Shown one piece after another: positions 1 to 64,000 of a stretch of DNA of 64,000 bases. The translations under genes were made by a program, and so were the position numbers. The stretch comes from Verrucomicrobiia bacterium (GTDB taxonomy: Bacteria > Verrucomicrobiota > Verrucomicrobiia > Limisphaerales > JAEYXS01): positions 248,001 through 312,000 of the forward strand of contig DASWYF010000022.1 in the NCBI GenBank assembly GCA_036405135.1, given 5' to 3'. The stretch's first letter is position 1; each line of letters opens with the position of its first letter. The notes beneath the pieces were generated by a model, which saw only the letters and a program-made list of their open reading frames with translations, did not search any database and had not been told where the DNA came from.

Positions 1-3000
1 ATACTTCCCATTGTTCAAACGGATGATTCGGTGGGCATAGGAGTTCGGACTGGGAGGAGTGAACGTATTGTCGATAGCCCAAAAGGTGCCGTTAAAGCGA
101 TACTTCCGTATAAAGCCAGAGTTGATGCTACTTCCGCCGACGACTATGAAGCTGCCATCCGGCTCTGCAATGATGTCATTAAAAGTTCCGGAAACACTGG
201 TTATATATGTTCCAACGCCGGTGTTATCGTAGAGATAAATGCCACCAGACGATCCGTTGTGCAGCGACATCAGAATCCTTCCGTCAGGAAGAACCGCGAG
301 ACGTCGGCTGCCGAGAGTGGGACTGGAGATGCCCGATGGAATGGCGGTGGTCGGTGCGAAGGTTATATTAACTGTGCCATCTGCATTCAGGATGGCAATT
401 TGGTGACGGTTGAGTCCGCCAGCAGTCGTGAATCCACCACTGACCACCATTTTGCCATCCGGCAACATCAAGATGTTGTCCAAACTGGATGAGAATGCGG
501 GCACTCCCCATACTGTGTTCACCGAACCCGGCTGTATGATGACGCTCACCAGGGCGGCGGAGGAATCTGTATTGCCCAAAGAATCTGTCACTTTGACATA
601 ATAGCTGCCGGAGTCTCCCACCACGGCGTTCACGATGGTCAAAGTCGCCGTCTGTGCCCCGCTGATGTTCCCGCCATTGCTCACGGGAGAACTGCCCTTA
701 TACCATTGATAGGTCAAAGTGCCGTTGCCCAGTGCCGTGACACCCAGAGTGATTGTCTGTGTCGTCACCACATTGGTGGTCGCAGGTTGCACCAAAATCA
801 TCGGTGCCGTGATCGGGGTGACGTTGAATGCCGGGCTGGGTTGTGAACCGGACAGATTCGTGATGACCACATGATAGTCACCCGCATTGCCGACCGTCAC
901 ACCCGTGATGGTAAGCGTGGCTGTCTGCGAACCGGAGATATTGCCAGTGTCGCTGAGCGGGGAACTGCCCTTATACCATTGATAGGAAACCGCCGAAGTG
1001 CCGATGGCCGACGCGCGCAGCACTAACGTGCTGCCCAAAGCCGGAGCGGTGCTGCTAGGTGTCTGGACAAATGCCAGGGCCGGCATCTCGTTCAACAGCT
1101 TGGCCACATACTTGCGGTACTGCCGGTCAAAATCATAGAAATCGCCCACGACGGCGATCTTGCCATCCGGCAGCAAGGCCAAGTCGGTGACTTCAGGATC
1201 AAGACGCGCACCGAACCCGGTGTTGGCTTGGAACGCAAGATCGCCTGAGCCATCTGCATTAAGCCGCATGACACCACTGGCCAGGCTGCCTGAGAAAGTG
1301 GTGAACGCACCACCCACCACGATCTTGCCGCCGGGCAGAAGCAGCACATCATTGATGTGGCTGTTGAACTGGCTGTCGATGACGAAGCCAGTGTCCACAT
1401 TGCCGTCCGCATTGAACCGAGCCAGATACTTGCGGGTCTGTCCCCCCACAGTCTGGAACGCGCCACCGGCAATGATTTTGCCGTCCGGCTGCAGGGCCAG
1501 GGAGTAAACCACGTTGTCGATGCTCGGAGGCGTGAAGGTGGTGTCCAGGGTGCCGTTAAGATTCAAACGCACGATTTTAGAGACGGTCGTGCCCTGATAT
1601 TTGGTGAACGCACCGCCTACGAGCAATTTGCCATCCGGCTGGACCACCACAGAATGGACTGCTGGACCGAACGCGCCGTTGATGAAACCTGTCCCGGCAT
1701 AAAACGTGTTATCGATGCTGCCGTCGGAGTTCAATCGCACGATTCCGCTGCGGCTTTGTCCGCCAATGCTGGTGAATTCACCTGTCAGGATGATCTTGCC
1801 GTCCGGCAGGGCGAGGAAGTCCAGCACCTCATCATTCGGGCCGGTGCCTGCATTGAAGGTGCCGTCCACCGTGCCATTGGTGTTCAGGCGCTTCACACCC
1901 AAGCTGTCGGCCACGATCAGCCTGCCATCCCCCAGTACCGCGAACCGGTAATAGCCGCCCGTGCTGATGGTGAATCCCGTGTCCGTGGAACCGTCGGCGT
2001 TCAACCGCACAACGCTATCACGCAGGTCGTCACCGCTCCACTCGCCGAAATAACCGGAGGCATAAACCTTTCCGTCCGGGGAATGGCCCACATGCAAGAC
2101 CGGTGCCGTGTCCGGACCATTGCCGGGCACGACGAAAATATTCTCCAGCAAACCGGGCTTCTCCACCACCGTGATGGTGGCGTTCGCGCTGGTATCACTG
2201 CCCAGGCCGACGATGCTGACGACCACGGAATAGGTGCCGGCATCCGCCGCTGTCACCGGGCTGATCTTCAATGTAGGGCTGTTCGAGTTCGGGATGTTAT
2301 CCGCTCCCTTCTTCCATTGATAAGTCAGTGTGCCTTTGCCGCGCGCCTTGACGGTGAAGGTAAATGAGTTTCCGCGCGGTGCCTCACCGCCGACTGGCTC
2401 GATCTCGATCACCGGGATGTAGTTCACCAGCAGTTGAGCTCCGGTGCTGGTGAGGTTTTGCGATCCGTTGGAGACGATCACATCATAAACATCCTCATCC
2501 GCCACCGTCACACCGGTCAATGTCAAGGTCGCCGTTGTGGCCCCGGAGACTTTGCCGCCGTTGCTCAAAGGAGTGCCGTTCTTGCGCCATTGATAGGTCA
2601 ATGCAGAGGTGGAGGTTGCGAAGACCTTGAAGGTCGCATTGGCATCCTGATCCACGCGTTGCTCGACCGGCTGCCCAACGATGGCGATATTCTCCTGCAC
2701 CCCAAGCAGGCGGATCACATAGCCGACATAAGCGCTGCCGACCGTCGTGAAGGCACCCCCAACCAGGAGGTGACCATCCGGCTGCGCTTCGATGGAATAG
2801 ACGAACCCACCATTGTTGAGTTGAAGGTCCGGGAAAGTGCTGTCCAAAACACCGGTGGAGGTCACCCGGGCGAAGTAGAGTCGGCTTACGCTGTTATAGG
2901 TGGTGAATTCACCGCCGATGTAAACATGGCCAGAAGGCGTGATCGCGATGTCACGCACATGGTCATTGAGGCCGCCGACTGGATCGAAGGTCGTATCGAG

Positions 3001-5109
3001 AACACCGTTTTTATCCAAGCGGGCAAGGCGGTTACGAGTAGTGCCACTGTATTGGAGGAAGTTGCCGCCAATGTAGATGCGGTCGCTCGCATCCACCGCC
3101 ACCGCATAGACTTTTGCGCTGGCACCCGTGCCGGGATTGAAGGAGCCATCCACGCTGCCGTCGGCATTGAGACGCGCGATGCGATTGCCGCCACCGACGT
3201 TGGTGAATTCACCGACTAGAATGATTTTTCCATCTGCTTGAATCGCGAAATCCCTGACTTCGCCGTTGAAGTTCTGCAATTGCCATGAGGTGTCAGTGCT
3301 GCCGTCTGCATTCAGGCGCACGATGCCGTTGGAAAGTTTGCCGGCCACCAGGACTTTGCCGGAGGGGAGGAGCTTGGCTTTGAAAATTCCGCCGTTGATC
3401 TCGATCGGCCAAGGATAGGTGTAATCGACCGTTCCATCCGGTTTATAGCGGCGCCAGAAACGGTCGCTGCCGCTTTCATTGCCACCACCGACCAGCACAT
3501 CACCATTGGGCAGGGGCACCGTGGTGAAGACCTCTTCCGTCGGACCAGTGCCCGCAAACAACCCTGTGCCGGTCACGAATTGCTGATCCACATTGCCATA
3601 GTAATCCGTCTTCGCCAGACGGATGCGATCAAAACCCTGCACCCTGTCGAAGTTGCCACCGATATACACCGAGCCATCCTGGGCTTGGTTGGCCGCTTTG
3701 ACATAGGTGATGCCAATGGTCGTGGTGACTTGACCCGGAAGGTAAGTGTAATCCACTGCGCCTGGAGCATTCGGTGCATACACCAGCGTGACCGCTGTGC
3801 TCGTGGTCGTGCCGCCCGGACCAGTGATCTCGACCGTGTAGGAGCCTGCATCCCCGCTCACCGCGCTATTGATTGTATAACTGGAGCCCGTTCCGACCTG
3901 GGTCGAACCGTTTTTCCACACATAGGAAAAGGGGCCGGTGCCAGCCACGCCTACTGTGAAGGTGAAGCTCTTTCCTTCGTTCACACCGCCGCCTTTTGGG
4001 GCTTGGGTGATGACCGGGGTGATGTTCAAATACGTTGTGGCAGAAAGGTCCGTGCGGTAAAGCCCGTCGGTCGCGGCAAAATACAATGCCCCATTGTGAG
4101 CATAAAAACTGTCGCTCAAAATATCAGAACTCTCTGACGGCAGTCCGGTCACCGCGATGCCGCGCCAAGTAGCACCTTTATCAGTCGTTTCATAGGTGAG
4201 AGGTCCTGTGGTGGACACGTAAACATTATTCCCGTGGACCGCCAGACGCCGGGCCAGTCCAGTCACAGCACCCGTGGAAACCGCTTCCCAACGGCCTTTG
4301 GCCGTATCGCGCCGCCAGACAACATTATCCACTACGGCAAAAACCGTTCCGTCTGCCGTGACTTTGATATCGTAGGAAATCCAAGTCCGACCGATGAGTG
4401 CTTCGTTGAAGCCGGGAATGCCCGCATTATCCATCTGCCATGTCGCCCCATTGTCCACCGACCGCCAGATTCCCCAATGAGGAGTGGCGGCGTATACGGC
4501 CGTGCCATCCGTAGCGACATTGTACGCAAACTGCATCGCGAAGAAGGGGATGCTGGGAATGCCTGTGCTGGCAGCCGTCCAAGTCGCGCCATTGTCCGTG
4601 GATTTCCAAACACCGTGAGAAAGCATGTCGGAAGCGAAAATCGCGCCGTTGTGTTCCACCATGCCGCCGAAACCCACGATGGTTCCTGCAATATTCTTGG
4701 AGGGAGTGTTAAACGGGAAGGCAGCCTGAGTCCACGAAGCACCGTTGTTATCCGAGTAGAACACCGGACTGCCGACGCCATTGTTCCAGCTGGCCGTGTC
4801 ACCTGAACGGATGATGCGTCCGGTAGATGTTTTGAGAAAGGCCTTAGGCGTGAGAATGGCGCTGGCCCCATCTGCCAGCCCGGAGTTCATCGCGGTCCAT
4901 GAAAGACCGTTGTTATCGGAACGGAACACGCCTTTGTTATTGCCATAACCGGCAAAGAGGGTGTTGCCCGTGCCCGCACCGATAGAGATTGCCGCAGAGC
5001 CATCAGAAGGAGTTCCCGAAGTTAGCTTTTGCCAATTTTGTGCGTTGGCGACTGATTCTACGAGCAGAAGACTGCTCAACAACACAGCCAAACGAGAAAA
5101 GTTCATCAT
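1..5109 (-). CDS. Giant secreted protein with BNR, Ig-like and delta-60 repeats (C-terminus beyond window)
   Basis: The minus frame starting at 5109 is open to the window edge, so about 1,703 residues are visible and the C-terminus is missing. It begins MMNFSRLAVLL and has a Sec signal peptide ending near ANA-QNW (about residue 24). Residues about 30-330 hold five Asp-box/BNR-like units such as SDNNGASW and STDNGATW, as in sialidase-type propellers. The rest alternates Ig-like domains (pattern YQWRKNG..L) with runs of delta-60 repeats (RLNADGSVD..F, QPDGKILVGG). Such proteins are usually exported, surface-bound or outer-membrane associated; ligand and function are unknown. The nearest upstream gene on this strand is msrA, 203 bases away. 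The second Met at 5106 is an equally possible start. Long plus-strand frames here are antisense by-products of the repeats. Confidence 0.9.
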   Translation of the reverse strand, partial: MMNFSRLAVLLSSLLLVESVANAQNWQKLTSGTPSDGSAAISIGAGTGNTLFAGYGNNKGVFRSDNNGLSWTAMNSGLADGASAILTPKAFLKTSTGRIIRSGDTASWNNGVGSPVFYSDNNGASWTQAAFPFNTPSKNIAGTIVGFGGMVEHNGAIFASDMLSHGVWKSTDNGATWTAASTGIPSIPFFAMQFAYNVATDGTAVYAATPHWGIWRSVDNGATWQMDNAGIPGFNEALIGRTWISYDIKVTADGTVFAVVDNVVWRRDTAKGRWEAVSTGAVTGLARRLAVHGNNVYVSTTGPLTYETTDKGATWRGIAVTGLPSESSDILSDSFYAHNGALYFAATDGLYRTDLSATTYLNITPVITQAPKGGGVNEGKSFTFTVGVAGTGPFSYVWKNGSTQVGTGSSYTINSAVSGDAGSYTVEITGPGGTTTSTAVTLVYAPNAPGAVDYTYLPGQVTTTIGITYVKAANQAQDGSVYIGGNFDRVQGFDRIRLAKTDYYGNVDQQFVTGTGLFAGTGPTEEVFTTVPLPNGDVLVGGGNESGSDRFWRRYKPDGTVDYTYPWPIEINGGIFKAKLLPSGKVLVAGKLSNGIVRLNADGSTDTSWQLQNFNGEVRDFAIQADGKIILVGEFTNVGGGNRIARLNADGSVDGSFNPGTGASAKVYAVAVDASDRIYIGGNFLQYSGTTRNRLARLDKNGVLDTTFDPVGGLNDHVRDIAITPSGHVYIGGEFTTYNSVSRLYFARVTSTGVLDSTFPDLQLNNGGFVYSIEAQPDGHLLVGGAFTTVGSAYVGYVIRLLGVQENIAIVGQPVEQRVDQDANATFKVFATSTSALTYQWRKNGTPLSNGGKVSGATTATLTLTGVTVADEDVYDVIVSNGSQNLTSTGAQLLVNYIPVIEIEPVGGEAPRGNSFTFTVKARGKGTLTYQWKKGADNIPNSNSPTLKISPVTAADAGTYSVVVSIVGLGSDTSANATITVVEKPGLLENIFVVPGNGPDTAPVLHVGHSPDGKVYASGYFGEWSGDDLRDSVVRLNADGSTDTGFTISTGGYYRFAVLGDGRLIVADSLGVKRLNTNGTVDGTFNAGTGPNDEVLDFLALPDGKIILTGEFTSIGGQSRSGIVRLNSDGSIDNTFYAGTGFINGAFGPAVHSVVVQPDGKLLVGGAFTKYQGTTVSKIVRLNLNGTLDTTFTPPSIDNVVYSLALQPDGKIIAGGAFQTVGGQTRKYLARFNADGNVDTGFVIDSQFNSHINDVLLLPGGKIVVGGAFTTFSGSLASGVMRLNADGSGDLAFQANTGFGARLDPEVTDLALLPDGKIAVVGDFYDFDRQYRKYVAKLLNEMPALAFVQTPSSTAPALGSTLVLRASAIGTSAVSYQWYKGSSPLSDTGNISGSQTATLTITGVTVGNAGDYHVVITNLSGSQPSPAFNVTPITAPMILVQPATTNVVTTQTITLGVTALGNGTLTYQWYKGSSPVSNGGNISGAQTATLTIVNAVVGDSGSYYVKVTDSLGNTDSSAALVSVIIQPGSVNTVWGVPAFSSSLDNILMLPDGKMVVSGGFTTAGGLNRHQIAILNADGTVNITFAPTTAIPSGISSPTLGSRRLAVLPDGRILMSLHNGSSGGIYLYDNTGVGTYITSVSGTFNDIIAEPDGSFIVVGGSSINSGFIRKYRFNGTFWAIDNTFTPPSPNSYAHRIIRLNNGKY

Positions 5110-5312
5110 TGTCAGCAAAAGATATTGGTATTGTGGAGGTTATGATGATTAAGCGGTTCGCCTAATTTATTGTGTCTAGTTACTGGACGAGCATGAGCAG
5201 AATTTGGGCCATTTTTACAAATGCTTAACAAAGCAAAATTTACAGCTCCAAAGAATGCAAAATGCTCGAATTAAGGGGGTTGGAGCGGGATCAGGAAGTT
5301 TTCAGGGCTATT

Positions 5313-6014
5313 TTACTTGATAGGGATAATCCCTTTTTTCTCAAGACTGCGAAGTTTGGGGCTGATGACTGCCGCGCAATAACCTTGGGTGGGGTTATTC
5401 TTGAAGTAATCTTGGTGGTAATCCTCAGCTTTGTAGAAGATGCTGATAGGGACGATTTCCGTCACTATAGGAGTCTTGAAGTTGGCCTGGGCCTTCTTCT
5501 TGGATTCTTCGGCCGCTTTTTTCTGCGCTTCACTGTGGTACATGATGGTGGAGCGGTACTGGGTGCCGGTGTCAGCACCTTGACGGTTCAAGGTCGTGGG
5601 ATCATGTGCGGCCCAAAAGATTTCCAAGATTTGCGCGTAGCTGATTTTCTTCGGATCAAATTCGATCTGAATGACTTCCGCATGACCGGTATCGCCTGTG
5701 CAGACTTGTTTATAGGTGGGATTGGGCACTTGGCCGCCAGCATATCCCGAAACAACGCTTTTGACTCCGGCAAACCGTTCATACACCGCTTCCGTGCACC
5801 AGAAACAGCCGCCGCCCAATGTGGCCTTTTCGGTGTAAGCCCATCCGGCGGTTTCATCCTTGGTTTCCTGTTTTTTATCTTCGGCGTTCATGGCGCTGGG
5901 TAAGGTGCTGCATATTCCGGCCAGTAACAACAATTGCGATGTCACAAAATGGCGACGGGTGATACGTTTGGCAGAAGAACGGTCGGACAGTTGGTTTGCA
6001 GCTTGGTAGTTCAT
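5313..6014 (-). CDS. msrA: Peptide methionine-S-sulfoxide reductase MsrA, exported
   Basis: Reduces methionine-S-sulfoxide in damaged proteins using a catalytic cysteine. The family signature GGGCFWCTEAVYE is present, with the nucleophilic Cys in GCFWC, followed by SGYAGG and the GHAEVI segment. A second cysteine in QGYCAAVI near the C-terminus is a candidate resolving residue. The N-terminus carries a twin-arginine-like motif, TRRHFV, followed by a hydrophobic stretch and AMNAED, so the enzyme is probably exported and acts in the periplasm; cytoplasmic MsrA lacks such a leader. At 233 aa it is longer than a minimal MsrA because of this leader. It stands alone between a divergent GDSL gene and the giant repeat protein on the same strand. 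Confidence 0.93.
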   Translation of the reverse strand: MNYQAANQLSDRSSAKRITRRHFVTSQLLLLAGICSTLPSAMNAEDKKQETKDETAGWAYTEKATLGGGCFWCTEAVYERFAGVKSVVSGYAGGQVPNPTYKQVCTGDTGHAEVIQIEFDPKKISYAQILEIFWAAHDPTTLNRQGADTGTQYRSTIMYHSEAQKKAAEESKKKAQANFKTPIVTEIVPISIFYKAEDYHQDYFKNNPTQGYCAAVISPKLRSLEKKGIIPIK

Positions 6015-6145
6015 GGCTGTCTGGATGCTTTATATATCACATTGGATGCTCCCAAGGCCAAAGTTATTCTCGAACTTTTTTTGGCACATTTGGGTGGGGC
6101 CATTGAGGCGTTGAAGGAAGATGATTTTTACGTCAAGGTCGCCGC

Positions 6146-6772
6146 GTGAATCTGGTCCGAGTGTCATCATTTCTTTGCGCGCTCCTCATATCTATCCTGG
6201 TAACGAGTTGTTCGGGAAAAAGGGAGCATCGTAACTATCCGCCTACAGCCACGGGTGATTGGATTGCTTTCGGCGACAGCCTCACCTACGGCTATGGTGC
6301 ATCCAGGGGGAAGGATTACCCGACGCTCCTCGCCCAAAAACTGGGTGTAAGGATCGAGAACCAAGGCATCTCGGGGCAAACCACGGGACAGGCCATGGGA
6401 CGCGTCGATGCTGCCGCACGCAAGGCGCCACGCGTCGTCCTGCTTTGTCTGGGGGGCAATGACGGTCTGCAAAAGATTCCGCGCGAGACGATGTTCAAGA
6501 ATCTCTCGGATATCATCAGCGCCTTTCATGCGGAAGGTTCTTTTGTGGTGCTTATCGGTGTACGTAGTGCGACGTTGCGGGACAAGAACGAGGAAGGTTT
6601 CGAGGAGTTGGCCGAACGCAAACGCGTGCTCTACATCTCTGACATCTTGGAAGGCCTGTTCACCGATCCGCGTTACATGTCGGACCAGATACATCCTAAT
6701 GACAAGGGCTATGAGATGATCGCCGATCGTTTGGCGAAAGAACTGCAACCTTTGATGGAAAAACTGAAGTAA
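6146..6772 (+). CDS. GDSL/SGNH-family esterase lipoprotein
   Basis: An SGNH hydrolase of the TesA/arylesterase type, which hydrolyses ester or thioester bonds. Block I is AFGDSLTYGYG with the catalytic serine, block III is LGGNDG and block V is DQIHPNDKGY with the catalytic Asp and His. The N-terminus is a lipoprotein signal: hydrophobic residues 5-20 then LVTSC, so Cys22 would be lipidated and the enzyme anchored on a membrane facing the periplasm. The start is a GTG at 6146, which leaves a complete signal peptide; no ATG in frame does so. It is divergent from msrA and convergent with the phosphatase gene, ending 3 bases before that gene's stop. The substrate cannot be told from sequence. 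Confidence 0.9.
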   Translation: MNLVRVSSFLCALLISILVTSCSGKREHRNYPPTATGDWIAFGDSLTYGYGASRGKDYPTLLAQKLGVRIENQGISGQTTGQAMGRVDAAARKAPRVVLLCLGGNDGLQKIPRETMFKNLSDIISAFHAEGSFVVLIGVRSATLRDKNEEGFEELAERKRVLYISDILEGLFTDPRYMSDQIHPNDKGYEMIADRLAKELQPLMEKLK

Positions 6773-6775
6773 GTC

Positions 6776-7441
6776 TTAAGCCGTTTCCAACATCGCTTCG
6801 CGTAACTTGCCTTCCTGATTCGCCTGCCAATAAGCGCCTGTGTTCACGTCCAGACACGTGAGCCAGCCAGCGGGATTGTAGACCCACGTGTCTAGGCAGA
6901 CTGCGTGACCGATATCGAGTGGAACGCCGTTCTTCTGCGGAGTGTGACCACAGATCATGCGTTTGCCGGAGCGATGAGGCGGTTGATAATCGAACTTTTC
7001 CCAATACAGCATGTAGTCCGGCTGTTCATCGAGAAGATGGTCCGCATAAGCATTGGCGTGGACGAAAAAATTCTTCTCCGTTTCGTAGTAGGGCAGGGTG
7101 TCGGAGAGGAATTCCCAATGTTCGTTGCTGATGCCCTGAAGATTTTCGGACAGGTAGGACTCCAACGTCTCCATGCCGCCACACGCCAGCCAGTCCTTGT
7201 AACCCGTGAGGCTTTCGCGCGCTTGCAACATCATCACCTCATGATTTCCGCGCAACGGGATGAGATTACTGCGCTTGCTTAAGCTGATGAGGAAATCGAT
7301 GACCTGTTTGGATTGTGGGCCGCGATCTACGTAATCGCCAATGGTCACGATGGTGTCGTTGCTGTTGAAGGCGAGCTTCTGGGCCAAGGCATCCAGCGGC
7401 TGATGATAGCCGTGAATGTCGCCGATGGCGTAAAGACCCAT
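6776..7441 (-). CDS. Serine/threonine-type metallophosphatase (PPP family)
   Basis: A 221-aa calcineurin-like phosphoesterase of the bacterial PPP type. The metal-binding motifs are in order near the N-terminus: GDIHGY (residues 7-12), GDYVDRG (about 36-42) and RGNHEVM (about 64-70), with later histidines in FVHAN and ICGHTPQ. Members dephosphorylate phosphoproteins or, in related forms, dinucleoside polyphosphates; sequence alone does not separate these. There is no signal peptide, so it should be cytoplasmic. It is a single gene, convergent with the GDSL gene, with the 2-oxoacid dehydrogenase operon upstream on the same strand after a 55-base gap. Confidence 0.9.
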   Translation of the reverse strand: MGLYAIGDIHGYHQPLDALAQKLAFNSNDTIVTIGDYVDRGPQSKQVIDFLISLSKRSNLIPLRGNHEVMMLQARESLTGYKDWLACGGMETLESYLSENLQGISNEHWEFLSDTLPYYETEKNFFVHANAYADHLLDEQPDYMLYWEKFDYQPPHRSGKRMICGHTPQKNGVPLDIGHAVCLDTWVYNPAGWLTCLDVNTGAYWQANQEGKLREAMLETA

Positions 7442-7496
7442 AAGGCAAGTATAGCTTCCGCTGGCCCGCTTATCAATCTAAGGGAAGGGGATTCGA

Positions 7497-8672
7497 CTAC
7501 AACGCGTCCGGCAGGGTCATCAGCATGGCCACCCGGCCCAGCAGACGTCCGGCAGCACCGCCATCCATCACACGATGGTCGAAGCTCAAGGTGAGGTTCG
7601 CTTCCATCACAGGTATGAACTGCTGCTTGTCCTCATCCCAGAAGGGGACCTTGCGGCCTGCGCCGAGGCCGAGCACTAGCGTTTGTTCCGGCAGCGGAAT
7701 CGGTGTGGCCCAAGTCAGACCAAATGTGCCGAAGTTCGTGATCGTGGCGATAGAACCACCTGTGGCATCCGCTGGCAGGCGACGTTCACGGGCAAGGGTG
7801 ACGAGTTCGTTGTAGCGATTCGTCAGTTCGCGGAGAGATTTGCGATTGGCATCGCGGATGACGGGCACGAGCACACCATCTTCTGCTTCCACTGCGAAAC
7901 CTATATCGATAGAGCCTGGGTGTGCGATGCGTGAACCGATGAGCCGTCCTGCCGGAGCGCTGTTCTCACCCAAGCCAAGTGCAAGCGCGCGCAAGGCATA
8001 GAGTGCGGGACCAGGTTTCGGATTCTGTGTGGCGCGATGCGCGAGCACGGGGTCCAGTTTCACGGGCATGCCCACGGTCGCGATCGGACGCGTCCAGCTA
8101 CGACGCATGGCATCCGCCACGGCGATACGCATGGAGGAAGCGGGCGTGAGCCGGTTCTGTTCAAGTTTGGTGACAAACGCTTCAAAATCTTCCACCGTCA
8201 CGCGACCGTGCGCGCCACTGCCTGCCAATCCTGCGAGGTCCGCCGCGTGCAGCCCGAGTTCAGCCATGCGTGCTTTCAAACGTGGTGAAAGATAACTGGC
8301 ACCACTGGCGCCAACGGGCACGGGCAAACCTTTGAGGACGGGTTCAACGGTGTTTGAGGACGAAGTGGTGATAGTTGCGCCATCTCCGCCGAAATGAGGT
8401 TTGTCCGCCGCTGGTTTTAATGGGGCGACGTCACTGCTGAGTTCGCCGAGAATGTTTCCTACCGCGTATGTTTCACCTTCGGTAGCAGTGATCGTTTTGA
8501 TTTTGCCCGCGACAGGCGAAGTAACCGTGAGAGTGGCCTTGCTAGTCTCCACTTCCATCACTTCCTGACCGGCGGTGACGGTATCACCTGGCTTCACGAG
8601 CCAGCGAATGACAGTGGCCTCGGCGATGGATTCGCCGAGCTGCGGCATGACGATGGGTATGGTATGCGGCAT
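7497..8672 (-). CDS. 2-oxoacid dehydrogenase E2 component (dihydrolipoamide acyltransferase)
   Basis: Transfers the acyl group from lipoate to CoA in a pyruvate-, acetoin- or branched-chain-type dehydrogenase complex. Residues 1-78 form one lipoyl domain with the lipoylated lysine in VETSKATLTV (Lys45). A peripheral subunit-binding domain follows at about 129-170 (SPRLKARMAEL...HGRVTVEDF), then the catalytic acyltransferase domain, with the active-site motif DHRVMDGG near the C-terminus. At 391 aa with one lipoyl domain it is at the short end for E2. Its start overlaps the E1 beta stop by one base, so the two are translationally coupled. No E3 (lipoamide dehydrogenase) gene is next to it, so E3 must come from elsewhere. 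Confidence 0.92.
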   Translation of the reverse strand: MPHTIPIVMPQLGESIAEATVIRWLVKPGDTVTAGQEVMEVETSKATLTVTSPVAGKIKTITATEGETYAVGNILGELSSDVAPLKPAADKPHFGGDGATITTSSSNTVEPVLKGLPVPVGASGASYLSPRLKARMAELGLHAADLAGLAGSGAHGRVTVEDFEAFVTKLEQNRLTPASSMRIAVADAMRRSWTRPIATVGMPVKLDPVLAHRATQNPKPGPALYALRALALGLGENSAPAGRLIGSRIAHPGSIDIGFAVEAEDGVLVPVIRDANRKSLRELTNRYNELVTLARERRLPADATGGSIATITNFGTFGLTWATPIPLPEQTLVLGLGAGRKVPFWDEDKQQFIPVMEANLTLSFDHRVMDGGAAGRLLGRVAMLMTLPDAL

Positions 8673-9637
8673 TAGTAATTCAAGACGTTGCGGGCAGCAG
8701 CCGTGATGCTTTGGGCAGTGGGACGATGGGCGGCCCAGAGACGTGGGTGAAAAGGAATCGGCGTGTCCTTTGCGTTCAACCGTTGCGGAGGCGCATCCAA
8801 AAGATCAAAACCTTCGCTGACCACACGAGAAATAACTTCTGCGGTGACACCACCCCAAGGCCAGGCTTCACCTACACACAACAAACGGCCGGTGCGTGCG
8901 ACGGATGCCATTACGGTATCCGTATCCAGTGGCTTGATGGAGCGCAGATCCACGATTTCCACCTTGTAACCTTCGGTCGCCAATTCATCCGCCGCCGCAA
9001 GAGATTCGTGCAGCATCGCGCTGTAAGTCACCAGCGTTAGATCACGACCTGCACGTGCGATGCGAGCTTTGCCTACAGGCAGAGCTTCCGTCGGCAGCTT
9101 CTCCGCTTTGAGATGGTAATAAAGGAATTTGTGCTCGCAGAAGATGACGGGGTCATCAATCGCGACAGCATCAAGCAAAAGACTGTAAGCATCTTCCACC
9201 GTGGCAGGCGTGAGCACGACCAAGCCTGGGAAGTGCGCGTAGATCGCTTCGAGGCTCTGGCTGTGGAAAGGGCCGCTGCCACTCGTGCCACCGCAGGGCA
9301 GGCGGATGGTGATGGGGCAGGGGACGTTCGTGCGCCAGTAGTAGGTAGCCGCTTGATTGACGATCTGGTTCAGGCCCACCGTCGAGAAGTCGGCGAACTG
9401 CATCTCGATGATTGGCCGCATGCCTTGCAGCGCTGCACCGATGGCGGAGCCGACAATCGCATCTTCACTGATCGGGGCGTCGATTACGCGTCCGGGAAAT
9501 TGTTGCGCCAGACCTTTGGTGGCTTTGAATGCGCCACCAAAATCACCAACGTCCTGACCGTAGATATAGACGTTCGGATTCTCGCTCAAGGCACGGGCTT
9601 GGGCTTCGCGAATAGCTTCGAGGTAAGTGATGCTCAC
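8672..9637 (-). CDS. 2-oxoacid dehydrogenase E1 component, beta subunit
   Basis: The beta subunit of a heterotetrameric thiamine-diphosphate E1 dehydrogenase, pairing with the alpha subunit encoded just upstream. The protein shows the pyrimidine-binding transketolase domain (TYLEAIREAQ, GQDVGDFGGAFKATKGL, DAPISEDAIVGSAIGAA) in residues 1-180 and the C-terminal transketolase domain (VEIVDLRSIKPLDTDTV) after about 195. The length of 321 aa is typical. The start is a GTG six bases after the alpha-subunit stop, and the stop overlaps the E2 start by one base, giving a tight three-gene operon. Whether the substrate is pyruvate, acetoin or a branched-chain ketoacid is not resolved. Confidence 0.93.
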   Translation of the reverse strand: MSITYLEAIREAQARALSENPNVYIYGQDVGDFGGAFKATKGLAQQFPGRVIDAPISEDAIVGSAIGAALQGMRPIIEMQFADFSTVGLNQIVNQAATYYWRTNVPCPITIRLPCGGTSGSGPFHSQSLEAIYAHFPGLVVLTPATVEDAYSLLLDAVAIDDPVIFCEHKFLYYHLKAEKLPTEALPVGKARIARAGRDLTLVTYSAMLHESLAAADELATEGYKVEIVDLRSIKPLDTDTVMASVARTGRLLCVGEAWPWGGVTAEVISRVVSEGFDLLDAPPQRLNAKDTPIPFHPRLWAAHRPTAQSITAAARNVLNY

Positions 9638-9643
9638 GACAGG

Positions 9644-10705
9644 TCAGGAAGCGTTTTCCCGCAAAGCAGCGGTGGCCAGGGCGTGCCAATTTTCAAGCGA
9701 AGGATCAGGAGCCGGATCACGCAGGATTTCATCCACGGCTTTTTCCAGTTCCGCCGCGATCTCCGTATTCCACTGGGTCATATCCTCATCGGTGGCCAGT
9801 TTGTTGGCGATGAGCCAGTGCGCGGCGACCTTCAGGCAATCGCGACCCACATGCGATTCTTTCAAGGTGCCGTCCACATAACTCGCATCATCATGTTCAC
9901 CGTGACCGCAGAGGCGCAGGAGATTGGCGACCACGAGTTGCGGGCCGCAGCCTTCACGAGCACGTTTCGCGGCGCGATCCATGACTTGCATGCAAGCGGC
10001 GAGATCCGTGCCATCGACGGAATGACCATCCACGCCATAGCCGATCGCGCGGTCCAGCAAGCTATCGCAAGCGAATTGGCGGGAACGATGGGTGGAGTAA
10101 GCGTATTGATTATCCGCCACCACGATGATCACGGGCAACCGTTCTACCGCTGCCTGGTTCATGGCTTCGTGGAAAGCACCGGTGGAGGTGCCGCCATCGC
10201 CGATACATGTGGCACCGAGGCCCATTTCCTTGCCCTGCATACGCCGGGCCATGAGCGCGCCATTCACCACGGAGGGGATGGCACCCAAATGGCTGATCAT
10301 GGGCAGGTAACCGTCCTTGGGGCGGCCACGATGGACATTACCATCCCGGCCGCGCATGGGGCCAAGGGGGGAACCGATGCAGGAGCGTAGGGCATCTTGC
10401 AGGGATTCACCGAAAGCGAGACGACCGGCGGTATCACGGATCAAAGGGGCGTAGATATCACCGGGGAGAAGTTGCATGGCCAAAGCCACACTGAGGGCTT
10501 CCTGGCCTTTGGACAGAAAGGCGCCACCGGGAACGAGTCCAGACCGGTAAAGGGCGGCAGTTTTATCATCCAAGGCACGGGCCAAGAGCATCCAGCGGAA
10601 CGCCAGACGCAATAGGGAAGGGTCCAATGCCAAGGGCCGCGGTACAGGAGCAGTCGGGCTTCCGGTTACCGCGGCTGGCGGAATTGCCTCGATGAGCCGT
10701 TGCAT
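9644..10705 (-). CDS. 2-oxoacid dehydrogenase E1 component, alpha subunit
   Basis: The alpha subunit of the thiamine-diphosphate-dependent E1 enzyme, which decarboxylates the 2-oxoacid and passes the acyl group to lipoate on E2. The thiamine-diphosphate/magnesium motif runs from GDGGTSTGAFHEAMNQAA to VVADNQYAYST, fitting the GDG(X about 26)N pattern. The conserved RSGL...GQEA segment near the N-terminus is also present. At 353 aa it has family length. It is the first gene of the operon, starting with ATG at 10705, and is divergent from the hybrid kinase beginning near 10.9 kb, so the 200-base gap should hold both promoters. The first 30 residues are variable and proline-rich. Confidence 0.93.
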   Translation of the reverse strand: MQRLIEAIPPAAVTGSPTAPVPRPLALDPSLLRLAFRWMLLARALDDKTAALYRSGLVPGGAFLSKGQEALSVALAMQLLPGDIYAPLIRDTAGRLAFGESLQDALRSCIGSPLGPMRGRDGNVHRGRPKDGYLPMISHLGAIPSVVNGALMARRMQGKEMGLGATCIGDGGTSTGAFHEAMNQAAVERLPVIIVVADNQYAYSTHRSRQFACDSLLDRAIGYGVDGHSVDGTDLAACMQVMDRAAKRAREGCGPQLVVANLLRLCGHGEHDDASYVDGTLKESHVGRDCLKVAAHWLIANKLATDEDMTQWNTEIAAELEKAVDEILRDPAPDPSLENWHALATAALRENAS

Positions 10706-10794
10706 CTAGTCCTTATATGCGCCGGTTCAGGGTCTTACGCAAACACTTCTTTCTGATAATCAGGTTAAATATTTATGAGAATTAGCCGATATTG

Positions 10795-10880
10795 GGAGGG
10801 CTAAAGGCCGGGAAGTCTGGCTTGCCATCGGCCCTGATGGCTGCGACCTTTGGCCGGGAAGACTAACCCGGATGCTTGAT
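10795..10880 (+). other. Possible structured leader in the E1alpha/kinase gap
   Basis: Two copies of GGCCGGGAAG(T/A)CT lie 46 bases apart, around a small hairpin (CCATC...GATGG) and flanked by complementary AAAGG and CCTTT. The layout suggests a folded 5' leader of the kinase mRNA, but no known riboswitch consensus was recognised. This is a visual call only. Confidence 0.25.
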
Positions 10881-10906
10881 TGCGGATGCTGAATGCAGGT
10901 GTGAAG

Positions 10907-13900
10907 ATGTTGCTCCAGCCACCAGATGAAGCCGAGCGCCTCCAGGCGCTTAACCGGTACTCCATTCTGGATACTGGTCCGGATTCCTCCATGGATGATA
11001 TCGCCCAACTGGCTGCCCAGATATGTGGGAGGCCCGTGGCGGCCATCACTTTTATCGACGGGAACCGTCAGTGGTTCAAATCCTGTGTCGGGCTGGATCT
11101 TAAGGAAACTTCCCGTGAAGACGCGTTCTGCGCCCGGGCAATCCTGCAAAAAGAGGTTTATATCGTCTCCGATACCCGGGAGGATGATTGCTTTCGGGGT
11201 GGTCTGATCGCGTCTCCCCCGTATCGTATCCGTTTTTATGCTGGGGCTCCGCTTATCACCCCGGATGGTTATGCGGTAGGTGCCCTAAGTGTGATGGATC
11301 ACGTCCCCGGCACGGTGACTTCCCAGCAGAAGGAAGCGTTGAAGACTTTGGCGCGGCAGGTCATCACGCACTTGGAGCTGCGTCGCCACGTGAAGGAGAT
11401 CGAGCATGAGGTCAAGCGTCACCAGCAGACCGAGGTGGCTTTGCTTCAGACCGAAGCTAAATATCGCGGCATCTTTGAGAACATGGCGGTGGGCATCTAT
11501 CAGACTACTAAAGATGGCCATTACCTCGCGGTGAACCAGCGGTTGGCAGATATCTACGGCTACCAGTCACCTGAAGACTTGATCAACTCGGTCAAAGATA
11601 TCTCGCACCAGATTTACGTCGACCCGAACCGGCGCGATGAATTCGTCCGCCTGATGCGGGAGAATGATGTCATCTCTCATTTCGAGGCACAGATATATCG
11701 CAAGGACCGCAGTATCATCTGGATATCGGAGAATGCGCGAGCCGTGCGCAAGGCCAATGGTGAGCTGGATTATTACGAAGGCACCGTGACGGACATCTCC
11801 CGGCGCAAGGGGGCTGAGGAGAAGTTGAAGAATTCTGAGATTCTTTATCATTCTCTGGTGGAGAGCCTGCCGCAATACATTTTCCGCAAAGACCTTCAAG
11901 AACGGTTCATCTTTGCGAACCAGCGCTTCTGCCGCATCCTCGAACAGGCGCAAGAGGATGTGTTGGGTAAGACGGACTTTGATTTCTTTCCGGCTGAGCT
12001 CGCGCGGAAATATCAGGAAGATGATCGTCGCCTGATGCGCGAGGGCGGAACATTTGAGACGGTGGAAGAATACCTGACCGCAGACAACCAGAAGGCGTAC
12101 ATGCAGGTGATGAAAATCCCTGTATACGATGCCCAAGGTAACGTCAGCGGAGTGCAGGGCATATTCTGGGATGTGACCGAGAAGCGGCGTATCGAGGATG
12201 ATCTGGCCTTTGAGCGCGATCTCTTGCGTGCGTTGCTGGATAACGTTCCGGACCGTGTTTACTTCAAGGACACGAGCTGCCGTTTCCTGCGATGCAGTCT
12301 TGCCATGGCGCAACGGTTGGGGCTCAAAGACCCGGCGGCAGTCGTGGGCAAAACAGACTTTGATTTCCATCCGCCGGAACTGGCGCAGCAGTTCTTCGAG
12401 GACGAGCAGCGGATCATCCTTACTGGTCAGCCCATGATCAACAAGGTGGAGCAGCAAGTAGCTGTGAATGGGGAGGAGATTTGGGCCTCTGTCACCAAGG
12501 TCCCCATCAAGAACCGGCATGGTCAGGTGACCGGCATCATCGGCATTTCCCGCGATATCACCACGCTTAAGCGGACGGAGCAGGAGCTGGCTTCAGCCCG
12601 CGATGCGGCACTCGATACGGCGCGCTTGAAGTCTGAGTTCCTTGCGACAATGAGCCACGAGATCCGGACTCCGATGAATGGCATCATCGGCATGACCGGT
12701 TTGTTGCTGGATACCAAGCTCAGCACGGAACAGCGGGATTTCACTGAAACTATCCGTACCAGCGCCGATGCATTGCTCACCATCATCAATGACATCCTTG
12801 ACTTCTCGAAGATCGAGGCGGGCAAGCTGATATTGGAAAACATCGATCTCGACCTGCGCGAGGTCGTGGAAAGTACCGTGGAATTGCTCGCACAGAAGGC
12901 GCAGGACCAGGGCTTGGAGATGATCTCCCATGTTCCGGATGAGATCCCTACTCATCTGCGAGGCGATCCGGGCCGTCTGCGCCAGATATTGATCAATCTG
13001 GTCGGTAACGCCGTCAAGTTCACGGAAAAGGGCGAGGTGGTCGTCCGTGTCGCCCTGTTGGAGGAGACTGCGGAAAAGGTCCGCTTGCGCTTCGAAGTCA
13101 GGGACACTGGCATCGGCATTCCCAAAGGAGTTCAGGAGGAGATGTTCCAGGCATTCACTCAGGCGGATGGTTCCACCACGCGCAAATATGGCGGCACAGG
13201 ACTTGGCCTCGCGATCTCCAAGCAACTCGTGAATCTGATGGGCGGTAGCATCAGCGTGGACAGCGCTCCTGGGCAAGGATCGACGTTCTGGTTTGAACTG
13301 CCGCTGGAAAAACAGGGCGAGAATGCGTGGCGACCTCTGGGCGAGCGCGCCGATCTTACGGGCTTGAACGTGCTGATCGTAGACGACAATGCTACGAACC
13401 GGCAAATCTTCGAGCATCAGACGCGGGCCTGGCGCATGAACAGCCAGAGCGCGGCCAGCGGCATGGAAGCGTTGAAGGTGATTGATTCACAATCGAAAGA
13501 GGGCAAGGCGGTCGATTTGATTTTGCTTGATATGCAGATGCCGGAGATGGATGGCCTGATGCTGGCCCGCACGGTGGTCAAACGATTGGGTCGTCGTGTT
13601 CCAAAGATGCTGATGCTGACCTCGCTGGGGCATCGCTTGGATGCGAAGACACTGCATGCAGCGGGTATCGCTTCGTGCTTTGTGAAGCCTGTGAAGCAAT
13701 CGCGCCTATTTGATACCATTGCCAAGGTGATGGCGGGTTACGAAGATGCGGATGTCTCCCAAGAACGGTTGAAAGCTGCTGCCCCGGTGGATTTGGCGTC
13801 AGGGCCAGTCGTGCGGAAGAGCACCAAGATACTCCTTGCGGAAGACAACATGGTGAACCAGAAGGTCGCCTTGCTGCAATTGCGCAAACTGGGCTACGAG

Positions 13901-14614
13901 GCGGATACGGTGGCCAACGGCCTGGAGGCTGTGGCCGCTTTGCGCCAGGTGCCCTATGAGGTGATTTTGATGGATTGCCAGATGCCGGAGATGGATGGGT
14001 ATACGGCAGCGCGGGAAATTCGTCGCATCGAACGGGAACAGCCCGGTTCTTTAAAATCAGGGCAACCAATCCGTATCGTGGCCATGACTGCCAACGCTCT
14101 GGATGGGGACCGGGCAGATTGCCTGGCCTCCGGCATGGATGATTACGTTTCCAAACCCGTGCAGCTGGAAGAGCTTGCGGCGGTGTTGGAGAGGGTGGCG
14201 CCCTGTGTCGGTGAGATGGTGCAACAATCAGAGCTGAAAGCATCTGGACTGCCTGAAGCCGCTGAGGACAGGCTGGACATCACGGTGCTTAACGGATTGC
14301 GGGCATTACGGGAACCGGGGCAGCCTGATCCGCTCGCTGAGCTTGTGGACCTGTTTTTGATCGATGCGCCGGAACGCCTGCACCGCATCCAGCATGGCTG
14401 GCGGGCTGGTGATCTGAAAGCCGTCCAGCATGCCTCGCACAGTCTTAAAGGCAGTGCGAGTAATCTGGGCGTACGCCGGCTTTCCAAACTCGCGGCTCAA
14501 CTCGAGAAGGAAGCCAAAGCCGGTGAACTGCAGCAGCCGGAGACCCGGGTGGCCGCTCTTGAGGCGGAATTGCAGGCGGTCACGGAACTGTTGCAACAGG
14601 AGAAAGAACGTTGA
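10907..14614 (+). CDS. Hybrid histidine kinase: GAF-PAS-PAS-PAS-HisKA-HATPase-REC-REC-Hpt
   Basis: A soluble multi-step phosphorelay kinase with no predicted membrane segment. Residues 1-150 form a GAF-type sensor ([15 protein letters not shown], typical of GAF kinases). Three PAS domains follow at about 181-300, 307-425 and 434-555, then HisKA with phospho-acceptor His584 in [11 protein letters not shown], and an HATPase domain (about 687-800; [19 protein letters not shown]). Receiver 1 has Asp875 ([11 protein letters not shown]), receiver 2 Asp1023 ([11 protein letters not shown]), and the Hpt has His1178 in [11 protein letters not shown], so the full His-Asp-His relay is intact. The frame also opens upstream with TTG (10880) and ATG (10886). 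ATG 10907 was chosen because AGGTG lies 5 bases upstream and family members start at this point. Confidence 0.9.
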
Positions 14615-14655
14615 TAGTTAGGCAACCCAAGCCGCTCCGTTGGAAGGGCTGATGG

Positions 14656-17079
14656 ATGACTGAAAACAAATATAATGTGCTGGTGGTCGATGACGACCGG
14701 CTGGTCGGCAACACGATTGTCGACGCGCTCCGTGGTGAACAGCTTTCTGTGTTCCAGGTGATGACTGCCGCAGATGGATTGAATTCCAGCGTCACCCGGC
14801 GGGCCGAATTGATCCTGCTGGACATCGGCCTGCCGGATGACGATGGCTTCAATGTTCTCCAGCGTCTCAAGGCAAATCCGGACACGGCTCCCATTCCAGT
14901 CATCATCCTGACCGCCTGGAACAGTGTGGAAGACAAGGTCAAGGGCATCAACCTGGGGGCATCCGATTACATCACCAAACCGTTTGAGATCGCTGAATTG
15001 AGGGCACGGGTCAAAGCGACCTTGAAAGCCAAACACCTGCAGGACGAGCTGACGCAGACCATCAAGGCTTTGGATGAATCGCGGCGCCAGGCTGAGGATG
15101 CGGCCCGGGCGAAATCTGAGTTCCTCGCGAATATGAGCCATGAGATCCGCACCCCGATGAATGGTGTGATCGCTATGACCGGTTTGCTGCTGGAGAGCCC
15201 GTTGAATGCGGAACAGAAGGAATTGGTGGAGACGATCCGTACCAGTGGCGACACCTTGCTGACGATAATCAACGACATCCTGGACTTTTCCAAGATCGAG
15301 TCCGGCAATCTGGAGCTTGAACGGAATCCTTTCGATGTCCGGCAGGCGGTTGACGATACTTTGGATCTATTTTGCACAGGTGCTTTCGACAAGGGGCTGG
15401 AGCTGGCCTGTGTGATGGAACTGGACACGCCGCCTTGCATCCTGGGAGATGTGACTCGATTCCGTCAGATACTGGCCAACTTGATCAGCAATGCGGTGAA
15501 GTTCACACGCAAGGGCGAGGTGGTCGTTGAGCTGGCCGCTCGTAACTGTGAAGACGGTACACCCGGATTGCACGTGCGCGTCAGAGATACCGGCATCGGT
15601 ATTCCATCAGACAAGTTGCATCGCTTGTTCAAATCCTTCAGCCAGGTGGATGCTTCCACCACCCGGCAGTTTGGTGGTACGGGACTTGGTCTTGCCATCT
15701 CTCGACAGCTTACCCGCTTAATGGGGGGGGCGATGTGGGTGGAGAGCGAAGTGAATCGAGGCTCGGTTTTTCATTGTCTGATACCGGCAGAACTCGCGGA
15801 ACTGGAACCGGAACCGGCGCAGGCAGAACTGGACCGGTTGCGCGGTCGATCGCTTTTGGTGGTGGATGACAATCCGACCAACCGGCGGGTCATTGAACTG
15901 GCCGGCCAGCGCTGGGGCATGAAAGTGCATGCGGTGGAGGGCGGGGAAGAGGCTTTGAACATTCTTGCGCAAGGCCGGAATTATGATGCGCTCATTCTCG
16001 ATCTGCAGATGCCCTTCATGGATGGCGTGATGCTCGCGCGAGAGCTCGAGCGCCGCCAGATCAAAACCCCAAAGTTGCTGATGACCTCGCTGGGGCTGCG
16101 TTCCGACATGCTGGCAGCAGAGCTGGATATGTTTGATCTGTGTCTGAGCAAGCCGCTCAAGCCGGTGCAGTTTCAGTCCGCGTTGCTGAAGCTGCTGAAC
16201 CCGTCGCCTTTGATGGCGGAAAGGTCGGTGGCTGTTGAAGCAGAGGCATTGCTCGCGAAACGGTTGCCCTTGCATGTGCTGGTGGCGGATGACAATTCGA
16301 TCAATCAAAAAGTCGCCCTGCGATTGCTTGAACAAGTCGGTTACCTGGCGGATGTGGCGAATAACGGGCTGGAGGTTTTGCAGGCGCTGGCCAACAAGCA
16401 TTACGATGTGATATTCATGGACGTCCAGATGCCCGAGATGGACGGGCTGGAAGCGAGCCGGCAGGTGAGGGCTTTTGAAGTGGAAGCCGGCCGTTTTCTC
16501 AATCCGGGCCGGCATGTCATCATCGCCATGACTGCGAACGCCATGAAAGGTGACCGTGAAAAATGCCTCGATTCCGGAATGGATGACTACATAGCCAAAC
16601 CGGTGCGGGCCGAGTTGCTCTACGCTTCCCTGGAGAGATGGGGGCGGCAGATTTGCGATGGAAAAACATCGGCTCAAACTGCAAAAGCGCTTGCGAAATC
16701 CGCTCATGCTGTTCCGTCTGCGCCGCCGGCCAAACTCCTCGATGTGGACCGGCTGAACGATTTCTCGGAAGGCAACCGCGAGGCGGCCCAGGAGTTGGTG
16801 GATCTTTACCTGCAGCAGACGCGTGAACAGATGGAACGCTTGAAAGCCCAGCATGCCAGCCGTATCGCCAATGATGTCCAGCGCACGGCCCACAGTTGCG
16901 CCGGTGCCAGCGCCACCTGCGGCATCCTGGTGATGACACCCTTGTTCAAGCGTGTGGAACATCTCGCTGCCGAGGGGGCGTTGGATCAGATCACGCCATT
17001 GCTTGACGAATTGGAAACCAGCTTCAATCTTGTGCAAGCGGAGTTGCGGGATTATCTGGCAACCCTGCCTGCAGGCTAG
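14656..17079 (+). CDS. Hybrid histidine kinase: REC-HisKA-HATPase-REC-REC-Hpt
   Basis: A 807-aa cytoplasmic kinase whose sensor is itself a receiver, so it probably takes phosphate or a signal from another kinase such as the one encoded upstream. Receiver 1 has Asp56 ([11 protein letters not shown]). HisKA has His162 in [11 protein letters not shown], and the HATPase has DTGIGIPSD and [10 protein letters not shown]. Receiver 2 has Asp449 ([10 protein letters not shown]), receiver 3 Asp589 ([10 protein letters not shown]) and the Hpt His746 ([11 protein letters not shown]). Key acidic residues and lysines appear intact in all receivers. It starts 42 bases after the previous kinase and ends 15 bases before the next gene. 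With its upstream neighbour it could form a chain of relays sharing receivers. Confidence 0.9.
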
Positions 17080-17094
17080 TTTCAGGGGATTTGC

Positions 17095-18318
17095 ATGAAG
17101 AAAATCTTGATGGTCGAAGATGATCAGGTGGTGTCCACCATTTACCGTTCCAAACTTTCCTCGGAAGGTTTTGAAGTGGTTGTGGCTGCGGATGGGGAAG
17201 AGGGCTTCAAGCAGGCCGGGACATTTAAGCCCGACGTCATCGTGCTGGATTTGGGCCTGCCCAAACTTGACGGCATTGAAGTCATCAAACAGTTAAGAGC
17301 CGAACCGGCCAACAGAAAATTGCCGATCATCGTGCTCACGAATGCCTATCTGGCAAATCGTGTGAAAGATGCCTGGGCAGCGGGAGCTACCCGATGTGTC
17401 ACCAAATCGGAATGTACTCCGCGTGTGTTGGTGGACATCATCCGCAAGGTGGCAGAGGAGGGTGCCTCCGCCGGGTTGAAGCTGAAATTGGCCGAGCCTG
17501 CTTCCGGTTCTTCGCCCGTGGCACCCGCCGAGTCGAGTCCGGTCTCCCCCTTGAATCCGGTCATCGCCTTTCCTGCCGGAGCGGAACTCTACAAACAGGT
17601 TAATTCCCTGGTTTCATTTGCAGATGATGCCCCCGGCCTGATCGCCAAACTGCGTCAAAAGCTGCAGGAGCTGCTGCGTGCCACCAGGCCGGAATCCGTG
17701 CATCATTTCACCAGCGAGCTTTATTTGCAGACCCGCAGCCTGGCGGCCAAGGCGGCGGTGGCTGAGATGACCCGCTTTGCCCGGATGGCTGCGGCCTTGG
17801 AGGCGTTGCTTAAGGAGCTGGTCGATCGTCCTGATTTGCTGACTGCCTCCAGCCAGCGGACGGTGGTGCAAGGCATCGATTTTCTGGATGAGTTGTTGCG
17901 CAAGCAGGGCGGGGGGGATGGCGAGATTCCGGTGGAGGGTGTGCTGGTGGTGGATGATGAGCCATTGTCCCGCCGCGCTGTGGTCTTTGCCTTGGAGAAG
18001 GTAGGCTTGAAATGCATCGACATGGATGACTCGCGATCCGCGCTGTCCATGTTGTCGGGCATGCCGTTTGATTTGTTTTTCCTGGATATCGACATGCCCG
18101 GCATGAACGGTTTTGAGCTCTGCAAGCAGATCCGTGCGATGCCTGATTACGCCAAGACCCCAGTAGTGTTCGTGTCCAGCTTGACCGACTTTCAGAGCAA
18201 GGCGCAGTCGATGCTAAGCGGGGGCAACGATTTGATTGCGAAGCCGTTCCATTTCCTCGAGCTAGGGGTGAAGGCGTTGATCCATCTTTGGCGTCCACAG
18301 TTGAACCGTCTTCCTTAG
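17095..18318 (+). CDS. Double response regulator: REC - degenerate Hpt - REC
   Basis: A 407-aa protein with no DNA-binding or enzyme output. Receiver 1 spans residues 1-125 with Asp52 (VLDLGLPKLDG) and the signalling lysine in CVTKSE. Receiver 2 spans about 280-400 with Asp331 (FLDIDMPGMNG) and the lysine in LIAKPF. Between them is a helical segment that aligns without gaps to the Hpt of the kinase two genes upstream (TRSLAAKAAV against [10 protein letters not shown]), but the phospho-accepting histidine is Arg214 here and the KG pair is AA. It may act as a docking domain or phosphate sink instead of a relay. It follows the second kinase by 15 bases and is very likely in the same operon. A weak hairpin (18319-18334) follows the stop. 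Confidence 0.88.
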   Translation: MKKILMVEDDQVVSTIYRSKLSSEGFEVVVAADGEEGFKQAGTFKPDVIVLDLGLPKLDGIEVIKQLRAEPANRKLPIIVLTNAYLANRVKDAWAAGATRCVTKSECTPRVLVDIIRKVAEEGASAGLKLKLAEPASGSSPVAPAESSPVSPLNPVIAFPAGAELYKQVNSLVSFADDAPGLIAKLRQKLQELLRATRPESVHHFTSELYLQTRSLAAKAAVAEMTRFARMAAALEALLKELVDRPDLLTASSQRTVVQGIDFLDELLRKQGGGDGEIPVEGVLVVDDEPLSRRAVVFALEKVGLKCIDMDDSRSALSMLSGMPFDLFFLDIDMPGMNGFELCKQIRAMPDYAKTPVVFVSSLTDFQSKAQSMLSGGNDLIAKPFHFLELGVKALIHLWRPQLNRLP

Positions 18319-18509
18319 AAATGCTGTTGCATTTTGCTCGAAATCTTCCTGTCGATAGGGGAGCTTGAATTTGCTGTCCGGCCAAATGCGGCTATCCAGT
18401 AAGGGATAAAAGCAAGTTCCGCTTAATGGTTGAACGGTATTTGTCAGGTTTTTTCCGAACGGGACTGGACTAACCGGACAGCTTGTGGAATGACTGCGAT
18501 ATATTCCGT

Positions 18510-19139
18510 GTGAAAATACTGATTGCAGAAGATGACCCGATTTCCATGCGGGTTTTGAAGATGACTTTGGAAAGCAACGGTCACGAGGTCGTGGCTGCCG
18601 CTACGGGTGCGGAAGCATGGCGGGCATTTATCCTCCAGCCTTTTGAGGTCGTAGTCAGTGACTGGATGATGCCGGAGCTGGATGGAGTGGAGTTTTGCCA
18701 GAGGATCCGAGCCCGGAAGCGGGCACGCTCTTATTGTTATTTCATCATGCTCACGGCCCGCACCGGCCGGGAGAATCACAAGATCGCCATGCAGGCGGGA
18801 GTGGATGATTTTCTCACCAAGCCATTGCGGCCCGAGGAGCTGGTCCTGCGCCTGCGGGTGGCGGAACGCATTTTGGGCTTCATGAAGGAAGTCGGCGAAT
18901 TGAGGAAGCTCCTGCCGATCTGCTCCTATTGTAAAAAGGTCCGTGATGACAGGGATTACTGGCAGGGCATAGAAACATACTTGCATGCCCAGACCGGCAC
19001 TGATTTCAGCCACAGCATCTGTCCCGATTGCTATGAGGGCCAGGTGAAGCCCCAGTTGGCCGAGCTGGAGCAGCAACTGGCCAAGGAAGCTGCTGCCGAG
19101 GGGGGTCAACTCCCGAAAACAGGCCCTAAAACCTCCTGA
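18510..19139 (+). CDS. Response regulator with C-terminal four-cysteine motif
   Basis: Receiver domain in residues 1-115: acidic pair in IAEDDP, phospho-accepting Asp51 (VSDWMMPELDG), Thr82 and Lys104. After a helix comes a Cys-X2-Cys (Cys138, Cys141, in LPICSYCKKVRDD), 29 residues, then a second Cys-X2-Cys (Cys171, Cys174, in HSICPDCYE). This tail recurs in signalling proteins of several phyla; it looks able to bind zinc, but that is inference. There is no DNA-binding domain. A TTG start at 18483 would add nine residues that are not part of the receiver fold; GTG 18510 begins exactly at the first strand (VKILIAEDD) and is preferred. It is separated from the preceding kinase operon by 191 bases, so it may have its own promoter. 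Confidence 0.85.
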   Translation: MKILIAEDDPISMRVLKMTLESNGHEVVAAATGAEAWRAFILQPFEVVVSDWMMPELDGVEFCQRIRARKRARSYCYFIMLTARTGRENHKIAMQAGVDDFLTKPLRPEELVLRLRVAERILGFMKEVGELRKLLPICSYCKKVRDDRDYWQGIETYLHAQTGTDFSHSICPDCYEGQVKPQLAELEQQLAKEAAAEGGQLPKTGPKTS

Positions 19140-19304
19140 AATCAAGCGGTTTTACCCCTTAAATTTTTCTTACGTTTTTTGTGGCGCATTTGATTTGCTT
19201 TGCTACATTCACGCACTCTCAAACGGGCTGGATTGTTCGTTTTTGTAGAAAAACGGGCTGATTTTGGTCTGGAAAAACAACCGCGTATAACCGTTTAGCA
19301 AGAC

Positions 19305-19979
19305 GTGACTGCACATAAGTCCAACGGGAAAAGCAACGGAGCCAAGCCGGCTCCCGTAACGAAAGCGCCTGTACCGCCGGCCAAGAAAGGTGCGGCCAAA
19401 CCTGCTGTCCAAGGCAAAGGCCATGCTGTGGGTACCGCTACAGCAGCTTCCATTCTGGGGTTTGCTCCTACTCCGAAAGGCAAGGCGCCCAAGCCTGGCT
19501 TCGCGGTTTCCGGGACAGCCAAGATCAAGCCGGAATGGCAGAAGTTCTACGATACGTTGCTGGAGCTGCGTGAGCGTTTGCTGGCTCAGATGAATGGTCT
19601 GGCCAAGGAGTCCGCCGAGACGGTCACCAGCTACAGTCTGCACATGGGTGATGCAGGTACGGACAACTTTGATCGTGATTTTGCGCTGAGCCTCCTTTCG
19701 TCCGATCAGGACGCGATCTATGAGATCGAGGAAGCCTTGCGCCGCATCGAAAAGGGCACTTATGGTGTCTGCGAACTGACCGGGAAGCCGATTCCCAAGG
19801 CGCGCCTTGAGGCGATTCCTTGGACGCGCTTCACGGTGGAAGCCCAAGCCCAGCTTGAAAAAGAGGGTGCCTTGCGCCAGAAGCGTCTCGGCTCTCTGGG
19901 CACGGTGGACAGCTCCGGCGGCCCGGATGTGGATGATGATGATGGCGAGGAAGAAAAGCCCGCCAAGGAAAAGGAATAA
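19305..19979 (+). CDS. DksA/TraR-family protein with degenerate zinc finger
   Basis: DksA-like proteins bind RNA polymerase through its secondary channel. Here a long N-terminal extension rich in Lys, Ala and Pro (about 1-80) precedes the coiled-coil region (LLELRERLLAQ, then DAIYEIEEALRRIEKGTYG) and the finger region. The canonical finger has two Cys-X2-Cys pairs. Here only the first cysteine remains: CELTGKPIP replaces the first pair and FTVEAQ stands where the second should be. It therefore should not need zinc, like known cysteine-poor DksA variants. An acidic tail (GGPDVDDDDGEEE) ends the protein. GTG 19305 is the start. It is 3 bases upstream of rpmG and likely cotranscribed with rpmG and rpsR. 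Confidence 0.85.
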   Translation: MTAHKSNGKSNGAKPAPVTKAPVPPAKKGAAKPAVQGKGHAVGTATAASILGFAPTPKGKAPKPGFAVSGTAKIKPEWQKFYDTLLELRERLLAQMNGLAKESAETVTSYSLHMGDAGTDNFDRDFALSLLSSDQDAIYEIEEALRRIEKGTYGVCELTGKPIPKARLEAIPWTRFTVEAQAQLEKEGALRQKRLGSLGTVDSSGGPDVDDDDGEEEKPAKEKE

Positions 19980-19982
19980 TTT

Positions 19983-20150
19983 ATGCCCCGCGAAATCGTT
20001 ACTATCGAATGCACTGAGGCCCGCAAGGAAGGAAAATCTCCTTCGCGCTATACCACGACGCGCAACAAGAAGCTCCAGACGGAGAAGATTGAGCTGAAGA
20101 AGTACAATCCCGCCCTGCGCCGTCACACCGTTCACAAAGAGATCAAGTAG
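19983..20150 (+). CDS. rpmG: 50S ribosomal protein L33, cysteine-depleted form
   Basis: A 55-aa protein beginning [17 protein letters not shown] and containing the L33 core [10 protein letters not shown] and [18 protein letters not shown]. It binds the large ribosomal subunit near the E site. Zinc-binding L33 has two Cys-X2-Cys pairs; here only one cysteine remains (ECTEA) and NPALR replaces the second pair, so this is a zinc-independent (C-minus) form. It starts 3 bases after the DksA-like gene and ends 5 bases before rpsR. Confidence 0.93.
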
Positions 20151-20155
20151 TCTAT

Positions 20156-20407
20156 ATGGCACGCAAGAATAACAAAGAGAAGTCCTCGAGCCGCCGTTCG
20201 GGTACGTCCACCCGCATCCAGCGCCCGAAGCCGAAGATCGAATTCACGATTGACGCCATCGATTTCAAGAACGTGACGCTGCTGCGCCAGTTCGTGACCG
20301 ATCAGGGCCGCATCCTGCCGCGCAAGTATACGGGGCTTTCCGCCCAGTATCAGCGCCGTCTGACCAGCGCCATCAAGCGCGCCCGTCAGGCCCTCTTGAT
20401 GAAGTAA
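20156..20407 (+). CDS. rpsR: 30S ribosomal protein S18, cysteine-free
   Basis: An 83-aa S18 with the family core [13 protein letters not shown] and [19 protein letters not shown] followed by [13 protein letters not shown]18 sits on the platform of the small subunit next to S6. The N-terminal 25 residues are basic and serine-rich, and there is no cysteine at all. Most bacteria keep rpsR beside rpsF, ssb and rplI; here it follows rpmG and the DksA-like gene, which fits a zinc-sparing set or a lineage-specific arrangement. A strong terminator follows directly. Confidence 0.93.
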
Positions 20408-20422
20408 TTTGGGTCCGCCCGC

Positions 20423-20448
20423 AGACCTCCGAACATGTTCGGAGGTCT
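20423..20448 (+). terminator. Rho-independent terminator after rpsR
   Basis: AGACCTCCGAA and its complement TTCGGAGGTCT form a near-perfect hairpin around CATG, followed by GTCTTTTATTTT. It ends the DksA-rpmG-rpsR transcript before the znu promoter region. Confidence 0.9.
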
Positions 20449-20465
20449 GTCTTTTATTTTCGAAT

Positions 20466-20480
20466 TGCAAATGATTTGCG
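20466..20480 (+). promoter_or_regulatory. Putative Zur operator upstream of znuA
   Basis: TGCAAATGATTTGCG contains the perfect inverted repeat GCAAA-TGA-TTTGC and matches 12 of 15 positions of the actinobacterial Zur box core TGAAAATGATTTTCA as I recall it. It lies 31 bases before the znuA start, where repression would be expected, and a Fur-family gene closes the same operon. Confidence 0.55.
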
Positions 20481-20510
20481 TAATCGTTTGCGGGGTGATA
20501 AGGTGACCAC

Positions 20511-21443
20511 GTGATCCTGAAAAACAAGCAAGGCGGAGGAGGGCTGTGGCTGCTATTATTGTGGCTGCTGGCCGTTGTCCCGGCATCTCATGCCGCTGAA
20601 AAGCTGAAAGTTCTCACCAGTTTTCTACCGGTCTATTGCTTCGCTGCGAATGTAGCTGGCGAACACGCTGCGGTGGAGAATTTCCTGCCGCCTGGAGCAG
20701 GTCCGCATGATTATCAATTCACTCCGCGCGATATCCGCAAGCTGACGGATGCTGATGTCATCCTGATCAGCGGCTTGAACATGGAAGGCTGGCTGAACAA
20801 AGCCATTGAATCCAGCGGCAGCAAGAAAGCAGGCAAAGTCTCGGAACTTGCTGCGGGTTTGAAGAAAGAGCAACTGATCCGTGATGAACACGGCATCTCG
20901 CTGGGGGGCAAGGATGACCATGATCATTCGCATGGCCCTAATCCCCATATCTGGCTTGATCCGCAACTGGCGATCCATTGCGTGAAGAATGTGGAAGCCG
21001 CCCTCAGCAAGGCCGATCCCAAGAACGCGGCGAACTACGCAGTGAATGCGAAAGCCTACATCGCCAGGCTGGAGAAATTGGATGCCGATATCGCCGCCAT
21101 GCTCACACCGGTGAAGGGCAGCGCCTTTGTTACGTTTCACAATGCGTTTCCATACATGGTGAAGCGCTATGGTCTGAAGCTCGCTGGTGTGGTGGAAGAA
21201 GTTCCCGAAGTGCAACCTTCACCGCGCTACCTCAGCAAACTTCTGGAAGTGATGCGCAAGAGCAAGACGAAGGTGCTTTTTGCCGAACCGCAGTTTCCCA
21301 AGAAGATCGCTGAACGCATCGCTGCGGATTCTGGTGTGCCTCTAGGCACGCTGGATACGCTGGAGACAGGTGATTTTAAACCTGGCACGTATGAGGAAGG
21401 AATGCGCCGCAATGCCGGGACGTTGCAGCGTTATTTGAAATAA
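20511..21443 (+). CDS. znuA: Zinc ABC transporter, substrate-binding protein
   Basis: A cluster A-I metal-binding lipoprotein/periplasmic protein of the ZnuA/TroA family. A Sec signal covers residues 1-28 (hydrophobic LLLLWLLAVV, then SHAAEK). Metal ligands typical of the family are visible: GPHDYQ, NPHIWLD, VTFHNAF and an acidic residue in LFAEPQ. The His/Asp-rich loop DDHDHSHGPNPH marks zinc rather than manganese preference. Start: GTG 20511 with AGG seven bases upstream. It is the first gene of znuA-znuC-znuB-zur, each pair a few bases apart or overlapping, behind the candidate Zur operator at 20466-20480. Confidence 0.93.
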   Translation: MILKNKQGGGGLWLLLLWLLAVVPASHAAEKLKVLTSFLPVYCFAANVAGEHAAVENFLPPGAGPHDYQFTPRDIRKLTDADVILISGLNMEGWLNKAIESSGSKKAGKVSELAAGLKKEQLIRDEHGISLGGKDDHDHSHGPNPHIWLDPQLAIHCVKNVEAALSKADPKNAANYAVNAKAYIARLEKLDADIAAMLTPVKGSAFVTFHNAFPYMVKRYGLKLAGVVEEVPEVQPSPRYLSKLLEVMRKSKTKVLFAEPQFPKKIAERIAADSGVPLGTLDTLETGDFKPGTYEEGMRRNAGTLQRYLK

Positions 21444-21448
21444 ACAGT

Positions 21449-22240
21449 ATGGCCTCTTGCGAGTGTCATTCACACGGTCCGAGCAAAGATGCCGCACCAG
21501 CCATCGAGGTGAAAGATCTGCGTGTGTCTTTCGGCGGCCAGCCCATCTTGAAGGGAGTGAACATGACGGTGCCACGCGGTTCAGTCGTCGCACTCATCGG
21601 CCCGAATGGTTCCGGCAAAACAACGTTGTTACGCTGTCTGCTCGGGCTGCAGCAGCCAGATCAAGGACAGGTAAAGATTTTAGGGGAGAATCGTCTCGAA
21701 AAGGCGATGCCTCGTATCGCTTACGTCCCGCAGAAGCTCGCGTTGGAACGCAGTTTCATTCTCAGCGTGCGGGAGTTTCTCAGCCTGCGTCTCGCACAGA
21801 ACCGCAACTGGTTCTGGCACTCGCGCAAATGGTCGGATGATGCCTTGCGCACCACCATGGCGGAAATCGGAGTGGAACCGCTTTTAGACCGTCCTATCGC
21901 TGCTCTCTCTGGCGGGCAATTGCAACGCGTGCTGATCGCATTCAGTTTGCTCAAAGCACCTGAACTGTTGCTTCTTGATGAACCGACGGCCGGGGTGGAC
22001 TCTCCGGGTGAAGATACTTTTTACGACCTCATCACCAAAGTGCACAAGCATCACGGCATGACCGTAGTGCTCGTATCGCACGATCTCTCCATGGTGTATC
22101 GCCATGCGAGCTGGGTGTATGCGCTGAACGGCACGATCTGCTGCGAAGGCTCGCCGGAAGACGTGATGAATGCGGAATCATTGAAACAGGCCTACGGCAT
22201 CCACGTCTCGCCTTATCATCACCATCATCATGTTCAATGA
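21449..22240 (+). CDS. znuC: Zinc ABC transporter, ATP-binding protein
   Basis: The ATPase that drives zinc import through ZnuB. Walker A is GPNGSGKTTLLR, the signature is LSGGQLQRV, and Walker B is LLLLDEPTAGVD, followed by the switch histidine in VLVSHDLS. A short Cys/His-containing N-terminus (CECHSHG) and a His run at the C-terminus (SPYHHHHHVQ) are added to the usual fold and may hold zinc. The gene starts 5 bases after znuA and its end overlaps the first codons of znuB. Confidence 0.95.
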   Translation: MASCECHSHGPSKDAAPAIEVKDLRVSFGGQPILKGVNMTVPRGSVVALIGPNGSGKTTLLRCLLGLQQPDQGQVKILGENRLEKAMPRIAYVPQKLALERSFILSVREFLSLRLAQNRNWFWHSRKWSDDALRTTMAEIGVEPLLDRPIAALSGGQLQRVLIAFSLLKAPELLLLDEPTAGVDSPGEDTFYDLITKVHKHHGMTVVLVSHDLSMVYRHASWVYALNGTICCEGSPEDVMNAESLKQAYGIHVSPYHHHHHVQ

Positions 22241-23060
22241 AGCGTTCATGATCCGCGCTTTTTTGGCGGCACTGTTCCTGTGTCCGCTGTGCGCATTGCT
22301 AGGCGTGTTCGTCACGGCCCGCAGGATGTCTTTTTTCAGTGAAACGATCGCGCACGGTGCATTGACCGGTGTCGCCATCGGCATCTGGATGGGAATGACA
22401 GAGCTGACCATTCCGGTGATAGGATTCGGCCTGCTTGTGGCTGTGGCAATCATCTGGCTGAAGGAGAACACGGAGTTGATGACGGATACGGTGATGGCGC
22501 TCTTGCTCGCTGGCTCGATTTCATTAGGTATTTTCATCCTGAGTCTGGTGAAAGGCGGCTACGTGGGGCAGGTGCACAGCTATCTGTTCGGTGACATCCT
22601 CGCGATCGAAGACCGCGATGTGACGGTGTCTGGCATTCTTTTCGTGATAGTGGCCGCAGGCGTGTTCATGAACCTGAATGTGTTGGCACTCATGTCTGCC
22701 CATGAAGATCTGGCTCATGTGTGCGGAGTGAATGTGCGCCGTGCCAATTATCTTTTCGTGCTGGCGCTCACGATCACAGTGGCGGTGAGCATCCAATTGC
22801 TGGGCATCATGCTGGTGACTTCGCTGATCGTGATCCCGCCGGCAGCGGCGCGGAATATCAGCCGTAATCTCCGGCAACAGATCGTTTACAGCCTGTGCAT
22901 CGGTTTGATCGGCGGATTGGGTGGCATCGCCTTGTCCTATCATTTCAATGCACCTTGCGGGGCGACGATCGCGATGTCGTGCATTACCTTGTTTTTGCTG
23001 ACGCTGGTGGTACGTTTGTTCACCAGAAGACAGAAAGCAAATCCCGCATTGCCGACATGA
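22230..23060 (+). CDS. znuB: Zinc ABC transporter, permease
   Basis: An ABC-3 family membrane permease for zinc import, 276 aa with about eight hydrophobic segments. Family hallmarks include RRMSFFSETIAHGAL near the N-terminus, LFGDILAI in the middle and TSLIVIPPAAARN before the last helices. The start at 22230 overlaps znuC by 11 bases; an internal Met at 22248 (MIRAFLAAL) is an alternative start outside most of the overlap. Its stop overlaps the regulator start as ATGA, so zinc uptake and its regulator are translationally linked. Confidence 0.94.
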   Translation: MFNEAFMIRAFLAALFLCPLCALLGVFVTARRMSFFSETIAHGALTGVAIGIWMGMTELTIPVIGFGLLVAVAIIWLKENTELMTDTVMALLLAGSISLGIFILSLVKGGYVGQVHSYLFGDILAIEDRDVTVSGILFVIVAAGVFMNLNVLALMSAHEDLAHVCGVNVRRANYLFVLALTITVAVSIQLLGIMLVTSLIVIPPAAARNISRNLRQQIVYSLCIGLIGGLGGIALSYHFNAPCGATIAMSCITLFLLTLVVRLFTRRQKANPALPT

Positions 23061-23563
23061 GCAAGTGCAGCCAGCCACATCATAAACACAAGCACACCCA
23101 CTGTTGCGAACAGCCGCAGGCGAATCTTTCCGAGTTGACGGCCCGTCTGCGTGAGAATGCACGCAAGATCACCGGTCCTCGACAGGCCATCTTGGAACTC
23201 CTGCGGCAGCATCCGCACCCGATGACGAACAAGGAGATACAGGCGGGTCTCCCAAAAGGGATGTGCGATCTGGCCACCATCTACCGGTCCATGCATATGC
23301 TGGAAGAGATGGGCTTGGTGAAGCGTTTCGATTTCGGAGATGGCACGGCCCGCTTTGAACTCGTTCATGAAGGGGATGACGGTCATCACCATCACCTCAT
23401 CTGCACGGGGTGTTCGGATGTGGTGGAGATCGATGAATGCTTTCAGCGTGAACTGGAGGAGACGATCGCCAAACGTCATGGCTACCAAGCGGTGACGCAT
23501 AAACTTGAGTTTTTCGGCATTTGCCCAGAGTGTCAAAAAGACCGGAAGCAGGGCAAAAAATAG
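23057..23563 (+). CDS. zur: Fur-family metalloregulator, probable Zur
   Basis: A 168-aa Fur-family repressor. It has a winged-helix region (ITGPRQAILELLRQHPHPMT, then DLATIYRSMHMLEEMGLV) and a dimerisation/metal domain with HHHHLICTGCSDVVEIDE and the C-terminal structural pair CPEC. Upstream of the fold is a metal-binding-looking leader rich in Cys and His (KCSQPHHKHKHTHCC). The start is ATG 23057 in an ATGA overlap with znuB; longer frames from 22895 run inside znuB and are not credible. Placement at the end of znuACB identifies it as Zur by context. The predicted target is the palindrome before znuA. Confidence 0.88.
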   Translation: MSKCSQPHHKHKHTHCCEQPQANLSELTARLRENARKITGPRQAILELLRQHPHPMTNKEIQAGLPKGMCDLATIYRSMHMLEEMGLVKRFDFGDGTARFELVHEGDDGHHHHLICTGCSDVVEIDECFQRELEETIAKRHGYQAVTHKLEFFGICPECQKDRKQGKK

Positions 23564-23564
23564 A

Positions 23565-23582
23565 CCGCGCTTTAAAGCGCGG
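23565..23582 (+). terminator. Terminator after the znu-zur operon
   Basis: CCGCGCTTTAAAGCGCGG is a perfect palindrome directly after the regulator stop, followed by CCTATCTTTTCTTTG. It also lies just beyond the stop of the small minus-strand gene at 23611, so it may serve both. Confidence 0.8.
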
Positions 23583-23610
23583 CCTATCTTTTCTTTGTTA
23601 AGGTTAAAGT

Positions 23611-23775
23611 TTAAGAAGGTTGTTCCTCAACCCAGTCCCCCTGATAGAGGAACTGTTTGATCTTCCGTCTCTCGTATCGGTTTTTGTGCGCCTTGTCAGG
23701 CTGGTTGGCAAGTTGGCGGAATGGATGTTTAGGGTTACGCACTGCTTCCGACAAGAGTTCGGTCGATTTGCTCAT
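23611..23775 (-). CDS. Small hypothetical protein (54 aa)
   Basis: A short minus-strand frame, MSKSTELLSEAVRNPKHPF to DWVEEQPS, hydrophilic and basic in the middle (KNRYERRKIKQF). A good ribosome-binding site, AAAGGA, lies 11 bases upstream of the ATG. Amino-acid composition looks like a real protein and the overlapping plus-strand frames do not. No family was recognised. It stands alone between the Zur terminator and a 227-base AT-rich gap (23776-24002) with no other visible feature. Confidence 0.55.
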   Translation of the reverse strand: MSKSTELLSEAVRNPKHPFRQLANQPDKAHKNRYERRKIKQFLYQGDWVEEQPS

Positions 23776-24002
23776 AGCAGACTATTTCCTTTCTCGCTTT
23801 GACCATCAGCTTAATCAGTGCCAAGAGGAGTTTCCGTGCAGAATAAGGCAGACACACGGCTGGAACTGTCGCTGAATGGCTTTCTTGGAGTTATAGAATA
23901 CTCAATCTGCCCAGACGTTCAAGAATTGAATGAACTTTTTTTGCCATAATGTCACTTTTGCGTAACACAAGGCGGAGAATGGCCAATTTTGCCGCAAAAA
24001 TC

Positions 24003-25142
24003 TTAATCCAGCGTCTGGCGGTAGCGTTTGACGCCGATGGTCATGACGATGAGCAAGAACAAGGCGATGGGCCAGACATGCGTGGCGGCTTCATAGAGCC
24101 CGTTCCCCTTCAGTAAGATGCCACGAACGAGGCGGAGGAAATGCGTGAGTGGCAGGGCTGAACCGATGTGTTGTGCCCACTCTGGCATGCCACGGAACGG
24201 AAACATGAATCCCGAAAGCAGGATGGACGGCAGGAAGAAGAAGAAGGACATCTGCATCGCTTGAAGCTGGTTCTTCGCGATCGTCGAGAAGGTGATGCCG
24301 ACGGCGAGATTCGCGGCGATGAAGATGAGCATCAAGCCGAGGAGCAGGGGAATGCTGCCGAGCATCGGCACTTTGAAAAGCAACTTCGCCGCAGTGAGGA
24401 TCAACCCCGTCTGGATATAACCTACCATGATGTAGGGGATGATTTTTCCGAACATCACCTCGGCGGGCCGTGCCGGAGTGGCCAGAAGATTTTCCATCGT
24501 GCCGCGTTCGCGTTCGCGTGTGATGGCCAGTGCGGTGATGACGATCATCGTCATGGTGAGCACCACGCCCATCAGGCCGGGCACGATGTTATACTGGGTT
24601 TTGCCCTCCTGATTGTAGAGGCGATGGATCTGCAATTCAGCGGGACCGGGGCGATCACGCAGCTTTTGCAGCGGTCCTTTCAGATCACGATCAAACACCG
24701 ACGCAGTGAGCAGGTTGATCGCGGAGATGGCATTGCCGGTGGCCGCTGGATCCGTCGCATCCGCTTGCAAGAGCAGCTTGGGCCGATCACCGCGTAACAG
24801 GTCGCGCGAGAAATCCGGGGGAATATGGATGACGAATTGCACTTCGCCTTCATCGAGGAGGAACTGCACTTCGCGCTCTGACTCCGCTACCGTGACCAGA
24901 TCGAAGTAACGACTGTTCTTCAATCCCCAGATGAACGTGCGCGAGAACTGGCTGTGATCCTGGACGACCACGGCGGTGGGCAGATGCTTGGGATCGGAAT
25001 TGATCGCGAAACCGAAGAGCATGAGCTGGATCATCGGAATGCCCACCATCATGCCGAAGGTGAGGCGATCGCGCCGCATCTGGATGAACTCCTTCACCAC
25101 CACCGCCCAGAGGCGCTTGAATGAAAAGCTCGAGGAGTTCAT
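24003..25142 (-). CDS. ABC-2 type transporter permease
   Basis: A 379-aa permease of the YhhJ/YbhR type, half of an ABC exporter. The first helix follows LWAVVVKEFIQMRRDRLTFG. A large extracytoplasmic domain (about 45-180; DSDPKHLPTAVVVQD-like region) comes next, then five membrane segments including MGVVLTMTMIVITALAI and the family motif RERERGTMENLLATPARP. The gene starts in an ATGA overlap with the ATPase gene. With the upstream HlyD-like and MarR genes it forms a four-gene efflux operon. The substrate is unknown; such systems often export drugs or toxic compounds. Confidence 0.92.
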   Translation of the reverse strand: MNSSSFSFKRLWAVVVKEFIQMRRDRLTFGMMVGIPMIQLMLFGFAINSDPKHLPTAVVVQDHSQFSRTFIWGLKNSRYFDLVTVAESEREVQFLLDEGEVQFVIHIPPDFSRDLLRGDRPKLLLQADATDPAATGNAISAINLLTASVFDRDLKGPLQKLRDRPGPAELQIHRLYNQEGKTQYNIVPGLMGVVLTMTMIVITALAITRERERGTMENLLATPARPAEVMFGKIIPYIMVGYIQTGLILTAAKLLFKVPMLGSIPLLLGLMLIFIAANLAVGITFSTIAKNQLQAMQMSFFFFLPSILLSGFMFPFRGMPEWAQHIGSALPLTHFLRLVRGILLKGNGLYEAATHVWPIALFLLIVMTIGVKRYRQTLD

Positions 25143-26101
25143 TTGAAGTTATCCTGCGAATGCCCCATCAGGTTGATGAACACATCCTCCAAGCTGGATT
25201 CGATCTGGGTCCAGTGATAAGGCGCTTTCATCCAAGGCTGGATGGCGTTCTTCAATTCATCTCCCTGTGGTCCGCTCACGTGCAACGTGTTGCCAAAGGC
25301 GACGACTTGTTCGATGCCTTTTTTATGACGCAATTGATTGGCCAGGGCAGGGAGGTTGGGCCCAGTCACTTCCCAAACGCTGAGTTTCGCACCGGCGACC
25401 ACTTCCGCCACGGTGCCATTCGTGAGCAAGTTTCCGTAAGCGATGTAGGCGATGCGATGGCAACGCTCCGCCTCATCCATGTAGTGCGTGGTGATCATCA
25501 CCGTGAGGCCATCGGCGGCCAGTTGATGAATCTCTTCCCAGAAATCGCGACGGGCTTTTGGATCCACACCCGCCGTGGGTTCATCCAGCAGGAGCAACTG
25601 CGGCGTGTGAATGAGTGAGGCTGCGAGGGCGAGACGTTGTTTCCAACCGCCCGAGAGTTGCCCGGCGAGTTGCTTGCGGCGGGCGTGCAGGCCCAGCTTG
25701 TGCAAGCTGTCCGCAACCGCTTGCTTGCGATTCGGCACCTGATAGATGCGCGCGATGAAATCGAGGTTTTCTTCCAAGTTCAGGTCTTCGTAATAACTGA
25801 ACTTTTGCGTCATGTAGCCGACGTGCTTTTTGATCTCGTCGGACTGATTGAGGATGTCGTAACCGAGGCACGTGCCTTGCCCGGCATCTGGCTTGAGCAG
25901 GCCACAGAGCATGCGGAGAAAGGTCGTCTTGCCGCTGCCGTTCGGTCCGAGGAAGCCGTAGATCTCGCCGCGCCGCACCTGCATGCCGATGCTGTTCACC
26001 ACCGTCTGTGCGCCGAAACGCTTCGTAATGCCAGACACGTCGATCACCAGCTCCGTGTTGGGCGGAGGAGCATCGGTGGCGAGCTGTTCGTGTGTTTGCA
26101 A
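25139..26101 (-). CDS. ABC transporter ATP-binding protein
   Basis: The ATPase partner of the permease downstream. Walker A is LGPNGSGKTTFLRM, the signature LSGGWKQRLALAAS, and Walker B LLLLDEPTAGVD, with the switch His in TTHYMDEAERC. The C-terminal extension (about 235-320) resembles that of DrrA/CcmA-type exporters. The start is uncertain: TTG 26101 follows the HlyD-like gene stop by 12 bases, and no ATG is available before the first strand. The stop overlaps the permease start (ATGA). Confidence 0.9.
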   Translation of the reverse strand: MQTHEQLATDAPPPNTELVIDVSGITKRFGAQTVVNSIGMQVRRGEIYGFLGPNGSGKTTFLRMLCGLLKPDAGQGTCLGYDILNQSDEIKKHVGYMTQKFSYYEDLNLEENLDFIARIYQVPNRKQAVADSLHKLGLHARRKQLAGQLSGGWKQRLALAASLIHTPQLLLLDEPTAGVDPKARRDFWEEIHQLAADGLTVMITTHYMDEAERCHRIAYIAYGNLLTNGTVAEVVAGAKLSVWEVTGPNLPALANQLRHKKGIEQVVAFGNTLHVSGPQGDELKNAIQPWMKAPYHWTQIESSLEDVFINLMGHSQDNFK

Positions 26102-26113
26102 AGCGAGGTGAGA

Positions 26114-27073
26114 TTAAGACGTCGGTTTCACATCCACCGGCTGACCGGGATGCAGCGTCGCGCTGTCAGCAGGGGAGAACTGTGCCTCGATCATGAACAC
26201 CAGCTTGGAACGCGTTTGCTGGCTGTAAATGACGGGTGGTGTGAACTCCGCTTGGGTGGAGATGTAATTCACCGTGGCGGAATAAACTTTATCCGAGCCG
26301 TCGAGGGTGACTTGCACGGAACTACCAGTCTTAAGGCTCGGCAGTTTCTCTTGCGGCACGAAGAAGCGCACCTTGATGTTCTGCGGTGGTAAAAGCGAAA
26401 CCACCGGATTGGCCGCTGTCACAAACTCACCCTGACGATACAAGGTATCGTGAACGACTCCTTCAACGGGCGATGCCTGTTGCTTTTGCTGCAAGGGCCA
26501 GCGGGCTTTCGTCAAAGCCGCTTCGAGCATCGTCACTTCCAGTTCCGCTGCTTTGATCTCATCTTCACGAGCACCGAGCTTCGCGGTGGCGATGTCCGCC
26601 TCGAGGGCTTTTGCCTCGGCCTGCAAGGACGCGATCTTGGTGCGCGCTTGATCCACTTGTTCCAAGGAGACGGCACGACGGTCTGCTAGGTAGAGTTTGT
26701 TGTAGCGTTCGTATTCGCGCTCGGCCAGTTCGGTGGCGACTTTATTCTGCCCCAGCTTTGCTTCGATGGAGGCGACCTCAGTTGGACGACGACCTTTCAG
26801 CACGTTATCCCGTTTGGCTTTCGCTTGGGCGAGCTTCTGCTCGGCTTCTTGCACCGCAGCGGATTCGGCGGCGCTCTCCAAGGTGAACAACGATTGCGCG
26901 CTTTTCACAGTGTCGCCGCGCTTCACGTTAAGCGTGGTGAGTGTGCCGCCCACGGGCGCAGCGACATAGACGTATTCGCCTTCGATGTAGCCTTGCCACG
27001 AACCGTCTGACTTGGGCTTGCAACCGATGGCGAGCAAGAGTGCGAGCAGGGGAAGAAAAGTGAATCGTTTCAT
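26114..27073 (-). CDS. HlyD-family membrane fusion lipoprotein
   Basis: The periplasmic adaptor of the efflux system, linking the ABC permease to an outer-membrane channel. Residues 1-18 form a lipoprotein signal (LLALLLAIGCKPK). A lipoyl/barrel segment (VAAPVGGTLTTLNVKRGDTV) and a long coiled-coil hairpin (about 60-200; AAVQEAEQKLAQAKAKRDN and similar heptads) follow, then the second barrel half. ATG 27073 was chosen because GGAGG lies 5 bases upstream; an earlier in-frame ATG at 27088 overlaps the MarR stop. It sits between the MarR gene and the ATPase gene. Confidence 0.9.
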   Translation of the reverse strand: MKRFTFLPLLALLLAIGCKPKSDGSWQGYIEGEYVYVAAPVGGTLTTLNVKRGDTVKSAQSLFTLESAAESAAVQEAEQKLAQAKAKRDNVLKGRRPTEVASIEAKLGQNKVATELAEREYERYNKLYLADRRAVSLEQVDQARTKIASLQAEAKALEADIATAKLGAREDEIKAAELEVTMLEAALTKARWPLQQKQQASPVEGVVHDTLYRQGEFVTAANPVVSLLPPQNIKVRFFVPQEKLPSLKTGSSVQVTLDGSDKVYSATVNYISTQAEFTPPVIYSQQTRSKLVFMIEAQFSPADSATLHPGQPVDVKPTS

Positions 27074-27084
27074 AAATACCTCCA

Positions 27085-27567
27085 TCAATCTTTCATCGCG
27101 TTGACGTCGAGGTTCAGCAAATTGTTCTGGATGTGCGAGAGCGTGCGCATGGTGGTCTCGATATCCTTGGGAGACAGGCCCGCCGTGCCATGTTTGGCCA
27201 TTTGCAGGGCGACGGGGAGGAGGCGTTCACGCAGTTGCTGGCCTTTCTTAGTGAGCCAAGCACAGACCTTACGCCGGTCATCGGGATGTCCACGGCGCTC
27301 CACTAAACCTTTCCGGACTAACCCATCGAGAATGCGCGTGGTCGTGGTGCGTTCTCGGATGGTGGAGCTGGCGAGCTCGCTTTGCGTCTGGCCGTCCTGC
27401 TGCCAGAGATGGTGGAGAATGGCGCACTCCTCGGGCGTGAGCTTGTAGCCCTCGCGCCGCAGCCGTTCCAGCATCCGCAGGCGCAGGACATAGGCGGTGC
27501 GGTTCACGATGAAGCCCAGCGGATGATTCAGATTGTTGATGGCCACGGCCTCTGGCGTTCTTTGCAC
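27085..27567 (-). CDS. MarR-family transcriptional regulator
   Basis: A 160-aa winged-helix regulator. The DNA-binding region is visible as LTPEECAILHHLWQQDGQ, SELASSTIRERTTTTRILDGL and the wing RRGHPDDRRKVCAWLT. Family members are usually repressors of the adjoining efflux genes and are released by small aromatic ligands. The start is a GTG at 27567, which touches a strong palindrome, so autoregulation is likely. It is the first gene of the four-gene efflux operon. Confidence 0.92.
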   Translation of the reverse strand: MQRTPEAVAINNLNHPLGFIVNRTAYVLRLRMLERLRREGYKLTPEECAILHHLWQQDGQTQSELASSTIRERTTTTRILDGLVRKGLVERRGHPDDRRKVCAWLTKKGQQLRERLLPVALQMAKHGTAGLSPKDIETTMRTLSHIQNNLLNLDVNAMKD

Positions 27568-27589
27568 AATACAATAGGTGTATTATGCA
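27563..27589 (-). promoter_or_regulatory. Palindromic operator candidate for the MarR operon
   Basis: AATACA-N5-TGTATT is a perfect inverted repeat (27568-27584), extending to 27563-27589 with one mismatched pair. It overlaps the proposed GTG start of the MarR gene and lies where its promoter should be, the expected place for a MarR dimer site. Confidence 0.55.
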
Positions 27590-27655
27590 CGTAATTTTGT
27601 CAAGCGAGGATGAGAAGCTTAAGTAAGCCTGAAATCATGACGCTGGCTTGCTAAT

Positions 27656-27916
27656 GTGAGGGTAAAAAGGTATTGGTTGCATGTGCGTGATGCCAGTTGG
27701 GTAAAATCTCGGATTGCTGCGCGGATACTCTTGCGCGGTCAACGAGGCGTTGTCTCTGCCAGGGATAAACGGCTGGCGCGTCGTTTGGCGGCTGATGATG
27801 CTGTCACCGACCGTTTGTTGGGGCAGGCGCTATCTTCCATCTGCGCTGAAAAGAAAATCGGACTCAAGGAACAGGATGACATTCGCAAACGAATCTTGGC
27901 ACCTGTGATGGATTGA
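27656..27916 (+). CDS. Hypothetical basic protein (86 aa)
   Basis: A small plus-strand frame with GTG start, rich in Arg, Lys and Asp (RDKRLARRLAADDAV, KEQDDIRKRIL). The even spread of charged residues is protein-like, and it ends 32 bases before the DUF5069 gene on the same strand. No family was recognised. A TTG near 27677 preceded by AAGG is an alternative start. A competing frame (27714-27908) looks less protein-like. Confidence 0.4.
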   Translation: MRVKRYWLHVRDASWVKSRIAARILLRGQRGVVSARDKRLARRLAADDAVTDRLLGQALSSICAEKKIGLKEQDDIRKRILAPVMD

Positions 27917-27948
27917 TCACTTCGTTAGCTTTCTCTTTTATCATAACC

Positions 27949-28374
27949 ATGAGCGATATCATTTACCCCCGTAGCCCGCGTGAAACGATGAGCGGCTGGA
28001 TGCATCTACCGCGTTACCTCGACAAGGTGCGTCTTCACCTCGCAGGGAAGCTGCATGCGGATTATCAGCCTAACTTCGGCAAAGGCTTTGATAGTGCGTG
28101 GTTGAAAGCAGCCGGACTGGTTCATGAACAATTTATCGAAGTGGTGAGGGGCACAGTCACGGATGGGGAAGTGGCTGATTGGGTGACCAAGAACGTACAG
28201 AAGACGGATGCAGATAAGAAGGCCCACGCTGATGGTATGCTGAACTATCCCAAGGCGGACGATGCCGCTATGCAGGAGCGCCTGAAGCAGCGTAAGGAAT
28301 CCGCCGGACTGTCACATCGTGATGATATCAAGACGTTCGTGGATTTCATTGATGCGGATGAGAAGCGGAAGTAA
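27949..28374 (+). CDS. DUF5069 domain protein
   Basis: A 141-aa cytoplasmic protein of the DUF5069 family, recognised from the opening LPRYLDKVRLHLAGKLHADY and NFGKGFDSAWLKAAGL. The family is common in Verrucomicrobiota and Planctomycetota and has no assigned function that I know. ATG 27949 (MSDIIYPRSPRE) was preferred over an earlier in-frame start at 27913 because homologues begin near here. A bidirectional terminator separates it from convergent lysS. Confidence 0.85.
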   Translation: MSDIIYPRSPRETMSGWMHLPRYLDKVRLHLAGKLHADYQPNFGKGFDSAWLKAAGLVHEQFIEVVRGTVTDGEVADWVTKNVQKTDADKKAHADGMLNYPKADDAAMQERLKQRKESAGLSHRDDIKTFVDFIDADEKRK

Positions 28375-28402
28375 GCGGAGCGCGACGAAAAATATAAAAA
28401 GC

Positions 28403-28437
28403 AAAACCCTCGTTTGCGTAATGCAGACGAGGGTTTT
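28403..28437. terminator. Bidirectional terminator between DUF5069 gene and lysS
   Basis: AAAACCCTCGT and ACGAGGGTTTT form an 11-bp stem around a 13-base loop. The A and T runs at its ends allow it to work on both strands between two convergent genes. Confidence 0.88.
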
Positions 28438-28452
28438 GTGTTTAAATATGAA

Positions 28453-29916
28453 CTACTGTTTCGGCTTCAATTGCGGGAACAGGATCACGTCGCGGATGCT
28501 TTCCTGGCCGAGCAGCATCATGCAGAGGCGGTCGATGCCGATGCCGATGCCGCCTGCGGGCGGCATGCCGTGCTCCAGCGCCACGAGGAAGTCCTCGTCC
28601 AGCTTCTGTTGTTCGCCACCGGCCTGATGCTCCAGCGTTTCACGCTGTTGGATCGGGTCATTCTGCTCGGTGTAACCCGGAGAGATTTCCTGGCCGTTGA
28701 TGCAGCACTCGAAGACTTCGACCGTCGTCGGGTCGTCTGGCGTGAGCTTGGCGAGGGGAACGAGTTCCTTCGGTAGATGCGTCACGAAAGTTGGATTGAT
28801 GAGCTTGGGCTCGATCAGTTTCTCGAACACCGCGCCGGTCACTTCGAAATCTTCGTAACCGGCGGCGATATCGCCTGCGAGTTTCAGGTCTTCGACCGCA
28901 CGGCGACGGCGTTCAGCGGGAGTTACATCGAACCAGTCGTTGCCAGCGACTTCGCGCACGAGGTCTTTGTATTTCGCGCGGCGCCAGTGCGTCAGGTCGA
29001 TAGTTTTGATGACCTTGCCCTCTGCGTCCTTGTGCTCGATCACCAGTGTGCCCAAGACTTTTTCGGCGATGCCCTTGATGAGCGATTCCACCGTCTCCAT
29101 CATCGTCTCGTAATCGCCGAAAGCGCAGTAAGCTTCCAGCATCGTGAACTCCGGATTGTGACGGCGGGAGAGACCTTCGTTACGGAAGTTCTTGCCGATC
29201 TCGAACAGGCGATCAATACCGCCCACGAGCAGGCGCTTGTGATACAGTTCCAGTGCGATGCGCAGGTAGAACTCGCAGCCGAGCGCATTGTGGAACGTCT
29301 TGAACGGTTGCGCGGCAGCACCACCGGGGATGGGTTGCATCGCGGGCGTTTCCACTTCCACATAGCCGCGGGAATGGAAGAAGCCGCGGATCTCATGGAT
29401 GATGGCGCTGCGTTGCAGGAAGACTTTCTTCACATCGTCGTTGGCGATGAGGTCGAGATAGCGCTGGCGGTAGCGCACTTCCATGTCTTCCAAGCCATGC
29501 CACTTGGCCGGAGGAGGGCGGAGGGACTTGGCGAGGATGGTGAAGGCTTCGAGCTTCACAGAAATCTCACCGGTCTTGGTGGTGAAAAGGGTGCCCTTCA
29601 CACCGATGAAGTCCGCGAGGTCGAGATGGCGGAACACGTCGAACTGTTCTTCGCCGATGACGTTCTTTTGCGCGTAGACCTGGATGCGACCGCTCTGGTC
29701 TTTGATGTCGATGAACATGGATTTGCCCATGTCGCGATGCGCGGTGATGCGTCCGGCCAGTTCCACCGGGCGGCCTTCCGTGTAGTTCGCGCGGGCTTCA
29801 GCGCATTTCTCCGTGGGCGTAAACTTGTTACGGAACGGGTCGATGTTCTTGCTGCGGAGCGAGGCCAGCTTGGCCTTGCGCTGTTCAATCAACGAATTTG
29901 TCTCGTCCATACTCAT
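28453..29916 (-). CDS. lysS: Lysyl-tRNA synthetase, class II
   Basis: Charges tRNA-Lys with lysine. The N-terminal OB-fold anticodon-binding domain (about 50-150; VELAGRITAHRDMGKSMF) is followed by the class II catalytic domain with motif 1 (IHEIRGFFHSRGYVEVETP), motif 2 (FRNEGLSRRHNPEFTM) and motif 3 (GGIGIGIDRLCMML). The length is 487 aa, normal for bacterial LysS. The start at 29916 (MSMDETNSL) was preferred over the open frame reaching 30048, whose extra 44 residues lie in repeat-rich spacer; ATG 29910 is also possible. Confidence 0.96.
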   Translation of the reverse strand: MSMDETNSLIEQRKAKLASLRSKNIDPFRNKFTPTEKCAEARANYTEGRPVELAGRITAHRDMGKSMFIDIKDQSGRIQVYAQKNVIGEEQFDVFRHLDLADFIGVKGTLFTTKTGEISVKLEAFTILAKSLRPPPAKWHGLEDMEVRYRQRYLDLIANDDVKKVFLQRSAIIHEIRGFFHSRGYVEVETPAMQPIPGGAAAQPFKTFHNALGCEFYLRIALELYHKRLLVGGIDRLFEIGKNFRNEGLSRRHNPEFTMLEAYCAFGDYETMMETVESLIKGIAEKVLGTLVIEHKDAEGKVIKTIDLTHWRRAKYKDLVREVAGNDWFDVTPAERRRRAVEDLKLAGDIAAGYEDFEVTGAVFEKLIEPKLINPTFVTHLPKELVPLAKLTPDDPTTVEVFECCINGQEISPGYTEQNDPIQQRETLEHQAGGEQQKLDEDFLVALEHGMPPAGGIGIGIDRLCMMLLGQESIRDVILFPQLKPKQ

Positions 29917-30049
29917 CCAATCAATAAATAGAGCCTCGTATAGAACACGGAAGGGCGGGGGATGTCCAAGGTTTTTGGTCGGCCCCCAATGGCAGTGTGG
30001 GTGTATTGGGGCACTGCTCCCAATTCGAAAAACCGTTGGCGCGCTCACT

Positions 30050-30102
30050 CCTCACCCCGGCCCTCTCCGCCGAAGCTCGGCCTGTCTATAGAGGAGAGGG
30101 AG
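30050..30102 (+). repeat. Palindromic intergenic repeat, copy 1
   Basis: CTCACCCCGGCCCTCTCC at the left and GAGGAGAGGGAG at the right, with a variable centre. It belongs to the same family as 32389, 33697, 35525 (inverted) and 35659. Confidence 0.75.
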
Positions 30103-30216
30103 AACATTTGTCGCCTGCAGAATGGATATGGCAGTCATTGGCGGACGGAATTTCCAGGTTCAAATTTAAATGAGCGCCTCCTCTCCCCAGCCCTCTCCTC
30201 CTGCTACCGCTGGAAG

Positions 30217-30413
30217 CTGAGCATTACCCACAAGTCTATAAAGCGTGAATGAACAAGACAGAGGACAGGGAGAGCTGTGTTTTTCGGGGGCCGGTTTCAT
30301 TTGAGAGGTCGGCGGTGAAGGCCAAAGTCAGGGCAAAGCGGCAGCTTTGCCCCACCTTAATAAGGAAGTTCCCGCTGGCTGGACGCTGGTGACCACTTAT
30401 GGGTAATGCTCAG
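30217..30413. repeat. Inverted repeat pair, 18-base arms
   Basis: CTGAGCATTACCCACAAG (30217-30234) and CTTATGGGTAATGCTCAG (30396-30413) are reverse complements at 17 of 18 positions, about 160 bases apart. Spacer sequence between them has no gene. Confidence 0.6.
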
Positions 30414-30557
30414 GCTGGAAGAGAGGGAGCTGGAGGGTTGTTGGCTTTCCTGAGGCATGAGTGTTTCGGGTGGCATTAACAGGGTACGCACAGACCTGTG
30501 GGGGAGATACGTAGAATCACGGAAATCGGTTTCGATTGAACGAATTCATGGGGTATT

Positions 30558-32165
30558 ATGTCCATTGATACGAAGGCAAATGGCTGTCAGAATAGTTCGA
30601 TAGCCACCAAACGGGAACGATCCCGGCCAACTGAAACTGATAGATTTATGAAATACTTACGCATGTCGCTCGCGGGTCTGACGGCAGCCCTCGTAGGCGG
30701 TATCCTCGTATTTGCCGTGCATGAAGGTGTGACGCAGGAAAAAGCTGCACCGAAAAAGAACGAAGTCCCCAAGTTCAACATCCAAGAGAAGTCCATCACC
30801 AGAACTGGGCCGAACATGTTGACCTTTGCTCCGGTGGTCAAAAAGGTGACTCCGAGCGTGGTGAGCGTTTACTCCACGAAAACGGTGAAGGTGAACAATC
30901 AACGGCGCAATCCGCTCTTTGATCACCCGATGTTCCGCGACTTTTTCAATGACCAGGAAGAGCAGCAGAACAGCCGTCGTCCCCGCCAGCATGAGGAGAC
31001 GGGTTTGGGCTCTGGTGTGATCGTTTCGGAGAATGGTTACATCTTGACGAACAATCACGTGGTGGATGGTGCGGATGAGATCAAAGTGGCTCTCTATAAC
31101 GGCAAGGATGAGTATACGGCACAAGTCATCGGCAAGGACGATAAGACGGATATCGCCATCTTGAAGATTGATGCGAAAGGTCTTCCGGCGGTCACGATGA
31201 CCAGCAGTGATACGCTGGAAGTGGGTGATGTGGTGCTCGCTGTGGGCAATCCTTTCGGTGTCGGCCAAACGGTGACGATGGGTATTGTCAGTGCGACACA
31301 ACGTCGTGGCTTGGGTATCACGGGTTACGAAGATTTTATCCAAACGGATGCTTCGATCAATCCGGGTAACTCCGGTGGTGCGCTAGTAGATGCGGAAGGC
31401 CGTCTGGTCGGTATTCCGACGGCGATCTTTAGCCGTAGCGGTGGTAATCAAGGCATCGGTTTTGCGGTGCCGGTGAACATGGCCCGCTACGTGATGGAAC
31501 GATTGATTGAGGGTGGTCGCGTGGTGCGTGGTTATATGGGGCTGCGTTTGCAGCCGGTTTCCTCCGATCTGGCCAAGGCGTTTAATTTGAAATCACAGAA
31601 TGGCGCTATCGTCGCGCAAGTGATGCCAAACTCTCCGGCTGCCAAGGCTGGTTTGAAGGCGGGTGATGTGATCTTGGACTTCAACGGCAAGAAAGTGGAA
31701 GACGATGATCAGCTCCGCTTGTGGGCCTCGCAGACCAATCCCGGCACGAAGGTGCCGGTGAAATTGGTACGCGAAGGCAAAGACAAGACGATTGATGTGA
31801 CGCTTGCCGAGTTTCCGGCAGATGAAGTGCTGGCCAGGAACTCAGGCGGCAAGGCGGCTCCGGCTGTTCGTGAGGATGCTTTGGAAGGTGTCGAGGTCGG
31901 TGATCTGGACACCCAGACCCGTCGTCAAATGGGTATTCCTACCAACATTCAGGGTGCCTTGGTGACGAATGTGGATGAAGAATCGCCAGCCTATAAGGCC
32001 GGACTTCGTGCAGGGTCCGTCATCATGAGCATCGACCAGAAGGCAGTGAAGACTGCTGATGAGGCGGTGAAGCTGAGTGAAGAGATCACGGCCAAGAAGA
32101 TCCTGCTCCATGTCTGGTTCCGTGATACCACGACCTTCATGGTGGTGGATGAGAGCAAGAAGTAA
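30558..32165 (+). CDS. htrA: HtrA/DegP-type periplasmic serine protease
   Basis: A Do-family envelope protease and chaperone for misfolded exported proteins. The trypsin-like domain has the triad His167 (TNNHVVDG), Asp198 (KTDIAIL) and Ser272 (NPGNSGGAL). Two PDZ domains follow (about 320-415 and 430-530; GYMGLRLQPV, and GALVTNVDEESPAYKAGL). A membrane/signal segment is AGLTAALVGGILVFAV. Start choice is open: ATG 30558 has a weak GGGG site, while ATG 30648 (MKYLRMSLAGL) gives a normal signal peptide and is biologically attractive. A terminator follows the stop. Confidence 0.93.
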   Translation: MSIDTKANGCQNSSIATKRERSRPTETDRFMKYLRMSLAGLTAALVGGILVFAVHEGVTQEKAAPKKNEVPKFNIQEKSITRTGPNMLTFAPVVKKVTPSVVSVYSTKTVKVNNQRRNPLFDHPMFRDFFNDQEEQQNSRRPRQHEETGLGSGVIVSENGYILTNNHVVDGADEIKVALYNGKDEYTAQVIGKDDKTDIAILKIDAKGLPAVTMTSSDTLEVGDVVLAVGNPFGVGQTVTMGIVSATQRRGLGITGYEDFIQTDASINPGNSGGALVDAEGRLVGIPTAIFSRSGGNQGIGFAVPVNMARYVMERLIEGGRVVRGYMGLRLQPVSSDLAKAFNLKSQNGAIVAQVMPNSPAAKAGLKAGDVILDFNGKKVEDDDQLRLWASQTNPGTKVPVKLVREGKDKTIDVTLAEFPADEVLARNSGGKAAPAVREDALEGVEVGDLDTQTRRQMGIPTNIQGALVTNVDEESPAYKAGLRAGSVIMSIDQKAVKTADEAVKLSEEITAKKILLHVWFRDTTTFMVVDESKK

Positions 32166-32199
32166 CTTGTGGGGAATTTGGTGTGCGATGGGTGCGAGT

Positions 32200-32224
32200 G
32201 CGGCGGTGTCCATGACACCGCCGC
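32200..32224 (+). terminator. Terminator after htrA
   Basis: GCGGCGGTGTC and GACACCGCCGC form a perfect 11-bp stem with a CAT loop, followed by TTTCTTTT. Confidence 0.9.
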
Positions 32225-32581
32225 TTTCTTTTGGTAGTTGGTCACTCTAGTGGCTTTATGTTTCGACGAAAGCAACTTTACTCAAAAAGCTTTCGGAGCA
32301 CGGGGCTGAATGCTTCGTCGGACCGCAAACGGGCGTATCTCGGCACTTCCCTACAGAGGCGGAAGAAAAGGACGGGAGGAAGCCCGGCACCCCTCACCCC
32401 GGCCCTCTCCCCTCCAAGGGGCGAGGGAGATGGAGCGTTGTTCTGCTTTCCTGTGCCATCGGCATTTTGAGGACAGTGCGCTGATGCGCCAGTTGCAAGC
32501 GGACCCATTACTTTCTTTTAGCTGTAATTGCGGTAAGGTTGGAGTAGTGATAGGCAGTGATTTGGCAACGGGAAAAGGGAT
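32225..32581. other. Spacer between htrA and the DnaJ-like gene
   Basis: About 360 bases without a credible gene. It contains one copy of the palindromic repeat (32389-32430). The short frames reading LTPALSPPRGEG and similar arise from that repeat. No other signal was seen. Confidence 0.65.
32389..32430 (+). repeat. Palindromic intergenic repeat, copy 2
   Basis: ACCCCTCACCCCGGCCCTCT to GGGGCGAGGGAGA, with the inner stem CCCCT-CCA-AGGGG. Nearly identical to the copies at 33697 and 35659. Confidence 0.85.
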
Positions 32582-33643
32582 ATGGCTGTGCAGTATAAGG
32601 ACTACTATCAAGTTTTAGGTGTGGTACGGACGGCGTCGGATGACGACATCCGCAAGGCGTTCCGTAAATTGGCGCGGGAGTATCATCCCGATGTGGCCAA
32701 GGACAAGAAGAACGCCGAGGACAAATTCAAGGAGATCAATGAGGCCTACGAAGTGCTGAGTGATCCCGAGAAGCGCAAGAAGTACGACGAGCTGGGAGCC
32801 AACTGGAAACAGGGTGCAGATTTTCGTCCGCCGCCGGGATGGGGAGGCAATGGTCAGCGGCGTCAACGTCGGCGCAGCAGCAGCGGGGAGCAGGGGAGCC
32901 CGGAAGATTTTGAATTTCACTTCGGTGGCACCGGGTTCAGTGATTTCTTTGAGCAATTTTTTAGCGGTGCAGGACAGGGCGGTGGTCGCAGCGGTTTTCA
33001 GAGCAGTGGCGGATTCGCTGGTGATGGCGGTCCATTACGAGGAAGCGATCTGGAGGCGGACATCATGGTCACGCTGGAGGAAGCGGTGCGCGGCTCGGTG
33101 CGCACAGTGAATGTGCGACGCAATATCACCTGCCCGCAGTGCCACGGTACTGGTGCGGTAGGGCAGCATGGGTGTCCGCAATGCCGTGGCGAAGGGATGA
33201 TCGGCAAGCTGGATAATTATCAGGTGAAGATTCCTGCGGGTGTGCGTGAAGGGCAGAAGCTGCGTCTGGCGGGGAAGGGTGAGGCAGGCCATGGGCAGGG
33301 ACCAGCGGGTGATTTATTTCTGCAAGTCAGACTCGCGCGGCATCCGGACTTTTCTGTGCAAGATTCTGATCTGACGTATGAGTTGGATCTCGCACCGTGG
33401 GAAGCGGTGCTGGGAACCAGTGCGGATGTGCCTACGTTACACGGGAATGTTTCGATCAAGATTCCGGCTGGCACCAATAGCGGACAGAAACTTCGCATAC
33501 GTGGGAAAGGGCTGCCGAAAGAAGGTGGGCAAGGTGATCTGTTTGTGGTTGTCCAGATCAAGCTGCCTACGAAAGTGAGTGATGCGGAGAAGGAGCTTTG
33601 GGAGAAGCTGGCGAAGGCTTCGAGTTTTAATCCGAGGGAGTGA
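32582..33643 (+). CDS. DnaJ/CbpA-like co-chaperone with half zinc-finger region
   Basis: A J-domain protein that should stimulate DnaK. The J domain (residues 1-72) includes the HPD tripeptide in [12 protein letters not shown] Gly/Phe-rich linker (about 75-155) leads to the substrate-binding C-terminal barrels. The cysteine region has only two of DnaJ's four CXXCXGXG repeats ([16 protein letters not shown]), enough for one zinc site; canonical DnaJ has four and CbpA none, so this is an intermediate type. No dnaK or grpE is nearby. Palindromic repeats flank it on both sides. Confidence 0.92.
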
Positions 33644-33696
33644 TGTAGATTGACGATTTGCAGGATTAGGCTGTGTTTGTTGATGGAAATGCGGGC

Positions 33697-33737
33697 ACCC
33701 CTCACCCCGGCCCTCTCCCCTCCGAGGGGCGAGGGTG
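33697..33737 (+). repeat. Palindromic intergenic repeat, copy 3
   Basis: ACCCCTCACCCCGGCCCTCT to GGGGCGAGGGTG in the 148-base gap after the DnaJ-like gene. The inner stem is CCCCT-CCG-AGGGG. Confidence 0.85.
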
Positions 33738-33791
33738 TAGTATCTTCGAACTTTTTCTACCCGTTTTTCTGTTCGAAATTTATAGCAGCTT

Positions 33792-34571
33792 CTAAAAAAA
33801 CACGCTCAATTTGTTGCCGACTTGCAGTTTCAGGTGCTTTGCTACGGAGCCGCCATTGATGGCGATTTCTAGGAAACCGGTGGAGCTTAAGATGGCTAGC
33901 ACAGTACCGCGTTTTGCTTCGGAATAACTTGCTTTTGGAGCGCCGAGTGAATGTTTTTTGATGCGGATATCGGCTCGTTGCCATTCTTCTTCAGTCAGGG
34001 AGTTGTGCGCGATGTTCGTGATGGCATTGCCGAATCTGTCGATGTGGAGGATTTCTCCTTGGATGGTTTGTGCCGAGCGCTTGGGAGTGGGCCATGGCAG
34101 TTCCCCCCAAGATTCTATTTTTGGTCCAAGGGTCGAGAATTTCTTGCCAGCGGCCAGATGGGCGGCGACGGGTGAGAAAATGTCTCTGCCATGAAAGGTG
34201 CGGCTCACGGGTTTTTGGAAATACTTTTCGTTCGTGATTTGGCGGGCGCTACGGATGTTGTGATCTCTGAGAGCCCAGGTGAGCAAACCATTGTCAGGGC
34301 CGATGAAGGTCGCTTTATCTGTTTGTATGGCGATGGCGCGACGTTCACTGCCTACGCCGGGGTCAACTACGGCGACGTGGATGCTATTCTTCGGGAAATA
34401 AGGTGTGGCAGCCATCAGCGCAAAGGCACCGGCGCGAATATCGCCCGGGGCGATTTCATGGGTGATATCGACTATGTGTGTGCGTGGTTCGATGCTGAGA
34501 ATGACACCTTTCATGGTGCTGACGAACCAATCGCTGGTGCTGAAATCTGTGGTCAGGGTGATGACGCTCAC
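33792..34571 (-). CDS. S-adenosylmethionine hydroxide adenosyltransferase (DUF62 family)
   Basis: A 259-aa member of the family that includes fluorinase and SAM hydrolases, which cleave S-adenosylmethionine to adenosine and methionine using water or hydroxide. Family features seen are TLTTDFSTSDWFV at the N-terminus, VVDPGVGSERR, FIGPDNGLLTWA and TFHGRDIFSPVAAHLA, plus the C-terminal barrel with FGNAITNI. The second residue pattern of the halide-binding loop of fluorinase was not seen, so plain hydrolase activity is likelier. It is divergent from the SDR gene, with a palindromic element in the gap. Confidence 0.9.
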   Translation of the reverse strand: MSVITLTTDFSTSDWFVSTMKGVILSIEPRTHIVDITHEIAPGDIRAGAFALMAATPYFPKNSIHVAVVDPGVGSERRAIAIQTDKATFIGPDNGLLTWALRDHNIRSARQITNEKYFQKPVSRTFHGRDIFSPVAAHLAAGKKFSTLGPKIESWGELPWPTPKRSAQTIQGEILHIDRFGNAITNIAHNSLTEEEWQRADIRIKKHSLGAPKASYSEAKRGTVLAILSSTGFLEIAINGGSVAKHLKLQVGNKLSVFF

Positions 34572-34615
34572 GGTTGGAATATAATTGCAGAAAGGGCATT
34601 TGAAACGAACATTGT

Positions 34616-34766
34616 GCTTAAGTAAGGGTGTGATTTAAAACGGGTGAGGGTAACCTGACTGGCTCCGGCGGACGTCGCGGACTGCCGGCTGGAATCCGGC
34701 AGCACGGGTCGCGTGATTCGTCGCGGCTCACCAACGCTCGCCCGATTTTAATCACACCCCTTAAGT
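34616..34766. mobile_element. MITE-like element with 30-base inverted ends
   Basis: Left end CTTAAGTAAGGGTGTGATTT and right end ATTTTAATCACACCCCTTAA are imperfect inverted copies over about 30 bases (roughly 27 matches). The 150-base interior is strongly palindromic and contains the CTGCCGGCTGGAATCCGGCA unit. It has no gene and fills the promoter region of the SDR gene. Confidence 0.5.
34681..34705 (+). repeat. GCCGGCTGGAATCCGGC palindromic repeat, copy 1
   Basis: A 25-base unit built on CTGCCGG-N7-CCGGCAG, identical to 36808-36832. Confidence 0.8.
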
Positions 34767-35471
34767 ATGGCGAAAACAGAACGCAAAGTGGTGGTGATCA
34801 CGGGAGCAACGCGCGGATTGGGCCGGGCGATGGTGGATGAATTCATCTGGCAGGGGCATACGGTGTTGGGTTGTGGCCGGTCAGCCGAGCAGGTGGACGC
34901 GTTGACTAATGCCTATGGCCCGCCGCATCTTTTTGACATCGTGGATGTGACCGATGATGGGGCGGTAAAAAGATGGGTGGCGCGCTGTGTGGATCATGCG
35001 GGTGCGCCGGATCTTTTGCTCAATAATGCGGCCATCATCAATCGCAGTGCGCCGCTTTGGGGTGTTTCTGCCCAGGAGTTTTCCGAGGTCATCGATATCA
35101 ACATCAAAGGCGTGGCGAATGTCATCCGGCATTTCGTGCCGGAGATGATGGAGCGGGGAAAGGGTGTGATCGTGAATTGGAGTTCTGGTTGGGGACGTTC
35201 CACGTCGCCGGAGGTCGCGCCGTATTGTGCGACGAAATGGGCGATTGAAGGGCTGACGCAAGCGCTTGCGCAGGAATTGCCGGAAGGTCTGGCGGCGGTC
35301 GCGTTAAATCCCGGTATCATCAATACGGAGATGTTGCGCAGTTGCTTTGGTGGTTCGGCGGAATCTTATCCTTCGCCGGATGAGTGGGCAAAGCGGGCGG
35401 TGCCGTATCTGCTTTCGTTGAACAGCCGAAATAATGGGCAGCCGCTGACGGTGCCGGGGATACCTACCTAG
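34767..35471 (+). CDS. Short-chain dehydrogenase/reductase
   Basis: A 234-aa classical SDR. The dinucleotide-binding motif TGATRGLG covers residues 12-19, then LLNNAAII. The catalytic residues are Ser139 or Ser140 (NWSSGWG), Tyr153 and Lys157 (PYCATKWAIEG). The Arg after TGAT suggests NADP(H) preference, an inference. The substrate is unknown. Its ATG lies directly against the inverted end of the MITE-like element, so its promoter must be inside that element or absent. Confidence 0.92.
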   Translation: MAKTERKVVVITGATRGLGRAMVDEFIWQGHTVLGCGRSAEQVDALTNAYGPPHLFDIVDVTDDGAVKRWVARCVDHAGAPDLLLNNAAIINRSAPLWGVSAQEFSEVIDINIKGVANVIRHFVPEMMERGKGVIVNWSSGWGRSTSPEVAPYCATKWAIEGLTQALAQELPEGLAAVALNPGIINTEMLRSCFGGSAESYPSPDEWAKRAVPYLLSLNSRNNGQPLTVPGIPT

Positions 35472-35524
35472 AGGTTTTCATGAAATGTTTCAGGACAATA
35501 ACTGGTGGGCTGTGTGAAATGTTT

Positions 35525-35574
35525 CCTCTCCTCTTAATGAGGAGAGGTCGGTTCCGCACGAAGCGGAACCGGGT
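35525..35574 (-). repeat. Palindromic intergenic repeat, inverted copy with two hairpins
   Basis: CCTCTCCTC-TTAAT-GAGGAGAGG is followed by GGTTCCGC-ACGAA-GCGGAACC and GGGTGAGGAG. Read on the minus strand it becomes CTCCTCACCCGG...CTCTCCTC, the same family with a different centre. Confidence 0.75.
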
Positions 35575-35658
35575 GAGGAGTGAATCGAAGCACAGGGGAG
35601 CCGAGCTTTTATTGAGTAATTCCGGGCTGAAGAAAATAACGCTTTTGTGCTACGGCTC

Positions 35659-35700
35659 ACCCCTCACCCCGGCCCTCTCCCCATTGAGGGGCGAGGGTGA
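35659..35700 (+). repeat. Palindromic intergenic repeat, copy 4
   Basis: ACCCCTCACCCCGGCCCTCT to GGGGCGAGGGTGA, inner stem CCCC-ATTGA-GGGG. It lies 60 bases before the MBL-fold gene. Confidence 0.85.
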
Positions 35701-35761
35701 TGTTCATTCGGAGCTTTTACTTCCAATCCCATACCGAAGTGTCTGACAGGCTTTAAATGAT

Positions 35762-36367
35762 ATGGGCATTGTGGCTACAGAGGTGCAGGAGATATTGCCC
35801 GGGGTGTTTCGTTGGGAATGTTTTTCGCCGGAGCATAAGGTTGAGTTGACTTCGCATGCGGTTCTCGTGGATGGACAGCTTTTCATTTTTGATCCTATTG
35901 GGCTAACCGTGTCCGCGAAGCAAAGGCTGCTTTCCGATCATCATGTGGCCGCCATTGTGCTGACGAACGAGAATCACGAACGCAGCGCGGACGAGTGGCG
36001 AAAAGAAACGAACGCGCCTGTGTGGGCGTCGGCGGAGGCGAAGCTTGTTTTGGAGAATGTGAATCGTTGGGAAGCTGGGACTGTAAGGTGGAACTCATGG
36101 GAGATTGTTCCTTTGCCCGGTGGAGCAGGGGGCGAGGTGGCTTTGTGCTGGCGCGAGCGTTCTTTGGTTGTGTTAGGTGATGCGGTCTTCAATCTGCCGA
36201 AGTATGGTTTTGATGTGCTACCGAAGAAGTATTGCCGTGATCAGGCTATGCTGAAGACCTCGTTGCTTAAGTTGATCGAGATGCCGTTTGATACGGTAAT
36301 ATTCGCACATGGCACTCCTTTATTAAAGGTGGCCTCAGTCAAAATCCGTGAATTAGTAGATGGCTAA
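35762..36367 (+). CDS. MBL-fold hydrolase-like protein with altered metal motif
   Basis: A 201-aa protein with a metallo-beta-lactamase fold outline: SHAVLVDGQLFIFDPIG near the N-terminus, IVLTNENHERSADEW in the place of the HXHXDH motif, VVLGDAVFN, and FAHGTPLL at the C-terminus. The first motif keeps only one of its histidines (ENHERS), as in several MBL relatives whose activity is unknown, so metal binding may be reduced to one site or lost. It partly overlaps the next small frame. Confidence 0.8.
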   Translation: MGIVATEVQEILPGVFRWECFSPEHKVELTSHAVLVDGQLFIFDPIGLTVSAKQRLLSDHHVAAIVLTNENHERSADEWRKETNAPVWASAEAKLVLENVNRWEAGTVRWNSWEIVPLPGGAGGEVALCWRERSLVVLGDAVFNLPKYGFDVLPKKYCRDQAMLKTSLLKLIEMPFDTVIFAHGTPLLKVASVKIRELVDG

Positions 36368-36413
36368 ACGATTGTTCCTTGCGACTTCACCGCTACACCC
36401 TTACGTTGACCAC

Positions 36414-36686
36414 ATGGCGAAGGCGCCCAAAAAGAACAGCAAAGCCAAGGCGATGATGCTTGGCGTGGGTTTGGATACGGATGGTCACAAGCGCGTGACC
36501 AAGGGAGATAATTTTACCCTCGTGGGCGGGAGCAAGGATACGCACGAGGAGATGACGGAGAAGGCCATCAAGATCAATGAGAAGCTGAAGACTCGCGGCA
36601 AGACGTTGGAATCCGTCAGTCGCGAGGAGTTTGATGACATCGCGCATGCAGTGGGGCTGCGACGGCCTAATAACGACTCGAATTAA
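36414..36686 (+). CDS. Small hypothetical protein (90 aa)
   Basis: A lysine-rich soluble protein beginning MAKAPKKNSKAKAMM, with an acidic/basic C-terminal helix region (EKAIKINEKLKTRGKTL, then SREEFDDIAHAVGLRR). No family was recognised. ATG 36414 gives a natural N-terminus; the frame also opens at 36360, overlapping the MBL-fold gene stop by 8 bases, so coupling to that gene is possible. Confidence 0.6.
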   Translation: MAKAPKKNSKAKAMMLGVGLDTDGHKRVTKGDNFTLVGGSKDTHEEMTEKAIKINEKLKTRGKTLESVSREEFDDIAHAVGLRRPNNDSN

Positions 36687-36807
36687 GGTGCGGGGGGGCA
36701 TCTCGGCATTGCCCCAATAAGAGGAAGTTTGTTGGCCTGCCGCGCCTGGCGGAGAACGGGTCGGGCTGGGTTATTTGAACCGGGCGTTGTCTGGTGAAAG
36801 ACCCTTT

Positions 36808-36832
36808 ACTGCCGGCTGGAATCCGGCAGCAC
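36808..36832 (+). repeat. GCCGGCTGGAATCCGGC palindromic repeat, copy 2
   Basis: Identical 25-base copy of 34681-34705, in the 258-base gap before nuoA. The rest of that gap is GC-rich without a recognisable gene; the nuo promoter must lie within it. Confidence 0.8.
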
Positions 36833-36944
36833 ATTGGGGTACTGCGCGGATTCGCGCGTTTGAGTAAAGTGATGTCAGTTCCTTGACGTCGGCCCGTTGC
36901 GCCGTTAGCTTCTTCGCAGGATTCCACCTGTGGCGTAAGCACCA

Positions 36945-37325
36945 ATGCTAGCGGTTGCATACCATCCTTATCTGTTTCTGGTCGTTTTGCTGGGCGTAGC
37001 CATCGTCTTTCCACTCATCCCGCTCGCGCTCGCGAAGCTGTGGGCGAAGAAGTTTTCTCCACCGAAGCCCGGTCCGGATAAGAACGCGACTTATGAATGC
37101 GGTCTGGAATCCAAGGGCGATGCGTGGGTGCAGTTCAAGTCCGAGTATTACCTCTACGGCATCTTGTTCCTGATCTTCGATGTGGAGACGGTTTTTCTGC
37201 TGCCCTTTGCGGTGGCGTTCACGGGGCTTTCGGCGGGGGCGTTTATCGCCATCATGTTCTTTCTGCTGTTGCTGGCAGAGGGATTGGTGTGGGCGTGGAA
37301 GAAGGGTGTGCTGACTTGGAAATGA
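36945..37325 (+). CDS. nuoA: NADH-quinone oxidoreductase subunit A
   Basis: A membrane subunit of complex I, 126 aa with three transmembrane helices. Family residues are visible in ATYECGLESKGDAWVQFK and YYLYGILFLIFDVETVFLLP. It helps form the E-channel beside the quinone cavity with NuoH, NuoJ and NuoK. It opens the nuo operon, with nuoB starting 6 bases after its stop. Confidence 0.96.
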   Translation: MLAVAYHPYLFLVVLLGVAIVFPLIPLALAKLWAKKFSPPKPGPDKNATYECGLESKGDAWVQFKSEYYLYGILFLIFDVETVFLLPFAVAFTGLSAGAFIAIMFFLLLLAEGLVWAWKKGVLTWK

Positions 37326-37331
37326 CGCATC

Positions 37332-37946
37332 ATGGATGAAGGGCTGCGTAATGAATTGAGCAAACAGGGCGTGTTCACCACGACCTTGAGCGACCTCTAC
37401 AATTGGGGGCGTCGCAGTTCCGTGTGGCCGTTGCAATTCGGTCTCGCGTGCTGCGCGATCGAGATGATCGCGGCCTCCATGGCGCGGTATGATTTGGCGC
37501 GATTCGGTGCGGAGGTGTTTCGTCCATCACCACGTCAGGCAGATCTTATGATCGTGGCCGGGACGGTGACCAAGAAGATGGCGCCGCAAGTGGTGCGGCT
37601 CTACAACCAGATGCCGGAGCCGAAATACGTCATCGCGATGGGTGCGTGCGCGATTTCCGGTGGCCCTTTCAAGCAGGGTTACAATGTGCTGAAGGGGATT
37701 GACCGTTATATTCCGGTGGATGTGCACATTCCTGGATGCCCGCCGCGACCCGAGGCGCTTTTGCATGCGTTCATGACGTTGCAGCGGAAGATCGATGAGC
37801 AGGCTATGAGCGGGAAGGCGCGTCCGCGTCATCTGAATCCCGATGCGCCGAGTGAATTTCCGGTGCCGCAATTTGGCGAACACGATCTGGTGCCGCCGAA
37901 GAATGAGATGGTGTGGGAGACACCAGTGGTGACGAGAAACGGCTAA
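37332..37946 (+). CDS. nuoB: NADH-quinone oxidoreductase subunit B
   Basis: Carries the N2 4Fe-4S cluster, the last electron carrier before quinone. The adjacent cysteines are in [11 protein letters not shown], and the remaining ligands in [10 protein letters not shown] and [11 protein letters not shown], so the cluster site is complete. At 204 aa it has a longer C-terminus than the minimal subunit ([17 protein letters not shown] onward). It lies 12 bases upstream of nuoC. Confidence 0.97.
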
Positions 37947-37958
37947 TGATTTGAAATC

Positions 37959-38573
37959 GTGATCGACCTAGAGTCCATAAGGCTGCGAATCGAAGCCAGC
38001 GTGGCGGGCGCACAAGTGACGCTGGTGCCGAATGACTCGCCTGCCGCCCAGCCGTCGCTCTTGGTGGAGGGTGCGCATGGTCTCGCGATCGCCTTATTTT
38101 TGCGCGATGATGCGGAACTGCGTTTTGACTATTGCTCCAATGCGACGGGGGTTGATTGGCTGGATACCGAGCTGAAAGTGAAGGTCAAGCAGGTGGTGGA
38201 TGGTGTGGAGAAAGAGGTCGAGCAAGTGACTAAAAAGCCCGGCTATCTGGAAACGGTCTATCATCTGTATTCGATGGAGAAACGGCATGGGCCGCTGATC
38301 TTGCGGATGCGTACTAGGAATCGTGCGGGTGAAGCGAAACTGCCATCGCTGACATCGGTCTGGCGCAGTTGTGAGTTTCAGGAGCGCGAGATTTACGATC
38401 TTTACGGCATCGAGTTCATCGGGCATCCGGATTTACGCCGCATCTTGATGTGGGATGGGTTCAAGGATCATCCGATGCGGAAAGATTACGTGGAGCCGGA
38501 TGATTACGAGTACGAGCCGACGCCACACGATGAGGTGCTGGAGAAGGCGAAGGAGCATTATCCTGGCAGTTGA
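37959..38573 (+). CDS. nuoC: NADH-quinone oxidoreductase subunit C
   Basis: A peripheral-arm subunit, separate here and not fused to NuoD. The family signature is in ERE-type segment [20 protein letters not shown] followed by [21 protein letters not shown] 37959 is the start. Unlike most operons, nuoD does not follow directly: a 543-base interval carrying a toxin-antitoxin pair intervenes. Confidence 0.95.
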
Positions 38574-38613
38574 ACGGCATAGACATTGCATATAAGAAGC
38601 CTAAATTATCTGT

Positions 38614-38805
38614 ATGAGCAGCAAAGAAATAGCGATGGAGATCATCCGGAAACTGCCGGACGAGGCGTCCTTGCAGGAGATCTCGGATGAGATCGAGTTT
38701 GTGGCTGGAATCAGGCAGGGAGCGATGGAACTGGATCGGGGCGAGTCTGTCTCGGCAGATGAGATACTGAAGCGCATACCCGCATGGGCGAACTCTACAA
38801 AGTAG
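38614..38805 (+). CDS. Antitoxin of a RelE/ParE-type toxin-antitoxin module
   Basis: A 63-aa acidic protein (KEIAMEIIRKLPDEASLQEI, then QGAMELDRGESVSADEIL and KRIPAW). This pattern is common in small antitoxins placed before ParE/RelE toxins; identification rests on that pattern and on the overlap with the toxin gene by 22 bases. The antitoxin would neutralise the toxin and repress the pair. It sits inside the nuo operon, between nuoC and nuoD. Confidence 0.75.
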   Translation: MSSKEIAMEIIRKLPDEASLQEISDEIEFVAGIRQGAMELDRGESVSADEILKRIPAWANSTK

Positions 38806-39107
38806 TCTTTTCGCCACAAGCGGTCAGAGACATTGAATCGATTGTCCGCCATATCGCCTTGCAAGCATCTCCGCAAATCGCAGAGGCCTTTGGTGTGAAG
38901 CTGGTTGGCAAGGCTTTGAGCTTGGAAGCACTTCCGCTCAGAGGCCGGGTGGTTCCGGAAGTGGGGATGCCTTTTCGGGAAATCATTTTTCGCAGTTATC
39001 GGATCGTGTTCCGGATAGTTGGTGAACGGGTTGAGATAGTCCGGTTTTGGCATGCGGCGCGTGGGATCCCGCAGATTGATTCGGATGATTTTGGCAATCC
39101 TGGTTGA
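38784..39107 (+). CDS. ParE/RelE-family toxin
   Basis: A 107-aa toxin of the RelE/ParE superfamily: YKVVFSPQAVRDIESIVRHI at the N-terminus, LPLRGRVVPEVG in the middle and the C-terminal strands YRIVFRIVGERVEIVRFWHA. ParE members poison gyrase and RelE members cleave mRNA on the ribosome; this one is closer to ParE in the opening segment, but the target is not decided by sequence. It starts inside the antitoxin gene and ends 9 bases before nuoD, so the pair is transcribed with the respiratory genes. Confidence 0.85.
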   Translation: MGELYKVVFSPQAVRDIESIVRHIALQASPQIAEAFGVKLVGKALSLEALPLRGRVVPEVGMPFREIIFRSYRIVFRIVGERVEIVRFWHAARGIPQIDSDDFGNPG

Positions 39108-39116
39108 ACTTATTCA

Positions 39117-40274
39117 ATGGAAGCTACGCTGACCAATAGTGACAAGACTGCCGAGGCCACGATTGAGGCTGGTGTCGGCGATCTGCTGGAAGTGTCCATG
39201 GGGCCGCATCATCCGTCCACGCACGGCGTTTTCCGCATGGATGTGGTGCTGGATGGTGAGCGGGTGGTGAAGCTCAAGCCAGTGTTCGGTTATCTGCATC
39301 GTAATCATGAGAAGATCGCGGAGGGGGCGAGTTACCTAGCCTCGATGCCTTACACAGACCGGCTCGATTACTTTTGCTCGATGACGAATAACTGGGCTTA
39401 CGCGTTGTCTGTCGAGAAGCTGGCTGGGCTGCAAGTGCCGGAGCGTGCGGAGTATATCCGCCTCATCACGGCGGAGCTGACGCGATTGGTGAATCACACG
39501 TGTTTGCTGGGCTTTTTAGTGCAGGACATGGGCGCGCTCGGCACGCCCCTCATGTATGCCTTCCGTGAACGCGAGAAGATTCTCGATCTGTTCGAGTCGC
39601 TGAGCGGGGCGCGCATGATGTGCAATTACATGCGCTTCGGAGGTTGCCGCTGTGATCTGCCGACGGGCTGGCTGGAGCAGGCGCAGAAGGTGGTGGATGA
39701 GTATCCGCGTTTTCTGGATGAATACGAACGCTTGCTCATGGGGAATGAAATCCTCATGGCGCGCAGTCAAAATGTGGGGGTGCTGCCCAAGGCTCTGGCG
39801 ATTAGTGCGGGCATCACTGGCCCGATGCTGCGGGCGAGCGGGGTGAACTACGACATCCGCAAGGTGGATAAATACGGCATCTACGACCGCTTCAATTTCC
39901 GTGTGCCGCTTGGCGAACATGGTGATGTTTATGATCGACTGATGATCCGGTTGCTGGAGATGCGGGAATCACTGGGGATTTTGCAGCAGGCGTTGAAAGC
40001 CATTCCTGAAGGGCCGATCATTGATCCGAAGGCGAAGTTGCGTGGCTTCAAACCGAAGGCAGGCGAGGCTTATGGACGCATCGAAGCGCCGAAGGGCGAA
40101 CTGGGTTTTTATCTGATCAGTGATGGCACGCCGAATCCGTATCGCTACCGCATACGTCCGCCGAGTTTCATCAATTTGACGATTCTTGAGGACATGTGCC
40201 TCGGTCATACGGTGGCGGATGTGGTGATCATCTTGGGTAGTGTGGATATCGTGCTCGGTGAGGTGGATCGGTAA
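39117..40274 (+). CDS. nuoD: NADH-quinone oxidoreductase subunit D
   Basis: A 49-kDa-type subunit that forms the quinone site with NuoB. Family motifs are [27 protein letters not shown] and the C-terminal [12 protein letters not shown]. The 385-aa length is normal, with about 20 extra residues before the first conserved strand. It begins just after the toxin gene and is followed within 5 bases by the macro-domain gene. Confidence 0.97.
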
Positions 40275-40278
40275 TAAT

Positions 40279-40803
40279 ATGCGTTGGCTACTCAAACAGA
40301 CTAACTTGCTCGACGAACCGGCAGATGTGCTCGTCTGTTCGGCCAACGTGAGTCTGAACTTATCTGGCGGTGTCGGTGCGGAATTGTTAGGGCGCTATGG
40401 AAATGAGATGCAGAAGACTTTGCATGCGGTCATTCACGGGCGTAGCCCACGGGCGGCGAAGTGTGGCGAAGTGATCGCGTATTCCGGTGCTGAATTGCCT
40501 TACAAAGCGGTGCTGCATGCGGTGGCCATCGATGGCTGGTATAAGAGCAGCCCGCAGATAATCACGGATATCACGCGCAAAGCGTTGAAGATGGCGGCGG
40601 GTTATGGGGCTAAGCGAGTGGCGTTTACGGTGCTGGCAACCGGCTTTGGCAACCTGTCCTTGGCCGAGTTTGCCCAAGGGGTAAGGCCGATATTGGGTGA
40701 TGAATTTCCTCCCGTTGGGGAAGTGGTGTTTGGTCTGTTGCTCGACTTTCAAGTGGCGGAGATGGCGCAACATTTTCCAGAGTTAGAAACTTGTAACGTT
40801 TAA
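40279..40803 (+). CDS. Macro-domain protein (ADP-ribose-binding fold)
   Basis: A 174-aa single macro domain. The ligand loop is seen as ADVLVCSANVSLNLSGGVGA, then VLHAVAIDGW and the second loop VLATGFGNLSLAEFAQGV. Macro domains bind or hydrolyse ADP-ribose and related NAD products. The start is ATG 40279 (MRWLLKQTN); an upstream in-frame start inside nuoD is unlikely. It is not a complex I subunit, yet it lies 4 bases after nuoD and 6 bases before nuoI. It may respond to NAD-derived metabolites, an inference from position only. Confidence 0.8.
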   Translation: MRWLLKQTNLLDEPADVLVCSANVSLNLSGGVGAELLGRYGNEMQKTLHAVIHGRSPRAAKCGEVIAYSGAELPYKAVLHAVAIDGWYKSSPQIITDITRKALKMAAGYGAKRVAFTVLATGFGNLSLAEFAQGVRPILGDEFPPVGEVVFGLLLDFQVAEMAQHFPELETCNV

Positions 40804-40809
40804 AACCGA

Positions 40810-41448
40810 ATGCTCGGCGAAGGCATATTGAAAGGCATGGTGGAAACGGCGAGAAACTTCGCCGGGAGCTATGTGTCCAAAGATCGCCTCACGACGGTCG
40901 AGTATCCGGAGCAACGCATCGCGCCGAAAGAGAATGCGCGGCAGTTTCCGTTCTTGGTGTTCGATGGCAATGATCCGCAAGCGGGCTTGCGCTGTGTGGC
41001 GTGCCAGATCTGCGAGAAGGAATGTCCGCCGAAATGCATCTACATCGAGAAGAGTAAGGACAAGAAGCCAGACTTTGTCGGTAAGGCGCAGATTTATCCG
41101 GCCACGTTTGATATCGATATCTCCGTCTGCATGAGCTGCCAGATCTGTGTGGAGGTCTGTCCGTTCGATGCCATCAAGATGGATCAGGAATATGAGCTAT
41201 CGAATGACGACCGGTTCGGCGGTCTGCTCCTGCACAAAATGGATCTGGCCAAGCCGAATGATTATTTCCGCAAGCTGCATCCGAAGGACGCTGGCGAGAT
41301 CGACGCGGCACGCGTAGCGGCGAAGGAACAGGCTGAAGCCAAGGCCAAGGCAGATGCCGAGGCGAAGGCCAAAGCGGCAGCGGAAGCAAAAGCGAAAGCG
41401 GCGGCAACGCCACCGGCTCCACCGGCGGCTCCGCCCACGGGCGCATAA
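40810..41448 (+). CDS. nuoI: NADH-quinone oxidoreductase subunit I with Ala/Lys-rich tail
   Basis: A ferredoxin-like subunit bridging the electron chain to NuoB. Two complete 4Fe-4S sites are present: CVACQICEKECPPKC and CMSCQICVEVCPFD. After about residue 165 comes a tail of alternating Ala, Lys and Glu (EQAEAKAKADAEAKAKAAAE) ending in Pro-Pro-rich residues, not part of the usual subunit. The gene directly follows the macro-domain gene, and nuoG is missing from its expected place between nuoF and nuoH. Confidence 0.95.
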   Translation: MLGEGILKGMVETARNFAGSYVSKDRLTTVEYPEQRIAPKENARQFPFLVFDGNDPQAGLRCVACQICEKECPPKCIYIEKSKDKKPDFVGKAQIYPATFDIDISVCMSCQICVEVCPFDAIKMDQEYELSNDDRFGGLLLHKMDLAKPNDYFRKLHPKDAGEIDAARVAAKEQAEAKAKADAEAKAKAAAEAKAKAAATPPAPPAAPPTGA

Positions 41449-41460
41449 GGGATCACGGGC

Positions 41461-42666
41461 ATGGATATTGGCGAACTGATCAACTCAATCATCAGCGATC
41501 CAGACCAGGTCTTCGTTCTGACGAAGGCTTTCGTCGTCGGCAAGTTCCCCGCAGGTGCCCAGCCGCTCGTCTCCATCTTGCTCTCCATCATGCCGATTCT
41601 CAGCGTGTTTCCGGGCTTGTTCGCGTTGACGACGATTCTGGAACGCAAAGGATTGGGACGTATCCAAAACCGCTTGGGACCAAATCGCGTGGGCCCGTTC
41701 GGCATCCTGCAACCCGCCGCGGATGGTATCAAAGCACTCATCAAGGAAGATGTCGTGCCGCGTGCGGCGGATAAGTTAGTACACTTCCTTGCGCCCGTGG
41801 TGATCGTGATTCCGGTGATTCTTTCATACGCGGTGTTACCGGTTGGACGGAACATGGTAGCCATTGATCTGGATGCTGGGCTGCTGTTCTTCTTCGCGGT
41901 CGGTGCGTCAACAGAACTGGCGGTGTTCATGGCCGGTTGGTCGAGCCGGAATAAATATTCGTTGCTGGGAGCGATGCGTGCCATCGGGCAGATGATCAGC
42001 TATGAGATCCCGCTCATTCTTTCGGCGGTCACGGTGGTGATGGCCGTGGGCTCGCTCTCCACGACATCCATCGTGGATGCACAAGCGGGCTACTATGGTT
42101 GGCTGCCGAACTGGTATGTGTTCACGCCGTGGGGTTTCGCGGGGTTCCTGCTCTTCGTGACAGCGGCTACGGCAGAGTCGAATCGTTCGCCGTTTGATAT
42201 TCCAGAAGGCGAGTCCGAGATCATCGCGGGTTATTTCGTGGAATATTCGGGATTCAAGTTCGCGCTCTTTTTCCTTGGAGAATACCTCGGACTGTTCGCG
42301 GTGAGCGGTTTGGCTATCACACTGTTCCTTGGTGGCTGGCATGCGCCGTTGCCGTTCCTGGAGTGGATACCTTCGTGGTGCTGGTTCTTTGCGAAGCTCA
42401 TGGGCTTCATCGTGCTATTCATCTGGCTGCGCGGGACGTTGCCACGCCTGCGCCAAGACCAGCTCATGAACTTCGCCTGGAAATTCATGCTGCCGCTTAC
42501 GCTCATCAACATCTTCGTGGCGGGCATCTGGCGGTTTATCGAGCCGGGCTTTATGCGTTGGATCATTTGTGCGGGAATGTTGGTGGCGGCTTATGTGCTA
42601 CTGGGACGCGGTCTGACGGCGGCACGCGGGGTGGCGCCGCGGGAATATCGTTACGCGGAGAATTGA
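41461..42666 (+). CDS. nuoH: NADH-quinone oxidoreductase subunit H
   Basis: The membrane subunit at the junction of the two arms, forming part of the quinone tunnel. Motifs include RIQNRLGPNRVGPFGILQPA, SYEIPLILSAV and AESNRSPFDIPEGESEI. At 401 aa it is longer than the common 320-350, with extra residues at the N-terminus (about 1-35) before the first conserved helix. It begins 12 bases after nuoI and is followed by nuoJ in 4 bases. Confidence 0.96.
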   Translation: MDIGELINSIISDPDQVFVLTKAFVVGKFPAGAQPLVSILLSIMPILSVFPGLFALTTILERKGLGRIQNRLGPNRVGPFGILQPAADGIKALIKEDVVPRAADKLVHFLAPVVIVIPVILSYAVLPVGRNMVAIDLDAGLLFFFAVGASTELAVFMAGWSSRNKYSLLGAMRAIGQMISYEIPLILSAVTVVMAVGSLSTTSIVDAQAGYYGWLPNWYVFTPWGFAGFLLFVTAATAESNRSPFDIPEGESEIIAGYFVEYSGFKFALFFLGEYLGLFAVSGLAITLFLGGWHAPLPFLEWIPSWCWFFAKLMGFIVLFIWLRGTLPRLRQDQLMNFAWKFMLPLTLINIFVAGIWRFIEPGFMRWIICAGMLVAAYVLLGRGLTAARGVAPREYRYAEN

Positions 42667-42670
42667 ACTG

Positions 42671-43222
42671 ATGGAACTGGCCTTTGTCATCATAGCGACG
42701 GTCACGCTCGGTGGAGCGGTGGCGGTGATGTCGTTGCGTCATCTGGTGCATTGCGCGCTGGCGTTGGTGGTGACGTTCGCCGGACTCGGTGCGATGTATC
42801 TGATGCTGAGTGCCGAGTTCGTGGCCTTCGTGCAACTACTCGTTTATATCGGCGCGGTGGCGATTCTCATCGTGTTCGCCTTGTTGCTCACGCGCAGTGC
42901 CACTGAGGAGCCGAATCAAAGTCTCTTGCAGAGTAAGGTGGCGGGCGTGGGGATCGCCTTACTGGCGTTTGGAACGATTGTGGGCGCGTTGCTTTCCAGT
43001 GGACGTTTTGATCGCGTGCAACTGGCAGCACCGATGCTGACGGTGAAGCGCATTGGTGAGGAATTGATGACGCGTTATGTGCTGCCGCTGGAAGCCATCG
43101 GACTCTTGCTGACGGCGGCGACTATCGGTGCGGTGGTGATCGCGATGGAAGAGCGCAAGGTTGCGGACAAGTCGAAGTCTGCTGAGGAGTCTGCGCATAC
43201 ATCGGAGGACAAGCACGGATGA
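42671..43222 (+). CDS. nuoJ: NADH-quinone oxidoreductase subunit J
   Basis: A membrane subunit, 183 aa with five helices. The family-typical helix 3 reads FVAFVQLLVYIGAVAILIVF. A hydrophilic C-terminal tail (KVADKSKSAEESAHTSEDKH) is longer than in E. coli. Its end overlaps the nuoK start by four bases (ATGA). Confidence 0.95.
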   Translation: MELAFVIIATVTLGGAVAVMSLRHLVHCALALVVTFAGLGAMYLMLSAEFVAFVQLLVYIGAVAILIVFALLLTRSATEEPNQSLLQSKVAGVGIALLAFGTIVGALLSSGRFDRVQLAAPMLTVKRIGEELMTRYVLPLEAIGLLLTAATIGAVVIAMEERKVADKSKSAEESAHTSEDKHG

Positions 43223-43524
43223 TCCCGCTGCATTATTACCTCATCGTAGCGGCGATGCTCTTCTGCATCGGCTTGGCAGGAGCATTGATCCGGCGCAATG
43301 CGATCATGGTGCTGGTGGGCATTGAGTTAATGTTGAATGCGGCGAACCTGAACTTCATTGCTTTCTGGCGTTACTCGCCGAATCCGGATGGCAACCAAGG
43401 GGTGATGTTCGCAATCTTCTCCATCGCTATCGCGGCGGCGGAGGCGGCGGTGGGGTTGGCACTGATTATCGCGCTCTATCGGCATTATCGGAATACGGAT
43501 GTGGCGAAGGAGGATAAGAAATAG
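43219..43524 (+). CDS. nuoK: NADH-quinone oxidoreductase subunit K
   Basis: A 101-aa three-helix subunit related to MrpC. The conserved membrane glutamates are seen in VGIELMLNAANLNF and AAAEAAVGLALI. It connects the quinone region to the antiporter-like subunits. Its stop is followed immediately by the ATG of nuoL. Confidence 0.96.
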   Translation: MIPLHYYLIVAAMLFCIGLAGALIRRNAIMVLVGIELMLNAANLNFIAFWRYSPNPDGNQGVMFAIFSIAIAAAEAAVGLALIIALYRHYRNTDVAKEDKK

Positions 43525-45573
43525 ATGGATAACGCCGCCTCCATGCTTTGGTTGATCCCCGCGCTGCCGCTGTTGGCAGCGGTGATCACCACGTTTGTGG
43601 GGAAAGGGCAACGTGGGTTGGCCTCGGGTGTGGCGGTGGCGGGAATGGTGGGAGCTTTCCTCTTGTCGGTGAAAGCGTTCATCGCAGTACTGGGGCAACA
43701 TGGTGTGCCGGTGGTGCACAATTTTCTGTGGTTGGAATTCGGTGAAACGCAGATGCAGCTCGGCTGGGTGCTTGATCCTTTGAGCGCGATGATGCTGGTG
43801 ATGGTGACGTTCGTCGGCACGCTCATCTTCATCTTCAGCATCGGCTACATGGCGCATGATGAACGGTTCACGCGCTTTTTCTGTTTCCTGTCACTTTTTG
43901 CGGCAGCGATGCTGGGTTTGGTAATCGCGAATAATCTGTTGCTGCTTTTCATGTGTTGGGAACTGGTGGGCCTCGCGTCCTATCTGCTCATCGGGTTCTG
44001 GTATCAAAAGCCGTCAGCAGCGGCGGCGGCGAAGAAGGCGTTTATCACGACGCGCATTGGCGACATCGGCCTGTTTCTCGGGTTGCTCTGGCTGTATCGC
44101 GAGACAGGGACGCTGCTTTGCTATGACAATGGGGCCGGGTGTTTGGAGCAATCAGCACTGACGAAGCTCGTGGGACAAATGGCCTTTGGCGGTATAGCGG
44201 TGAGCACGGTGATTTCACTGCTGCTTTTCTGTGGAGCGGTGGGCAAGAGCGGTCAGGTACCGTTGCACGTGTGGTTGCCGGATGCGATGGAAGGTCCGAC
44301 GCCGGTGAGCGCGCTCATCCATGCGGCGACGATGGTGGCGGCAGGCGTGTTCCTCATGGCACGGGTGTATCCGCTGCTGGCCGTAACCCCTGACGGACCA
44401 GCGAATGACACGGCGGCGCTGCAAGTGATCACGTGGGTGGGAGCGATAACGGCAGTCTTTGCGGCATTCATCGCGATGGCACAGAATGATATCAAACGCA
44501 TCCTCGCATACTCTACGGTGTCGCAACTGGGCTTGATGTTTGTAGGCTTGGGCGTGGGTGGTGTGGCGGTGGGAATGTTTCATCTTATCACGCATGCGTT
44601 CTTCAAGGCGTTGCTGTTCCTTGGTTCGGGTTCCGTGATTCATGGATGTAATGAGGAACAGGACATTCGTAAGATGGGCGGCTTGCGGAAATTCATGCCG
44701 GTGACGTTTTACGCTTATGGGATAGGTATGATCTCGCTGGCGGGCGTGATCCCGTTCGCTGGCTTCTGGAGTAAGGATGAGATCATGCACAAGGCGCATC
44801 AGTGGCCTGCTTCGGAGATTCCATACTATCTCGTGCTGGTGGGCGCGTTTCTGACGGCGTTCTACATGACGAGGCAAATGGCGTATGTGTTCTTCGGCTC
44901 GAATAGAGCGGCTTCTGCTCATGGGCACGAAACCAAGACACATGAGCCGCATGAGAGTCCGGCGGTGATGACGGTGCCGCTGATTGTGTTGGCCGTCTGC
45001 GCGACTCTAATCGGGTTTCTCGGGACACCAGCGTGGCCTTGGTTTGAATCGTTTGTGCATGGGCATGAAGTGGTTTTTGATGGTGGCAAATTGCTCCATG
45101 CCTGGCCAACGATTCTGACATCCATCGTCATCTGCGGTATCGGTGTCGCAGCCGGATGGGGTTACTACGGACGAAAGGCAATTGATACGAGCAAAGCAGA
45201 TCCACTGCACGGATTGCTGCCGAATGTCTATCCGGCGTTGGAGAAACGGTTGCTCATTGATGAACTGTATGAAGCGACGGTGATCGCGTGGCAGAAGGCT
45301 TGGGCGCAGGGATGCGATTGGCTGGAGAAGCAAGTATGGCAGGGCGTGATGGTGGTAATGAGCATTGGATCGCAAGTGCTAGGCTGGGTGAATCGCATCA
45401 TCGACGAGATCGTGATCAATGGCGGGTTCAATGCGAGTTGTGCGAAGTTGCAGGAATCGGGCGATAAGGTGGAACTCGCGCATCGGGGAAATATCCAACG
45501 GGCTTTGCGTGGATTGGGCATCGCGCTGACGATTCTCGTCCTGCTGCTGTCATGGGGGTGCAGCAAATCATGA
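43525..45573 (+). CDS. nuoL: NADH-quinone oxidoreductase subunit L, enlarged C-terminal region
   Basis: The distal antiporter-like subunit, 682 aa against about 613 in E. coli as I remember it. Pump residues are present: TM5 glutamate in MCWELVGLASYLL and TM7 lysine in GKSGQVPLHVWL. The lateral helix region (about residue 577 to 654, LIDELYEATVIAWQKAW to DKVELAHR) spans about 77 residues before the final membrane helix; in E. coli NuoL the same interval is about 47. An elongated lateral helix would reach across an additional antiporter subunit. It is followed by two nuoM genes, with an ATGA overlap. Confidence 0.96.
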   Translation: MDNAASMLWLIPALPLLAAVITTFVGKGQRGLASGVAVAGMVGAFLLSVKAFIAVLGQHGVPVVHNFLWLEFGETQMQLGWVLDPLSAMMLVMVTFVGTLIFIFSIGYMAHDERFTRFFCFLSLFAAAMLGLVIANNLLLLFMCWELVGLASYLLIGFWYQKPSAAAAAKKAFITTRIGDIGLFLGLLWLYRETGTLLCYDNGAGCLEQSALTKLVGQMAFGGIAVSTVISLLLFCGAVGKSGQVPLHVWLPDAMEGPTPVSALIHAATMVAAGVFLMARVYPLLAVTPDGPANDTAALQVITWVGAITAVFAAFIAMAQNDIKRILAYSTVSQLGLMFVGLGVGGVAVGMFHLITHAFFKALLFLGSGSVIHGCNEEQDIRKMGGLRKFMPVTFYAYGIGMISLAGVIPFAGFWSKDEIMHKAHQWPASEIPYYLVLVGAFLTAFYMTRQMAYVFFGSNRAASAHGHETKTHEPHESPAVMTVPLIVLAVCATLIGFLGTPAWPWFESFVHGHEVVFDGGKLLHAWPTILTSIVICGIGVAAGWGYYGRKAIDTSKADPLHGLLPNVYPALEKRLLIDELYEATVIAWQKAWAQGCDWLEKQVWQGVMVVMSIGSQVLGWVNRIIDEIVINGGFNASCAKLQESGDKVELAHRGNIQRALRGLGIALTILVLLLSWGCSKS

Positions 45574-47123
45574 ACGGCTTCTCCCCATTGACCTTGCTGA
45601 TGTTGCTGCCGCTGTTCGGCGGATGTGTGCTTTTGGGATTGGAGAAACACCAGCGGGCGTTTACGCGGCATCTGGCGTTCGGGGTGAGCCTGCTTACGTT
45701 GGCACTCGCATTGTTCATCGGCAGCCAGTTTGATTCCACTAGTGGTGAGTTACAGATGGTGGAGCGGCATGCGTGGATGCCGTCGCTGGGCGTGGAATAT
45801 TTTGTCGGTGTAGATGGACTCAGCCTGGTGTTGCTCTTGCTTACCGCGTTGTTGGTGCCGATGAGCATGTTGGCGGCGTGGAAGTTGGAGGAGCGCACGT
45901 CTATGTTCTTCGCGCTCATCTTGTTCCTGCAAGGGGGCTTATTCGGGACGTTCACGGCGCTGAACTTCATTCACTGGTTTCTGTTCTGGGAGTTGAGTTT
46001 GGTTCCAGCGTTCTTCCTGGTGAAATTGTGGGGTGGGCCTGAACGCGGAAAAGCGGCGATCCAGTTCTTTGTTTACACAATGGTCGGTAGTGTGACGCTG
46101 CTGCTCGCGTTTCTGGGGATGTATCTGGCAGTTGGGACGTTTGATTTCATCAAGTTGGCCGAGCTGGCGAAGAGTGGAGAACTGCTCTCGCGGATGAGTT
46201 TGAATCTTGGCTGGTATGAATTGAAGAAGGAACAGCTCGGACTGGTGATCGCGTTCGGGGTTTTCCTTGGATTGGCGGTGAAGGTGCCATTGATGCCATT
46301 TCATGGCTGGTTGCCGAGGACTTACTCCACAGCCCCGGCCGCCGTGACGATGCTGCTCACGGGTGCGATGTCCAAGATGGGCGTGTATGGTTTTCTGCGC
46401 ATCTTCCTGCCGATCTTTCAGGAGCAAATCGCGTTCGTGCAGAACTGGCTGCTGTGGCTGGCCATAGCGACGATCGTGATGTCAGCACTCGCGGCTTCGG
46501 CGCAGACGGATTTGAAGAAGCTGCTGGCGTATTCTTCCATCAACCATCTGGGCTACTGTCTGCTGGGAATATTCGCGACGGCGAGCAGTGTGAATGGTCA
46601 CGGCTGGACGGTGGAGGCTTCGGCGGCTTTGGGCGGAACGGTTTTGCAGATGTTCAATCACGGCATCACGGCGGCGTTGTTGTTCTGTTTCGTGAGTTAT
46701 CTCGAAGAACGTGGAGCAGGGGAAACGAATCTGTCACGGTTTGGCGGATTGCGAGCGGCGATGCCCGTGTTCTGTGGGTTGATGGGTGTGGCGACGTTTG
46801 CTTCTTTGGGCTTACCGGGATTGAGCGGGTTTGTGGGCGAATTCTTAATCTTCAAGGGGACGTTCGGTCTGGCGGCGTGGGCGGCGGTGTTGGCTACGCC
46901 GGGTCTGCTCATCACAGCAATCTTCCTGCTGCGGATGTATCAACAAATTTTCTACGGACCGTTGCCGTCCACACATGTTGGCTGGCGTGATTTGGATATT
47001 CGTGAGCGGTTCACGGTGCTGCCGGCGTTGCTGCTGGTGCTGATTTTGGGTGTGTATCCGCAACTGCTGATGGGCTTGATCAATCCAACGGTGACGCGTT
47101 TGGTAGAAGGGCTGGCGAGGTGA
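45570..47123 (+). CDS. nuoM: NADH-quinone oxidoreductase subunit M, first copy
   Basis: An antiporter-like proton-pumping subunit of about 14 helices. The essential charged residues are intact: TM5 glutamate in FWELSLVPAFFL, TM7 lysine Lys238 in LAVKVPLMPFHGWL, TM8 lysine in GAMSKMGVYG and TM12 glutamate in SGFVGEFLIF. ATG 45570 overlaps the nuoL stop; a start at 45552 adds six residues. The second nuoM begins one base after its stop, so the duplication is in tandem. Confidence 0.95.
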   Translation: MNGFSPLTLLMLLPLFGGCVLLGLEKHQRAFTRHLAFGVSLLTLALALFIGSQFDSTSGELQMVERHAWMPSLGVEYFVGVDGLSLVLLLLTALLVPMSMLAAWKLEERTSMFFALILFLQGGLFGTFTALNFIHWFLFWELSLVPAFFLVKLWGGPERGKAAIQFFVYTMVGSVTLLLAFLGMYLAVGTFDFIKLAELAKSGELLSRMSLNLGWYELKKEQLGLVIAFGVFLGLAVKVPLMPFHGWLPRTYSTAPAAVTMLLTGAMSKMGVYGFLRIFLPIFQEQIAFVQNWLLWLAIATIVMSALAASAQTDLKKLLAYSSINHLGYCLLGIFATASSVNGHGWTVEASAALGGTVLQMFNHGITAALLFCFVSYLEERGAGETNLSRFGGLRAAMPVFCGLMGVATFASLGLPGLSGFVGEFLIFKGTFGLAAWAAVLATPGLLITAIFLLRMYQQIFYGPLPSTHVGWRDLDIRERFTVLPALLLVLILGVYPQLLMGLINPTVTRLVEGLAR

Positions 47124-47124
47124 T

Positions 47125-48615
47125 ATGAGCGCACTGCCCTGGACCATCTACGTGAGCTTTCTCGGAGCGTTGCTCGTGGCGCTGCTGCCAGCGGGTAATC
47201 TGCGGCATATCCGGTTCGCTGCGCTGGGGACTGGACTGGTGGGTTTATTCATCGGGCTAGCCGCAGCGGTGCAGTGTGATGCGAGTGCGGATGTGGTGAC
47301 GCTGACGAAGCTCAAGTGGATTCCGGCTTTCGGTGCAGAATATCATCTGGCGGCGGATGGTATCAGTGTGGTGATGGTGTTGCTGACGGGCATCGCGGCA
47401 GTGACGGGTGTGCTGTTTTCCTGGAACGTGACGCATCGTTTGGAAGAATTCTTTGCGTTCTATCTGTTACTCATCGGGGCGGTGTATGGTGTGTTCCTTA
47501 GCTTCGATCTGTTTCTGTTTTTTGTGTTCTACGAACTGGCGATTGTGCCGAAGTATTTTCTCGTGGCGATCTGGGGCGGACAGAATCGCGAGTATGCGGC
47601 GATGAAGTTGGTGCTGTATTCGTTCGTGGGCAGTGCGCTTGTGCTGGTGGGAATTGTTGCGACGCTGGTAATGGCGGGCGGACAGACGGCGAGCTTGGAG
47701 GTATTGGGGCAAATCCAGTTCGCAGCCTCGTTCCAGCATTGGGTATTTCCGCTGATGTTTTTTGGGTTTGCGATTTTGGCGGGTATTTGGCCGTTTCACA
47801 CGTGGGCACCAACAGGTCACGTGGCGGCTCCGACGGCGGCTTCTATGTTGCTGGCAGGTGTGATTATGAAGCTCGGTGCGTATGGGGCATTGCGTGCAGG
47901 TGTTTGTCTTTTTCCGGAAGGATTGCTCGCTTGGCAGAATGTGCTGGGTTGGCTGGCGGTGATTGGGATCGTGTATGGTGCTTCGGTAGCGCTGGTGCAG
48001 AAGGATTTCAAATTTGTCATCGCTTACTCGAGCGTGAGCCACATGGGGTTTGTGATCTTGGGACTGGTGAGCATGAATGCGATCGGCTTGACGGGAGCGA
48101 TTTTGCAAATGTTCTCGCACGGCATCATCGCGGGACTGCTGTTCGGCGTGGTGGGACGGATGGTGTATGAGCGGGCGCATACGCGGGACTTAAATGCGCT
48201 GCAGGTGATGAATCTCAGCAATGCCTTACCCTTCGCAGCGGGGACATTTGTGCTGGCGAGTCTGGCATCGATGGGGCTGCCGGGCTTCAGTGGGTTTGTG
48301 GCGGAGTTCTCGGTATTGATCGGAGCTTGGGCGTTGGATCCGACTAAAGCGGTGGTGGCTGGTGTGGGGATTGTGGTCGGTGTGGCATTCACGTTGCGCG
48401 CATTGCAGACGGCTTTCTTCTCGGACGCAGAGCCGATTGCAGAAAAGCATCATGAAGAGATGAAGCCAATCACGGTGCCGGAACGGGCAGGGGCGCTCAT
48501 ACTGTTGGCGACGACCTTGATCGTCGGCTTATATCCTAAGGTTCTTCTGAATTTGATTCAGCCAGCTTTGGCATCACCGCTCTTTGAAGCGTTGCGAAAA
48601 GGACGGTTGGAATGA
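47125..48615 (+). CDS. nuoM2: NADH-quinone oxidoreductase subunit M, second divergent copy
   Basis: A second NuoM-type antiporter-like subunit, 496 aa. The TM5 glutamate (FYELAIVPKYFLVAIWG), TM8 lysine (GVIMKLGAYG) and TM12 glutamate (SGFVAEFSVL) are present. The TM7 lysine five residues before PFH is Leu218 (GFAILAGIWPFHTWAP). The copy is divergent from the first, not a recent duplicate. Its stop overlaps the nuoN start (ATGA). Two-NuoM complex I variants are known from other bacteria; by that knowledge it would be an extra pumping or spacer module. Confidence 0.93.
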   Translation: MSALPWTIYVSFLGALLVALLPAGNLRHIRFAALGTGLVGLFIGLAAAVQCDASADVVTLTKLKWIPAFGAEYHLAADGISVVMVLLTGIAAVTGVLFSWNVTHRLEEFFAFYLLLIGAVYGVFLSFDLFLFFVFYELAIVPKYFLVAIWGGQNREYAAMKLVLYSFVGSALVLVGIVATLVMAGGQTASLEVLGQIQFAASFQHWVFPLMFFGFAILAGIWPFHTWAPTGHVAAPTAASMLLAGVIMKLGAYGALRAGVCLFPEGLLAWQNVLGWLAVIGIVYGASVALVQKDFKFVIAYSSVSHMGFVILGLVSMNAIGLTGAILQMFSHGIIAGLLFGVVGRMVYERAHTRDLNALQVMNLSNALPFAAGTFVLASLASMGLPGFSGFVAEFSVLIGAWALDPTKAVVAGVGIVVGVAFTLRALQTAFFSDAEPIAEKHHEEMKPITVPERAGALILLATTLIVGLYPKVLLNLIQPALASPLFEALRKGRLE

Positions 48616-50105
48616 TGCCGGTGAATTATCTGCATTTGGTGATGGGGCTCATTCCCGAGCTGCTATTGGTGGCGGCAGCATTGGCGGTCTTGGGGGTGGA
48701 CCTGATGGTTTTGCGGGAGGAATCCAAGCGGGTGCGATTCGGCTTTGGGGCGGGCTTCACGGGTTTCGCTGCGCTGGCGGCAATCTTTTGGATGACGACG
48801 AGCACGGAGCCAGCGGTGTATCTGGGTGGTTCATTTATTGTCAGCCATTTGACGCTGTGGGTTAAGGTCGGGCTATTGTTGCTGACGCTGTTGACGGTGG
48901 CTTTGTTCGTGGATGGTGAGTTCACAGAGCATGTGGGCGAGTGCGTGGCACTTATCTTGTTCGCGACGGTGGGCATGATGCTGCTGGTGAGCGCGGGTGA
49001 TCTGTTGCTGCTGTTCGTGGCGTTGGAACTGGTGAGCTTGTCGCTGTATTCACTGGTGGCGTTCGATAAACGGAATCGCGAGGGCATTCATGCAGCGCTG
49101 CAATATTTCCTCTACGGCGGTATGGCGGCGGCGTTTATGCTTTTCGGTTTCAGTCTGCTCTACGGTTTGACGGGCAGCACTTTGATTTCGGAAGTGGGCA
49201 AAGGGCTGGCGGATAAAGCGAATGATCCGGTGCTACTGGTGGCGATGGTCATGGTGATGGTGGGACTGGGCTTCAAGGTGGCGGCGGTGCCGTTCCATCT
49301 GTGGGCGCCAGCGGTGTATCAAAGCGCACCGGGACCGGCGGCTGCGCTCATCGCTTCGGGTTCCAAGCTGGCGAGTTTTGTGGTGGTCGCGCGGTTGATG
49401 TATGCGGGCTTCACGGGAGTGGAAGGCGATGCGGCGTGGCGGAGTTATACGGTGGGATGGATGCCGTTGCTGGCGGGCATCGCGGCGTTTTCCATGGTGC
49501 TGGGAAATCTTGCAGCACTGGCGCAAAGCAGTCTGCGGCGATTGCTGGCGTTCTCAGCGGTTGCACATGCGGGATACATGCTGCTGGGTGTGCTGGCGGT
49601 GAAGGAGACAGGATTGCAGGCGGTGATTTATTATGCATTCACGTATGGCGTGGCGACGATCGGGGCGTTCGGTGTGGCGGTATTGGTAGAGCGGCAGCGG
49701 GGAGGGGATTCACTGGCGAACCTGGCGGGAATGGCGAAGCAGTCGCCGTTGATGGCGGTGTGCCTGATGATCTTCGTTTTGTCACTGGCGGGGATTCCGC
49801 CGCTGGCGGGTTTCGTCGGTAAATTCCACGTATTCCTTTCGGCGACGGCGGTGAAGGCACCTTCGCTTGGCCTCCTCTGGCTGGTGGCGTTGGCCATCGC
49901 GACGAGTGCGATCTCGCTCTACTACTATCTGCAAGTGCTCAAGCAGGCTTGGGTGGTGCCGGGGAATGAAACGGTAGTGGAACTGAAGCCCGGTGTGGTG
50001 ACGTTGGTGGTGCTGTGCTTGTTGGCGGTGCTTACGATTGTTTTGGGCTGTGCACCAGAGATGGTGTTGGGGCCATTGGCGGAAGCATTGAAGAGTGCGT
50101 GGTAA
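48612..50105 (+). CDS. nuoN: NADH-quinone oxidoreductase subunit N
   Basis: The antiporter-like subunit nearest the quinone side, 497 aa. The TM7 lysine is present in LGFKVAAVPFHLWAP, and the TM8 lysine in ASGSKLASFVVV. The glutamate in TM5 lies in LFVALELVSLSLYSL. It ends the nuo operon; a terminator hairpin follows. No nuoE, nuoF or nuoG occurs before the converging minus-strand cluster. Confidence 0.95.
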   Translation: MMPVNYLHLVMGLIPELLLVAAALAVLGVDLMVLREESKRVRFGFGAGFTGFAALAAIFWMTTSTEPAVYLGGSFIVSHLTLWVKVGLLLLTLLTVALFVDGEFTEHVGECVALILFATVGMMLLVSAGDLLLLFVALELVSLSLYSLVAFDKRNREGIHAALQYFLYGGMAAAFMLFGFSLLYGLTGSTLISEVGKGLADKANDPVLLVAMVMVMVGLGFKVAAVPFHLWAPAVYQSAPGPAAALIASGSKLASFVVVARLMYAGFTGVEGDAAWRSYTVGWMPLLAGIAAFSMVLGNLAALAQSSLRRLLAFSAVAHAGYMLLGVLAVKETGLQAVIYYAFTYGVATIGAFGVAVLVERQRGGDSLANLAGMAKQSPLMAVCLMIFVLSLAGIPPLAGFVGKFHVFLSATAVKAPSLGLLWLVALAIATSAISLYYYLQVLKQAWVVPGNETVVELKPGVVTLVVLCLLAVLTIVLGCAPEMVLGPLAEALKSAW

Positions 50106-50110
50106 AAAGA

Positions 50111-50140
50111 AAAACGGCAGCCGTTAGAGACTGCCGGTTT
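50111..50140 (+). terminator. Terminator after nuoN
   Basis: AAACGGCAG and CTGCCGGTTT pair with one bulged base around CCGTTAGAGA, followed closely by GGAGATTTTTTTT. It separates nuoN from the convergent cytochrome-WD40 gene. Confidence 0.8.
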
Positions 50141-50191
50141 GGAGATTTTTTTTAGGTTAGTTCTGCCTCGTTACCTCGGCAGCTACGTTGA

Positions 50192-52486
50192 TTAGCTCTT
50201 GGCGGCTTGGACAGGAGCTTGCGGTTTCAGCTTTTTATACTCGGCGGCGAGTGAATCCACTTTGAGCTTCTCCGCATCGAGGTCTTTCTTGGATTTCTCC
50301 ACGCGACTTTCAGCAGTGCCTACTTCGCTCTGAGCTTTCTTGGATTGGGCGATCAGATTTTTGATCTTCTTGTCTGCTTCCGAGGCCTCCTTCTCGATGG
50401 CCACGAGTTTGGTCTTGGTGGCTTCGATCTCTTCGTTGCACTTGGTCACGGCAGCCTGGCTTTCAGTGACTTTCTTTTGCAACGGTTCGAGTTCTTTGCG
50501 CAGCGTCTCGATCTCTTTCTTCAAGGTTTCTTGGGCTTCCAGTTTGGCCTTGGCGAGAGAGGCTTCGGCTTTCTTTACCTTGGCTTCGATTTTGCCCGCG
50601 GCTTTCTGAGCATCCTTGAGAGTGGCGGCGGCTTCATCGGCGAAACGCTTGTCGAACTTCGCGATGTTCTTCAGGCCATCCCAACGGTCAGTGACATTGA
50701 CGGCCTGTTTCTTGGCTTTGGCGATATCTTTGTCCGCACTGGCGACGATGCCTTTCGCGTCTTCAATGGAGCCGAGCAACTTCTGGTGATCCGCTTCCTT
50801 GACGGCGTAAGCATCTTTAGCTGCGTAAACCTTGACGTTGAACTGGGCCGCTTGAATCTCGGTGAGCTTGGTTTTCTTGGAATCGATCTGCGCGGTAGCA
50901 ACTTGGATGGCAGCTTCTGTGTCCGCGATCTTTTTCTTAGCGGCGTCCAGTTTCACTTTGTCAGCTTGCTGGCCTTCGACAGCGGCGAGTTCTTCTTTCG
51001 CAGTGGCCAAGTCCGCATTGAGCTTGGTCAACGAAACTTGCGTGGCTTCGATCTCTTTCTGTACCGTCTCGAAGCGTTGTTCCAAGGTGGGCGGATTCGC
51101 GCTGAGTTCGCCAAGCAGTTTGCCATCCTCGGCGTTCCAGACATAGATGTTACCGGCCCAATCGCTGGCCACAGCGCGTTTGCTGTCATGAGTGAGGGCA
51201 GCGCGGACGGGGATATCGTTGGTGACGGCGAAGGATTTCTTCTTGGTGCCGTTCGCATCCCAGATGGCGACCTGTTTATCGCGACCGGCGGTGATGATGT
51301 TGCCAGTCTGATCGAAGCTGCCGGAAAGCACGCCACCATTGTGCGCATTGATGCTGCGGACCTGTTGCTCGTCTTCTACTTTCCAAGTGCGGGCAGTGCC
51401 ATCTTCGCTGGCGGAGAGGAGCAGGCCAGAGTCAGCGCGCCAGCTCAGCTGCGTGATAGAACCGCGATGGCCGCGCATGGAGTAAAGCTGCGTGCCGGTA
51501 GCAGGTTCCCAAACGAGGATGCCACCGACGCGATCGCCAGTGGCAAGATATTTGCCGTTCGGGCTAAATTCAGCGGCCGTTACCCAATCCGTGTGCTTCT
51601 TCAGACTATACTTCTGCTGACCATCCGCCGTGGAATAAATTTTGACGAGCTTGCTCGGACCACCGAGCGCGATCCATTTCTGGTCGGCGCTGAGATCGGA
51701 GGCAAGGACGGTATCGAACTCTTCACCGACCGTGATGATCTTATCACCCGTCACCACATCCCACACGGTGGCGAGACCGATCTTGGCACCTTCACCGCCT
51801 GCGGCGAGGAGCATCTTGCCGTTGCGGCTGAACCGCACCTGTACGGGATGACCGCTGGGAAATTTGACGACGCCGGAAAGTTCCAGCGTATCCGTGTTAT
51901 AAACCAATACTTGATGCTGGCCGGTGAGTGCGACGACCGGTGCCCAAGGGCTCGAAGCAACGCCGAGCACGGCAGTTGTGCGATCGGTGCGGACAGAGGG
52001 TTCCAGCAACCAGTCCTGAGGCAGGGCAGGGGGACCGTCGGGTTTGCCGAGCTTGGTGAGGTCCACCGTCATGTCCACCTTGGGAGCGGAGGAAGCGATG
52101 GCTTTGCTGCCGGAATTTTCCAAAAGACCGCCGGCGATCCATTTCTTGATCAGCTCGAGTTCTTTGTCCGTGATCTTGCTGTTCGGCGGCATTTTCGGCT
52201 CTTCGGTATGAGCAACCACCTTGAAGAGCTTGCTGCCATCGGGATCGCCGCTGGAGAGGCCGGAGCCGGAGCTGCCGCCTTTGAGAGCCGCGCCAAACGT
52301 GCTGAGATCCAAGTCACCTTTGGAGGTGTCCTGACTATGACACTTGAAGCAATTGTTGCGGAAGATGGGAACGATGTGGTCCTGATAATTGACCTTCTCC
52401 TGCGCGCTGGCTTCGGTGTTCAGCCCGGTGTGCAATGCGGCGATACCGAGGCCGCTCAATACGATGCGTTTCCAATGTTTCACCAT
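50192..52486 (-). CDS. Cytochrome c (planctomycete type) - WD40 - coiled-coil protein
   Basis: A 764-aa exported protein with a signal peptide (residues 1-28, ending EASAQEK). The heme site CXXCH is at Cys46-Cys49-His50 (NNCFKCHSQD), in a planctomycete-type cytochrome domain to about residue 120. A WD40-type propeller of about seven blades follows (about 160-450; KHTDWVTAAEFSPNGKYLAT, GHRGSITQLSWRADSGLL). The last 300 residues are a long coiled coil rich in Lys, Glu and Ala. Such proteins accompany DUF1549/DUF1553 and DUF1501 proteins in Planctomycetota and Verrucomicrobiota; their role is unproven, with polysaccharide degradation often proposed. Confidence 0.9.
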   Translation of the reverse strand: MVKHWKRIVLSGLGIAALHTGLNTEASAQEKVNYQDHIVPIFRNNCFKCHSQDTSKGDLDLSTFGAALKGGSSGSGLSSGDPDGSKLFKVVAHTEEPKMPPNSKITDKELELIKKWIAGGLLENSGSKAIASSAPKVDMTVDLTKLGKPDGPPALPQDWLLEPSVRTDRTTAVLGVASSPWAPVVALTGQHQVLVYNTDTLELSGVVKFPSGHPVQVRFSRNGKMLLAAGGEGAKIGLATVWDVVTGDKIITVGEEFDTVLASDLSADQKWIALGGPSKLVKIYSTADGQQKYSLKKHTDWVTAAEFSPNGKYLATGDRVGGILVWEPATGTQLYSMRGHRGSITQLSWRADSGLLLSASEDGTARTWKVEDEQQVRSINAHNGGVLSGSFDQTGNIITAGRDKQVAIWDANGTKKKSFAVTNDIPVRAALTHDSKRAVASDWAGNIYVWNAEDGKLLGELSANPPTLEQRFETVQKEIEATQVSLTKLNADLATAKEELAAVEGQQADKVKLDAAKKKIADTEAAIQVATAQIDSKKTKLTEIQAAQFNVKVYAAKDAYAVKEADHQKLLGSIEDAKGIVASADKDIAKAKKQAVNVTDRWDGLKNIAKFDKRFADEAAATLKDAQKAAGKIEAKVKKAEASLAKAKLEAQETLKKEIETLRKELEPLQKKVTESQAAVTKCNEEIEATKTKLVAIEKEASEADKKIKNLIAQSKKAQSEVGTAESRVEKSKKDLDAEKLKVDSLAAEYKKLKPQAPVQAAKS

Positions 52487-52502
52487 AACTCGACAGCTTG
52501 AA

Positions 52503-54938
52503 TCAATGGTTGAACATGAACTCTTTCGAGTTCAGCAATGACCAGAAGAGGTCGTTAAGCGCGTCTTCCTGCTTTTCCTTCTGGACGAGGAAAGGCTCGA
52601 GTTTTTCGAGCTCACCGGCCGTCGGCTTGCGGGAGAGTGTGCGGAGGTATAGGTCTTCCACGATCTCGTTCGGCTGTTTGCCCGCGGCGACAAGTTTTTT
52701 CACCACGCCGCCATTTTGCACCTTGTTGTTCACGGTATCCCCGTTGAGCAAGTGCAGCGCTTGGGAGAGGTTGGGCTCCATCTTCACTTCGCAGGAGCAC
52801 ACGGTCTCACGGGTGGCGCGGCCAAAGGTCGTGAGGAAGTAGCTGGTCACATTGCCGTCCGCGATCTGCACCGCGTTCATGCCTTTCGGCGTCTTGTTGA
52901 AGCGCTCTTGCGTCTCGGTGACTTGGTTGATGGCATCCAGCAGGATCTCAGCGCGCATGCGGCGGATGCTGCCTTTGGCGAAGTTGATCGTATCGCTCGC
53001 ATTGCTTTCATTCGCCTGCGTGGCGAGCTGATAGGTGCGGGAGTTGGCTATGTCACGGACCAAAGACTTGAAGTCGTAGTTAGACGCCGTGAAGCGCTTG
53101 GCCAGTTCTTCCAGCAATTCCGGGTTCGAGGCCGGGTTGCTGATGCGGACATCATCCACGGGGTCGATGATGCCGCGACCGTAGAAGTGTGCCCAGACGA
53201 TGTTCACCAGATTGCGCGCGAAGTAAGGATTCTTCGGCGAGGCGAGCCATTCGGCCAGCACCGCCCGGCGGTCTTTGCCCTGCACATCGGCCGGACCACC
53301 ACCCAGGAAGGTGGGCGGCACGGGACGCTTGGTGACCGGGTGATTGATCTCACCGCCGCCGCGATTGAACACGATGGTATCGCGCGGGTCTTCGCCGCGT
53401 TTGCGGCCGACTTGCGAGAAGAAGGAGGCGAAGCCGTAGTAGTCATTCATCGTCCAGCGGTCGAATGGATGATTGTGGCACTGGGCGCACTGGATGCGCA
53501 TGCCCATGAACACCTGGGCGACATCCTCAGACATCTTCATCACATCCGTCTCCAGCTTGTAATAGTTGGCGGGCGGATTGTTGAAGGTGGAGCCGTTGGC
53601 CGAGACGATCGATTTCACCATAGCGTCCACGGGGACGTTGCTAAGAATCTGGTCACGGAGCCAGTTGTAATAGGCCATCGTGTTCTTCTCGGAGAAGTAT
53701 TCGCCGTTATCCTGCACGCTGCGGACGCGAAGGAGTTCACCCCACTTCATCACCCACATGTCGGCGAAGTCGGGCTTGGCGATGAGTTCATCGATGACCC
53801 GTTCGCGCTTGCCGGTGCTGATGTCCGATTCAAATTCTTTCAATTCCTGCACCGTTGGCAGGCGGCCGATAACATCTAGATAGAGGCGACGGAGGAATTT
53901 GTTGTCCGCCACTTGTGCGGAGGGTTCCACGCGGATCTTCTTCAGCTTGTTGTAAACCAGCTCGTCGATGTAATTCTTCGCCTCGATCTCCGGAAATTTG
54001 AAGTCCTGACCTTTCGGGACGACTATCACCTGCGAGCCGACCGTGAACGTCTCAAAGCGAGCCATGATGAAGGCTTCACCTCGTTCACCTGCGGTGAGTT
54101 GGCCCAGCGGAGTCACCTTCACCGAGACATCGTTATTGCTGGAGAAAGCTGCGAGGGAGGTGACATCGCGATCAGTGCCATCGGAATACTTGGCGCGGAC
54201 AACGACGCGCTGGGCGGTGTTAGAACCTTCCAAAACGGCTTGCGTGGGGAAGATTTCCGCGCTGACGGGCGTCGGGATGTCTTTCGGGTCCTTCGGTGCA
54301 CCGGCTTGAATCCAGCGGAGCACGGTCTGATACAATTCACTGTCCGGCTCGAAAAGTTTGCCGCCGGTGTGTTGCACCTGGCCAGCGCCTTTGGTCAGCA
54401 GGAGACTGTCCTCCGGGATGGCGAGGTTGATGCGGCGACCGATGATCTCACGGGTGAGATAATCATAGTCACCTTCAGCATTGTAGCCGAAGAGGGAGAG
54501 ACGGAAGCCGTCCTTGCCGCGAGCTGCGCCATGGCAACCACCCGCATTACAACCCGCCTTCATGAACACCGGCATCACATCCAGCGCAAAGCTGATGGGG
54601 CGTTCTTCCTGCGCCTTGGAGATCTTGACCGGCACCGTGAGCTTCTGGCCCTCGAAACTGACCTTCAATTCCGTCTCACCATCCGCCACGGGATGCACCG
54701 TGAAATTTTCGATCTTGCCGAGCGCCGGATTGGCGAGGCTGATCTTCGCCTTGCCGGTCACGTCGCGCGTGGTGCCATTGTCGTACATGGCATGCACGAG
54801 GAACGACTGGCGGTCGCGCTTGGTGCTCAGGTTGATGTCCGGCGGATAAATCTTCACGTCCACCAGCTTGGCTTCCTTGGCGGTGAGAGAACCCGTGGCA
54901 AGGAGGGTGGCGGTCAGGAATGTCAGGCAACGCTTCAT
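52503..54938 (-). CDS. DUF1549/DUF1553 cytochrome-type protein with Big2-like domains
   Basis: An exported 811-aa protein (signal MKRCLTFLTATLLATGSLTA). It has two Big2/Ig-like domains (about 25-105 and 225-305), a cysteine motif CNAGGCHG with heme-like spacing near residue 130, DUF1549 (about 325-520; LRRLYLDVIGRLPTVQELK) with CXXCH in QCAQCHNHPFDRW, and C-terminal DUF1553 (FGRATRETVCSCEVKMEPNL). The start at 54938 begins a normal signal peptide; the open frame upstream is spacer. It lies between the DUF1501 and cytochrome-WD40 genes, 16 bases from the latter. The combination is typical of planctomycete-type surface oxidoreductase systems. Confidence 0.93.
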   Translation of the reverse strand: MKRCLTFLTATLLATGSLTAKEAKLVDVKIYPPDINLSTKRDRQSFLVHAMYDNGTTRDVTGKAKISLANPALGKIENFTVHPVADGETELKVSFEGQKLTVPVKISKAQEERPISFALDVMPVFMKAGCNAGGCHGAARGKDGFRLSLFGYNAEGDYDYLTREIIGRRINLAIPEDSLLLTKGAGQVQHTGGKLFEPDSELYQTVLRWIQAGAPKDPKDIPTPVSAEIFPTQAVLEGSNTAQRVVVRAKYSDGTDRDVTSLAAFSSNNDVSVKVTPLGQLTAGERGEAFIMARFETFTVGSQVIVVPKGQDFKFPEIEAKNYIDELVYNKLKKIRVEPSAQVADNKFLRRLYLDVIGRLPTVQELKEFESDISTGKRERVIDELIAKPDFADMWVMKWGELLRVRSVQDNGEYFSEKNTMAYYNWLRDQILSNVPVDAMVKSIVSANGSTFNNPPANYYKLETDVMKMSEDVAQVFMGMRIQCAQCHNHPFDRWTMNDYYGFASFFSQVGRKRGEDPRDTIVFNRGGGEINHPVTKRPVPPTFLGGGPADVQGKDRRAVLAEWLASPKNPYFARNLVNIVWAHFYGRGIIDPVDDVRISNPASNPELLEELAKRFTASNYDFKSLVRDIANSRTYQLATQANESNASDTINFAKGSIRRMRAEILLDAINQVTETQERFNKTPKGMNAVQIADGNVTSYFLTTFGRATRETVCSCEVKMEPNLSQALHLLNGDTVNNKVQNGGVVKKLVAAGKQPNEIVEDLYLRTLSRKPTAGELEKLEPFLVQKEKQEDALNDLFWSLLNSKEFMFNH

Positions 54939-55003
54939 GATCCGGATACGGGATACGGCTAACTGATAAAACTCAACTGAAATGTCCTGTGGGAGGACTT
55001 GGG

Positions 55004-55040
55004 AAAAAGCTGGCTTGATGCGCTTCGCACCAAGCCAGCT
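55004..55040 (-). terminator. Hairpin with T-tract between DUF1501 and DUF1549/1553 genes
   Basis: AGCTGGCTTG and CAAGCCAGCT form a perfect 10-bp stem with a 13-base loop. Reading on the minus strand it is followed by TTTTTC, so it is a terminator or attenuator between the first and second genes of the trio. Confidence 0.75.
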
Positions 55041-55059
55041 CTGGAAAAAACTGTCAACA

Positions 55060-56394
55060 TCACGCGATGAGGTCGTGCAGCACCTCGCCGCCGTCCACGA
55101 TCTCGATCGGACGGGCGCCGGGGGCCATGAGTTCCTTCTCGGCGTCGATGCCGATCTGGTGATAAACCGTCTTGGCGTAGCTCTCGACGGACACCGGATT
55201 CTCATCCGGTTCAGCGCCCGTCGGGTCAGAGGAGCCGTAAACCATGCCGCGCTTGATGCCGCCACCGGCCATCGCGATGCTGAACACTTTCGGCCAGTGA
55301 TCGCGACCGGCGGTTTTGTTGATCATCGGCGTACGGCCAAATTCCGAGGTGACCATCACCAGCGTGGAGTCCAGCATGCCGCGTTCATCGAGATCACGGA
55401 TGAGGCGGGCGAATGCCTGGTCGAACTGCGGCATCGTGCGGTCCATCGCGTTCTTGATGTTGTCATGGTGATCCCAACCACCGTAGGTGAGGGACACGAA
55501 ACGGACACCCGATTCCACCAGGCGGCGGGCGAGTAGCATGCGCTGGCCAGCCGTGTTTCGGCCATATTCATCACGCAGTTTCGCATTTTCCTTATCGATG
55601 TTGAAGGCGTCGCGTGCCTTGTCGGACGAGATCATCGCGTAAGCGCGTTGATAGAAGGAATCCATGCCGGAGAGGGCATCGGACTTCTCAAGCGAACTGA
55701 AGTGCGCGTCCACCGCCTCACGCATCGTCCGGCGTTGGGCGAAGCGTTCATCCGTGACGCCCTTCGGCAAGGTGAGATCACGGACGGCGAAATTGCCATT
55801 GGCCGGATCGCTGCCGAGGCTGAACGGACCGTAAGCGGAACCGAGGTAACCGGTGCCTGCATAAGGATTCGAGACGCTGGGCACGGCCACATACGGCGGC
55901 AGGTTCTCGCGGGAACCCAACTCATGCGACACCACGGAGCCGAAGCTCGGGAATTGCAGGGCGGGACTGGGGCGGTAACCCGTGAACATGTTGTGCGTGC
56001 CACGCTCGTGGGCGGCTTCGCCATGGGTCATCGAGCGGATGACCGTTAGTTTGTCCGCGATGGCCGCGGTGTTCTTCAGGTGTTCGCTGAAATATTCGCC
56101 CTCGATCTTCGTCTTCACCGTGCCCAAGGGGCCGCGGTATTCGATCGGCGAACCGATCTTCGGGTCCCAAGATTCCTGATGGGCCATGCCACCGGGGAGG
56201 TAAATCTGGATGACGGACTTGGCCTGGCCGGCTTTGCCGCCAAGTTTTTGGCCTTGCTTGGCCGCTGCCTTCACTGCGTTCGGCAGAGTCAGACCAAAGG
56301 TACCCAGCAAGCCGACGAAGAGGAATTCGCGACGGTTGGGACGCCAGATATGGTCACGGCTGTTGCACCAGCCGCCTAGGTTTTGGTTGCTCAT
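55060..56394 (-). CDS. DUF1501 family protein, Tat-exported
   Basis: A 444-aa protein related to arylsulfatase/alkaline-phosphatase-fold enzymes. A twin-arginine signal is present at residues 19-45 (PNRREFLFVGLLGTFGL), so it is exported folded. Family features are IQIYLPGGMAHQESWDPK, ARLIRDLDERGMLDSTLVMV, TSEFGRTPMINKTAGRDHWP. DUF1501 proteins lie next to DUF1549/DUF1553 genes in Planctomycetota and Verrucomicrobiota; substrate unknown. It is the first gene of the trio, preceded by a 317-base spacer. Confidence 0.93.
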   Translation of the reverse strand: MSNQNLGGWCNSRDHIWRPNRREFLFVGLLGTFGLTLPNAVKAAAKQGQKLGGKAGQAKSVIQIYLPGGMAHQESWDPKIGSPIEYRGPLGTVKTKIEGEYFSEHLKNTAAIADKLTVIRSMTHGEAAHERGTHNMFTGYRPSPALQFPSFGSVVSHELGSRENLPPYVAVPSVSNPYAGTGYLGSAYGPFSLGSDPANGNFAVRDLTLPKGVTDERFAQRRTMREAVDAHFSSLEKSDALSGMDSFYQRAYAMISSDKARDAFNIDKENAKLRDEYGRNTAGQRMLLARRLVESGVRFVSLTYGGWDHHDNIKNAMDRTMPQFDQAFARLIRDLDERGMLDSTLVMVTSEFGRTPMINKTAGRDHWPKVFSIAMAGGGIKRGMVYGSSDPTGAEPDENPVSVESYAKTVYHQIGIDAEKELMAPGARPIEIVDGGEVLHDLIA

Positions 56395-56711
56395 ATTTAC
56401 CTATGGTTGTGTTGATTAGGGCTTGGGACAGTATAAAACTTTATTCTCGGCCTATTGCAACTCGCAACTCTGCCTGTTTTTCATTTTTTCGCTGTGTGCT
56501 GCCAACCCTATATGCACACTAGCTCCTTAGATTCGACGGGCCATGACCATAATAGGTTACGACCATTGTTTGCCCGGTTTCAAACCAGGCGGTGTCAACA
56601 CATTCAGACGCCCTTCAATGACGCTTATTCATTCAGTCGTAAAAATTATTTCAAAAATATATAAAAACTTTTTTTGGCCCCGCTTGTTTAAGTGCCGCAA
56701 TTCCGCTCGTT
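56395..56711. other. AT-rich spacer upstream of the DUF1501 gene
   Basis: 317 bases with no credible gene. It contains AT-rich runs near 56640-56670. On the minus strand, TATACT (56430-56435) could be a -10 element with TTGCAA (56455-56460) as a poorly spaced -35. No conserved site was recognised. Confidence 0.45.
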
Positions 56712-57977
56712 TTACTTAACTAGCTCTACCGCAAAGAGTTTTGTGCCGTCGCGCACGTATAGCTTGCCGTCTGAGTAAGCCGGGTAACTCCAAGTTTTAC
56801 CGCAGGCTTGTAGCCGCCCAAGTTCGTCGTACTTCGTCGGATCGACCTTTAAAAGGCGTAACTCGCCCGTATCACTCATCACTAGTAGTTTATCTAGGAA
56901 AGCCATGACGGAGGCGTAATCGCCAAAGCCCGGTTGATTCCATTTCACTTCACCGGTCTTGAAATCAATGCACAGAAACTCAGTCTTGCTGCCCGGCCCA
57001 AGCCCATACAGATAGCCATTCACCAATACCGGAGTGGCGATGTTGATCTTCAGGGTCGGATTTTTCCACTCCTCAGTTGCCTGCAACCCGTTGGCTCCCT
57101 TTGAGATGCGGAATTTGATGAGGCCGATGGTGTGAGAGGCAACCGTGACCGTATCCCCATCTATGATAGGAGTAACTATGTGGCGCTTGGCACCGCTCTT
57201 GAGGGGAGTGCGCCAGAGGACTTTGCCGGTGGCGATATCGGCACCGAGCAGGGCATCCGCACTGAACCAAATCACCTGTTTCACGCCTGACAGTGTCGCC
57301 ACTACGAGCGAAGCATAAGCGGCGTTATCCTGACCGGCCTTCCAGAGCACCTTGCCCGTGTTCTTGTCGAAGCAAACAAGCGCCCCGCCTTCCGGACTGC
57401 CCACCGGGAGGAACAGGCGATTGCCATCGATGACACCGGAACCATTGTTTCCATGGCGGCGCGCGGCGGTTTCCTTGGCGGCCGGATCGTTCTGGTTCAG
57501 GAAGAAAGTTGCCCCGAAATCCTTGGCAAAACTGATCTTCCACACCGTCTTGCCATCCTTGAGCGAGAGACAACTGAACTCGCCGTTGCAGGACTGCACG
57601 TAGGCCTTGTCGCCATCGATCATCGGTGTGCAGCGCGGGCCGGGACCATAGGTGTTGCGGAAATCGACCGATTCGGCAAAAGGCACCGACCAGAGTTTCT
57701 TGCCGGTGGTGATATCCACGGCGTTCGCCACCTCCTGTTTGTTTTGCTCATCCAGATACACGAGCGTTTTCCCGGCGATGACCGGGGAGGCCTGGCCATT
57801 GCCCACATCAAGCCGCCAGATGGGGGTGGTGGAGGGTGGCAGTGCGGTCAACGTGCGCGAAGTTTCGGTCACGATGCCCGCCCGGTTCGGTCCACGCCAC
57901 TGCGGCCAGTCGGCGGAAGCCATCAGACAGGGCAGCACAGACGCCAGGCAAAGCGCTTTTTTGAGGATTGGTTTCAT
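56712..57977 (-). CDS. Exported PQQ-like beta-propeller repeat protein
   Basis: A 421-aa protein with a signal peptide (residues 1-22, ending LMASADW) opening with DWPQWRGPNRAGI, common in this family. Repeats of the PQQ/BamB-like blade type follow (TGKKLWSVPF, DGKTVWKISF, TGKVLWKAGQD, TGKVLWRTPL, TGEVKWNQPG). These propellers are typically periplasmic; no PQQ-binding residues could be assigned, so the enzyme role is unknown. The start at 57977 (MKPILKKAL) fits the signal peptide; upstream in-frame codons belong to spacer. The gene stands alone, 228 bases from the tRNA. Confidence 0.88.
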   Translation of the reverse strand: MKPILKKALCLASVLPCLMASADWPQWRGPNRAGIVTETSRTLTALPPSTTPIWRLDVGNGQASPVIAGKTLVYLDEQNKQEVANAVDITTGKKLWSVPFAESVDFRNTYGPGPRCTPMIDGDKAYVQSCNGEFSCLSLKDGKTVWKISFAKDFGATFFLNQNDPAAKETAARRHGNNGSGVIDGNRLFLPVGSPEGGALVCFDKNTGKVLWKAGQDNAAYASLVVATLSGVKQVIWFSADALLGADIATGKVLWRTPLKSGAKRHIVTPIIDGDTVTVASHTIGLIKFRISKGANGLQATEEWKNPTLKINIATPVLVNGYLYGLGPGSKTEFLCIDFKTGEVKWNQPGFGDYASVMAFLDKLLVMSDTGELRLLKVDPTKYDELGRLQACGKTWSYPAYSDGKLYVRDGTKLFAVELVK

Positions 57978-58204
57978 GGTGGGTCGATTGTTTGGCGAAT
58001 CTTGGACGGGATACTGTTGGGGGCCATTCAGGTCAAGACTTGTAAAGTTGAAGTCATACCTGCATTGGTTCTTGTATGATATCGAGGTCCGTATAGCCGG
58101 CTTCATAGGATGAAATTTCCCCTAAAAAGTATCTTGCTTTGACTGAGGCGGGTACCTACTGTTCTCGCCACTCGACGCTGGTTCGCCGGTGCGAGTATAT
58201 GGTT

Positions 58205-58279
58205 GCGTGCTTAGCTCAGTGGTAGAGCATTACCTTCACACGGTAGGGGTCGCAGGTTCGAAACCTGCAGCGCGCACCA
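58205..58279 (+). tRNA. tRNA-Val (anticodon CAC)
   Basis: A complete cloverleaf: acceptor GCGTGCT pairs with AGCGCGC (one G-U), D arm GCTC/GAGC, anticodon stem TTACC/GGTAG with loop TTCACAC giving anticodon CAC, T arm GCAGG-TTCGAAA-CCTGC, and an encoded CCA end. Confidence 0.96.
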
Positions 58280-58373
58280 TCCTTCTGGATCAAAGACTCC
58301 CGCAAAAATCGCACAAGTTTCTGCGCCTGCTGACAACAAAACTAACAACGCATCCGATCGATTCGTTGTCTTT

Positions 58374-60287
58374 TCACACACCCTTCGCGAGCTCGATCCA
58401 GAAGCGGCTGCCTTGGTTGGGTTGAGATTCCAAACCCATTTGTCCCCCCATTCGCTCGACGCCTTTGCGCACGATCGCCAGACCGATGCCGGTTCCCGGG
58501 TATTGCTCTCCATTCATCCGTTCAAAGACGCGGAAGATCCGTTCCTGCTGATCGGACGGGATGCCGATGCCGTTATCCGCGATCCAGATGCGCACGGTAT
58601 CACCCTGTTCTGTTGTCCAAAAACGGATAGTAGGCGTGACTCCCGGGGTCATGAATTTGAGGGCATTGCCCAGCAGGTTGGCGAAGCATTGTGACAAGGT
58701 CGCTTCGTGGGCCAGCACGGAGGGCAGGGGACGAATGGTTTCGATCCATGCTTTCGTCTGCTCGATCTGGCTGGCGCATTGCAGCAGGGCGCTATCCCAC
58801 GCCGCTTCGATCGGGATTTTTTTCAGGCTCATCGCCGTCTGGGACACGCGGCCGAAAGCGAGCAGGTCCAGCAGCAGCCGGTCCATGAACTCCGAGGATC
58901 CCTGGATACGGCTGAGCAGATACAGCGCCTCATTGTTCAGCGCAGCGGAGTGTTCTTTGTTGAGCAACTGGGAATAGCCGTAGATGGCGCGCAAGGGTGC
59001 GCGCAGGTCATGCGCGATGGAATAGGCGAATGCTTCCAGTTGTTCATTGGCCTGGCGCAATTCATGGGTGCGTTCGGTGACCGCCTGTTCCAGCTTCGCT
59101 GCATTGTTCTTGCGGTCCGTGACATCGATGCAGGAACCGATGAAACCGTTGAACTGCCCATCTGAATCTTGGCGGGGAACTGCCGTGACCAGCAACCAGC
59201 GGTATTCACCATCATGGCGTTTCAAACGATATTCCGCGGTGAAGGGTTGACGGCCCTCCAAGGCTGCAAGATGTGACTTGAGGCAATGTTCCCGGTCCTC
59301 GGGGTGGACGTTCTCGCACCAGCCGGTGCCGATGTCCTGGGGCAATGTGCGTCCGGCAAAAGTGAGCCACGCCTGATTGAACCAGCTCCATGATTTATCC
59401 GGTCCGCTGAGCCAGATCAGCACGGGCGCGGCATTCGCCATCAGGCGAAACCGCTCCTCGCTTTCGCGCAACGCATTCTCCGCCGCTTTGCGCTCAGAGA
59501 TGTCCACGCCGGTGGCTTGCGCGTCCGTCCATCGGCCTGACGCATCAAACTCAATGGCGCGAACGGTCCAGAGAATCCAGCGCATGCCCACACCGGATTT
59601 GAAGCGGGCCTCAAAGCGCGTCTCGGGCAATTCGGCGATCAGGCTTTGCAAGGCTTCCTCGGCAGTCTGGATATCCGTTTCCGGAAAGAAATCCCACAGG
59701 CGCTGGCCGATCGCCGGGCCTTGGTCTTTACTGCACCATTTGGTGAAAGCGGGATTTACAAATCGGATGATGCCCTCGGCATTGAACCGGCAGATCATCT
59801 CCGATTGCGTCTCGACCACGGCGCGGTATCTCTCCTCGCTAACTTTGATTTCCCGTGCGAGACGGGCGTGTTTTTCAGCGGCTAGCTGCAATTCATTTCT
59901 TTGCCGGGCGAGTTCAAAGAAAACATCCGCCTTGGCTTGAAGGATCTGGGGGTCGATCGGCTTGAAGAGAAAATCCACAGCCCCAAGTTCATAGCCCCGG
60001 AAACGGCGTTGATGGTCCGTGGCGCCAGCGGTTACGAAGATGATGGGAATATGGCGTGTCCGCGCCGTTCCGCGCATCAGTTCAGCGAGTTCAAAACCGC
60101 TCATACCCGGCATTTGCACATCCAGAAATACCAGGGCGACTTCATGCACGAGCAACAGTTCCAAGGCTTCCGGGCCGGATTTGGCGGAGAGAAGCTCCAA
60201 GCCGTCCTGCTCCAGCAGGGCTGCGAGAGCGAGGAGGTTTCCCTCCAGGTCATCAACCAATAGAAATTTTACGTTCTTAACGGGCAT
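58374..60287 (-). CDS. Receiver-PAS-PAS histidine kinase
   Basis: A 637-aa cytoplasmic kinase. The N-terminal receiver has Asp56 (FLDVQMPGMSG) and Lys in FLFKPID. A coiled-coil linker (about 120-150) precedes two PAS domains (about 150-270 and 275-395, the second with the PAC motif). HisKA follows with the phosphorylated histidine in AYSIAHDLRAPLRAIYGY, a phytochrome-type variant, and an HATPase (about 520-635; DNGIGIPSD, GTGIGLAIVRKG). Its start overlaps the CheB gene end by 11 bases, so it is cotranscribed with it. It may receive phosphate from the hybrid kinase upstream. Confidence 0.9.
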   Translation of the reverse strand: MPVKNVKFLLVDDLEGNLLALAALLEQDGLELLSAKSGPEALELLLVHEVALVFLDVQMPGMSGFELAELMRGTARTRHIPIIFVTAGATDHQRRFRGYELGAVDFLFKPIDPQILQAKADVFFELARQRNELQLAAEKHARLAREIKVSEERYRAVVETQSEMICRFNAEGIIRFVNPAFTKWCSKDQGPAIGQRLWDFFPETDIQTAEEALQSLIAELPETRFEARFKSGVGMRWILWTVRAIEFDASGRWTDAQATGVDISERKAAENALRESEERFRLMANAAPVLIWLSGPDKSWSWFNQAWLTFAGRTLPQDIGTGWCENVHPEDREHCLKSHLAALEGRQPFTAEYRLKRHDGEYRWLLVTAVPRQDSDGQFNGFIGSCIDVTDRKNNAAKLEQAVTERTHELRQANEQLEAFAYSIAHDLRAPLRAIYGYSQLLNKEHSAALNNEALYLLSRIQGSSEFMDRLLLDLLAFGRVSQTAMSLKKIPIEAAWDSALLQCASQIEQTKAWIETIRPLPSVLAHEATLSQCFANLLGNALKFMTPGVTPTIRFWTTEQGDTVRIWIADNGIGIPSDQQERIFRVFERMNGEQYPGTGIGLAIVRKGVERMGGQMGLESQPNQGSRFWIELAKGV

Positions 60288-60918
60288 CGCTATTTTTTAC
60301 GTGGCACAAGTTTTGGAGAGTTTCGAAGATCTCCGGCAGACTCAAACTTTGAGCTTCCGGACACGCTTCCAAGGCAGATGTAGGCATGACAAACGCCTCA
60401 GCCAGTTGAGGCGATTGCACGAGTGCCGATCCACCCGCATCAACGATGGCCCGCAAGCCTTTGGCACCATCGCTATTGGCTCCGCTCAGGATGATGCCCG
60501 CCAATCGTGCCCCATGGGCATCGGCTGCGGATTCAAACAGCACATCGATGGAAGGGCGCGAAAAATTCAGCGGTTCATCACTGGAGAGAGAAAGAGAGCC
60601 ATCTTGTTCGAGGAGGACATGATAATTCGGCGGTGCGAAGTAAACCGTGCCGGGCATCGTTGGTTCTTTGTCCTCCGCCTCCTTCACGGTCAACTGGCAT
60701 TTCGCGGCGAACAGCGCAGGCATCGCGCTTTTCTGATCGGGCGGAAGATGTATGACGATGATGATGGGCGCTGGGAAATCCGCAGGAAATAAAGGCAGCA
60801 ACTTGGAAAGCGCGTCCACTGCTCCCGCTGAAGCACCGATGACGACGGCTTCCAAGGATGCGTCATCGTCTGGCATCACTTCGGTCGGCTCACTTTTTTT
60901 GATAGATTCGCTCATCAC
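60277..60918 (-). CDS. CheB-type methylesterase domain protein
   Basis: A 213-aa stand-alone CheB catalytic domain. The triad is visible as Ser30 (VIGASAGAVDAL), His57 (VIVIHLPPDQ) and Asp150 (ILSGANSDGAKGL). In chemotaxis CheB removes methyl groups from glutamates on receptors; here there is no N-terminal receiver and no receptor nearby, so a different target is likely. It overlaps both neighbours, CheR upstream by 29 bases and the PAS kinase downstream by 11. Confidence 0.9.
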   Translation of the reverse strand: MMSESIKKSEPTEVMPDDDASLEAVVIGASAGAVDALSKLLPLFPADFPAPIIIVIHLPPDQKSAMPALFAAKCQLTVKEAEDKEPTMPGTVYFAPPNYHVLLEQDGSLSLSSDEPLNFSRPSIDVLFESAADAHGARLAGIILSGANSDGAKGLRAIVDAGGSALVQSPQLAEAFVMPTSALEACPEAQSLSLPEIFETLQNLCHVKNSDAR

Positions 60919-61720
60919 GGTTCAGTTCAGAAAAAGCTTCATGATGTGAAGAGAAACGCAAGTTCTCCCGCGCGCCCAGACCGAGAAAACCTTTTCGGAT
61001 CAAGGCATCCTTGAACAGGCCGATGGCGCGATCCTGCAAGTTGCGGTCAAAATAAATCAACACGTTGCGACAGGAGACAAGGTGTACCTCGGCGAAAACG
61101 GCATCGGTCACCAGGCTGTGATCAGAGTAGACGGTGCGCACGCGGAGGCTTTTGTCGAACACGGCCGCACCGTAGGCCGCTGTGTAATATTGAGAGAGCG
61201 AACCGCGGCCGCCGGAGCGGCGGTGATTCAGTGTGAAAGCTGGGATGCGGTCCAGTTCATACACGCCGCTGTCCGCTTTTTTCAGCGCGTCATTGTTGAT
61301 GTCTGTGGCGTAGAACATTGTCCTGTTCTCCAGCCCTTCCTCGCGGAAGAGGATCGCCAGAGAGAGCAATTCCTCGCCACTGCTGCAACCGGCCACCCAA
61401 ACTTTTAGCGAAGGATAAGTGGCCAGGAGCGGCACCACAGTCTCGCGCAGTGCCTTGAAATAAGTGGGGTCACGGAACATCTCGCTGACCTGCACGGTCA
61501 GGAACGGCAGCAGTTGCGGGAAGAGGGCAGGGTCATGAAGCACCTTCTCCTGCATCGCGGAGAAAGAGGCGTAGCCAAAGCGGTCAAGCGCCTGCACCAG
61601 CCGGCGTTTCAACGAAGCGTGAGCATATCCGCGAAAGTCGTAATGGTACTTGTGGAAGATCGCTTCGAGAAGCAGGTGCAGCTCGATATCTTCTGTGGAT
61701 GGAGACTTCGTCGGTTTCAT
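60890..61720 (-). CDS. CheR-type methyltransferase
   Basis: A 276-aa S-adenosylmethionine-dependent methyltransferase of the CheR type. It has the N-terminal helical domain (HKYHYDFRGYAHASLKRRLV), the SAM motif VWVAGCSSGEELLSLAI, the ATDINNDAL segment and the catalytic-domain end LVSCRNVLIYF. The start is ATG 61720 in an ATGA overlap with the hybrid kinase; a GTG at 61732 would add four residues. It is paired with CheB, suggesting a methylation/demethylation switch on an unidentified protein, possibly a kinase of this cluster. Confidence 0.92.
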   Translation of the reverse strand: MKPTKSPSTEDIELHLLLEAIFHKYHYDFRGYAHASLKRRLVQALDRFGYASFSAMQEKVLHDPALFPQLLPFLTVQVSEMFRDPTYFKALRETVVPLLATYPSLKVWVAGCSSGEELLSLAILFREEGLENRTMFYATDINNDALKKADSGVYELDRIPAFTLNHRRSGGRGSLSQYYTAAYGAAVFDKSLRVRTVYSDHSLVTDAVFAEVHLVSCRNVLIYFDRNLQDRAIGLFKDALIRKGFLGLGARENLRFSSHHEAFSELNRDERIYQKK

Positions 61721-64000
61721 CGCGGCATCCACACACGCACGAGTGAGAGCAGTTTATCCACATCCAGCGGCTTGGCCATGTAATCGTTCGCACCAGCCTC
61801 AAGGCATTGCTCCTGGTCGTTTTTCATGGCCTTGGCGGTGAGCGAGATGATCGGGAGCTTCTTCCATTCCGGGCGCTTGCGGATCTCCCGCATCGCGGTC
61901 AGGCCATCCATCTCCGGCATCATCACATCCATCAATACGAGATCCACTCCCTTCTCGGGCATCACTTTCTCCAAGGTCTCGATGGCCTCGCGTCCATTCC
62001 GGGCGATGAGCAGTTTCACGCCATGCGGTTCCAGGAGACTTGTCAGGGCGAAAATATTTCGTACGTCATCTTCCACGATCATGATGCGTTTGCCTTCCAG
62101 CGCGGCATCACGGCTGCGGGCCTGTTGGAGCATCTTCTGCTTCTCCGGCGGCAACTCTTCCACGACCTGATGCAGGAAGAGGGTGACTTCATCCAGCAGG
62201 CGTTCAGGCGATTTCGCACCCTTGATGATGATGGATTTCGAGTAGCGGCGGAGTTTCTGTTCTTCTTCAGAAGACAGTTCGCGTCCGGTATAAACGATGA
62301 CCGGCGGGAACGAATAGGAGTCCTCTTTGCTCAGAGTTTCTAGCAGTGCCAGGCCGGATTGATCGGGCAGGCTCAGGTCGAGCACCATGCAATCGAATGT
62401 CTCGCTCTTCAGGCGCTCAAGGCAATCCGAGGCGGTCTGAGCGCCAACGGTTTCCACGTCAGCAGAGGCGAGCAGTTTCCTGACACTGTCGAGTTGCACC
62501 GCATCGTCTTCCACCACAAGAACGCGCCGCAATTTCTGCGAGAGTTTGATCTCCAGCTTGTCGAAAGCTTCGACGAGCTGTTCGCGTTTGACGGGCTTGA
62601 GCAGATAACCTACGGCGCCCAGTGAGAAGGCGGTCTGCACATAATCGGCTGCAGAGACGACATGGACCGGGATGTGACGCGTGCGGTTATCGTTCTTCAA
62701 GCGGTCCAAGACGGACAGTCCTGAATGATCCGGCAGGCCCACATCCAGCACCACGGCGCTGGGATTGTATTGCAGGGCCAAGGCCACGGCTTCTTCGGCG
62801 GCCACGGCAACGAGGCAGTGGAAGCCAAGTTCCCGGGCGAGATCGTAAACGATGCGGGCAAAGGATTCGTCATCTTCCACCACCAGGATGATGCGGCGAT
62901 CACCGCTGAGTTTTTCGCGGTCATCCTCAAAAGTCCGGGCGCGACGAGGAATGGCTGCTGGAGCGTGATGAGGCGGATGATAAGCAGGAGCCGTGCTTTC
63001 TGTAGAAGCTTTTGGTTTGGAAGCTGGAGTAGGGGATTCTTCCGCCAGCTTCAGCGGCTCGCTGGAGAACTTCACCGGCAGCTGAACGGTGAAGGTGCTG
63101 CCGCTGCCGGGCTCGCTCTTCACGGTGATGCGACCACCCAGCAATGAAACGATCTCACGTGAGATAGAAAGGCCCAGGCCGGTTCCACCATATTTGCGAT
63201 TCGTGGTGCCATCCGCCTGGCAGAACGGTTCAAAGATGATCTGCTGCTGGTGCTTGGGGATGCCGATGCCGGTATCGCGAACGGCAAAGCTGATCTGGTT
63301 GCCGCCTTCGCGAGTGAGTTCCAGTGTGACTTCACCGCGCTCGGTGAATTTGATGGCATTGGCGAGCAAGTTTTTCAGCACCTGTTCGAAACGTTGTGAA
63401 TCCGTCTCGACCTCTTCCGGCACATCGGCTGAGGCATTCACGCGGAAGGTCAGGCCTTTCTGACCGGCGAGAGGCTGGAAGGTGTTGCGCAGATTCTCCA
63501 ACATGCGGGAGATGGAGACTTGCTCCAGATTGATCTCCATTTTGCCGGACTCGATCTTCGAGAGGTCCAGCACATCGTTGATGAGGGCGAGCAAGTCGTT
63601 GCCAGCGGAGTGGATCGTTTGCGCGAACTTCACCTGTTCCGCCGTAAGGTTGGCAGATTTGTTGTCCGCCAGCAGCTTGGCGAGGATCAGCGAGGAATTG
63701 AGCGGCGTGCGCAATTCATGGGACATGTTCGCGAGGAACTCGGACTTGTAACGGCTGGCCTGCTCCACCTCGTGGGAACGTTTCTCCAGTTCATCCTTTG
63801 CCACTCCGAGATCGTCTTTCTGCTTCTCCAGCAGTTGCGTCTGTTCCTCCAGATGTGCGTTGGTCTGTTCCAACTCGGCCTGTTGCTGTTCCAGCCGGGC
63901 TTGTGATTCCTTGAGCGCGCGGCCTTGTTCTTCGAGTTCTTCGTTGGAGACCCGGAGTTCTTCGCTCTGAGCTTGCAGCTCTTCGGCCTGACGTTGCGTT
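61717..64000 (-). CDS. Hybrid histidine kinase, three receivers (N-terminus beyond window)
   Basis: The frame is open to the right edge, so the N-terminal sensor is missing. The first about 75 visible residues are a coiled coil (EELQAQSEELRVSNEELEEQ). HisKA has MSHELRTPLNSS, then an HATPase ([20 protein letters not shown]). Three receivers follow: receiver 1 with VLDVGLPDHSG, receiver 2 with VLDLSLPDQSG, receiver 3 with LMDVMMPEMDG. The coiled coil before HisKA occurs in kinases that sit next to CheR/CheB genes. The stop overlaps the CheR start as ATGA. Ends in VRVWMPR. Confidence 0.9.
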   Translation of the reverse strand, partial: TQRQAEELQAQSEELRVSNEELEEQGRALKESQARLEQQQAELEQTNAHLEEQTQLLEKQKDDLGVAKDELEKRSHEVEQASRYKSEFLANMSHELRTPLNSSLILAKLLADNKSANLTAEQVKFAQTIHSAGNDLLALINDVLDLSKIESGKMEINLEQVSISRMLENLRNTFQPLAGQKGLTFRVNASADVPEEVETDSQRFEQVLKNLLANAIKFTERGEVTLELTREGGNQISFAVRDTGIGIPKHQQQIIFEPFCQADGTTNRKYGGTGLGLSISREIVSLLGGRITVKSEPGSGSTFTVQLPVKFSSEPLKLAEESPTPASKPKASTESTAPAYHPPHHAPAAIPRRARTFEDDREKLSGDRRIILVVEDDESFARIVYDLARELGFHCLVAVAAEEAVALALQYNPSAVVLDVGLPDHSGLSVLDRLKNDNRTRHIPVHVVSAADYVQTAFSLGAVGYLLKPVKREQLVEAFDKLEIKLSQKLRRVLVVEDDAVQLDSVRKLLASADVETVGAQTASDCLERLKSETFDCMVLDLSLPDQSGLALLETLSKEDSYSFPPVIVYTGRELSSEEEQKLRRYSKSIIIKGAKSPERLLDEVTLFLHQVVEELPPEKQKMLQQARSRDAALEGKRIMIVEDDVRNIFALTSLLEPHGVKLLIARNGREAIETLEKVMPEKGVDLVLMDVMMPEMDGLTAMREIRKRPEWKKLPIISLTAKAMKNDQEQCLEAGANDYMAKPLDVDKLLSLVRVWMPR

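What the first reader, a model, noticed from the sequence alone, without database searches (positions are those of the whole stretch)
38614..39107. Toxin-antitoxin pair inserted inside the nuo operon
A ParE/RelE-type toxin and its overlapping antitoxin fill the 543-base interval between nuoC and nuoD, with only 9 bases before nuoD. The pair would be cotranscribed with respiration genes, which could link toxin levels to operon expression or stabilise the locus.
Basis: partly seen in the sequence, partly recalled or inferred. Interest (0 to 1): 0.62.

Follow-up and report, generated by a model that had tools for sequence, protein, structure and literature searches.

The report
Toxin-antitoxin cassette inside respiration operon
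A small ParE-type toxin gene and its antitoxin, carrying what looks like their own promoter, have inserted between two genes for respiratory complex I in a Verrucomicrobiota bacterium; this is a clear new example of a known habit of such gene pairs, with the extra twist that three distant relatives carry closely related pairs at exactly the same spot.

Summary
Between nuoC (stop at 38573) and nuoD (ATG at 39117) lie a 63-aa antitoxin gene (38614-38805) and a 107-aa toxin gene (38784-39107), overlapping by 22 bases, 9 bases before nuoD. The toxin is ParE-type (Pfam E 3e-17; model closest to solved ParE). The antitoxin matches no Pfam, NCBIfam or solved structure. A same-genus genome has the empty site: nuoC and nuoD overlap as ATGA, and the insertion replaced about 63 bases there with about 580. 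Of 320 genomes of the order (Limisphaerales), only three carry this close toxin clade. They belong to three families, all three pairs sit between nuoC and nuoD, and all are intact. The pair is not simply an extra nuo cistron. In 66 related pairs the antitoxin is preceded by a conserved promoter pattern, predicting a leaderless transcript; a weaker version is present in the window. Related pairs also sit in other gene pairs (hom-lysC, obg-trpS, cas7-cas4, DUF1553-DUF1501). Best reading: a self-contained, self-maintaining TA cassette lodged in an operon junction, with no demonstrated respiratory role. TA pairs inserted in operons are already described, so this is a new member of a known kind.

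The parts
37959..38573 (+). nuoC (upstream flank); its last codons, which hold the nuoD Shine-Dalgarno and ATGA overlap in relatives, are changed here
   Evidence: ORF and homology to nuoC of relatives; left breakpoint against the same-genus empty site at about 38574
38575..39154 (+). Approximate inserted/rewritten stretch relative to the same-genus empty site (replaces about 63 bases of L005, 1435-1497)
   Evidence: Flank alignments to L005
38580..38607 (+). Predicted promoter: TAGACA (38580-38585), 16-base spacer, TAAATT (38602-38607), 6 bases before the antitoxin ATG, so a leaderless transcript is predicted
   Evidence: Consensus scan (4 found against 2.4 expected in shuffles, so weak alone); conserved position in 66 related modules (44/66 against 6/50 control genes)
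38614..38805 (+). Antitoxin gene, 63 aa, no Pfam/NCBIfam family; model is three helices
38784..39107 (+). ParE-type toxin gene, 107 aa; overlaps the antitoxin ORF by 22 bases
   Evidence: Pfam PF05016 E 3.2e-17; fold closest to ParE; profile match to 6x0a ParE E 1.9e-9
39117..40274 (+). nuoD (downstream flank), 9 bases after the toxin stop; its first 13 codons or so differ from the same-genus nuoD

Best explanation
This is a self-contained type II toxin-antitoxin cassette (own promoter, antitoxin, ParE-like toxin) inserted at the nuoC/nuoD junction of the complex I operon. Shown: the pair, its intactness, the empty site in a same-genus genome, the recurrence at the same place in three families, and the conserved promoter pattern of its relatives. 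Inferred: the antitoxin is made in excess from a leaderless transcript and neutralises a ParE-like toxin that would poison DNA gyrase. Also inferred: the cassette is kept mainly because it is self-maintaining and tolerated, since its internal promoter and the short toxin-nuoD spacing keep nuoD and later genes expressed. Transcripts from nuoA are expected to read into it, and its own promoter to read into nuoD-N, as a by-product rather than as a dedicated respiratory control.
For: Toxin family and fold. Paired antitoxin in the same order and overlap in 66 loci. Empty junction in the same genus and NTGA overlap in most relatives. Same-place pairs in three of 320 genomes, all intact with excess third-position change. 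Conserved TTG at -35 and xAxxxT at -12 to -7 before the antitoxin ATG. Unrelated host gene pairs for the same family, with upstream stop 35-78 bases before the antitoxin and the next gene often within about 11 bases of the toxin stop. No terminator between nuoC and the pair. TA pairs inserted in operons without functional link are described in PMC7167474.
Against: No toxicity, neutralisation or transcript data exist here. The promoter match in the window itself is only 9 of 12 and near the shuffled expectation. The antitoxin has no known family or fold match, so neutralisation and autorepression are assumed by analogy. Gyrase as target is assumed from ParE relatives; ParE-like toxins are not all tested. 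Many relatives of the module are not in tight co-directional gene pairs.
Confidence: 0.62

Rival explanations
1. The pair is a functional part of nuo regulation: nuo transcription sets toxin and antitoxin levels, or the TA promoter tunes nuoD-N, linking respiration to growth arrest.
For: Same strand, no terminator, 9-base spacing to nuoD and loss of the relatives' GGAGGTGA before nuoD, so nuoD translation may depend on toxin translation. Same place in three families.
Against: Same-genus and most other genomes lack it, many with an ATGA or GTGA stop-start junction. The family sits in many unrelated operons, and other unrelated small genes sit in nuo gaps.
Confidence: 0.15
2. The pair is an inactive or domesticated leftover that is carried neutrally.
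For: Related modules elsewhere are broken by frameshifts or stops (L133, L135 and others). Patchy distribution.
Against: All three nuo copies are full length. Third-position differences (0.51-0.69) exceed second-position differences (0.08-0.21), and the family's invariant residues are kept.
Confidence: 0.12
3. The pair works as abortive phage defence or as an anti-addiction copy against related incoming TA systems, and its position is incidental.
For: Relatives of the pair lie in CRISPR-cas operons and on Nostoc plasmids. The own genome holds two further homologues.
Against: No PADLOC match for the pair; the immediate neighbours are nuo genes.
Confidence: 0.11

Closest known systems
mazEF in relA-mazG, yafNO behind dinB, parDE in relA-mazG of Salmonella, ccd in folA-apaH (reviewed in PMC7167474)
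   Same: Type II TA pair inserted into a junction of an unrelated operon; TA-free strains keep an undisturbed bicistronic operon
   Different: Here the host is the complex I operon of a Verrucomicrobiota order, with closely related pairs at the same junction in three families and a conserved leaderless-type promoter across the module family
MNT-HEPN module inserted in the lysine biosynthesis operon of Thermus thermophilus HB8 but not HB27 (PMC2701414)
   Same: TA-like module inside a biosynthetic operon, absent in a close relative
   Different: Different toxin class; the passage read reports no recurrence at the same junction
parDE (ParE toxins such as Mesorhizobium opportunistum 6x0a, PaaA2-ParE2 5cw7)
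   Same: Toxin sequence and predicted fold; antitoxin gene first, overlapping ORFs
   Different: Antitoxin has no ParD, PaaA or other known family match
Leaderless TA transcripts of Mycobacterium tuberculosis (PMC3898074)
   Same: TA promoters placed so that the mRNA starts at the antitoxin start codon
   Different: There measured by 5'-end mapping; here only predicted from aligned leaders

Membership tests
ParE toxin family (Pfam PF05016) | Profile match above the curated cut-off over most of the domain | tested here: met
   63.3 bits against cut-off 23, residues 7-93 on positions 1-87 of 89
ParE toxin family (Pfam PF05016) | ParE fold closer than RelE fold | tested here: met
   The top PDB hits are chains of ParDE, PaaA2-ParE2 and related toxin-antitoxin complexes; RelE chains follow from rank 23; model mean pLDDT 82
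ParE toxin family (Pfam PF05016) | Inhibition of DNA gyrase | not testable with these tools
   No assay
ParDE system | ParD-type (ribbon-helix-helix) antitoxin | tested here: not met
   No Pfam or NCBIfam match; model shows three helices and no N-terminal strand; no fold match at E 0.001
RelE mRNA interferase (TIGR02385) | Match above the NCBIfam cut-off | tested here: not met
   17.6 bits against 27.9
Type II toxin-antitoxin module | Two small adjacent, overlapping genes, antitoxin first, inherited together | tested here: met
   22-base overlap; pair recognised together in 66 of 72 loci examined
Type II toxin-antitoxin module | Toxin arrests growth and antitoxin protein neutralises it | not testable with these tools
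   No assay
Type II toxin-antitoxin module | Own autoregulated promoter | tested here: inconclusive
   Promoter pattern conserved across the family, weak in the window; autoregulation not tested

The most novel reading that the evidence does not exclude
The subfamily found between nuoC and nuoD inserts preferentially at overlapping stop-start (NTGA) junctions of operons by an undescribed route, so that closely related cassettes hit the same nuoC/nuoD junction at least three times independently, each spanning just the -35 box to the toxin stop.
Probability: 0.12. Interest if true: 0.72.

Novelty: new member of a known kind. Interest (0 to 1): 0.4.

Why it matters
How small TA pairs move and settle in chromosomes is stated to be unresolved (PMC7167474). 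This family offers many filled and empty junctions in one bacterial order, including the same nuo junction filled in three families and empty in a same-genus genome, so insertion boundaries, promoter use and the cost to a respiratory operon can be measured directly. It also points to an antitoxin type with no known family.

Tried and rejected
Transfer of the whole nuoC-TA-nuoD block between families was tested by windowed DNA identity of the flanks. The TA-bearing genomes are not consistently closer to each other than to others near the pair, apart from raised values for one of three pairs (L004-L029, about the 90th percentile in the bins flanking the pair), so recent block transfer is not supported. 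A single ancient insertion with vertical descent needs 12 losses on the nuo tree, against 3 changes by parsimony, and many empty junctions keep an ATGA or GTGA overlap, so repeated gain is preferred but not proven. The antitoxin as ParD, RelB or another known family: no support. RelE-type RNase: not supported. A strong terminator isolating the pair from nuoC: none found. A PADLOC defence label: none. Searches failed on coordinates or options and were redone. A literature search for papers naming TA together with nuoC and nuoD gave only two unrelated papers.

Full report
What is there. The window lies in a 5.8 Mb genome of the order Limisphaerales (order named from records that match searched genomes). 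Its nuo operon runs nuoA (36945), nuoB, nuoC, nuoD, a macro-domain gene, nuoI, nuoH and on. Between the nuoC stop (38573) and the nuoD ATG (39117) lie two ORFs on the same strand, 38614-38805 (63 aa) and 38784-39107 (107 aa), overlapping by 22 bases, with 9 bases to nuoD. The finding's coordinates are exact.

What the proteins are. The 107-aa protein matches Pfam ParE_toxin (E 3.2e-17) and only weakly RelE_StbE, below its cut-off. A three-sequence profile finds solved ParE toxins (6x0a E 1.9e-9). An AlphaFold model (mean pLDDT 82) is closest to ParE chains in the PDB, with RelE ranking lower. The 63-aa protein has no Pfam, NCBIfam or PADLOC family. It is modelled as three helices (pLDDT 85) with no significant fold match. 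It is conserved across Verrucomicrobiota and beyond, with invariant L14, P15, E28, L40, G43 and W58, and a similar pair is on Nostoc plasmids.

Comparison with relatives. A search of 320 genomes of the order with the toxin gave three strong matches (E below 1e-38): the window's genome, G024 and G020, in three different families. The next matches are near 50% identity. In all three genomes the pair lies between nuoC and nuoD. Toxins are 60-66% and antitoxins 67-70% identical to the window's. Third codon positions differ much more than second positions (0.51-0.69 against 0.08-0.21), so the pairs are old and held under constraint. They form a clade (SH-aLRT 87) whose sister modules, L133 and L135, lie elsewhere and have broken toxins; L133 lies upstream of selA.

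Gain or loss. A same-genus genome, G001, has no pair: nuoC and nuoD overlap as GGAGGTGAAGCCATGAGC. Aligning flanks, the window matches G001 up to base 38574 and again from about 39155. About 63 bases, including the old nuoD start and about 19 codons, were therefore replaced by about 580 bases, with no target duplication seen. Of 58 junctions, 20 keep an in-frame ATGA overlap and many more show GTGA. On a nuo protein tree the three carriers sit in separate places beside non-carriers: 3 changes by parsimony, or 12 losses if a single origin is forced. Flank identities do not show block transfer. Repeated gain at one junction is the simplest reading, but a single old origin is not excluded.

Own promoter. 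Aligning 66 leaders of the module family at the antitoxin start without gaps shows TTG centred at -35, an xAxxxT hexamer at -12 to -7 and C at -1. 44 of 66 have xAxxxT exactly there, against 6 of 50 control genes in the window and about 5% of random positions. A -10 box ending 6 bases before ATG predicts an mRNA starting at or next to the ATG. In the window this is TAGACA-16-TAAATT at 38580-38607, a weak match that gains weight only from its conserved place. In G024 it is TTGTCA-17-TATCAT. Leaderless TA transcripts are known from M. tuberculosis (PMC3898074).

A habit of the family. Other members lie between homoserine dehydrogenase and aspartate kinase (toxin stop 2 bases before the kinase), Obg and trpS, cas7 and cas4, DUF1553 and DUF1501 (including a paralogue in the window's own genome), an aldo/keto reductase and a molybdopterin oxidoreductase, before ribD, and after ilvD, purC and cas3. 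Identified upstream genes end 35-78 bases before the antitoxin, just enough for the promoter, and the next gene often starts within about 11 bases of the toxin stop. This is not universal: with a rough gene caller, 16 of 66 modules had both neighbours confidently co-directional. The sample is the best hits, not an unbiased set.

Function. The most likely account is a working, self-maintaining TA cassette tolerated inside nuo because it supplies its own promoter and leaves the downstream genes readable. Toxicity, neutralisation, gyrase as target and autorepression are inferences from ParE relatives. A respiratory role is possible but has no support beyond position.

Known background. TA pairs sitting in operon junctions with undisturbed operons in TA-free strains are described for mazEF, yafNO, parDE and ccd (PMC7167474) and for MNT-HEPN in Thermus (PMC2701414). 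The present case is a new member of that kind. The new parts are the host junction, its recurrence in three families, the conserved leader and the unnamed antitoxin type.

Noticed in passing
window 40279-40803: A macro-domain gene (Pfam Macro E 2.5e-13) fills the gap between nuoD and nuoI; the same-genus genome has only 18 bases there, so this genome appears to have gained two genes within about 2.2 kb of the nuo operon. Closest relative in the order is 58% identical in G021.
   Followed up: partly
L026:2657-3312: A MazE-like antitoxin and PIN-domain toxin pair sits between nuoD and nuoI in another family (G005), an independent TA insertion in the nuo operon.
   Followed up: partly
L006, L038, L033 (nuoC-nuoD gap); L057, L061 (nuoD-nuoI gap): Other small genes fill nuo gaps in relatives: a 71-aa gene without Pfam family (two families), a DUF6036/DUF2204 nucleotidyltransferase-like gene, and PDDEXK_3 genes.
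   Followed up: partly
L075, L097, L122, L082, L081, L077, L093, L101: Relatives of this TA pair lie inside CRISPR-cas operons, for example between cas7 and cas4 or after cas3, in several families; they might guard or simply ride with the operon.
   Followed up: partly
L088, L093, L111, L115, L117 leaders: Several antitoxin leaders hold palindrome-like TTGCCA..TGGCAA or CTTGCCAAG at the -35 region, possibly an operator for autorepression; seen by eye, not scored.
   Followed up: no

Follow-up and report, generated by a model that had tools for sequence, protein, structure and literature searches.

The second NuoM of a verrucomicrobial two-NuoM complex I operon belongs to a NuoM branch with leucine in place of the TM7 lysine

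How does a NuoM subunit of complex I work when leucine stands in place of its TM7 lysine? The question is raised by the second nuoM gene (nuoM2) of the window, by which we mean the whole stretch of 64,000 nucleotides analysed. Part of contig C22 in a genome of 5.8 Mb, the window carries a 12-gene nuo operon (36945-50105) in the order nuoA-B-C-D-I-H-J-K-L-M1-M2-N (Table 1), with small extra ORFs between nuoC and nuoD and after nuoD. According to an earlier note on this DNA, NuoM2 may either pump by an altered route or act as a passive spacer. Both NuoM proteins score above the cut-off of the NCBIfam model TIGR01972 NDH_I_M (461.1 bits for NuoM1 and 449.1 bits for NuoM2; cut-off 263.8), and NuoM2 also matches the Pfam Proton_antipo_M domain. 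Contig C38 of the same genome encodes another complex I, of the ordinary kind (nuoB, C, D, E, F, G, H, I, J, K, L, M, N). Comparison with the nuoE, nuoF and nuoG genes of contig C38 detected none of the three in the window, nor in seven other two-NuoM loci (L039, L042, L048, L051, L059, L070 and L107), which reach at most ~9 kb to either side.

Table 1 Positions in the window of the nuo genes and of the NuoM2 codons discussed in the text
Feature	Position	Strand	Remark
nuoA, B, C, D, I, H, J, K	36945..43524	+	upstream part of the same operon
nuoL	43525..45573	+	carries the 25-residue lateral-helix insertion, ~residues 620-645 (~45382-45459)
nuoM1	45552..47123	+	ion-pair NuoM; TM7 Lys244, codon 46281-46283
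nuoM2	47125..48615	+	496 aa; lysine-less type; second of the two NuoMs
Glu137 codon (TM5), kept	47533..47535	+	Glu in 155/155 Lys-less NuoMs
Lys143 codon (TM5, six residues after Glu137)	47551..47553	+	Lys in 103/103 of the NuoM2 clade
Leu218 codon (replaces TM7 lysine)	47776..47778	+	Leu in 96/96 NuoM2-like proteins
Gly220 codon (replaces TM7 proline of K-x-P)	47782..47784	+	Gly/Ser/Ala in 155/155 Lys-less; Pro in 136/136 Lys-type
Ala228 codon (replaces leucine gate, L242 of P. denitrificans Nqo13)	47806..47808	+	Ala/Ser in 155/155 Lys-less; Leu in 136/136 Lys-type
Lys249 codon (TM8 middle lysine), kept	47869..47871	+	96/96 NuoM2-like; Lys in 152/155 Lys-less, Gln in 3
Glu394 codon (TM12), kept	48304..48306	+	155/155 Lys-less NuoMs
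nuoN	48612..50105	+	TM7 Lys222

The founding paper on the two-NuoM ('2M') complexes is that of Chadwick et al. (2018, ISME J, doi 10.1038/s41396-018-0210-1). Our comparison with 2M complex I draws on PMC9040806, PMC6606698 and PMC11636273; here and below, papers are cited from excerpts. The two nuoM genes of the window are adjacent, and the lateral helix of its NuoL is ~25 residues longer than that of the C38 NuoL. The columns of this insertion are filled in 65 of 65 NuoL proteins from related loci, and an excerpt of PMC9040806 gives ~26 residues for the NuoL insertion of other 2M complexes. On these two features, which it shares with known 2M complex I, the window operon encodes a 2M complex. 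The 2M complex of Nitrospira clade 3 is without nuoE, F and H (PMC6606698), whereas the window operon retains nuoH and is without nuoE, F and G. Gene order is identical in the relatives that we found in Verrucomicrobiota and Acidobacteriota, and a NuoM2 of the window's clade occurs in 15 of 288 Verrucomicrobiota genomes and 5 of 149 Acidobacteriota genomes (even draw; 60-64% identity). In Acidobacterium capsulatum, a complex I with duplicated nuoM is transcribed, as reported in an excerpt of PMC11636273.

The NuoM2 stretch GFAILAGIWPFHTW begins at residue 214, which places Leu218 five residues before PFH. Its counterpart in NuoM1 is Lys244, counted from the ATG at 45552; the Lys238 of the earlier note is the same residue with Met7 taken as the start. 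The leucine was found in 96 of 96 NuoM2-like proteins (the window and all 95 loci examined), none of which retains the lysine, whereas the matching residue is lysine in 84/84 NuoM1, 88/88 NuoN and 65/65 NuoL proteins, counted after exclusion of those cut by contig ends or by the length filter. The earlier note had reported this replacement relative to NuoM1 and NuoN, together with retention of the TM5 and TM12 glutamates and the TM8 lysine. Both observations hold: Glu137, Lys249, His306, His332 and Glu394 are each kept in 96/96. An isolated substitution or sequencing error is ruled out by the constancy of Leu218, which exceeds what chance would give, and an alignment slip by the total absence of lysine at positions 214-222 in these proteins. 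In the solved chains that we inspected residue by residue (two sets, of four and five distinct sequences), the lysine was present. The loss of a 'central' TM7 lysine, as the earlier note put it, is therefore real in substance; the adjective is misplaced, as 'central' or 'middle' lysine usually denotes that of TM8, which is kept. The TM7 lysine forms one half of the TM5-TM7 ion pair (excerpts of PMC10212512 and PMC11496545), and its description as part of the proton path was inexact: in the simulations of Nqo13 excerpted from PMC11496545 the ion pair acts as an electrostatic gate ~14 Å off the main path. Of the features that mark an ion-pair-type NuoM, NuoM2 has the TM5 glutamate, the TM8 lysine and a TM12 glutamate instead of lysine, but neither the TM7 lysine nor the TM7b leucine gate, in whose place stands Ala228. 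Since residue 218 is leucine in 96/96, NuoM2 is best classed as a NuoM by homology, but not of the ion-pair type.

The lysine was not lost alone. Among 291 distinct NuoMs (collected as the top matches of three queries and belonging largely to two phyla, with ORFs <430 aa or with short matches dropped), residue 218 was leucine in 155 and lysine in 136, with no third residue. Positions 218, 220 and 228 occurred in four combinations, Lys-Pro-Leu (136), Leu-Gly-Ala (103), Leu-Ser-Ala (46) and Leu-Ala-Ser (6), and no mixed state was seen in the 291. Residue 228 of NuoM2 corresponds to L242 of Paracoccus denitrificans Nqo13 and L214 of Thermus thermophilus Nqo13, in each case ten positions beyond that of the TM7 lysine, and is the N-side 'leucine gate' in excerpts of PMC9802314 and PMC13220270. 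Compared with canonical NuoM/Nqo13/ND4 (P. denitrificans, E. coli, T. thermophilus), NuoM2 shares the fold, TM5 glutamate, TM8 lysine, two axis histidines and TM12 glutamate, but is without the TM7 lysine, the proline of K-x-P and the leucine gate, and has a new basic residue on TM5. In P. denitrificans Nqo13, K232Q and L242A each singly abolish the NADH:UQ activity of the purified enzyme (excerpt of PMC9802314). The L214A variant of isolated T. thermophilus Nqo13 conducts protons faster (excerpt of PMC13220270), and opening of the ion pair by E123Q has the same effect (excerpt of PMC11496545). Given that Nqo13 loses its activity when either the lysine or the gate is mutated, complexes that carry the natural combination must, if they function, have some form of compensation.

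A first NuoM2 model, built from 47 NuoM2 sequences only, was poor around TM7b; its best Foldseek match was P. denitrificans Nqo13 (8qby_M; TM-score 0.91 of query). A better model from 72 sequences reached a mean pLDDT of 93.2 and a pTM of 0.93. In it, TM5 spans residues 129-150 and TM8 residues 237-260, TM12 is broken between 383 and 389, and TM7a ends at 218, followed by a break at 219-226 and TM7b at 227-234, so that the broken helix is predicted to survive without lysine and proline. In 61 genomes with all four subunits, mean pairwise identity was 69.8% for NuoM2, 64.4% for NuoL, 63.0% for NuoM1 and 57.1% for NuoN, and NuoM2 identity exceeded that of NuoM1 in 1801 of 1830 genome pairs.

The NuoM of the ordinary complex I of the same genome (locus L008) also has leucine at the lysine place, in the stretch GFGILVSLWPFHTW, which rules out that NuoM2 is odd merely as a spare copy. 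The C38 NuoM falls in the same clade as NuoM2 and has the same three losses, but it carries His136, His243 and Lys248 in place of Lys143 and Tyr in place of His at 232, and is encoded together with nuoE/F/G as part of a three-antiporter complex. The TM8 of this protein served to define a DNA motif (H-x-G-x-x-K-K-F-G), which was present in 90 of the 288 genomes of the phylum, all 90 lying within the 94 genomes of the window's class (membership counted by hand) and none in the other 194. Three of the four class genomes without it (G036, G057 and G078) had no NuoM-like match, and the fourth (G102, locus L215) has the variant HAGALKKFG and is lysine-less, which shows that such counts miss variants; 91 of 91 NuoM-bearing class genomes thus have the lysine-less type. 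The lysine-type motif occurred in 17 of these 91 (again counted by hand), of which 15 carry the 2M operon, where the motif belongs to NuoM1; in the remaining 74 no lysine-type NuoM was detected, as judged by absence of the DNA motif. Such motif searches carry some noise: in one, 4 of 19 matches lay outside NuoM2 places, and in another, 1 of 25 genomes (G097) gave what looks like a chance match. Of 20 regions drawn, residues were read for 17 NuoMs, L210, L214 and L219 being lost to the length filter. In four operons read whole or in part (L008, L208, L218 and L219), nuoD-E-F-G adjoin the class-type nuoM, and the NuoM of the ordinary NADH-type operons L008, L208 and L218 is lysine-less.

Outside the phylum, lysine-less NuoM was found in Bacteroidota records of Phocaeicola massiliensis, Bacteroides finegoldii and Prevotella nigrescens, the Prevotella operon being annotated with A, B, C, H, I, J, K, L, M and N but no E, F or G. 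Like NuoM2, these proteins combine the lysine loss with the TM5 glutamate and TM8 lysine, here with Ala220 and Ser228; unlike NuoM2, they are the single NuoM in the stretches read, and their added basic residue is His243. A maximum-likelihood analysis of 57 proteins, for which two NuoN served as the outgroup, placed the Leu218 proteins in one clade (98/93), and a second tree of 65 rows, which includes named Proteobacteria, Actinobacteria and one Bacteroidota row, again recovered a single Lys-less clade (99/95; 100% of 200 bootstrap trees). Within it, NuoM2 and the ordinary verrucomicrobial NuoM form separate branches, supported at 100/100 for NuoM2 and, for the ordinary type together with the f21 group, at 100/99. 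As NuoN and NuoL keep the lysine, the simplest history would be one loss on one stem. A gain of lysine in the Lys-type NuoMs is less simple, given that NuoN and NuoL also carry it, although the position of the root depends on just two long NuoN rows. Read from these sequences, the loss of this buried lysine and of two residues near it is a hallmark of a whole NuoM branch present in soil, water and gut bacteria. Two genomes have single-NuoM operons in which no nuoE/F/G was detected and the NuoM is lysine-less (L023/L220 on contig C33 of G012, and L198/L224 of G426). These NuoMs group with a Bacteroidota NuoM (98/84), which suggests transfer or deep ancestry. In another genome of the phylum (locus L225 of G046, C3:3500-22000), NuoM and its neighbours are open only if TGA encodes an amino acid: the longest ORF is 222 aa with table 11, against 539, 492 and 482 aa with table 4. 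The NuoM of this genome contains 8 TGA codons and a NuoM-like match of G269 contains 9; UGA recoding is possible.

We then compared basic residues in TM5 and TM8. In the TM5 core (132-147), a basic residue occurs in 0/136 Lys-type NuoMs, whereas the NuoM2 clade has Lys143 (103/103) and the ordinary verrucomicrobial NuoMs have His136 (43/43). In the TM8 core, Lys-type NuoMs have exactly one basic residue, Lys249, and the ordinary verrucomicrobial type has three (His243, Lys248 and Lys249); six other Lys-less NuoMs have His243 (five) or His247 (one) beside Lys249. Summed over the TM5 core, position 218 and the TM8 core, basic residues number two in both Lys-type NuoMs and NuoM2, four in the verrucomicrobial type, again two in the six others and one in L221-L223. 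The last group has Lys248 as its only basic residue in the TM8 core, with Gln249 and Ser332; its net loss of charge without visible compensation counts against a relocated residue. The candidate compensating residues were chosen after the groups had been compared, and the changes are clade-level ones in about four lineages. With lineages rather than sequences as the independent units, and with this post-hoc choice, the relocation of basic residues to TM5 and TM8 in Lys-less NuoMs is suggestive as a pattern but does not amount to a test. Most NuoM1 rows also have Lys or Arg at 148, near the TM5 end, which shows that the Lys type, too, can have a basic residue in this part of the helix. The L221-L223 proteins (family f21 of the phylum) are lysine-less with two TM5 glutamates (137 and 139), and nuoF and nuoG lie in the same operon as the f21 NuoM in L222 and L223.

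Taken together, we favour, at a probability of about 0.6, the reading that NuoM2 is a proton-passing subunit of a monophyletic lysine-less NuoM branch that is gated differently, with a basic residue elsewhere replacing the switching function of the TM7 lysine. In this branch, the TM5-TM7 Glu-Lys ion pair, the N-side leucine gate and the TM7 proline were removed together, and the line from the TM8 lysine over His306 and His332 to the TM12 glutamate was kept; this line would conduct a proton from the N side via the TM8 lysine to the TM12 glutamate. The TM5 glutamate would stay at the subunit interface and, with the relocated basic residue, may set the barrier. Electrostatic switching would be taken over by Lys143 in the NuoM2 clade, by His136, His243 and Lys248 in ordinary verrucomicrobial NuoM, and by His243 in Bacteroidota. 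In the 2M arm, an ion-pair M1 and an ion-pair-less M2, presumably in this order, would act in series under a lengthened NuoL clamp. The altered pumping route raised by the earlier note fits this picture, the TM7 proline and leucine gate being lost as well and Glu137, Lys249, His306, His332 and Glu394 remaining. We count against it the complex I of Bacteroides fragilis, which is without NuoEFG, had no NADH:quinone activity and could be deleted without a colonisation defect (excerpt of PMC7002350); the comparison is made at the level of a Bacteroidota complex I, and according to the authors of that paper the null result may reflect the missing NuoEFG or poor expression.

Alternatively, Lys143 might replace the TM7 lysine in space and re-pair with Glu137 or with the neighbouring subunit, leaving the mechanism unchanged. 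Its constancy in the NuoM2 clade, its absence from every Lys-type NuoM and the equal basic-residue sum of both types speak for such a direct substitution. It lies six residues from Glu137, however, or ~9 Å of helix along TM5 by general helix geometry; the ordinary verrucomicrobial and Bacteroidota NuoMs, also Lys-less, have Thr or Met at 143; and the leucine gate and proline change too, which a simple swap would not need. We consider this alternative unlikely.

Two further readings fare worse. NuoM2 could be a leaky, passively filling subunit with a permanently wet N-side half, whose stroke is controlled only by the neighbouring subunits, as in NuoL-exit models (described in an excerpt of PMC10212512); the faster proton conduction of the L214A and E123Q variants agrees with this. 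The same NuoL-exit model, however, needs a TM7/TM5 switch in each subunit, and the extra basic residues in TM5 and TM8 point to a new gate rather than to none. We consider a leaky NuoM2 improbable. Least probable of all, in our judgement, is the passive spacer of the earlier note, in which NuoM2 would conduct no protons and only lengthen the membrane arm. The inactive K232Q and L242A enzymes of P. denitrificans are what can be said for it. A spacer is disfavoured because NuoM2 is the most conserved of the four subunits, with the five residues named above invariant in 96/96, and because the same type serves as the NuoM of ordinary three-antiporter complexes, being the only NuoM detected in 74 of the 91 NuoM-bearing class genomes (Lys-type motif absent).

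No description of a lysine-less NuoM was found in the literature that we searched, whose coverage was incomplete and did not extend to subscription papers, so an earlier mention is possible. More broadly, we tentatively put forward, at slightly less than even odds, that these proteins represent an ancient second NuoM pump design without TM5-TM7 ion pair or leucine gate. In most of the genomes sampled from one Verrucomicrobiota class, the respiratory complex I would have no NuoM but this; the design would also occur in Bacteroidota, and the 2M arm would combine one subunit of each design. A review (excerpt of PMC10212512) describes a pairing of LysTM7 with GluTM5 in every antiporter-like subunit and treats the TM12, TM8 and TM7/TM5 sites as the minimum for its mechanism. 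If Lys-less complexes pump normally, the TM7 lysine switch that every antiporter-like subunit must have in current wave and domino models would be dispensable. A NuoM branch that naturally does without the lysine and the gate, and that occurs in genomes with no other NuoM detected, offers a ready-made mutant set for the role of the ion pair. With such natural enzymes, the choice between models of ion-pair gating and of exit through NuoL only could become a matter of experiment.

Two of the additional ORFs in the window operon have recognizable domains. A Macro-domain protein (PF01661; 40240-40803) lies between nuoD and nuoI and overlaps the 3' end of nuoD; it had no match among the ORFs of 80 related loci. 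The ORF at 38784-39107, between nuoC and nuoD, is of the ParE toxin type (Pfam PF05016), and a related ORF (37% identity) is located at ~8645-9001 of locus L039, just before nuoM2.
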